Shown piece after piece: positions 1-27,801 of a DNA stretch of 27,801 nucleotides. Source of the stretch: a virus; IMG/VR virus record IMGVR_UViG_3300026140_000007, positions 1 to 27,801 of that record. The stretch is one strand, 5' to 3'. Position numbers and translations under genes: made by a program. The first letter of the stretch is position 1. Each line of letters opens with the position of its first letter. The notes below the pieces were generated by a model, which saw only the letters and a list, made by a program, of their open reading frames with translations, did no database searches and was not told where the DNA came from.

Positions 1-3000
1 AACCCTGCTTCGACAGAGCCTTGTTTCGCTCTTCGTTACGGTAGGCCTCAAGGAATGTCATCCCGTTTTCGGAGGTGAGATTCCCGCCTTCCGACTGGAG
101 CATCTGCTGGTAGGCCATCTTCTGGGTCTGATTGATCACCTTGTTCAAGGCGAAAGACTTAGTGCCAGGGTAGTCCTGCTCAACAGACGAAGTGCCTTCT
201 GACAGGTTCTGGAACCCATCGGAGGTCACTAGCTCCTCAAGTTTACTGTGAAGGTCGTTCTTCTGGACGTAGTCGTTCCAGATAGCCCATGCCGTCCGAC
301 CGTTCTTATTCGTGAACTGAGTCAGATCAAGGTTGCCTCGGGTGTCCGGCACGGCTGGGTAAGCGCCGCCTAAGTCGATCATGGTCTCGACCACCGGGTC
401 GTCCTTGCGCTGGCTGATGGCTACAGGCGAGAGCAGACGGTTCAACGCGCTTCCGCTCCGCATCACGGGGTTACCGAAGACATCCCGACGGGCTTCAACG
501 TCCTTGGCCAGCCCAGGGATGCTTCCCTTAACTTGATCCATTACCGTCCGCATCTCCAGAACACGCGGGTCAGTTGCCCGTCGCTGCTGCGAGAAGTTGT
601 TGGGAACGTAGGATGCGATCCGCTGTTTGAGAAGGCGGCCCGCCGCATCGGGCTTCCCGTCGGTCAGCGTTGTCAGAACGTCTGTCAGAGACTTCATGTA
701 CGTCTTGTTCATGAGGTTCTTCGGGACAGTCGTAACCATGCTGCCTACCATCTGAGTCTTCTCTTCAGCGGTCATTCCCTGATCACCGAACATGGCCTCG
801 CCGATAGACAGGACACCACCCATGGAAAGCTCTTCAACCTGCTTATCGTCGAGTTCAGCGCCAGCTTCGGCCCAGTCACCGATGATGCCGAAGATCATGC
901 CGAGAGGATCGGCCCGGTCGAATTGGTAATAGGTCTCACCGTCCGTGAACGAGTATGGCTTCCAGCCCTGAGACAAGAGCTTCTGCCGCATATCGGGATC
1001 CATCGGCCCCTCACCGGTGATGTGACCATTAAGCGCCAGTTGGGAGCCTAGTGACCACACGGCAGCACCGGTCATCATCTTGCCGTAGGCCTGAGAACGA
1101 ACCATGTCGTCACTGGAGCGAAGGGCTTGGCGATACTCTTTCTGCAGGAGGTTTATCCCTGGCGTTCTTTGCCAAGCCTGCCTGAACAAGTTGGTCGGTG
1201 TCCGAACGAAAGGCATGACCAGACGAAGCGATGGGTGCTTATTGACCTGCTCCTGCACGGTGCGACCGATGGTGCCTGGAAGAAGATCGTTGGTGAACGT
1301 CTGCTCCCGAGCGTACTGAAGGGCGCGATCATCAACAGCGGCTCCGGCCTCATCGAAGCCCTGCTGGAACCGAGTGGCGATGTACTCTTCTGCCTCGGAG
1401 ATCATTGTCCCGTCGGGCCGCTCAATGGTTTTCTTCGTGGAGAGACCTTTTCGGGCGGCTTCGTCGACTGCCTGAGACTTCAGTCGGGCTCGGTAGTTAA
1501 GCTGCTTCCAGAACTCGTCGCCTGCCATGAGGCCTCGGGTGGGAAGCCTGACGACACCGCCTGCAGCTTCGCCTACTTTCCGACCAGCTTGCCCTGTCGC
1601 TCGGTTTGCCCCACCGCCAGCCATTTCGCCAAGACGGCCAAAAGCTTGACTGGTGACCTTGTTGTTGCCAACGCCTTCAGTAGGCAGGTGGCCCATGTTG
1701 TTGGCGGTGAAAGGGTCAAGAAACGCATCTTCGTTATAGGCGCTCTTCCCCGCATACTTGAGAGCGTCGAGACTGTACTGGGCAAGGCCTGCAGCCTGAG
1801 ACGCAGCCGCTCGACTCGTCCGAAAGTCCCGGCGAACGATTGATCCCGCCGCCGTTTCAATCGGAGCCACGACTGCCTGCAAAGCGTTTGAGGCTTGGTT
1901 GATGATCTGCGTTTTAGGGCCAGCCAGAAGTGAGTTCAGCCAGATCTCGTTGTGAAGCTCCCAAGCTTTCTCAGCGAAAGAGGCGCGGATAACTCGGCCA
2001 GCAGTGCCGGGCTCCTTGATAGTCGAGATCTTCTCAAGGAACTCTTCCTCACTGCCATAGATCTCTCGACGGTCTATAGTCCTAGCGATTTCGTCGGCGT
2101 TCATGGCAGCGCCCTCATCCGTGGAGAGCTTGTGAACATTCAGAGACCGGCCAGCGGTCGTTGCTGTTCCACGGAGTGCCTGCTGGACTCGACCCATAAA
2201 GTCGATGGCTTTCATAGCCCGCTGCTGAGACCCTGTGCCGTTTTTCCAGGCCTGCACGGAGTTGATAACGTCCTGCTCGGCACCTTCATAAAGAGCCCGA
2301 CCTGCGAACACTAGCGGAGCCACATCGTCTTTCTGGCCTGCGAACTCCTCAAGATTCCTGAGTACCTGATCAGGATCAGACATGTTCTGTTCGGCCAGTG
2401 TGATCAGCTCTCTCGCACTCTGGGGCTCGCCCATTTCGGCTGCCCCTCGCTCCTCAAAGATCTTGCCGATCCGGTCGGAGTACGCGGAGACATAGTCACC
2501 GAACTTGTTGAACTTCTCAGGACGACGAAACGGAACAAAGCGGAGGGCTTCATCAGTCGAGATCTTGCCGTCTTCAGCCATGCGGAAAAGCTGCTTGGCT
2601 TGAGTTACTTCCGCTGGATCGTTCAGAACGACTTGATCGGCGTATTCCTCACTCCGAATAACCTGAGCTTCATCCAGAACAGCATTCCGCTCTGCGTCAG
2701 TCATGGTCGGAGTGTTCCGCTGCTCAGGACGGAGCGGTGAGTTGTTCATCCGGGGGTCACGGCCAGTCACTGAGTCGACCATCTGGTCGTTGAAGTCAGC
2801 GACTTCTTTAGCGCCCCGCTCGTTGAGTGCGACGGCCTCTTCTTTACTCAGCTTCTGGGCGTTCTGTTTGCCCTTTTTCAGGAACTTCGCGGTGCGGAAG
2901 AGCATGTCACCCGCAACGCCTAATCCTGCGCCTTCAATGGTGTTTTTAAGACGCCCTTCAAAGAACCCGTCGTCTTCGTCTGCAGCGAGATAACGGGTCA

Positions 3001-3649
3001 TTGGGTTAGAAAGCTCTGGGGCGTAGTCCTCGACCATGTTGGACAGACGCGCCTCGTTCTCCTGAAACGCAGTGAAGTCGGCGATGCCACCCTGAACCAT
3101 TGAGCGGACAAAGGGCTTGCTGCTCTTTGCCCAGTTGGCGGCCTTCAGGAACTTACCGCCGCCAAACATCCCGACGGCAAACTGGCTGAGGCCGCTGGCA
3201 AGCTTCCCCGCAGTAGAGTCAGGCTCAGGAATCGATCCGAAAGCCTCCGAAGTGTTCTGGAAGTCTACGTCGCCATCATTGGTCGCCGCTGGAGTGTTCG
3301 GCCCCTGAGGACGCTCGCCCACGGAAGACACCATTGCGTTGGCACCATCTTCGGCCAGCTCTACTGTTGCGTCGATACCACGCTGGGTTCCACGGGCTAC
3401 GCCCTGAGCAACATCGGCGATTCCATCAATGATCCCGCTGCCATCGTCTTCGACCTCTACCTCGGTCTCGGCCTGGGATTCACTCTGCTCCCGCACGGCG
3501 GCGCGGGTGGTCATGTCGGTTTGCTCAGGGGTATTTGAAGAGTCCGGCTGCTCATCCTGCTGCAGGAGCTGGTTCCGCTCGTCGATGAGCGCACTCTCAT
3601 CTAGCAGCTTTTGGCGCTCCGCAAGCGCCTTACGCTCTTCCTCTTCCAT
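1..3649 (-). CDS. Large internal virion protein (gp16-like), C-terminus cut by window edge
   Basis: An open frame runs without a stop from an ATG at 3649 to the window edge, giving at least 1216 residues; the C-terminus lies outside. Position after gp14- and gp15-like genes and its size (T7 gp16 has about 1318 residues) mark it as the large internal core protein that is ejected and helps DNA cross the cell envelope. The first ~90 residues are very acidic and glutamine-rich. The central part has a stretch reading GDEFWKQLNYRAR and, about 110 residues later, MPFVRTPTNLFRQAW, which resembles domains of large polyvalent/internal virion proteins of environmental podoviruses. I see no N-terminal lytic transglycosylase domain such as T7 gp16 has. 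The ATG shares its A with the TAA stop of the upstream gene (TAATG), suggesting translational coupling. The family call rests on position and general resemblance. Confidence 0.8.
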   Translation of the reverse strand, partial: MEEEERKALAERQKLLDESALIDERNQLLQQDEQPDSSNTPEQTDMTTRAAVREQSESQAETEVEVEDDGSGIIDGIADVAQGVARGTQRGIDATVELAEDGANAMVSSVGERPQGPNTPAATNDGDVDFQNTSEAFGSIPEPDSTAGKLASGLSQFAVGMFGGGKFLKAANWAKSSKPFVRSMVQGGIADFTAFQENEARLSNMVEDYAPELSNPMTRYLAADEDDGFFEGRLKNTIEGAGLGVAGDMLFRTAKFLKKGKQNAQKLSKEEAVALNERGAKEVADFNDQMVDSVTGRDPRMNNSPLRPEQRNTPTMTDAERNAVLDEAQVIRSEEYADQVVLNDPAEVTQAKQLFRMAEDGKISTDEALRFVPFRRPEKFNKFGDYVSAYSDRIGKIFEERGAAEMGEPQSARELITLAEQNMSDPDQVLRNLEEFAGQKDDVAPLVFAGRALYEGAEQDVINSVQAWKNGTGSQQRAMKAIDFMGRVQQALRGTATTAGRSLNVHKLSTDEGAAMNADEIARTIDRREIYGSEEEFLEKISTIKEPGTAGRVIRASFAEKAWELHNEIWLNSLLAGPKTQIINQASNALQAVVAPIETAAGSIVRRDFRTSRAAASQAAGLAQYSLDALKYAGKSAYNEDAFLDPFTANNMGHLPTEGVGNNKVTSQAFGRLGEMAGGGANRATGQAGRKVGEAAGGVVRLPTRGLMAGDEFWKQLNYRARLKSQAVDEAARKGLSTKKTIERPDGTMISEAEEYIATRFQQGFDEAGAAVDDRALQYAREQTFTNDLLPGTIGRTVQEQVNKHPSLRLVMPFVRTPTNLFRQAWQRTPGINLLQKEYRQALRSSDDMVRSQAYGKMMTGAAVWSLGSQLALNGHITGEGPMDPDMRQKLLSQGWKPYSFTDGETYYQFDRADPLGMIFGIIGDWAEAGAELDDKQVEELSMGGVLSIGEAMFGDQGMTAEEKTQMVGSMVTTVPKNLMNKTYMKSLTDVLTTLTDGKPDAAGRLLKQRIASYVPNNFSQQRRATDPRVLEMRTVMDQVKGSIPGLAKDVEARRDVFGNPVMRSGSALNRLLSPVAISQRKDDPVVETMIDLGGAYPAVPDTRGNLDLTQFTNKNGRTAWAIWNDYVQKNDLHSKLEELVTSDGFQNLSEGTSSVEQDYPGTKSFALNKVINQTQKMAYQQMLQSEGGNLTSENGMTFLEAYRNEERNKALSKQG

Positions 3650-5610
3650 TATTCTTCACCTTCGGGTTGTTCCTGAATCGCCCTCACAAGGGGTTCAGTC
3701 AAAGATCTGTATTGGTCTCGATTGAGTTCGCCAGACCGTCGCATATCGTTAAGCTGTTGCAGCATCAAAGCTCGGTTCTGGCTGTCCATCTCTCTTGCCT
3801 GCTCAGTATCGATGCGATTGATTTCCTCAATAGAAAACGAGTAGTCAGACTGCTTCTCAGAACCGCTCTGATTGCTTCCACCTTCCATCCTTGAGGAGAC
3901 CCCATCGGGATCTTCGCTGCCGTTTTGTGTAGCCTCTGCGGAGCCTGTGGAGCCAGACTCAAGGCTTTCCATGTAGGAATTAGGCTCAACCTGATTCCCA
4001 GGCTGGAAGTTCTCTGCAACCTCGTTGTAATGCTTGACGATGTCATTCATCACTCGGTTGCTCTCGCGAAGGAACTCCGACTTAGTGGCCTCGGGGTTCT
4101 GCTGGAGGTACTCTCGCATTACCATTTCAAACTCAAACTCAGCGTTCGTTGCGTTGAGTTCAGGCACACCACCCATATCGACAAGGCTCTTCAATGCGCC
4201 ATTGATGCCGTTCTTGGAGGTCTTGTAAGTGCTGAGGTTGAGATAGGGGTGATCTTTTGGAGCGCCGTCTGAACCGGCCATCGACTTGTAGTCGCTGAGA
4301 ATAGACATTCCACGATTCACATCATAGAACTCGCCGATGCCGTCGATGATGTCGGTCTGACTGATGCTTTCAGGATCATCCATCATCGTCCGGTACATAT
4401 CCTGAATGCGCTCAGTGTCTTCCTGAACGTCTCCTGTTGCGTTGGAGAGGGACTGGTCAATTCGAATCAGTTCATCAACAGTCCGCCGGTCGGTGATTCC
4501 GTTGTTCTGAGCGTACTCGATGGGATCGAAAGACCGGAGCGTCTCCATACGCTGTGCTTTCGAAGAGCCGCTGAGAGCCTCCATAAGCTGTGTAGTGTAG
4601 CCATCGACAGCTTCAGCCCGTGCTTCAGCTTTGCGATCGTCTTCAAGCTGATTCCTAAAGCGGTAGTTACGCATCTCTCGCTGGATAGCCTGATCTTCGA
4701 CCTGATTGATCGTCTCGCGAGCAGCTTTGGTATCCCCAAGAGTTCCGCTTCCGGTTTTAATCTGGCCAAGGACAGAGCGCATCAGATCCGGGTCTTGCGT
4801 CCCAGCAAGAGTTTCAATGGCGATCCGGTTCGCGTCTGTCCCGTTCATGCCGTTTGCAATCATCTCGTCAATACGGGATTGGACACTAGAAGCGATGGTC
4901 GAAGCCCTGGCACCCTCGACGGTCTCAGCATTGGGAGCTGCTTCCATGACCTCACCGGGATCGGCAGCCAAGTTCTCATCGACGATCAGGTTGATCTCCG
5001 TGCCGAGTGTTTCCCGAGCCTGCTTCTCTGTCCTCTGCATCGCGAGTTGCTGATGCTGCTGGGTCAGCGAGTTGATCTGCCGGTCGACCTCAGGGATAAA
5101 GGCCTCCGTCATATCGATGTTGTCAGCAGAGTGGATCTCTTCGTTCTGTTCGAGGAAAGCTTCATACTGCTCCTGAGCGAACTCAGCGGCAGCCTCGGGA
5201 TCTGTCGAGTTCGAGACGGGACTATTGGCATACTGGTCTCGGAGAAACGCACCGAACTCTTTGCCCTTTACTCGCAGATGGCTCTGCCGCCACGCTCGGC
5301 GAAAAGCCGGTGACTGGCCCTCTCGAATCTCACCTTTTCTAACAGCCTCTCCAAGCGCCATTTGGGTTTCACGATACTTCCGCTGGGCTTCCGCCTGATC
5401 TTCGACGGTAGTTACTTTTTGCTTCTGCTGGAGAGCCCGCTGGATGTCAGGGTTTACGTCGGACAGGGCGTTTGCCACCTGAGTCAGGTCGCTCTCGGGG
5501 AGCCGCTTGGGCTGTTCTTGAAAGTACCCGCGAACGGGTGAGGCTTGGGGCCGAAGTGAAGGAGCGTCCCGCAGGTCGCGCACCTGAACTCTCTGCTGCC
5601 GTCGTGCCAT
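3649..5610 (-). CDS. Internal virion protein (gp15-like)
   Basis: 653 residues, between gp14-like and gp16-like genes. In T7 the gp15 protein (747 residues) is part of the internal core and, after ejection, of the trans-envelope channel. The sequence is mostly helical and highly charged, rich in Gln and Glu, with no signal peptide or membrane segment. A low-complexity Ser/Gly/Glu region lies near residues 555-600, followed by a helical C-terminus ending QEQPEGEE. No enzyme motif is seen. The start ATG is preceded by GAGAGGGACACAATG, a good ribosome-binding site of a form repeated in other virion genes here. The stop overlaps the start of the next gene by one base. Assignment is mainly by synteny. 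Confidence 0.75.
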   Translation of the reverse strand: MARRQQRVQVRDLRDAPSLRPQASPVRGYFQEQPKRLPESDLTQVANALSDVNPDIQRALQQKQKVTTVEDQAEAQRKYRETQMALGEAVRKGEIREGQSPAFRRAWRQSHLRVKGKEFGAFLRDQYANSPVSNSTDPEAAAEFAQEQYEAFLEQNEEIHSADNIDMTEAFIPEVDRQINSLTQQHQQLAMQRTEKQARETLGTEINLIVDENLAADPGEVMEAAPNAETVEGARASTIASSVQSRIDEMIANGMNGTDANRIAIETLAGTQDPDLMRSVLGQIKTGSGTLGDTKAARETINQVEDQAIQREMRNYRFRNQLEDDRKAEARAEAVDGYTTQLMEALSGSSKAQRMETLRSFDPIEYAQNNGITDRRTVDELIRIDQSLSNATGDVQEDTERIQDMYRTMMDDPESISQTDIIDGIGEFYDVNRGMSILSDYKSMAGSDGAPKDHPYLNLSTYKTSKNGINGALKSLVDMGGVPELNATNAEFEFEMVMREYLQQNPEATKSEFLRESNRVMNDIVKHYNEVAENFQPGNQVEPNSYMESLESGSTGSAEATQNGSEDPDGVSSRMEGGSNQSGSEKQSDYSFSIEEINRIDTEQAREMDSQNRALMLQQLNDMRRSGELNRDQYRSLTEPLVRAIQEQPEGEE

Positions 5611-5634
5611 TGTGTCCCTCTCGTTATTTCACGG

Positions 5635-6177
5635 TTAGCTGTTGAACTGCTGCTGGTTGAGCTTGTTCTGCTGGTAGGCCGAGTACCCGGAGCTGCCGAT
5701 CCGCAGAGCGCCAGCAAGTAGGTTCGGCTCATTGATTGGGTCAGGCTGGGCGTTAGTGATCCGCGCCTCCTGCTCGTTCTTGTACATCTCGCGGCGGACT
5801 TCACTCTGCTGCTGGGAGTTCTCGAAGTTGGTGTTCAGTGCGCTCATGTACTCACCCTCTTGGCGAGTAAAGTCAGCCAGAAGCTGATCTACTGAGTTGC
5901 CGCTGACGCCTGATTCCGCCGCAGAGACACGGGCGCGAGCCCGCGCTTGATCCGCTTCACGACTCTGTTGGGCCATTTTCTGGTTGGCCGCTTCGCGTTC
6001 CTGCTGAATCCGCAGGTTTTCTTGCTGGGTTTTCTGATTGCGGGCCTGCATGGCCTGCTGCTTATTACGTTCGTAGACGTTCTGCTGGTGTTCGGCCTGG
6101 GCTTCTGCCTGAGACCGCTGCTGTTGGAACTGCAGAGCGCTACTAGCAACAGCCATAGCTGTCATGGGATCGCACAT
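5635..6177 (-). CDS. Internal virion protein (gp14-like)
   Basis: 180 residues starting MCDPMTAMAVASSALQFQQQ, a beginning typical of gp14-like core proteins of T7-like phages (T7 gp14 has 196 residues). Residues 15-100 form a long Gln/Glu/Arg-rich coiled-coil-like helix (QAEAQAEHQQNVYERNKQQA). The T7 protein belongs to the internal core and is thought to form the outer-membrane part of the ejection channel. The ATG follows GTGAGGTAACC, so the ribosome-binding site overlaps the last codons of the gp13-like gene two bases upstream. The C-terminal ~40 residues carry a short hydrophobic stretch (NLLAGALRIG). Confidence 0.8.
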   Translation of the reverse strand: MCDPMTAMAVASSALQFQQQRSQAEAQAEHQQNVYERNKQQAMQARNQKTQQENLRIQQEREAANQKMAQQSREADQARARARVSAAESGVSGNSVDQLLADFTRQEGEYMSALNTNFENSQQQSEVRREMYKNEQEARITNAQPDPINEPNLLAGALRIGSSGYSAYQQNKLNQQQFNS

Positions 6178-6179
6178 GG

Positions 6180-6644
6180 TTACCTCACTCGGATGAATTC
6201 ATAGAAGGGTCTTTTTTCATGCCCAAAGCACTCATGCCGACGGATGAAACGAAAGCCAGACCATTTGAGCCATCGAATATGTAAGCTGTTTCGAGCGTCG
6301 ACGTAGTTGAACAGCACCGGGTAGCTTTCTTGAAGCATTTCTATATGCTCGCCACACCTGCGAGCAAATGGCATTCCATAACTGGTCAGATCGTCTGTCC
6401 CTAAAAGCCATACGCCACCGGAGGGAAGCTCTTGATCAATGCGGACTACCCCGTAAATAGCCACAGGCTTTCCACTGTTGTCGGTGCGGATAGTTCTAGC
6501 GATCTCAGAGTGAGCCCAACCTCTTTGCAAAGCAGCTCGGGGAGATAAACCCCCCGATGCTTTTACTTCTTCTCGATCAGCTTTTCGCAAACGATCCGCT
6601 AAAAAAGGGATATCTGTTTTGACTGCTATTCTTGTGTGAAGCAT
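6180..6644 (-). CDS. Internal virion protein A (gp13-like)
   Basis: 154 residues from the ATG at 6644, whose A is shared with the TGA of the tail tubular protein B gene (TGATG). An earlier in-frame ATG at 6683 would overlap that gene by 40 bases and is less likely. Residues near 100-125 (VLFNYVDARNSLHIRWLKWSG) match the conserved LWNYVWVGNTSHIRFLKTIG of T7 gp13, and the fold resembles a GNAT acetyltransferase of the DUF2833 type, although no catalytic role is established. T7 gp13 is needed for virion assembly. Order 12-13-14-15-16 is exactly as in T7. Confidence 0.78.
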   Translation of the reverse strand: MLHTRIAVKTDIPFLADRLRKADREEVKASGGLSPRAALQRGWAHSEIARTIRTDNSGKPVAIYGVVRIDQELPSGGVWLLGTDDLTSYGMPFARRCGEHIEMLQESYPVLFNYVDARNSLHIRWLKWSGFRFIRRHECFGHEKRPFYEFIRVR

Positions 6645-9064
6645 CAAACACGCTTGCTCCTTGAGAAGTAGAGCGCTTCCCATTCAGCCGACTGAAAGCG
6701 GGCCGGAAGGAAACTGTCAGTCTTTACCTCAATAGTGACTTCGTCGTTCTTCGCCATGATTGGCGCTTTGAAGTTACCTTGGCTAATCGCCACAGAGCCA
6801 ATCCGGTTATCTTCCTGATCGATGGTTCTGCCGTTGTAGGTGTAGACTGAGGTCTCGCCGTAGTCAGGTGTAACGTGGATCTCGAAGTATCCGGTCTGGG
6901 CGTACTGAATCGTCCAGAAGCGGATGTTGAGTCGTCCAGTTGTGACGGCCTGAGTACCCTGCTGGCCCTCTTGGATGTAAGGCGTAGAGAATTGATAGCG
7001 CATGAGGTATGGCTCTCCGGCATAAAACGACTCTGCTCTTCCTCGAACGACCATTATATTGCTCGCCGGACGGCGCAGAACCGTAAAAGCAGATCCAGGC
7101 GTTGAACTATCAGCGTCTGTGCCGCGCTCCAAAATGACAAACTTCCGATCTACCTCCACTTGGTAGGGAAGCTGAATAGTTGTTTCTCGACTCGCTGAGT
7201 CATAAGAGACATTGCATAGAGATTCATCAACGCGGCGATCCAAGTGTGCAACAAATGGCTGGTTAGGATCAGAAACAGCTTTGTTCAGCCGGATCTTTTC
7301 CAAGGACAGAGCGCCTTTTCGGTTGATTACTAGATACAAGTCCGACCGGATAAAGTCCATGCCGAGGACAGCATCGCTATTGAACGTCCACCGCGACCAA
7401 GCGGACTGGATCTTTTGGTCGCCCTGCCACATGAACTTGTAGGGGTAGATGGCGGAGGGCTCCCGGTCGCCCGCAACCACGATCAAGTCTTCGTTAGGCT
7501 GGCTGACCATCGTGTGGATTTCGCCTGAAAGATATTTTGGAACGTGGCTGGTTACTTCCTGTCCGTCAAGAACACCCACCGAGTTGTCTCGGTAGTATTC
7601 CATAAGGGCTCCGTGCGGCCCTCTCTCAACACCGAAGTAAACATTACGCCCTGACACTACGGGGCTTGCCCTAGAAGACGCAGAGAACTCTGTAGCGAGG
7701 TTCATGGAGACGGTGCTGGGGGTGAGTATAGGGTTCCCGTCTAAGACGAACTGTGCCTGATCTGAGAAAACGAGAAGCCTTTCGTCCCAAGGCACTGCCT
7801 CTTTGAGCTTGGCTACCTGAGTGGTTGCCGCTGCAATGTCGATAGGATCGCTGTCCAGTAGCGTCGTCACTGTCTCAACAAAGAACTGGAAGAACTCACT
7901 GGAACGGGAGAAGACCACATTGTCATCTGACAGGATTCCCAAACGGTTCCTGTGGAAGAACACTTGATTAATGGTGTCGTTGATGAACGAGGGTTCAGGC
8001 GCACTCGCTTCATTGCCCACAACTCGCTGGCCCCAGTCCGCCACCTTGAAAGTGAATGATCCGTCGGATTCCCTGACAAGGGTGTGAGGCATCGTCTCAT
8101 TGCGGATCTTATATTTGATTCCTGGAGCGACAGTCTCACGCCAGACGCCCTCGGTGCCGGTGCTTTCTTGATCGTAACGGACGTAGTAGCCGTTGAATTC
8201 ATCGGTGTCCACACCAGTGATCTGAACCGTGAAGTCCTGAACTGCTCTCACCGGTAGATCGCCGAAACGCTGGACGTTGTCCTTGATTGCGGTTGAAGTG
8301 GTATCGCCTTGGCTATCCGTGATTCGGATGCCAAAGTCGTTCCCGTCTTTACGGCTGATATGAATCGTCGATCCAATCTGCTCAATGTCGTATTCGGAGC
8401 CAACAGAGCTGTTTAGATTGGTGCTTGATGTAGCGTCGCTTGGCGTTGTCCCGTTAATCAATCCCTCTGCAATCGCATCGGTGCGGATAGCATTGATATG
8501 AGGAGCGCTGGAACCATCTGGGGTCTCATAATTGGCCGCCAAACTTCCGTTGATGTAGACATTGAAGTTCGTGCCATAGTTGCCGGCGTCAATCGACAAG
8601 AGAGCTTCAGGTTTTCGAGTGGAGACTTTATCGTCGGCCATTTCAGTAATGACATTCTGATTCACGATAAACGTGTAGTCCGCTACGGTCAGGGCTTTCA
8701 GTCCGGTTCGGTATGAGAGATTAACAGGGTCTAGGTAGGCTACATTAGCTTCGTAGTTTACCGTCTTTTCATTGCCATTAAGATCAAAAACTCGAATACG
8801 ACCTTGGCCGTCGCTGGGGTCAGGGTAGATCAGGACGATATACTGCTCAAAGGTATCGCGGTTTATCGTGTGAATGAAAACATCATCGAGATTGTCCCCG
8901 ATGAGATCAGCGACATGCTCAGTGGGGTCTCTTTTCACCAGCCCTTCAACCGTCGAAGAATAAGCATTCTCCTGAGCCTCCGCTTGGGAAGCCCTGCGGA
9001 GCGAAGGGGGCTGCTGAGAAACCCCGTTGATAAGGTTTGGAATTGAGGAACTGATGAACGCCAT
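6644..9064 (-). CDS. Tail tubular protein B (tail nozzle, gp12-like)
   Basis: 806 residues (T7 gp12 has 794). The N-terminus MAFISSSIPNLINGVSQQPP is the hallmark of this family, as is the following RRASQAEAQENAYSSTVEGL. The protein forms the hexameric nozzle at the end of the short tail. The middle (about residues 355-420) contains NQVFFHRNRLGILSDDNVVF, a conserved beta-propeller segment of the family. The ATG overlaps the stop of the upstream gp11-like gene (TAATG), with AAGGGG about nine bases upstream. No signal peptide or membrane segment. Confidence 0.95.
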   Translation of the reverse strand: MAFISSSIPNLINGVSQQPPSLRRASQAEAQENAYSSTVEGLVKRDPTEHVADLIGDNLDDVFIHTINRDTFEQYIVLIYPDPSDGQGRIRVFDLNGNEKTVNYEANVAYLDPVNLSYRTGLKALTVADYTFIVNQNVITEMADDKVSTRKPEALLSIDAGNYGTNFNVYINGSLAANYETPDGSSAPHINAIRTDAIAEGLINGTTPSDATSSTNLNSSVGSEYDIEQIGSTIHISRKDGNDFGIRITDSQGDTTSTAIKDNVQRFGDLPVRAVQDFTVQITGVDTDEFNGYYVRYDQESTGTEGVWRETVAPGIKYKIRNETMPHTLVRESDGSFTFKVADWGQRVVGNEASAPEPSFINDTINQVFFHRNRLGILSDDNVVFSRSSEFFQFFVETVTTLLDSDPIDIAAATTQVAKLKEAVPWDERLLVFSDQAQFVLDGNPILTPSTVSMNLATEFSASSRASPVVSGRNVYFGVERGPHGALMEYYRDNSVGVLDGQEVTSHVPKYLSGEIHTMVSQPNEDLIVVAGDREPSAIYPYKFMWQGDQKIQSAWSRWTFNSDAVLGMDFIRSDLYLVINRKGALSLEKIRLNKAVSDPNQPFVAHLDRRVDESLCNVSYDSASRETTIQLPYQVEVDRKFVILERGTDADSSTPGSAFTVLRRPASNIMVVRGRAESFYAGEPYLMRYQFSTPYIQEGQQGTQAVTTGRLNIRFWTIQYAQTGYFEIHVTPDYGETSVYTYNGRTIDQEDNRIGSVAISQGNFKAPIMAKNDEVTIEVKTDSFLPARFQSAEWEALYFSRSKRV

Positions 9065-9669
9065 TAGTAATTTCCCCTTGGCACATGCCGCCCCCGGAGG
9101 TGCGTCTCGGCCATTCCTGGAGCGTCGAAAATACTATAGTCGCCTACGTCGCCTTCCCACTCCCTAAGGCTGATCCAAGCTCGGTTCTCATCGTTACGGG
9201 TGAAAGCATTCAAGCTCTCTGACCCGACCATTCGGTCGCCGTACATACGGGCGGCTCGGATCGTAATATACCTACGGGCAGCTTCGGGAAGCTCTTCAAA
9301 AGGAAGCGCGATCACAACGGACAGCTCGACACTTTCGTCGAACTTGTAGGTGTGGTTCTTCTTGTCATAGAGGCGTGTGCCTCGAATGACCGGCTCGATG
9401 TCTTTGAATGAAGACCGGTCGTAGTCAATTCGCACCACATTTCCGGGCACAGGAATCTCGTTCTTTCGGTCTCGGGCCAAAGTGAATTTACTCTCCCTAT
9501 TGAAGAACCACCCCATGGTCTGGACTTCTCGGTTTACCTCATTGAGGACGCTTTCGGCTCGGATGATGTCTGCTGTTTTCTTTCCAGTCAGGGTGTTGAT
9601 TGGAGAAAGCCCGATGGTTTCGAGCAGTGTGTTGATAGCCTCAAGTTCAGTTGTTCGGTTTACACTCAT
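9064..9669 (-). CDS. Tail tubular protein A (gatekeeper, gp11-like)
   Basis: 201 residues from the ATG at 9669 (MSVNRTTELEAINTLLETIG). An in-frame TTG 15 bases upstream is unlikely because GGAG, the ribosome-binding site of the ATG, lies between them. T7 gp11 has 196 residues and forms the dodecameric ring between the portal and the nozzle. The family pattern of an N-terminal LxxINxxLxxIG helix followed by a W-x-FN motif (MGWFFNRESKF near residue 54) is present. It is the first gene after the capsid terminator and overlaps gp12 by one base, so the two tail genes are co-translated. Confidence 0.92.
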   Translation of the reverse strand: MSVNRTTELEAINTLLETIGLSPINTLTGKKTADIIRAESVLNEVNREVQTMGWFFNRESKFTLARDRKNEIPVPGNVVRIDYDRSSFKDIEPVIRGTRLYDKKNHTYKFDESVELSVVIALPFEELPEAARRYITIRAARMYGDRMVGSESLNAFTRNDENRAWISLREWEGDVGDYSIFDAPGMAETHLRGRHVPRGNY

Positions 9670-9682
9670 GGTGGCTCCTAAC

Positions 9683-9716
9683 AAAAAATAGGGGCAGCCC
9701 CGGTGGGGCCACCCCT
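9683..9716 (-). terminator. Intrinsic terminator after the capsid gene (T-phi equivalent)
   Basis: On the minus strand a 12-bp stem (AGGGGTGGCCCC paired with GGGGCTGCCCCT, two G-U pairs) closes a three-base loop and is followed by A and six T residues. It lies between the capsid stop (9745) and the gp11-like start (9669), the same place as the T-phi terminator of T7, which lowers transcription into the tail genes relative to capsid. Stem 9690-9716, T-tract 9683-9688. Confidence 0.9.
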
Positions 9717-9744
9717 TTAGGTAGCAAGTTGTGGTTCAGCCGCT

Positions 9745-10527
9745 TTACGCAGTGGCCAGCTCAACCGCCGCCTCAGGACGCAGGTAATCATGACCCATGG
9801 CGAACTTGGCGAGCATCAGGTAGCCCTGGCGGGCGATCTGCCACTCGTTCTCCATCGCCAGATCAAGGAGCTTTACAGTCCCCATGGCGGTACGGTGATG
9901 CACCAGACCAACCGTGTTGCTGAAGTCGCCCGTGTAGTCGTTCTCCGCTCCCGACGGGTTCGTGGTGATGTTGGTGTTCGGGAGGTTGTTCGACTTAACG
10001 ATGTTGATCCCAGCGACGTTCAGGACTTCACCGTCGGCATAGGAGCCACGGCCACCCCAGTCGCGGTTCAGCACCTTGGTGGTCTGCGCCATCAGGTAAT
10101 ACTGAGCCGGACGGACGGTCATGTAGCGGTCGCCCTCAGGGACATCCTTCTCATCGAGAACCTGAGCGGCTTCAAACATCCCGTCGGCAAGGGTCTCGCC
10201 GACCGTGCCGTAGTCCGCGTTGATCTTCTGAGCGCCACCCGGATGCTCAGGGAACAGAGTCCCAGCGGCCTCGCGGGCAGCCTTGAGACCGACGATGTGG
10301 ACGTTTCGGTCGAACTCGTTGGCGAGCGCTTCGCCGAGCTGAGTGCTGTAGATCGAACGAACGTCGTAGTGGTTCATCGCCTCGTCAATACGGGGGATGA
10401 AAGTGTCGGCGACCAGAAGCTGGTCGATGTTGATGGTGCGCTCACGGTGGGTGAACTGGTTGCTACCAGTAAGCTCCGCACCGGGAGTGTGATACTTGGC
10501 CTCGGCCTTCCAGGTAACCGGGAACTG
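9745..10527 (-). CDS. Major capsid protein, exon 2 (gp10-like)
   Basis: The second exon encodes 260 residues beginning QFPVTWKAEAKYHTPGAEL and joins in frame to exon 1 (11043-11204) to give a 314-residue capsid protein (T7 gp10A has 345). The junction rebuilds GKSA-QFPV, the conserved motif SGKSAQFPVLG of T7 gp10. Downstream, INIDQLLVAD and DEAMNHYDVRSIYSTQLGEA match T7 ITIDGLLTADVLIYD and DAMNHYDVRSEYTSQLGES. The protein forms the HK97-fold icosahedral shell with the gp9-like scaffold. The in-frame ATG at 10377 is internal and not the start. A strong terminator follows the stop. I see no obvious slippery site for a gp10B-type frameshift product. Confidence 0.93.
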   Translation of the reverse strand, partial: QFPVTWKAEAKYHTPGAELTGSNQFTHRERTINIDQLLVADTFIPRIDEAMNHYDVRSIYSTQLGEALANEFDRNVHIVGLKAAREAAGTLFPEHPGGAQKINADYGTVGETLADGMFEAAQVLDEKDVPEGDRYMTVRPAQYYLMAQTTKVLNRDWGGRGSYADGEVLNVAGINIVKSNNLPNTNITTNPSGAENDYTGDFSNTVGLVHHRTAMGTVKLLDLAMENEWQIARQGYLMLAKFAMGHDYLRPEAAVELATA

Positions 10528-11042
10528 CTTCCCGTGCCAGTATTACTACTGGGGTTGGACTGTCCCTTCGACCCATGCTGCGGCGCGTTGAATCGTTGCG
10601 CTACAGTCTCGAAACATACCTACTGCTCGGTTGCAGTTGTGGCACAGGAGGCCACGGATGGCACCGGTGTCATGGTCGTGATCGACGCAAAACACCTTGT
10701 ATCGTTTCGAGTACAAACGGCGTCGGCAAATGCCGCACCGTCCAGCCTGCTTATGGTATAGATCCCAGTAAGTCTCATCTGTGATCCCGAGGGTCTTTTC
10801 GCGCTGCTCGATAGTTCGGCAGCGTTTGCATACTCGGTCGCGCCGACCTTGGCGGTCTTTGCGATAGAACTCAGTGGGCTTCTTGGGTTTGCTACAGGAT
10901 TTGCAGGCTACTAGAGTCGCTCCGTGTCCAGTCTCTACACCTTCGCGCTTACTGCGCTGCCTTGGCTCGGGATTGCCCTCGGGCGATTGTGAGGGTTTCC
11001 CCGATTTTACGGAGTGTTTAGAGTCGGCCCGGTTCATGGTTA
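10528..11042 (-). ncRNA. Group I self-splicing intron interrupting the capsid gene
   Basis: 515 nt whose removal restores the capsid frame. Readable helices in transcript order: P1 pairs exon GTCGGCT (11049-11043) with guide GGCCGAC (11029-11023), with the expected U-G at the splice site; P3 CTCCGT (11014-11009) with ACGGAG (10925-10920); P4 TCGGG (11004-11000) with CCCGA (10971-10967); P5 CCCTC (10995-10991) with GAGGG (10980-10976); P6 GCC (10966-10964) with GGT (10941-10939) plus GCGC/GCGC (10957-10945); P7 GACTG (10933-10929) with CAGTC (10562-10558); P8 CGACTC (10919-10914) with GGGTCG (10574-10569); P9 CCAGTA/TACTGG with GTAA loop (10552-10537). The intron ends in G. A P10 pairs G, C, A, A, G of 11030-11035 with the first bases of exon 2. 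No room for P7.1/P7.2 exists, so it is not subgroup IA. The HNH gene sits in the P8 loop. Confidence 0.93.
10546..11037 (-). CDS. Intron-encoded HNH homing endonuclease (endonuclease VII-like)
   Basis: 163 residues. A zinc ribbon (C45, C48, C70, C73) precedes an endonuclease VII-type HNH domain: C101/C104, DHDHDTG at 119-125, RGLLC, then C132/C135 with N136. These match the Zn-binding cysteines and the D-H-H-N catalytic set of T4 endonuclease VII. Such nucleases in introns cleave intronless alleles and drive homing. Residues 1-41 and 155-163 are encoded by bases that also form the ribozyme core; only residues 42-154 lie in the free P8 loop. The ATG is two bases after the TAA that ends exon 1 in unspliced RNA, with no good ribosome-binding site, so translation may depend on readthrough of exon 1 and reinitiation. 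The stop TAG lies inside the P9 hairpin. No alternative start exists between the ATG and the first zinc cysteines. Confidence 0.9.
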   Translation of the reverse strand: MNRADSKHSVKSGKPSQSPEGNPEPRQRSKREGVETGHGATLVACKSCSKPKKPTEFYRKDRQGRRDRVCKRCRTIEQREKTLGITDETYWDLYHKQAGRCGICRRRLYSKRYKVFCVDHDHDTGAIRGLLCHNCNRAVGMFRDCSATIQRAAAWVEGTVQPQ

Positions 11043-11204
11043 AGCCGACTTGCCCGATTCGATGGTACGGACGAAATGCTTGTCCATCATGACCTGCTTC
11101 TGGTTGAAGGCGGTCAGGACTTCGCCCGAAAAGACTTTAAGGAAAAGTGCGCGAGCGTCACCGCTCCCGTCATTACCGGGGCGGCTCGGAATATAATCTG
11201 CCAT
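11043..11204 (-). CDS. Major capsid protein, exon 1 (gp10-like)
   Basis: 54 residues from the ATG at 11204: MADYIPSRPGNDGSGDARAL, then FLKVFSGEVLTAFNQKQV and VRTIESGKSA. T7 gp10 reads LFLKVFGGEVLTAFARTSV and VRSISSGKSAQFPV, so identity and the split point are clear. After the last codon (GCT) the next codon in the DNA is TAA, the first three intron bases, so unspliced RNA would give a 54-residue fragment only. The segment AGGGGAAACCCACAATG precedes the start; AGGGG may be the ribosome-binding site or the start of a phage transcript. The exon is too short to be found by simple ORF length and needs the intron model. Confidence 0.92.
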
Positions 11205-11592
11205 TGTGGGTTTCCCCTATTGTGTTTGAGATTCACGGTATTGGTTGCCCTATCCCGTCAGACTCAACACGTTGTCCGCACAAGGTTGTCCGCCGCAGCG
11301 GGCCTCAGCGTCCTTCGTGGGACGTTCTGGGGTTGCAGGCTGTCTGCCCCCTTAAAAGGGGTGGAGACAAGCCACCACACTCAGGCTCTGTCGCACGTTT
11401 TTGCTATGCTGGTAACGGCCAGACCTCAAAGAGCCTGAGTGTGATGGAAAGCGGTCTTTTCAAAGGTAGGCCGCAAACCTATCTACTGCCCGTAAGCAGT
11501 AGGGGGAAGAAAGTAGCCGACTCCTCGGGCGTCCCCAAGGCGATATCCGTTACCGGATCACGATTTGCGCTTGAACCAGAGGCGTGTCGGCA
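11205..11592 (-). ncRNA. Gene-free, strongly structured leader upstream of the capsid gene
   Basis: 388 bases without a credible reading frame in either direction (the longest minus-strand start gives 11 codons). Read as minus-strand RNA it folds by eye into successive arms: 11591-11516, an irregular arm closed by GCCGAC/GTCGGC and capped by ATCCG-GTAA-CGGAT; 11502-11483, a 7-bp hairpin; 11447-11372, an 18-bp stem; 11371-11340, TGTCT/AGACA around CCCCT/AGGGG; 11340-11302, a bulged arm with CGTCC/GGACG at the tip; 11301-11290, a short hairpin; 11258-11235, an arm with a GCAA loop. It resembles a structured non-coding RNA or long 5' leader. I do not recognise a known class. A group I intron fold was looked for and not found. 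Confidence 0.55.
11212..11234 (-). promoter_or_regulatory. Possible phage promoter just upstream of capsid
   Basis: The minus strand reads CAAACACAATAGGGG at 11228-11214. It shares ACACnATAGGG with the better promoter candidate upstream of nrdB. T7 has its strongest promoter (phi10) upstream of capsid. If +1 is G11217, the leader would be only 13 bases long, so the AGGGG may instead be the ribosome-binding site. Weak evidence. Confidence 0.3.
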
Positions 11593-11811
11593 TTATTCGG
11601 TATTACAGAAGGTCTCGATTTCTTGATTGATCTGGGCGACTTGTTCTCTTTCTCCCCGATCCATAACCGAGATGACCTCCTCGGAGGGATAGAACGTATT
11701 ATCCTCGACCCATACTGGGCAGGACTCACTGACGTTCGTCTGGGTGGCGCATCCAGCGATTAAGCTGATCATCATCAGCCCGGCGAATGCGCTCCCCAAT
11801 TTCCTTTTCTT
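11593..11811 (-). CDS. Outer-membrane lipoprotein spanin (Rz1-like o-spanin)
   Basis: 72 residues from GTG at 11811: VKKRKLGSAFAGLMMISLIA then GC, a textbook lipoprotein signal (basic n-region, hydrophobic core, lipobox LIAGC). The mature part has three cysteines and a charged helical C-terminus ending FCNTE. An in-frame ATG at 11859 would add 16 residues before the basic region and is less likely, though possible. The gene overlaps the i-spanin gene in another frame, the usual embedded Rz/Rz1 arrangement. Together the two would join inner and outer membranes and fuse them at lysis. Its TAA is followed at once by the structured leader of the capsid gene. Confidence 0.75.
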   Translation of the reverse strand, partial: KKRKLGSAFAGLMMISLIAGCATQTNVSESCPVWVEDNTFYPSEEVISVMDRGEREQVAQINQEIETFCNTE

Positions 11812-11959
11812 CACGGGAGTCCCGAAGCTGCTGTTCGTTCTGCTCGGCATAGGCTTCATCTTTGCCCTCCTGCTTGGCTTGGCTTCGATTCCAGATCTTG
11901 AACAAGATGTTGGCGATTGGGCCTATAGCCTGAGCGAGAAAGGTCTTCAGGAAGCTCAC
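11726..11959 (-). CDS. Inner-membrane spanin (Rz-like i-spanin)
   Basis: 77 residues starting from GTG at 11959 (GTGA overlap with the stop of the membrane protein gene upstream). The N-terminus MSFLKTFLAQAIGPIANILF is a likely membrane anchor; residues 26-60 are highly charged and helical (EQNEQQLRDSREEKEIGERI), and the end DDDQLNRWMRHP resembles the C-terminal segment of phage i-spanins. Its 3' half overlaps the o-spanin gene in a different frame, supporting the spanin-pair call. Short for an Rz protein (T7 18.5 has 143 residues), so function is inferred mainly from architecture. Confidence 0.65.
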   Translation of the reverse strand: MSFLKTFLAQAIGPIANILFKIWNRSQAKQEGKDEAYAEQNEQQLRDSREEKEIGERIRRADDDQLNRWMRHPDERQ

Positions 11960-12174
11960 TTGTCTTCTTTCACCTTGTCCAGTTCACCGGCAAACTGCTT
12001 CGCCCGCTCAGGAGCGACGATACCGGCGATAACCTCGACGACCTTGTAGACCTTTCCGGCGATATTGTCGTCCTTGGGGGTGTCCGTCGTGTTCACGATG
12101 GCCATGGCAGCAGCTTTAGTACCGAGCAAGGCCAGAAGAATGCCGACGAGGACTTCCTCGTTAATGAATTCCAT
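11956..12174 (-). CDS. Small membrane protein, candidate holin
   Basis: 72 residues: a hydrophobic segment at about residues 7-26 (VLVGILLALLGTKAAAMAIV), a middle with TPKDDN, a second apolar helix (VYKVVEVIAGIVA) and a lysine-rich tail ending DKVKEDK. Hydrophobic segments plus a charged C-terminus and a position directly upstream of a spanin pair suggest a holin or other lysis membrane protein. I cannot match a named holin family. The ATG has a strong site (GGAGGCACCC) and follows the scaffold stop by nine bases. Confidence 0.5.
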   Translation of the reverse strand: MEFINEEVLVGILLALLGTKAAAMAIVNTTDTPKDDNIAGKVYKVVEVIAGIVAPERAKQFAGELDKVKEDK

Positions 12175-12183
12175 GGGTGCCTC

Positions 12184-13002
12184 CTAGAAGACGTTGGAAC
12201 GCTGCAGCTTGTCCTGAATCTGCTTACGGAAGCCCGGATCGTTCTGATACCGAGAATCCTTCATCGCTTCGACAACCTGCTGGGTTGATGTGAACGTGTC
12301 AGTTGGAGTGGAGCTAGTGCTTCCGCTGAGAGAACGGGAGGGCTCAACACCCTCGGAACTACGGTAGCGAGAGTACAGGCCACGGACTGCCCACTTGGCT
12401 GCCTCTGTGCCGCTCTCGACGGCCTTGTTGAAGTCTTCCACTTCCTGTGCCGACAGGTTGTTTGCGGCCCACTGAGTGATCTCGTTGTAGGTCTCCTTAC
12501 CACCGACCTCGCTCATGATCTCCTGGGCATGACTGTTGGCGTTTGCCTGTGCATCTGCCTGCAGCCCCTTGATGTAGGCATCTACCATCTCTCGGGGATA
12601 GCCAGCCTGCTCAAGCTTACTGTAGGTTTCGTCGCCAAGCTGCTGGTTTTCAGCGAATTCTTTCTGAACTTCCGATGGATCAACACCGGCATTGTTCAAC
12701 GCGGAATCAATCGCTTCCGAATAGTACGGGCCTTCATTGCCTGTTTCATTCTCTGAAGAGCTATCCGAGGAACTCGGTTCAGTATTCTGATCGCTCTCGT
12801 CAGGCTGGCTCTGATTCTGCCCTAACTTAGCTTCAAGCTCGGAGTAAGCCTTGGCCATCTCAGCCGGAGTGCTGAACTTCTCGGGAAGCCACTCGGGCCG
12901 CTGGTTGCCCTCATTGTCCTGCTGAGTGCCGGGCTGCTGGGATTCCGGGGGAACAGTCCCGGTGGATCCAGAGTCCATCTGAACGCTGTTGTTTTCAGCC
13001 AT
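12184..13002 (-). CDS. Capsid scaffolding protein (gp9-like)
   Basis: 272 residues, acidic and rich in Gln, Ser, Asn and Glu, located between portal and capsid as in T7 (gp9, 307 residues). The N-terminal third is disordered and ends in the motif WLPEKFSTPAEMAKAYSELE at residues 38-57, which is typical of podoviral scaffold proteins. The C-terminus is basic (FRKQIQDKLQRSNVF), as expected for capsid binding. Scaffold directs assembly of the procapsid and leaves before the virion matures. The start follows CAAGGAGACACAATG. Confidence 0.88.
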   Translation of the reverse strand: MAENNSVQMDSGSTGTVPPESQQPGTQQDNEGNQRPEWLPEKFSTPAEMAKAYSELEAKLGQNQSQPDESDQNTEPSSSDSSSENETGNEGPYYSEAIDSALNNAGVDPSEVQKEFAENQQLGDETYSKLEQAGYPREMVDAYIKGLQADAQANANSHAQEIMSEVGGKETYNEITQWAANNLSAQEVEDFNKAVESGTEAAKWAVRGLYSRYRSSEGVEPSRSLSGSTSSTPTDTFTSTQQVVEAMKDSRYQNDPGFRKQIQDKLQRSNVF

Positions 13003-13035
13003 TGTGTCTCCTTGAGTTGTGGGTACGGGCGACGC

Positions 13036-14580
13036 TTACTGGCCGCCCTGCCCGTTCTGTTGATCCATCTGCTGCTGCATCATCTTCATGGCTTCTGGCC
13101 CCAAGCTGTCAGTCATCTGCTGCATCTGGGCCTGCTGCTGCTCTTGTTGGATCTGCTCTTCAGACTTGATCAAGCCCTTCGTATCGATGCCGTCGGACGC
13201 GGCCAGGCGAGCAATGAAGTTGCGAATGTCGACGTACTGCATGATCTGTTCCGCGCCTAAAGTCTCGCCAAGGGTACTCAAGAACTCGATCAGCTTGTTC
13301 CGATCATGCCCTTTGCCAAGCGCTTGGATGCCGGTCGTGATAGTCACATTGACCTTGTCCCTGGGGAGCTTCGGCATCTTCCCTTGAGTTTCGAGGATCT
13401 TCATCTTCCGAAGAACGTAAGGCTCCTGAAACTCCTGAGAAAGGATGGAGTAGATACCACCCAAAGCGTCCTCAAGTTCTTGGGCCATGTACCGGATTTC
13501 GGCGGCTGTCACTCGCTCGGCGTTCCGCTGGATCGCTGTGTTGAGAAGCATCGCAAAACTCAGTCGCTCTTCGATCTTCACAATGCTGTCCTGAGCGACT
13601 CGGAAGTCGTTGTACTTCTCCATCTGGAGAACACTAACGTCGTTGGCGTCGCCCTCAGCGATAGCGCCTGACTCTTTCTCAGCCAGTGTCCGCTGCCGAG
13701 TGGTGCCGTTAGGGTTCACAAGGAACAACACCTTGGCCGCCGCTGCGGAGCCTTTGACGATAGCTTCTGACAGGATTTCTAGGGAGTGAAGGTCGCCGAT
13801 GTACTCTTCGATGTAGCTGCGCCCATAGCTCTCACCATCGATTTTGTTGAGGCGGAGTGCGATATAGGGAGACCGTTCTACCGGGTACTCAGCCTCAGTG
13901 CCATCGACCTTGACGCCCATGACTTCCTGATGGCTTTTCATCTTGTCGTCTTCACGACGCACCCAGGTGAAGACGGAGACCTTTTTGGCTCCTTGCTCAT
14001 CGAGCTTATCCGCAATCTCAGTCTCAACGTCTTCTGGCAACGCATCCCGAGTCATCTCTTCTTTGATGACGATCTCGGTTAGGTTTCCTGAAGGATCTCG
14101 CTGGCACACAAAATGAGGCAGGGCGAAAAAGCGGGTGCCTTCTTTGGCGACATACAGAAGTCCATTGCCAGCCACTACCAGATGCTTCAAAGCTTCGAAC
14201 ATAGTCACTCGGTCTGCCGAGTTGTTGATATCCTCCATGACGACACGCTCGATCCGAGAGAAAGCCTCTTTGACCTGCTCTTTGATGTCGATGTATTCGT
14301 CTTCTGATCCCGCCTCTTCCTGAAGCTCGTACTCGTTCATGGTGAGCGTGAAGAAGCTCGAATTCGGCGGCATCAGAGCAAGCAGCAGTTTCGACGCCAA
14401 GTTGTTGACTCCACGTGACCCGATACTCTGATAAGGCTGATAGAGGTTTGAGCTTGGCGTGGTCTCTTCAGGCGGCAGGAGCGATGGAATTGTCAGTTTG
14501 GAAGCTTCTCGAGCCCGGTCAAGATAAGGCTGCCGGTCGGCTTCGAGTTGAGCGAAACGCTCTTTTGCCGTCTTCTCCAT
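13036..14580 (-). CDS. Portal protein (head-tail connector, gp8-like)
   Basis: 514 residues (T7 gp8 has 536). The family pattern is clear: an N-terminal helix with RFAQLEADRQPYLDRAREAS, then SIGSRGVNNLASKLLLALMP near residues 52-71, followed by PPNSSFFTLTM; later YVAKEGTRFFALPHFVCQRD and a Gln/Met-rich tail. Twelve copies form the ring through which DNA is packaged and to which gp11/gp12 bind. The ATG is preceded by CGAGGTAACTA. It is first in the 8-9-10 morphogenesis order here. Confidence 0.95.
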   Translation of the reverse strand: MEKTAKERFAQLEADRQPYLDRAREASKLTIPSLLPPEETTPSSNLYQPYQSIGSRGVNNLASKLLLALMPPNSSFFTLTMNEYELQEEAGSEDEYIDIKEQVKEAFSRIERVVMEDINNSADRVTMFEALKHLVVAGNGLLYVAKEGTRFFALPHFVCQRDPSGNLTEIVIKEEMTRDALPEDVETEIADKLDEQGAKKVSVFTWVRREDDKMKSHQEVMGVKVDGTEAEYPVERSPYIALRLNKIDGESYGRSYIEEYIGDLHSLEILSEAIVKGSAAAAKVLFLVNPNGTTRQRTLAEKESGAIAEGDANDVSVLQMEKYNDFRVAQDSIVKIEERLSFAMLLNTAIQRNAERVTAAEIRYMAQELEDALGGIYSILSQEFQEPYVLRKMKILETQGKMPKLPRDKVNVTITTGIQALGKGHDRNKLIEFLSTLGETLGAEQIMQYVDIRNFIARLAASDGIDTKGLIKSEEQIQQEQQQAQMQQMTDSLGPEAMKMMQQQMDQQNGQGGQ

Positions 14581-14592
14581 TAGTTACCTCGT

Positions 14593-14844
14593 TTAGCCGG
14601 GGATGCGAAGGCCAGAACCCGAAGAACTCGGAGCGTTGAACTGAATCCGTAGACGGCTCGTACCTGTCGACTGGCGATCCCGACCCCGCTGCTTCTGACT
14701 GCGACTGTCTGAAGAATCCACCGTGCTGCTGTCAGAACCACCTCTAGGTGCCGCTTTGGCGGGGGTCTGGGGTTCTTTCGCAGGCGGCGGCGCTGGCTTG
14801 GCAGACGGCTCCGGCGGCGGCGGTGGCGATGGAGAGTTGCACAT
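14593..14844 (-). CDS. Proline-rich small protein upstream of portal
   Basis: 83 residues from ATG at 14844 (MCNSPSPPPPPEPSAKPAPP); a GTG nine bases upstream is too close to the AGAGG ribosome-binding site. The first 35 residues are mostly Pro, Ala and Lys, the middle is Ser/Asp/Arg-rich, and the end is basic with RLRIQFNAP and LRIPG. Small Pro-rich proteins with such a C-terminus are common next to the portal gene in T7-like environmental phages; their role is unknown and may be virion-associated. Translation of the next gene (portal) starts 13 bases after its stop. Confidence 0.7.
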   Translation of the reverse strand: MCNSPSPPPPPEPSAKPAPPPAKEPQTPAKAAPRGGSDSSTVDSSDSRSQKQRGRDRQSTGTSRLRIQFNAPSSSGSGLRIPG

Positions 14845-14849
14845 GGCTT

Positions 14850-15047
14850 TCACCTCTTATCGATATCGAGAATGTTTTCTTCCTGAATCTGGATCTGCTT
14901 CCACAGGAACCGAATGACGCTCCGCTGGCCAGCCTTGAACCAAACCTCTCGATCCGACCAGTCCATCTCTGCGGACTGCTCAGGATAGAGCGCGTCTAGG
15001 GCTTCAACCTGCTGGCGGTGGAGCATGGGGATCTTTGTTTCAGACAT
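14850..15047 (-). CDS. Small protein of unknown function
   Basis: 65 residues starting MSETKIPMLHRQQVEALDAL. Mixed charge, with two tryptophans in the middle (MDWSDREVWFKAG) and a helical, Gln-rich C-terminus. No membrane segment or known motif. The ATG has a good ribosome-binding site (AGAGGTACTC). It is the first gene after the promoter and hairpin downstream of nrdA, so it opens the late transcription block with the Pro-rich protein and portal. I do not recognise it. Confidence 0.7.
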   Translation of the reverse strand: MSETKIPMLHRQQVEALDALYPEQSAEMDWSDREVWFKAGQRSVIRFLWKQIQIQEENILDIDKR

Positions 15048-15058
15048 GAGTACCTCTA

Positions 15059-15085
15059 TAGGCCCAAGGACTGCCCCTGGGCCTA
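15059..15085 (-). other. Hairpin in the leader of the late block
   Basis: On the minus strand TAGGCCCA pairs perfectly with TGGGCCTA around a 10-11 base interior that can add two more pairs. There is no T-tract, so it is not a standard terminator. It lies about 14 bases into the transcript expected from the promoter candidate just upstream and may act as an RNase III site or a 5' stabiliser, as hairpins next to promoters do in T7. Confidence 0.55.
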
Positions 15086-15094
15086 CTGTTTATA

Positions 15095-15117
15095 TGTCCA
15101 TATAGTGTCGGGGTTAG
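15095..15117 (-). promoter_or_regulatory. Candidate phage RNA polymerase promoter after nrdA
   Basis: The minus strand reads CCCCGACACTATATGGACA, containing GACACTATA, the core of SP6-type promoters. It shares CGACACTATA with the candidate at 17865-17887. It lies in the gap between nrdA and the late genes. The likely start would be T or G at 15100-15099, so the initiation region (TGG rather than GGG) is imperfect. Confidence 0.55.
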
Positions 15118-15130
15118 CGTAAGTTACTGT

Positions 15131-16810
15131 TTACGCTTCACATGCGCTGCAGTTCATGATGTCCCTGACAAGCTCCTGAGACGGGTTGGAAGACCGCTGG
15201 TAGTACAGGGTCTTGATGCCCAGCCTCCACGCTTCGATGATCAGTGAGTTGATCTCTTTTGCTGGGGTGTCCGGCGGAATCAGAAGGTTCAAGCTCTGGC
15301 TCTGGTCGATGTAGTGCTGGCGAACAGAGGCCTGCTGAATGATCGACAACGGAGTGATCTCGTCGAAAGTCTTGAACACGGCCCGCTCATCATCCGTGAG
15401 AAAGTCAAGGTGCTGAACCGAGCCGCCACGGGTCAGGATAGATTCCCAAGTTTCCCGGTCGTCCCGGCCATGCTCCGCCAGAACTTCCTTAAGGTGCGGG
15501 TTTTTGAACGTAAACTGCCCCTTGGCCAGATCCTTGACGAAGTAATTAGAGCGGAGCGGCTCGATGCTGGGGCTTACCTGCCCGAGGATAAAACTGCTGC
15601 TGGTCGTCGGAGCGATAGCAGTGCGGGTCAAGTTCCGAACCCCGTAGCCCTTGAGTCCTTCCGGTTCGCCGTACTTGAGGGACATTTCCTTGGACATCTT
15701 GAGCGAATGCTCGTCGATAAACTTCGAGATCTGAGCGGCCTTGGCATGAGCGTCAAATGACTCAAACGGGATGCCCTTGCTCTGCAGATAGGTGTGCCAT
15801 CCAAGCTGTCCGATACCGATGGCTCTCCACCGAGTCGCAAAGTTACACGGGGCTTCCATGTGGTCGATCTCTGAGGTCTTCTCGATGTACTCGGTCATGA
15901 CCGCATCGAGGAACCGAGTCAGAACCTCCACAGCGTCGGTATGCTGCCACTCCTCATAGGTAGCGCAGTTCATGGATGCCAAGTTGCAAACGAATGACTC
16001 GTCCTCGCTTGAGGGCAAGCAGATCTCGCTGCACAGGTTGCTGGCGTGGATCCGGCGGTCTTGATCCTTGAGCGCTTTAGGGCGGTTGTTGTTCACGTTG
16101 TCTGTAAAGAAGATGTACGGATAGCCGCTCTCGCTGCGCTTGCGGATGAGCTTCGCCATGCGCTGCAGGGGCTGGGACTCGGAGGCTTTGATGTCACCTG
16201 CCTTGGCAGAATGGCCATCGTTGATAACCCGTTCCATGAAGTCGTTCGAGATACAGGCTCCGATGCTCATGTTCTGGATCGGGTTGCCTACTTCGCGAAC
16301 CTGGAGGAATTCTTCGAAGTCAGGATGCTCAATGTCGAGGTAGGCCGCGAACGAACCGCGTCTCACGTTGCCCTGTGAAACCACATCGGTGGTGGTCTCG
16401 AAAAGATTCATGAAGTGGATTGGGCCGTCAGCGTCACCGCCGGTGTTGATTGCGGAGCCTCGGGAGCGGATATCCCCGAAGTACCCGCTGGTGCCCGCTC
16501 CATGCTTGGTCTCGACGCCAACCTCAGCGGTCTTGCCAAGGATGCCGCCGATGTCGTCGGGGATGTAGCTGCCATTGCAGCTGATCGGCAAGCCTCGCTT
16601 GTTCCCGAAGTTGGCCCAAATGGGGCTACTGAGGCTGTAGAAGCCTCGGCTCATGTAGTCGAAGAAAGTCTCAGCAAAACCAGACTCGTCCAAGTACGTC
16701 TCCGCTGCCTGAGCGATCTCTTCAATCCGCTGTTCAGCAGTAAGTCCATCGGGTAGGTAGCCAGATTCGAGAAAGGTTCGGGCGTCGTCGTTTAGCCATT
16801 CAAAAGCCAT
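15131..16810 (-). CDS. nrdA: Ribonucleotide reductase class I, large subunit (NrdA)
   Basis: 559 residues, shorter than E. coli NrdA (761) because the N-terminal ATP cone is missing. Visible residues: redox cysteine C78 (PISCNGS), active-site N258, C260 and E262 (ASNLCSEI), second redox cysteine C275 (FVCNLAS), radical-transfer tyrosines Y536-Y537 (TLYYQRSS), and a C-terminal CSACEA (C554, C557) for re-reduction by thioredoxin or glutaredoxin. The enzyme reduces ribonucleoside diphosphates with NrdB, whose gene is directly upstream. It supplies dNTPs for phage DNA synthesis. Start preceded by TAAGGAGACACAATG. Confidence 0.95.
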   Translation of the reverse strand: MAFEWLNDDARTFLESGYLPDGLTAEQRIEEIAQAAETYLDESGFAETFFDYMSRGFYSLSSPIWANFGNKRGLPISCNGSYIPDDIGGILGKTAEVGVETKHGAGTSGYFGDIRSRGSAINTGGDADGPIHFMNLFETTTDVVSQGNVRRGSFAAYLDIEHPDFEEFLQVREVGNPIQNMSIGACISNDFMERVINDGHSAKAGDIKASESQPLQRMAKLIRKRSESGYPYIFFTDNVNNNRPKALKDQDRRIHASNLCSEICLPSSEDESFVCNLASMNCATYEEWQHTDAVEVLTRFLDAVMTEYIEKTSEIDHMEAPCNFATRWRAIGIGQLGWHTYLQSKGIPFESFDAHAKAAQISKFIDEHSLKMSKEMSLKYGEPEGLKGYGVRNLTRTAIAPTTSSSFILGQVSPSIEPLRSNYFVKDLAKGQFTFKNPHLKEVLAEHGRDDRETWESILTRGGSVQHLDFLTDDERAVFKTFDEITPLSIIQQASVRQHYIDQSQSLNLLIPPDTPAKEINSLIIEAWRLGIKTLYYQRSSNPSQELVRDIMNCSACEA

Positions 16811-16819
16811 TGTGTCTCC

Positions 16820-17803
16820 TTAGAATAGTTCATCGGCGTCGACGCCCTTACCTTTGGCGTAGTCGACGGGTGTCTTTTGGAAGAAGTCGGTCATGGTGTA
16901 GCCGTAGAGGCCTTCATCGAACCAGTAGGTCTCATCGGCCAGCTTCGGGTCGATGTCGATATGCGCTGCCCCACTCTCGAAACCGATGCTCTCTAGGCTG
17001 GTAACCATCCGGCGGCGGATGAAAGTCTTCAGGTGGTCGGCAGTCAGGCTGGTGCCAGTGCCGTCGTAGTCCCCGATGATCCAGTCGATGACATTGTCCT
17101 CGGCTTTAAGAGACTCGACGCACTCATGGACGATCCGATTCTCCAGCTCCTGATCGAACATCTCGGGATACTCGCGGCGGAGTGTCTGGATCAGGGCGAT
17201 CCCGACTTCGCTGTGGAGCATCTCCTCGTTGCGGGTGTACTGCACCTGCTGGGCTGTATCCTTGAGATATCCCCCGTGCTTGTTGAGATGCAGCACGACG
17301 TAGAACTGCGAGAAAAGGCTGACGTTTTCCACGAAAAGCGTGAACAGAATGATCGAATAGATGAACTGCTTACGCTGATCAGAATAGTTCTTCTCGGTGT
17401 ACTTCTTCAGGTACTCGACACGACCCCGGAGCGCCGGTTCGTCAAGATTCTGCTCAAATACCTCATCGAGGCCCAGCACATCGAGGAGCTTCTCGTAGGC
17501 CCGATTGTGGATCACCTCCGAGTTGGCCATGGCGGCCCCCAGGTCATGGATCGACGGGTGCGGGAAGGTCTTTCCGAGATCACCCCAGAACGACTTAACC
17601 GCCACTTCAATCTGGGCGATTGCCGAAAGGTCTCGAACGATCAGTCCTTTCTCGGCCTCGGTGAGATCGCTATAGAACTGAGCGTAGTCGCTGCGGAAGT
17701 TAAACTCATCGGGAGTCCAAAAGCCTGACCAGATAGCCTCAATGAACTCTTTTGTCCACGGATATAAGTCAGGCTTCCGACTGATCTGCTCCTCAAATAG
17801 CAC
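16820..17803 (-). CDS. nrdB: Ribonucleotide reductase class I, small subunit (NrdB)
   Basis: 327 residues. Metal ligands can be read as E66 (AQIEVAV), E96 and H99 (SEVIHNRAY), E159 (FVENVS), E194 and H197 (NEEMLHSE); the tyrosyl-radical residue is Y103, in the E-x2-H-x3-Y spacing of E. coli Y122. The first ligand appears to be Glu where E. coli has Asp84. The C-terminus ends VDADELF, an acidic tail of the kind that docks on NrdA. The start is GTG at 17803, with AAAGGAGAACCCA upstream; the next gene, nrdA, begins ten bases after the stop. A phage promoter candidate lies about 65 bases upstream, inside the end of the MazG-like gene. Confidence 0.95.
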   Translation of the reverse strand: MLFEEQISRKPDLYPWTKEFIEAIWSGFWTPDEFNFRSDYAQFYSDLTEAEKGLIVRDLSAIAQIEVAVKSFWGDLGKTFPHPSIHDLGAAMANSEVIHNRAYEKLLDVLGLDEVFEQNLDEPALRGRVEYLKKYTEKNYSDQRKQFIYSIILFTLFVENVSLFSQFYVVLHLNKHGGYLKDTAQQVQYTRNEEMLHSEVGIALIQTLRREYPEMFDQELENRIVHECVESLKAEDNVIDWIIGDYDGTGTSLTADHLKTFIRRRMVTSLESIGFESGAAHIDIDPKLADETYWFDEGLYGYTMTDFFQKTPVDYAKGKGVDADELF

Positions 17804-17814
17804 TGGGTTCTCCT

Positions 17815-18255
17815 TTATTTATAGCTGTATTGGCAGTAGTAGCGTAGTAGCCGCGTCATATCGGCGGCCCTATAGTGTCGTCCTTTCATCACCTTCCCAG
17901 ACGGCCCGAAGATCGGCCTCCCGTCTTCGTTGAGCTTCGACATATTGCTGTCGTGGACTTCCTCCATGGCCTCCTTGAGCGGCAGCGACAACGCCACTGC
18001 CATGCCCGAAAGGACGTACTGGAGGTCAGCCATTTCCTTGAGGAGATGGGCGACATCCTCCTCGGTGGGATCGTTGCCGCCTCGAAGAGTGGCGAGGACT
18101 TCGTCCGCCGCCTCCTGCAGCTCCTGTGCCTCTTCGGCGACCAGCTGGGTACGCAGGTTGAATACCGTCCCGTACTCGGGGTAGATCGGCATGTCCACAT
18201 CTTGACCAAAGGTCTTGGCGAACTGCCGTGCCATGGCTTCGCGGTTATCACTCAT
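17815..18255 (-). CDS. MazG-like nucleotide pyrophosphohydrolase
   Basis: 146 residues. The MazG/PRA-PH signature is present: EEAQELQEA (E-x2-E type) near residues 41-49 and KEMADLQYVL near 73-82, giving the four metal-binding acidic residues. The downstream SNMSKLNEDGRPIFGPSGKV is typical of phage and bacterial MazG-like proteins. Such enzymes hydrolyse (d)NTPs to monophosphates; in phages they are thought to recycle host nucleotides or tune (p)ppGpp-like signals. It sits between the dNMP kinase and RNR genes, consistent with nucleotide supply. The first eight bases overlap the end of the kinase gene. The last codons contain a phage promoter candidate. Confidence 0.85.
   Translation of the reverse strand: MSDNREAMARQFAKTFGQDVDMPIYPEYGTVFNLRTQLVAEEAQELQEAADEVLATLRGGNDPTEEDVAHLLKEMADLQYVLSGMAVALSLPLKEAMEEVHDSNMSKLNEDGRPIFGPSGKVMKGRHYRAADMTRLLRYYCQYSYK
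17865..17887 (-). promoter_or_regulatory. Phage RNA polymerase promoter candidate upstream of nrdB
   Basis: The minus strand reads AGGACGACACTATAGGGCCG. CACTATAGGG is identical to the core and start of the T7 consensus, and GACACTATAG is identical to the SP6 core. By analogy +1 is G17870. The site lies inside the last codons of the MazG-like gene and would drive nrdB-nrdA. Confidence 0.7.
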
Positions 18256-18817
18256 TGTTAATTCCCTTCAGAACCACATCGACTGCATCACGAAGGTCAC
18301 CGAGGGTGCCGTCGTTGCAAATGACGTATTGAAAATGAAACCGATCTAGGTTCCCTTCGGAACTATGCGGCTCGTCGTTTCCATCGAATAACCGAATCAT
18401 TCGGATAAAACGAGCCCCCATCCTGTCGAGCGCTCGATACTCATTAGGGAAACGAAGATCATCCACGACCACCGAATTCCCATCCTCAACTTCTTCCATA
18501 ACGGATTGAATGGTGGCTTTGACCCAGATGTCGGGATCGATCATATTGCGGCCCCAGTCGGTGCCGAAGGTCTGCATCATATAGCGAGTAGTCACGAACC
18601 CGAGGCTCGGGATTGGGTCTTGCTTGCGGAATCCGTCTGTCATTTCAGGAACGGTGTGGTGGTCATAACCCAACCGATAGAGAAGAATCCGCACGACATG
18701 CTTAATAGGATCTGCAAAACGAATAGTCTCAAACCCATACTCTTCCCGGAGATAATGGGCTACCTCCGTTTTTCCGCAGCCAGGTTTTGAACTGTAGATA
18801 CCAATGATATTAGACAT
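18248..18817 (-). CDS. Deoxynucleoside monophosphate kinase-like protein
   Basis: 189 residues with a P-loop at the N-terminus (GIYSSKPGCGKTEVA, residues 5-19), then RFADPIKHVV, a TFGTDWGRNMIDPDIWV block near residues 83-99 and VVVDDLRFPNEY near 115-126. This pattern is that of the T4 gp1-type dNMP kinases, which phosphorylate dNMPs (dTMP, dGMP, hydroxymethyl-dCMP) to diphosphates. Set between exonuclease and MazG/RNR, it probably turns nucleotides released from host DNA into precursors. It overlaps the genes on both sides by eight bases. Confidence 0.85.
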   Translation of the reverse strand: MSNIIGIYSSKPGCGKTEVAHYLREEYGFETIRFADPIKHVVRILLYRLGYDHHTVPEMTDGFRKQDPIPSLGFVTTRYMMQTFGTDWGRNMIDPDIWVKATIQSVMEEVEDGNSVVVDDLRFPNEYRALDRMGARFIRMIRLFDGNDEPHSSEGNLDRFHFQYVICNDGTLGDLRDAVDVVLKGINNE

Positions 18818-19013
18818 GGGGGCGTTCCTCTTCGATTAGATTCATGATCCGCTTGCCAACCCGGTAGGGCTGATCCATTGATTCAGGCATTTCCTCGGGG
18901 AATGTCTCCATTGCAGCGAGAATCATGCCGAGGGCGTTAATGAGCGCATCCCGTTCGAGCTGATCAATGCGGGCGCTACGCTCCAGCGTCTGTTGTAGGG
19001 CTTGATCACTCAT
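18810..19013 (-). CDS. Small protein of unknown function
   Basis: 67 residues from the ATG at 19013 (MSDQALQQTLERSARIDQLE). The frame is open further upstream, but that part opposes the exonuclease gene; GAGG seven bases before this ATG decides the start. The protein is acidic and helical and ends MNLIEEERPHV. No motif or membrane segment is seen. It overlaps the exonuclease end and the kinase start by eight bases each, so it is likely co-translated with both. I do not recognise it. Confidence 0.65.
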   Translation of the reverse strand: MSDQALQQTLERSARIDQLERDALINALGMILAAMETFPEEMPESMDQPYRVGKRIMNLIEEERPHV

Positions 19014-19761
19014 CGTCGATCCTCGGGCTCCATAGAATTGGAGCTTTCGCTTTGAAGTCGTAGTCACTGGCGCGGAGAATTCGTGCCAGACGGGCTTGAT
19101 GAAGCGCTTCGGTTTCCCCGAGCCCTTTGCTTTCGTAAACGGCCACGACCTTGTCCCAGTCACAGCGCTCGGCCAGCTTGGCGTCTGCCGTTTTAGGGCC
19201 GATACCCGGACAGCCGGGGTAGCCGTCCGTCTTGTCACCGGTGAGGGTCTGATGGAGGAAGTTGTAGTCCGCCTCTTCCACGGATACCTCGATGAGACCC
19301 TCGGATGAATGGTGCAGCCCTGGAATGGTGAGAAGATCCTTATCGCCTGAGACGATGATCTTCTCGTCCGCCTTGGCCAGCTTCGGGTGGGTCGCAAGGA
19401 TGCCGAGAACGTCGTCGCCCTCAAGTCCGGGCCGAGCCCAGCTAGAGAACTCCTGCATCAGCCACTCGCGAACCTCTTTGAATGCCAACGGCTTGCGCGT
19501 GTTGGCCCGGTTTCCCTTATAGAGCGGGTCGAGATCCTTGCGGAAGTTGCCTCCTTCAAGGTCGTTCCACGCCAGCTCTACGCTGTCCGCTTCGAGATCT
19601 GCCATCAGCCGCTCGATATGCTGCGCGGTACTCGCCATCGCTTCTTTAGGATCAGAATGTAGAGTCCATAGGTCGCTCTCCCAGCGGAATGGGTGTTCCG
19701 CCGCAGCCGTCTGCATGTGGCACAAAAGATCAGCATCGATCAGTAGTTTTCGGTGGGTCAT
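19006..19761 (-). CDS. 5'-3' exonuclease (gp6-like, FEN family)
   Basis: 251 residues from the ATG at 19761 (MTHRKLLIDADLLCHMQ); a TTG four codons upstream overlaps the GGAGAG ribosome-binding site and is rejected. Metal-binding acidic motifs follow the FEN/Pol I exonuclease order: LIDAD (N-terminal), GLEGDDVLGIL, IIVSGDKDLLT, and DGYPGCPGIGPKTA, the helix-3-turn-helix DNA-binding segment. T7 gp6 degrades host DNA and removes RNA primers. Directly downstream of DNA polymerase, as in T7 and other relatives. Confidence 0.92.
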   Translation of the reverse strand: MTHRKLLIDADLLCHMQTAAAEHPFRWESDLWTLHSDPKEAMASTAQHIERLMADLEADSVELAWNDLEGGNFRKDLDPLYKGNRANTRKPLAFKEVREWLMQEFSSWARPGLEGDDVLGILATHPKLAKADEKIIVSGDKDLLTIPGLHHSSEGLIEVSVEEADYNFLHQTLTGDKTDGYPGCPGIGPKTADAKLAERCDWDKVVAVYESKGLGETEALHQARLARILRASDYDFKAKAPILWSPRIDDE

Positions 19762-19776
19762 GTGTCTCTCCAATGA

Positions 19777-21699
19777 TCAGTGCGTCTCGGCCCAGTTATT
19801 GCCGATGTCATAAGACCCGGTGACCGGGCAGCGAAGCCCAAGGTTTTCCCCGGCCTCCTCGATGGATTCCTTGCCGATCCGCCCGATGTCCTCAGCAATG
19901 TCTGGGCGGGCCGCGATCTGAAACTCGTCGTGGACATGCGCCACCAGAGCAAAGTCTTCCCCCGGAACATATCCGGCGGCGGATGCGTTGTTCCAAAACA
20001 ACACAGTGGCCTCCTTCATCAAGACCGCACCCGATGACTGGATCAGCGTGTTAAGGGCCGAGTGCGTCGAACGCACGGGCAGGATGCGGCCATCCAAACC
20101 GATCAGAGAGCCCCTCGTCTCAACCCTTTCAGCCACACTCTTGACTACCCTAGCCAACGCAGGAATGCGGCGCAGGAACTCGTTCTTGAGCGCCTTGCCC
20201 TTCTGCTTCTTGGCTTTATCGCCGAGCTGGGGAGCCACAATGTGGCCGATCTTCCAGTCACCAGCGCCATAGAGGAAGGCGTAGATGAACGTCTTTGCTT
20301 GGTCTCGGGTCTCCAATCCAGCCGCCCTCTGGTTCTGGGTGTGCGGATCAGTTCCGTCCTCTTTACTGCCAGTGGAGACAGTCACGGCGAACGCCCCGTC
20401 ATCGTAATAGGCCATGTAGTGAGCCAGACCGACCAGCTCCAAGCCGTCAGCATCGACGCCAATGAGCTTCATACCCTTGGGCGCATGGAACAGAGAACGG
20501 CACTCATGGCCGTACTCGGACTTGCCTGAGGGGATCTGGGCCATGTTCGGTTTGCGGTGCGTACACCGCCCAGTCACAGCGCCGTTGGTGATCACTGTGC
20601 CGTAGATACGGCCCCCGTCTTCGAGCTTCAGCCACGCATTGTCACCCTCAGCGATCTGTCCGATGCGCTTCGAGAGCATCGCCCGTTGGACGATCAGCCG
20701 AGCGGACTCGCAGTCGATCTTGGCTAGGTCATCTTCGGCAGTTGAGGGTTTGTAGTCATAGGGGCCATAGGCCCAGGGAACGGAGGTGAAGCTGGTGGGC
20801 CGCCAGCCTTCGACACGGATCAGTCGGTCTGCAATGAGCATCCCCGACCCCGGATCAAATTCAGTGTAGGCCACCTTGGTGATTGGGCAGTCGGCTTCGA
20901 TCTGCTCATACCATCCTGTCACCCACTGCTTGTTCCGATACTGAGGCTTGCCGTTCTCGTTTAGGACGAACCGCTTCATGGATCGCTTGGGCGTGTGCTG
21001 TCCCACTGGCTGCCACCACGGACGGAAGATCTCTTTCAAGCGAGCGTCGATAGAATCACGCCTTCCGACCATCTCGGCGTATAGCTTGGAGGCCGCTTCG
21101 ATATCGAAGGGGAATCCAGTCTTTTCCATCTCATGGATGACGTACTGGAAGTCGTGTTCCAAGGCCACCGAGCGCTTCGAGGGCTTCTGTCGACGGGCAG
21201 CGGAGACAAGCTTCTCGTTCACCCGAACGTCCTGAACGCAGTATTCCTGCATCTCGGGAGACCACTCAGACCAGTCGGTTCCCTCGGCGAAGTCACCCTT
21301 GTGGAAGCCCAGACGAAACCCCCAAGCTTTCAACCCATGGCTGCCAGTCAGCTTGGGTGGAAGTTGGGTGATGCCCTTACGCCGCTGCTCGGCATCCTGA
21401 ACACCGATCTCAGGCCAGATCAGCCGGGAGAGAACGAGGGTATCGATAACACGGGCGTTGGTATCCCAGTCGGGGTAGACCTTCCGAAGTGCCGGGAGGT
21501 CAAACTTCATGATGTTGTGGCCAACCACTTGGTCTGCTTCGGCCAGCATATCGAGGCCCACACGAATTGGCGTGTAGCCCGACTGGTCAGCACACGATGT
21601 AACGTGATGGCTGTCCAGATCCATGATCACCAGACTATGGACGCGATCCAGTTGATCCAGCAGGCCGTTTGTCTCGATATCGAACAAGATGCGACGCAT
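19777..21699 (-). CDS. DNA polymerase (T7 gp5-like, family A)
   Basis: 640 residues from ATG at 21699 (T7 gp5 has 704); an ATG six bases upstream sits directly against GAGGAG and is less suitable. The 3'-5' exonuclease motifs are intact: FDIETNG (D7, E9), GHNIMKFDLPAL (D67) and CVQDV (D157). Polymerase motifs: A, GVDADGLELVGLAHYM (D416); B, RDQAKTFIYAFLYGAGD (K469, Y473, the Tyr as in T7 Y526); C, HVHDEFQI (D591). It replicates the phage genome, in T7 together with thioredoxin, gp4 and gp2.5. The exonuclease gene follows after 15 bases. Confidence 0.96.
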   Translation of the reverse strand: MRRILFDIETNGLLDQLDRVHSLVIMDLDSHHVTSCADQSGYTPIRVGLDMLAEADQVVGHNIMKFDLPALRKVYPDWDTNARVIDTLVLSRLIWPEIGVQDAEQRRKGITQLPPKLTGSHGLKAWGFRLGFHKGDFAEGTDWSEWSPEMQEYCVQDVRVNEKLVSAARRQKPSKRSVALEHDFQYVIHEMEKTGFPFDIEAASKLYAEMVGRRDSIDARLKEIFRPWWQPVGQHTPKRSMKRFVLNENGKPQYRNKQWVTGWYEQIEADCPITKVAYTEFDPGSGMLIADRLIRVEGWRPTSFTSVPWAYGPYDYKPSTAEDDLAKIDCESARLIVQRAMLSKRIGQIAEGDNAWLKLEDGGRIYGTVITNGAVTGRCTHRKPNMAQIPSGKSEYGHECRSLFHAPKGMKLIGVDADGLELVGLAHYMAYYDDGAFAVTVSTGSKEDGTDPHTQNQRAAGLETRDQAKTFIYAFLYGAGDWKIGHIVAPQLGDKAKKQKGKALKNEFLRRIPALARVVKSVAERVETRGSLIGLDGRILPVRSTHSALNTLIQSSGAVLMKEATVLFWNNASAAGYVPGEDFALVAHVHDEFQIAARPDIAEDIGRIGKESIEEAGENLGLRCPVTGSYDIGNNWAETH

Positions 21700-21722
21700 A
21701 GTCATCTCCTCAAATGCTCGTT

Positions 21723-21929
21723 TCAGTCGTGTCGGTATGGCTTAGGTATGCCCAGTCGGCGAGCCCACTCCATGCACTCTTCTCCCGTCGGGGGTTCACG
21801 TTGCCCTTCATATACAGCGATCAGCTTTCGCTCGACGTAGACCCGGTCGAGTAAGTCATTGTCCATGGATCGAAACCGCCGAATGCGTGAGCCAAGACGC
21901 TGTAGTCGATTAACGAGAGCCATGCTCAT
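21723..21929 (-). CDS. Small basic protein of unknown function
   Basis: 68 residues from ATG at 21929 (MSMALVNRLQRLGSRIRRFR); a second ATG two codons on is also possible. An open frame extends further upstream but would overlap the PhoH gene by 90 bases. The N-terminal 25 residues are strongly basic and helical; the rest contains VYVERKLIAVYEGQREP and ends in IPKPYRHD. It might bind nucleic acid, but there is no diagnostic motif. It overlaps the PhoH stop and lies directly upstream of DNA polymerase. Confidence 0.6.
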   Translation of the reverse strand: MSMALVNRLQRLGSRIRRFRSMDNDLLDRVYVERKLIAVYEGQREPPTGEECMEWARRLGIPKPYRHD

Positions 21930-22605
21930 AGTCCATCCATCCCTCGATAAATTGACGGCACAGATCTGAGCGAACGATGTCGCTCGCCTTGAAGTCGACA
22001 TGCGGAACGTCCATGGACTTGGTTACTTCTAGGAGTGCAGTCAGCCCACTGCCGCCCTTAAGGTCGGACTGTCGGATGTCACCGTTTACCACCGTCGTCG
22101 TACCGACGCCGATCCGTGTGGTAAACATTTTCATTTCGGTGGGCGTGGTGTTCTGGGCCTCGTCAAGGATGACGAATGCGTCATTGAAAGAGCGGCCACG
22201 CATGGACTCGAAGGGAACCATTTGGATTGTCCCCTTGCGTAAATTGGCGTCGACAGCACCGGTGCCGAGGCGCTCCCGCAAGATCGTCAGGATCTCCGCG
22301 AACCACTCGACCATCTTTTCCTGTAGATCCCCAGGGCGATAACCCAGCGACCGACCGGACTGCACGTTCGGGCGCGTGAGGATGATCTTGTCGACGCCGT
22401 TCCGGGCCGCGCCCTGAGTCAGCCGGTCGGCGGCCATGATCGTCGGGACATAGGTCTTGCCGGTGCCGGAGTACCCGGTGGTGATGACCATGTCAGAGCC
22501 GGTGATCGAATTGATCAGGTGACTCTGGCGACGGGTCATCGGCTCCAACGGGGGCTTGGACTGGTGCTGGTCAGCGAACTTCTGCTTCTTTCGTCTTGCA
22601 CCCAT
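21910..22605 (-). CDS. phoH: PhoH-like ATPase
   Basis: 231 residues. Walker A is GYSGTGKTYV (about residues 44-53) and Walker B is AFVILDEAQNTTP, with the PhoH-specific EAQN; NGDIRQSD and the final SDIVRSDLCRQFI also fit the family. PhoH-like P-loop ATPases are common in marine phages and are often called phosphate-starvation genes; the bacterial relatives fused to toxins act as RNA helicases. The actual role in phages is unsettled. The ATG follows GAGGAAACA. Placed between primase-helicase and DNA polymerase, a replication- or RNA-related role is plausible. Confidence 0.92.
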   Translation of the reverse strand: MGARRKKQKFADQHQSKPPLEPMTRRQSHLINSITGSDMVITTGYSGTGKTYVPTIMAADRLTQGAARNGVDKIILTRPNVQSGRSLGYRPGDLQEKMVEWFAEILTILRERLGTGAVDANLRKGTIQMVPFESMRGRSFNDAFVILDEAQNTTPTEMKMFTTRIGVGTTTVVNGDIRQSDLKGGSGLTALLEVTKSMDVPHVDFKASDIVRSDLCRQFIEGWMDYEHGSR

Positions 22606-22637
22606 TGTTTCCTCAGTCGATTAGTTAAGGGAACGGA

Positions 22638-22787
22638 TCACTGGACTAGGCTGATCAACGTGATCAACGCAGCGCCCACCCCGAAAATGAGAAAGAAAAC
22701 ACCGAGAGCCAATAAGATCGTTGGGAGGATGTCTTTATGGTCAAGTTCAGTGAAGTCAGCGAATGGATCAGAAGGGAGATTGATCAT
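22638..22787 (-). CDS. 49-residue single-pass membrane protein
   Basis: ATG at 22787 inside the last codons of the primase-helicase gene (20-base overlap, different frame), preceded by GAGGAAAACGACG. The product starts MINLPSDPFADFTELDHKDI and then has a long hydrophobic stretch, ILPTILLALGVFFLIFGVG followed by AALITLISLVQ, i.e. one clear transmembrane helix with an acidic N-terminal part. No basic tail. Function unknown: it could be an inner-membrane effector or accessory lysis protein, though its place in the replication block argues against the latter. Supported by ribosome-binding site, overlap and composition. Confidence 0.6.
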   Translation of the reverse strand: MINLPSDPFADFTELDHKDILPTILLALGVFFLIFGVGAALITLISLVQ

Positions 22788-24381
22788 CGTCGTTTTCCTC
22801 TTGGTTCAGGAATTCATTGTCGCCACTCGGCTCGATCAACAGGCCCGAGCCTGAGTCGTACTCAAGCGGGATCGTCATGCCTGTCGCTCGGCCCGTGTAT
22901 CGATCCTTCAAGCCCCGCAGGTAGGTAGGCTCCGATGGATCTTGCTGATCTCGTTCGAGGCCGAACATAAAGTGGCACCAATAGCCAATCGCTCGGCTGC
23001 CCTTGAAGTGACGGATCATTACCCTGCCGCCTTCTTCGTGCGGCTTTCCTTCAGGGGTCGCCAAGTGGCTGACCAGATGGAGCGTGATGTCCAGCTCTTT
23101 GACGAGTGATCCGATCTCACTCATCACGCGCTCCAGCTCGACACGCTCGTCTGAGGTGCCGGAAACCAGCGCTGTCAGGTGGTCGAGATAGAAGAGCCTG
23201 ACGCCTTCGGAACGGGCTAAATAACGGATCCTCTGCTGGATGATGTCCCAGTCGGTCGAGCCGAAGTGGTCATAAAGGTACAGGTTGCCCTGCTCATCGA
23301 GCTGATCGAGTGCAGTGCTGAGTTCCTCGGTGTCCCAGCCATCGTCGGGAACATGGAATCGCTTCAAAGCCTGCTTACCGGCCAGCCGCTTGGCTGTCTC
23401 GACCGGTTGCTGCTCTAGGAAGAACATCCCCACGGGCTCGCCGAGTTCGACGAGATCGAACACAGCCTGCTGCGTCAGGAAGTCAGTCTTACCGACACCG
23501 GTGCCAGCGCCTATCGCATAGACCTCACCGGTGCGACGCCCGTAGGTCATGTCGGTCAGCGTTTTGAAACACCACGGCAAGCCAACTTCATTCGGCTGCT
23601 TGACCCGATCTTTGATCTCCCCGAGCTGCACAATGCCGTCCGGGCGGAAACCTTTGGCACCCCAGATAGCATCGATGATCTCTTTGCCTCGCCCGGCGAC
23701 GAGCATTTCGTTCGGGTCTTTCATGGGCAGACGGGCGATCCGGGCCCGGCCCGGTGACAGACACATGGCTGCCTCACGGGCTGCCGACTGGCCAACCTCA
23801 TCCTGATCCAGCATGAACACCACACGCTCATAGCCCTCGAGCCATTCGAGCGCCTTGCTGATCGACTTGGCAGCAGACTGAGCGCCATCCTTGAGGCTGA
23901 CCACGGGCCACTTATTGCCTTGCGTCTGGCTCACCGACATAGCGTCGATCTCGCCCTCGGTGATCACCACCATCTTGCCTTCGTCCCGCCAGAGGCTCAT
24001 TCCCCATAGCGGTTCGGCTTCCTTAACGGCACCCTTCCAGAAGAAATCCTTGTCCTTGGTGCGGATCTTCTGGGCCACACGGTGGGGGCTGGCAGTGCCC
24101 GAGTAGTTGGCGATCTGCACAGGGCGGCCTTTGTAGATAGCCGTTTGGTAACCAAACAGGCTCGCGGTCTTCTCAGTGATCCCACGCTTCTGCAGCGGCT
24201 GGGTCTCGCCATCGACGATCAGGTCTTGGGTTTGACTCATAGGCCTTTCCTTTGGCGTCTCGCCGTGTCCGGGTTCGTAGTAGCGGCAGCCGAAGCAATA
24301 AGCGTGGCCATCATCGAACCGCGCCAGATTGTCTCGGCTCCCACATCGAGGGCACGGTTCGTGATGGATGAACTCGCTCAT
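22768..24381 (-). CDS. Primase-helicase (T7 gp4-like)
   Basis: 537 residues. An N-terminal zinc-binding domain (C10, C13, C29, C32) recognises priming sites; a TOPRIM primase core has TEGEIDAMS (141-149) and FMLDQDEVG (189-197); a RecA-type helicase has Walker A GAGTGVGKT (291-299), Walker B LFYLDHL (396-402) and LHLVSHLATP. The acidic tail ends DDDQSPF with a terminal Phe, the feature by which T7 gp4 contacts the polymerase. A second in-frame ATG at 24240 (Met48), just after the zinc domain, has AAGGAAAGG upstream and may give a helicase-only form like T7 gp4B. The start overlaps the winged-helix gene by four bases (ATGA). Confidence 0.96.
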   Translation of the reverse strand: MSEFIHHEPCPRCGSRDNLARFDDGHAYCFGCRYYEPGHGETPKERPMSQTQDLIVDGETQPLQKRGITEKTASLFGYQTAIYKGRPVQIANYSGTASPHRVAQKIRTKDKDFFWKGAVKEAEPLWGMSLWRDEGKMVVITEGEIDAMSVSQTQGNKWPVVSLKDGAQSAAKSISKALEWLEGYERVVFMLDQDEVGQSAAREAAMCLSPGRARIARLPMKDPNEMLVAGRGKEIIDAIWGAKGFRPDGIVQLGEIKDRVKQPNEVGLPWCFKTLTDMTYGRRTGEVYAIGAGTGVGKTDFLTQQAVFDLVELGEPVGMFFLEQQPVETAKRLAGKQALKRFHVPDDGWDTEELSTALDQLDEQGNLYLYDHFGSTDWDIIQQRIRYLARSEGVRLFYLDHLTALVSGTSDERVELERVMSEIGSLVKELDITLHLVSHLATPEGKPHEEGGRVMIRHFKGSRAIGYWCHFMFGLERDQQDPSEPTYLRGLKDRYTGRATGMTIPLEYDSGSGLLIEPSGDNEFLNQEENDDDQSPF

Positions 24382-24695
24382 GCCGCGTGGGTAGGCTCGT
24401 TCGAGAGTTTTGCCGACCCCGAATCAATGAATCGCAAGACAAGCGGGTCGAAGAAGTACCGGGTGTACCGCTTGCCGCTCATCGGGTTCTTCCGCTGCTC
24501 TCGGGTGATGCGAACGCCAAGATCCTCCAGATCGCAGATCCGGCGAGACAGCGTGGCGCTGGTCATGTCCAGATCCATCATTGCCTCGCGGGCGGTGATG
24601 CTGAAGTCGTTCCGCTCCATCATCAGGAGTACCTTGAATGCCTGCGGAGAAGCGGCGCTCAAGACATAGTTCGCGACGGGGGAGAGTTCATTCAT
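24378..24695 (-). CDS. Winged helix-turn-helix protein
   Basis: 105 residues. Residues 30-85 read as a winged helix: helix FSITAREAMMDL, turn, recognition helix MTSATLSRRICDLEDLGV, and a wing ITREQRKNPMSGKRYTRYFF. This resembles MarR/bacterial regulator-like DNA-binding domains. It may be a phage transcription regulator or replication accessory factor. It is the first gene after the amidase terminator and overlaps the primase-helicase start (ATGA), so both are co-translated. The ATG has GAGG eight bases upstream. Fold call by inspection; target unknown. Confidence 0.7.
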   Translation of the reverse strand: MNELSPVANYVLSAASPQAFKVLLMMERNDFSITAREAMMDLDMTSATLSRRICDLEDLGVRITREQRKNPMSGKRYTRYFFDPLVLRFIDSGSAKLSNEPTHAA

Positions 24696-24729
24696 GGTGG
24701 ATACCTCGCTGTTTCAGGTGTTGAACGCG

Positions 24730-24758
24730 AAAAAGCCCAGAGCAGACGCCCTGGGCTT
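24730..24758 (-). terminator. Intrinsic terminator downstream of the amidase gene
   Basis: On the minus strand AAGCCCAG pairs perfectly with CTGGGCTT around a 10-base loop, ending in a run of five T. It begins five bases after the amidase stop codon and precedes the winged-helix/primase genes. Confidence 0.85.
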
Positions 24759-24781
24759 GGGTTCACTTGGTGTCGGCTAAT
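24756..24781 (-). repeat. Third copy of the CCGACAC repeat, at the amidase 3' end
   Basis: The minus-strand sequence ATTAGCCGACACCAAGTGAA plus CCCAAG is identical over 26 bp to 26685-26710. Here it encodes the last amidase residues (LADTK) and the stop, and runs into the first bases of the terminator stem. Confidence 0.85.
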
Positions 24782-25176
24782 CGACGCGATACGTCGAATG
24801 AAGGGCAGGCCTTGGCCGATAGGTCGTTGTGGCCGACCACCTTCAGGTCGCCATACATAATCTTCTGAAGCTGGATCAGCTCGCGCAGTGCGTTGATCTG
24901 GGCGGGCTTGAAGTTGTCCTCGGGTTCCATGTCTTCATCGACGCCACCTACAAGACAGACGCCAATGCTCCGGTGGTTGTAACCCTTCGCATGAGCGCCT
25001 ACAGCATCGGCGGGCCGCCCTGTCTGGAGGGTTCCGTCCCGGCGGATGACGTAGTGGTAACCAATTCGCAGCCATCCTTGTTCGCGGTGCCAGCGGTCGA
25101 TCTCTGCTACACCGATGTTCATCGACGGCGGTGTTGCCGAGCAGTGAACGACCAGCAGGTCGGTTTCTTGTCTCAT
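24763..25176 (-). CDS. N-acetylmuramoyl-L-alanine amidase (T7 lysozyme, gp3.5-like)
   Basis: 137 residues (T7 gp3.5 has 151). Zinc ligands H11 (VVHCSAT), H116 (VVGHNDL) and C124 (KACPSFDV), with the catalytic Y40 (GYHYVI) and K122, are all present. The enzyme cuts the amide bond between muramic acid and the peptide in peptidoglycan and, in T7, also binds and inhibits the phage RNA polymerase. The first four bases overlap the endonuclease I stop (ATGA). The last codons belong to a 26-bp sequence repeated downstream of the RNA polymerase gene. Confidence 0.95.
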   Translation of the reverse strand: MRQETDLLVVHCSATPPSMNIGVAEIDRWHREQGWLRIGYHYVIRRDGTLQTGRPADAVGAHAKGYNHRSIGVCLVGGVDEDMEPEDNFKPAQINALRELIQLQKIMYGDLKVVGHNDLSAKACPSFDVSRRLADTK

Positions 25177-25619
25177 TTCTCGATCAGCTTCTGGGCTGCC
25201 TCCTTTGCTTTTGCGTTGCCTTCCTCAGTCAGCCATAGCGCCCACTCATCGCTTGCTTTAACGGAGGCATAGGGGAACCCTTGGCGGTCGCACCACATGC
25301 CGTACGTCGTCGATGAGCGCTTGCTGATTCGGTTGTTCGGGTTGGAGAAAATAAAGCGGATATCGAGATCGGGGAGCTGACTTTTGATCATCAGCATTTT
25401 CTGGCGGTCTTTGGTGACGAACCTACCCTTGGTCTCGATGATGATGCCGTTGGATAGAACGAAGTCTGGCTTGTACTTTGCCTCGCGGGCGGGGACTAGG
25501 TATCGGATGTTCCCAGGCTCGTACTGATAGGGGATCTCATGCTGATCCAGCCAGTCCCCTACCAGTCGTTCGAGCCCGCCTCGGAAGCCATCGTCACCTT
25601 TGACGATCTTCGCTCCCAT
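25173..25619 (-). CDS. Endonuclease I, Holliday-junction resolvase (gp3-like)
   Basis: 148 residues (T7 gp3 has 149). Active-site residues are E17 (FRGGLE), D52 (YKPDFVL), E62 and K64 (IIETKGR), matching T7 E20, D55, E65 and K67. Further conserved segments are PDLDIRFIFSNPNN and TTYGMWCDRQGF. The enzyme resolves branched DNA before packaging and helps degrade host DNA. The ATG overlaps the SSB stop (TGATG) and the stop overlaps the amidase start, so the three are co-translated in T7 order 2.5-3-3.5. Confidence 0.95.
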   Translation of the reverse strand: MGAKIVKGDDGFRGGLERLVGDWLDQHEIPYQYEPGNIRYLVPAREAKYKPDFVLSNGIIIETKGRFVTKDRQKMLMIKSQLPDLDIRFIFSNPNNRISKRSSTTYGMWCDRQGFPYASVKASDEWALWLTEEGNAKAKEAAQKLIEK

Positions 25620-26263
25620 CAGAAGTCCGGGTCGTCGTCCCCGTTATCGCTGCTGGCCGGTTCGCTCTCAGGAGCCGGGTCTTCGTCCGGTGTCTCCTGC
25701 GGCTCATCGGGAGCCTCGAAGCCGTCCTCTTCGCCGAAGCCGAACGAATCAGCGCTCTGCGTTTCGGGGCCGACCAGCTCAATGACCTGCACGGCCTCCA
25801 GCTTCAGCGCAATGCCGACGCCGATGGGTGCCTCATAGTTGCGGATCCAATAGGCCACGCGGCCTACCGAGTTGCCCCAGATCTGCGTCCCCTTGGGGAT
25901 CGGCTTGCCCTTCGAGTCGAACAGCTTCGGGCTAAGGTCAAATTCCTTGCCAGCCTGAGTCTTCACGCGGGCTGGCATTGAGAACTTAAAGTCCATCTCG
26001 CCCGTCTCATTGCCCTCATCGTCGACAACCTCGGTGCAGCTAAGGTCGGCAACCTTGGGCTTCTTCTTGTTGTCCTTCTTCCACTCGGCAACCCACTCGT
26101 CCCGGCGGGATTCGAGCTGCTGCTTCAACTCTTTCGCATCCTCGCCATCCAAGCGCAGCTTCAGGCTGTACTCGCCGTTCTCCTTGAACTTGTAATCCGG
26201 CTCGGTGAGCTTCGGGAAGATGAATGTGCCTTTCGGGGTGGTGAACTTCTCTCGTTTGGCCAT
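25619..26263 (-). CDS. Single-stranded DNA-binding protein (gp2.5-like)
   Basis: 214 residues (T7 gp2.5 has 232). N-terminal FTTPKGTFIFPKLTEPDYKF and the central MPARVKTQAGKEFDLSPKLF fit the family, an OB fold that binds ssDNA. The last 45 residues are almost all Glu, Asp, Pro and Ser, ending DDDPDF: the acidic tail with terminal Phe by which gp2.5 contacts DNA polymerase and primase-helicase. The ATG is preceded by GAGGTAACC. The helicase in this phage ends in a similar acidic Phe tail. Confidence 0.92.
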   Translation of the reverse strand: MAKREKFTTPKGTFIFPKLTEPDYKFKENGEYSLKLRLDGEDAKELKQQLESRRDEWVAEWKKDNKKKPKVADLSCTEVVDDEGNETGEMDFKFSMPARVKTQAGKEFDLSPKLFDSKGKPIPKGTQIWGNSVGRVAYWIRNYEAPIGVGIALKLEAVQVIELVGPETQSADSFGFGEEDGFEAPDEPQETPDEDPAPESEPASSDNGDDDPDF

Positions 26264-26270
26264 GGTTACC

Positions 26271-26531
26271 TCAGGTGTTGAGTTCGTTGCGGACGTAGTC
26301 GACCACCGCTGCGAATTCAGGCCGCCGACCTTCGGCGTGGCTGGTCATCCGCTGGGTGGTAGCGATCAGGTCGTTGATGGTCATGCCGCTGGCCTCGCTC
26401 ATGGCGATGAAAAGGGCTGCGACAGCGGGAACCTGTACGCCCTTGGGGTGACGCTGGAGCTTGTCCAGCGCATCCACTGCAGCGCCGCTGACATGGCGAA
26501 GGTCTGCATTGGTGATCTGGTCGCGATTCAT
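26271..26531 (-). CDS. Small protein of unknown function
   Basis: 86 residues, MNRDQITNADLRHVSGAAVD onward, mostly helical with a small apolar stretch (VQVPAVAALFIAMSE) that is too short and amphipathic for a sure membrane segment. It starts with an ATG that overlaps the stop of the 47-residue gene (ATGA) and has GAGGAGG upstream. The SSB gene follows after seven bases. Its place between RNA polymerase and SSB corresponds to T7 genes 1.1-2, which hold small host-takeover proteins, but no specific match is recognised. Confidence 0.7.
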   Translation of the reverse strand: MNRDQITNADLRHVSGAAVDALDKLQRHPKGVQVPAVAALFIAMSEASGMTINDLIATTQRMTSHAEGRRPEFAAVVDYVRNELNT

Positions 26532-26671
26532 GTGGCCTCCTCACGGAACTGCTGGACAGCGGCGGCCCGGAGCTTGGCCTTGGCCCTGCCGTCCATGGTC
26601 GACCGGTCATAGCACCGGCCATCGATGATCACGCTGTCGGTCACAGCGTTGGTGTGAATGGTTAGCTGCAT
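26528..26671 (-). CDS. 47-residue protein of unknown function
   Basis: ATG at 26671 with GGAG ten bases upstream; product MQLTIHTNAVTDSVIIDGRC followed by YDRSTMDGRAKAKLRAAAVQ and QFREEAT. The N-terminal half looks like beta strands and the C-terminal half a basic helix. It follows the tandem repeats and overlaps the next gene by four bases (ATGA). No family is recognised. Support is from ribosome-binding site, overlap and position. Confidence 0.6.
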   Translation of the reverse strand: MQLTIHTNAVTDSVIIDGRCYDRSTMDGRAKAKLRAAAVQQFREEAT

Positions 26672-26681
26672 TGCGGTCTCC

Positions 26682-26736
26682 AGCCTTGGGTTCACTTGGT
26701 GTCGGCTAATTGAGCCTTGGGTTCACTTGGTGTCGG
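26682..26736 (-). repeat. Two tandem 24-bp repeats after the RNA polymerase gene
   Basis: CCGACACCAAGTGAACCCAA plus GGCT occurs at 26736-26713 and again at 26705-26682, a 31-bp period. They lie in the only gap between RNA polymerase and the next genes, where T7 has promoters phi1.1A and phi1.1B and its primary origin. They share CGACAC with the two promoter candidates but lack TATAGGG. A promoter, origin or regulator site are all possible. Confidence 0.85.
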
Positions 26737-26748
26737 GAAACTACCGGA

Positions 26749-26775
26749 CGGGCAGCGGAACGCATCCGCTACCCG
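26749..26775 (-). other. Strong hairpin downstream of the RNA polymerase gene
   Basis: On the minus strand CGGGTAGCGGA pairs with TCCGCTGCCCG (10 Watson-Crick pairs and one G-U) around loop TGCGT. It begins six bases after the polymerase stop. No T-tract follows, so an RNase III processing site, as at R1 behind T7 gene 1, is likelier than an intrinsic terminator. Confidence 0.6.
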
Positions 26776-26781
26776 ATGCCT

Positions 26782-27801
26782 TTAGGCAAAGAAGTATTGC
26801 GACCTGAGGACATCCTCGATCTCCAGGTTGCCCCTCTCAGGCAGCTCAGGGATCTTCTTCTGGCGGGCCTCGGTGAGCATCTCAGCGATCTCGTCTCGAA
26901 ACTCACGAAGCGGATCATGGCGCTGGTAGATATCGACGAACGCCTCGCGGAGACTGTCGACACTGGCCTGCGTGTCTGCCGCATGGGTGCCATAGCTGTC
27001 GTGGATCAACGAGAAGTCCTCGACACCACGACGGCGGGCAAAGCAGACATAGCGGATCAGCGCGGCAGCATCGAGGCTATGCACGAAGTTCGGGCTAATG
27101 CCCGTGCTTTGCTTGGACTTGTCCAGCCCCCGCTGCCCGGTGCGAACCGAGAGCTTGATCGTGCTATCCCCGAGCATCGTCTCCACTCGATGAAGCTTGA
27201 TGTTGGGATACGCCTGCAGAACATGGAATCCGACGGGAGTCGTCCATGTCACCGGCAGTTCCTCCGCTGATGCCAGCTTTGCAACCTGCTGCAGCCAAGT
27301 CATCGCCTCGGCTGATGCGACAACGATCTCGTCAAGCGACTCGTAGATCACTTTGGAGAGAATCAGGCTGGCCCGGTATACATCCTGAGGATCGTCGGGG
27401 TTCAACACCTCTCGCTCTCCATGCGTCCTGTCGTCCCACAGATGCTCATAGACGTACTGCTGGGTCGCCCTCCGGGTTCCCCCATAGGGGCGGATCATCA
27501 CAGCCCGCTTGGTGGTTTTGCGGTCGATGCCGATGGCCAGCCAGCGCTCTGCCATGACTTTCTCCTCGGGATCCTTTCCGCTATCGGATGCGATTAGACG
27601 CAGCTTCTCCGTCGTCCGGTTAGCGACCCGCTGGTAGATGTCCTGCGGCTCATCCTTAGGCAGTAGGTTGGTGGCCTCGCCACCGCCGCTGTCCCTCAGC
27701 ATCGCCGAGAAGTGCTGGAGCCCATTGCATGACCCATCGAGCTGAACCGGGAGGTGGCTCTCGAAATGGTCGCCCTCATCGATTCGCCGGGCGTACTCCA
27801 T
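26782..27801 (-). CDS. T7-type single-subunit RNA polymerase, C-terminal 339 residues
   Basis: The gene enters from the right edge; the ATG at 27801 is an internal Met, since the family has about 500 more residues upstream. Catalytic parts present: LPVQLDGSCNGLQHFSAMLR (D22 here is T7 D537), RKTTKRAVMIRPYGG (R94, K98, Y106 are T7 R627, K631, Y639), ISPNFVHSLDAA (H241 is T7 H784) and LIHDSYGTHA (D268 is T7 D812). The C-terminus ends FFA, close to the essential FAFA of T7. The enzyme transcribes the middle and late phage genes from its own promoters. Its specificity loop lies between the last two motifs and differs from T7, consistent with the non-T7 promoter candidates found here. Confidence 0.97.
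   Translation of the reverse strand: MEYARRIDEGDHFESHLPVQLDGSCNGLQHFSAMLRDSGGGEATNLLPKDEPQDIYQRVANRTTEKLRLIASDSGKDPEEKVMAERWLAIGIDRKTTKRAVMIRPYGGTRRATQQYVYEHLWDDRTHGEREVLNPDDPQDVYRASLILSKVIYESLDEIVVASAEAMTWLQQVAKLASAEELPVTWTTPVGFHVLQAYPNIKLHRVETMLGDSTIKLSVRTGQRGLDKSKQSTGISPNFVHSLDAAALIRYVCFARRRGVEDFSLIHDSYGTHAADTQASVDSLREAFVDIYQRHDPLREFRDEIAEMLTEARQKKIPELPERGNLEIEDVLRSQYFFA

Follow-up and report, generated by a model that had tools for sequence, protein, structure and literature searches.

Three repeats in the middle region of a T7-like phage as probable promoters of its own divergent RNA polymerase

The stretch of viral DNA analysed here (the window, 27,801 nucleotides), from a phage known only from metagenomes, carries a middle region in T7-like order: RNA polymerase (RNAP), two small genes, a gp2.5-like ssDNA-binding protein, endonuclease I, an amidase endolysin, a winged-helix protein and primase/helicase. 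Directly 3′ of the RNAP gene, whose stop codon ends at 26782, and of a hairpin at 26750-26774, the 24-mer AGCCTTGGGTTCACTTGGTGTCGG (+ strand) occurs exactly at 26682-26705 and 26713-26736, the two starts lying 31 bp apart. This confirms an earlier, sequence-only reading of the same DNA, which had described two exact 24-bp copies at this spacing behind the polymerase and its hairpin; a third copy, at 24756-24784, escaped that reading and agrees with the copy at 26685-26713 at 28 of 29 positions. Dinucleotide shuffles gave 0 matches, versus the three seen in the real sequence. The whole-genome repeat search proposed at that time yields the third copy and, on both strands of the window, no other above chance (weight matrix from the three copies, compared with shuffles). 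Two IMG/VR fragments, 99.3-99.9% identical and from the same phage, carry the repeats as well: the tandem pair is present in L003, and all three copies are in L004 (L005 reversed). The features are as follows, the recognition pattern being RATTA.....CAC.

26782..27801, minus strand: T7-type RNAP, C-terminal 339 aa (complete 847 aa in L003:82-2622)
26750..26774, minus strand: 10-bp hairpin without a T run, between the RNAP stop codon and copy A (z -4.6)
26716..26742, minus strand: copy A, RNAP-proximal tandem member, AGTTTCCCGACACCAAGTGAACCCAAG; recognition pattern 6/8, predicted start G 26724
26685..26711, minus strand: copy B, second tandem member, AATTAGCCGACACCAAGTGAACCCAAG; recognition pattern 8/8, predicted start G 26693
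24756..24782, minus strand: copy C, over the last endolysin codons, GATTAGCCGACACCAAGTGAACCCAAG; recognition pattern 8/8, predicted start G 24764
24730..24758, minus strand: intrinsic-terminator-like hairpin, 11-bp stem then TTT, directly after copy C (z -4.1)
24378..24695, minus strand: winged-helix protein (HTH_39), homologous to LUZ100 gp18
15091..15117, minus strand: possible late promoter variant, CTAACCCCGACACTATATGGACATATA; same CCGACAC at -11 to -5, TATA region, recognition pattern 3/8

All three copies lie on the minus strand, as do the surrounding genes, and each sits at a gene junction of the middle region; this is what promoters would look like, a repeated element of ~20-25 bp on the coding strand between middle-region genes. 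On that strand they read [A/G]ATTAGCCGACACCAAGTGAACCCAAG, with the 5′ end changed in one of them, copy A (AGTTTC). The predicted start G of copy C falls inside the endolysin stop codon TGA. A start at copy B would give a 23-nt leader with GGAG before the ATG at 26670, which is therefore the probable start of the ORF listed with GTG 26695. The hairpin between the RNAP gene and copy A is possibly a processing or pause site. L003 is the only contig that reaches upstream of the RNAP. It opens with CCCAAGG (positions 1-7), which matches the end of a repeat copy with one further G and lies 75 nt ahead of the RNAP start codon. It looks as if the assembly had broken within a fourth copy, in the position that phi1 takes in LUZ100, but the stretch is too short to count. 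The search for sigma-70 promoters near the repeats gave 0 candidates in 22500-27801, and RNA families at the Rfam gathering score gave none in the window. Elsewhere on the minus strand, the major capsid gene (T7 gp10A-like) is split into a first part at 11040-11204 and a second up to about 10530; the splitting stretch (10536-11076) holds an Endonuclease_7 (HNH-type) ORF at 10546-11037, matches the group I intron RF00028 with 34.9 bits (E 4.5e-7, the gathering score of 50 not being reached) and is probably a group I intron with a homing endonuclease.

We propose that the three repeats are 'middle' promoters of the phage's own T7-type RNAP, with a probability of roughly 0.87. Whole-length similarity of the RHEph01, LUZ100, T3 and T7 elements to the repeats is not above that of shuffles, which leaves position, register and covariation to carry the case. 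Concerning position, the closest guide is the Pseudomonas phage LUZ100, in which transcript starts were mapped by ONT-cappable-seq (PMC10134795): phi2 and phi3 stand in tandem right after the RNAP, and phi4 sits on the 3′ end of the endolysin gene, ahead of terminator T6 and gp18 (PMC10134795). The three repeats occupy the places of phi2, phi3 and phi4, and the winged-helix protein behind copy C resembles gp18 (35%, E 3e-12). LUZ100, RHEph01 and TRX32-1 likewise have such a hairpin behind the promoter or repeat that corresponds to copy C. These three phages strongly support the assignment of the tandem pair to the place of T7 phi1.1A/phi1.1B made in the sequence-only reading, and copy C extends the analogy to phi3.8. 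More broadly, promoter-like repeats flank the RNAP on the coding strand in 16 of the 72 loci with full flanks, compared to 0/72 inside the RNAP gene and 0/72 on the other strand as controls. As a separate observation, a promoter or promoter-like repeat at the endolysin 3′ end, with a strong terminator-like hairpin within a few bases, is common to four phages (window 24730-24782; L049 8625-8700; L047 12115-12180; L052 6999-7065).

The same position raises the alternative that the tandem pair belongs to a primary replication origin, as around T7 phi1.1A/phi1.1B, which we consider unlikely. As in T7, tandem promoter candidates (copies A and B) follow the RNAP, a T3 record puts the primary origin just after the first promoter behind the RNAP, and promoters can also prime replication, so that an origin would be compatible with promoter function. 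However, the DNA downstream has no AT-rich stretch of the T7 type: its GC content is 59-63%, falling no lower than 51% in any 61-bp stretch nearby; moreover, copy C is the same element outside the origin place. Apart from position, the origin elements that had been suggested therefore find no support.

The promoter reading is further argued for by the register of the repeats. The -17 to -5 layout of T7-type promoters, an AT-rich block, specificity bases and CAC, is matched at 8/8 positions by copies B and C and at 6/8 by copy A. Leaving the specificity bases out, the pattern RATTA.....CAC is found at 8/8 at only two sites on either strand of the window, both of them repeat copies; one or two perfect fits are expected in the window from base frequency alone, so the weight of these fits lies in their falling on the repeats. 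In T7 register, the aligned elements are TAATACGACTCACTATA then G in T7, GATTACCACCCACTTAA then G in TRX32-1, GATTACCACACAGGTAT then G in LUZ100 and GATTAGCCGACACCAAGT then G here. What speaks against a promoter is the melting region, which has CAAG at -4 to -1 rather than TATA (LUZ100 and TRX32-1 likewise depart from TATA), with T at +1 in T7 numbering and a G one base later, so that the start would have to be shifted. Comparison with L057, an IMG/VR contig, suggests that the G of GAACCC would be the first transcribed base, the spacer before it being one base longer than usual.

The third line of evidence comes from the polymerase itself, whose identity to every RNAP in the searched phage collection is <46%. 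In T7 RNAP, N748 contacts -10/-11, R756 contacts -9 and Q758 contacts -8 (PMC5937735); the specificity residues here are R746, E748, T756 and K758, position 756 hinging on the placement of one gap. The RNAPs of 79 viral loci and reference phages were aligned, the repeated elements around each RNAP were identified with the specificity bases left out of account, and the RNAPs were then clustered. Among the clusters, which are related by descent, an acidic residue 748 goes with C at -11 in 5/5 and a basic one with G in 11/11 (p = 2e-4). A later search of 72 bacterial-genome loci gave a call in 9, and C stands at -11 in 7/8 of those with acidic 748; this held-out set contains only one basic-748 locus with a call and is not significant alone (p = 0.22). 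E748 together with CC at -11/-10 in the repeats agrees with the other acidic-748 RNAPs; across the group, residue 748 predicts base -11. K758 fits less well: most relatives with it have C at -8, though SP6 and K11 have A, as here. In another locus, L082, we read by eye E748 and, near the RNAP gene (at 5859, and 27 bases past the RNAP end), CCCCTGCAC, whereas most relatives with its downstream sequence (CACAATTGGA) have K748 and GGTTGCAC elements; L082 thus looks like a natural switch of promoter specificity.

This covariation also bears on the proposal that the repeats are operators of the winged-helix protein (24378-24695), one beside its own gene and two after the RNAP, for control of middle transcription. 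The protein does have a winged-helix domain, copy C lies upstream of its gene and the 31-bp spacing is about three helical turns, all consistent with regulator sites as the sequence-only reading had envisaged them. Nevertheless, we regard this proposal as quite improbable: instead of a clear dyad symmetry, the repeat sequence has just CAC-CAA-GTG with 3-bp arms, the equivalent sites in LUZ100, which has a homologue of the protein there, are mapped transcript starts, and operators would leave both the T7-type -17 to -5 match and the covariation with RNAP residue 748 unexplained. A regulator is not needed to account for the repeats, and it is possible that the winged-helix protein binds on top of a promoter. 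Finally, that the tandem copies are functionless recombination relics, the endolysin 3′ end having been copied behind the RNAP, is hardly credible: copy C does cover the last endolysin codons, but the identity extends past the endolysin stop codon, and the endolysin-end elements of LUZ100, RHEph01 and TRX32-1 differ from those of the window while matching the other copies of their own phage.

With the repeats taken as promoters, we infer binding, melting, start site and the genes driven by each copy as follows. The RNAP would read positions -17 to -5 ([A/G]ATTAGCCGACAC), the AT-rich end by its AT-rich recognition loop and CCGAC (-11 to -7) by its specificity loop; it would open CAAGT and initiate on the G that follows or on a neighbouring base (GAACCCAAG...). 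The tandem pair would drive the two small genes and those of the ssDNA-binding protein, endonuclease and endolysin, and copy C would drive the winged-helix protein and the replication genes, through a terminator stopping part of the transcripts.

Also against the promoter reading, the late genes are preceded by no exact element, and the only variant there, the intergenic site at 15098-15110 (minus strand, CGACACTATATGG), misfits the AT-rich part of the recognition pattern. This 15110 site (CCCCGACACTATATGGACA) corresponds in place to copies in RHEph01 (19685) and TRX32-1 (14705), and may be a late promoter version. It is conceivable, though doubtful, that one RNAP serves two classes of promoters with a CCGACAC core: a middle class, the three repeats, which has no TATA region and whose start is shifted by one base, and a late class of TATA type, the 15110 site, in which case the melting region, and not recognition, would set timing or strength. 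The suggestion that the repeats form a second promoter class has the roles the wrong way about: the repeats are probably the main promoters of the DNA-metabolism genes and the 15110 site a possible late variant. The statement that they share CGACAC with TATAGGG candidates is literally right, but the only exact example in the window, CGACACTATAGGG at 17868-17880 (minus strand), lies inside a MazG-like gene; since it codes for part of that protein's conserved GKV.KG..Y stretch, its role as a promoter is doubtful. By eye, a long hairpin (TAGGCCCAGGGGCAGTCCTTGGGCCTA) can also be read at 15060-15085 (minus strand), directly after the 15110 site and before the pre-portal gene.

Compared with known systems, the repeats represent a known kind of switch, and their specificity and initiation region are unseen in the relatives examined. 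They are the likely cognate promoter (core CCGAC) of a divergent RNAP, and the two could serve as an orthogonal polymerase-promoter pair. The closest known systems include the SP6 and K11 promoters: SP6 shares TTAG..GACAC but differs in having GTGAC with TATAG. T7 has phi1.1A, phi1.1B and phi3.8 at the same gene positions and the same -17 to -5 layout, while its core is GACTC, with TATA and a GGG start. L057, whose RNAP is 40% identical, has two copies of AATTAGGTTGCACTAGTGAACC after the RNAP, one of them with GAGCC, and a further one ahead of the RNAP; AATTAG, CAC and AGTGAACC are common to both elements, AGTGAACC lying one base nearer to the core in L057, which differs by K748, a GTTGC core and TAGT before the start G, one base shorter. 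The Rhizobium phages RHEph01 and TRX32-1 (Paadamvirus) have their own repeats behind the RNAP, ahead of the portal genes and at the endolysin end, where a terminator-like hairpin accompanies them; promoters were predicted in TRX32-1 by PhagePromoter (PMC8631192). The TRX32-1 element GATTACCACCCACTTAAGCAAACCCAAG aligns to that of the window with one gap (2/2000 shuffles are as good). Unlike here, both phages have additional copies with the same core before the RNAP and portal genes, and a TTAAG initiation region in which the start is not displaced. LUZ100 shares GATTA and ACA at matching positions and GA after the start, but has a CACAC core, GGTAT before the start and six further-reaching copies, including one before the capsid gene, which is absent from the window. 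The LUZ100 promoter layout, in which one promoter lies on the endolysin stop codon with a terminator right behind it, is more widely shared.
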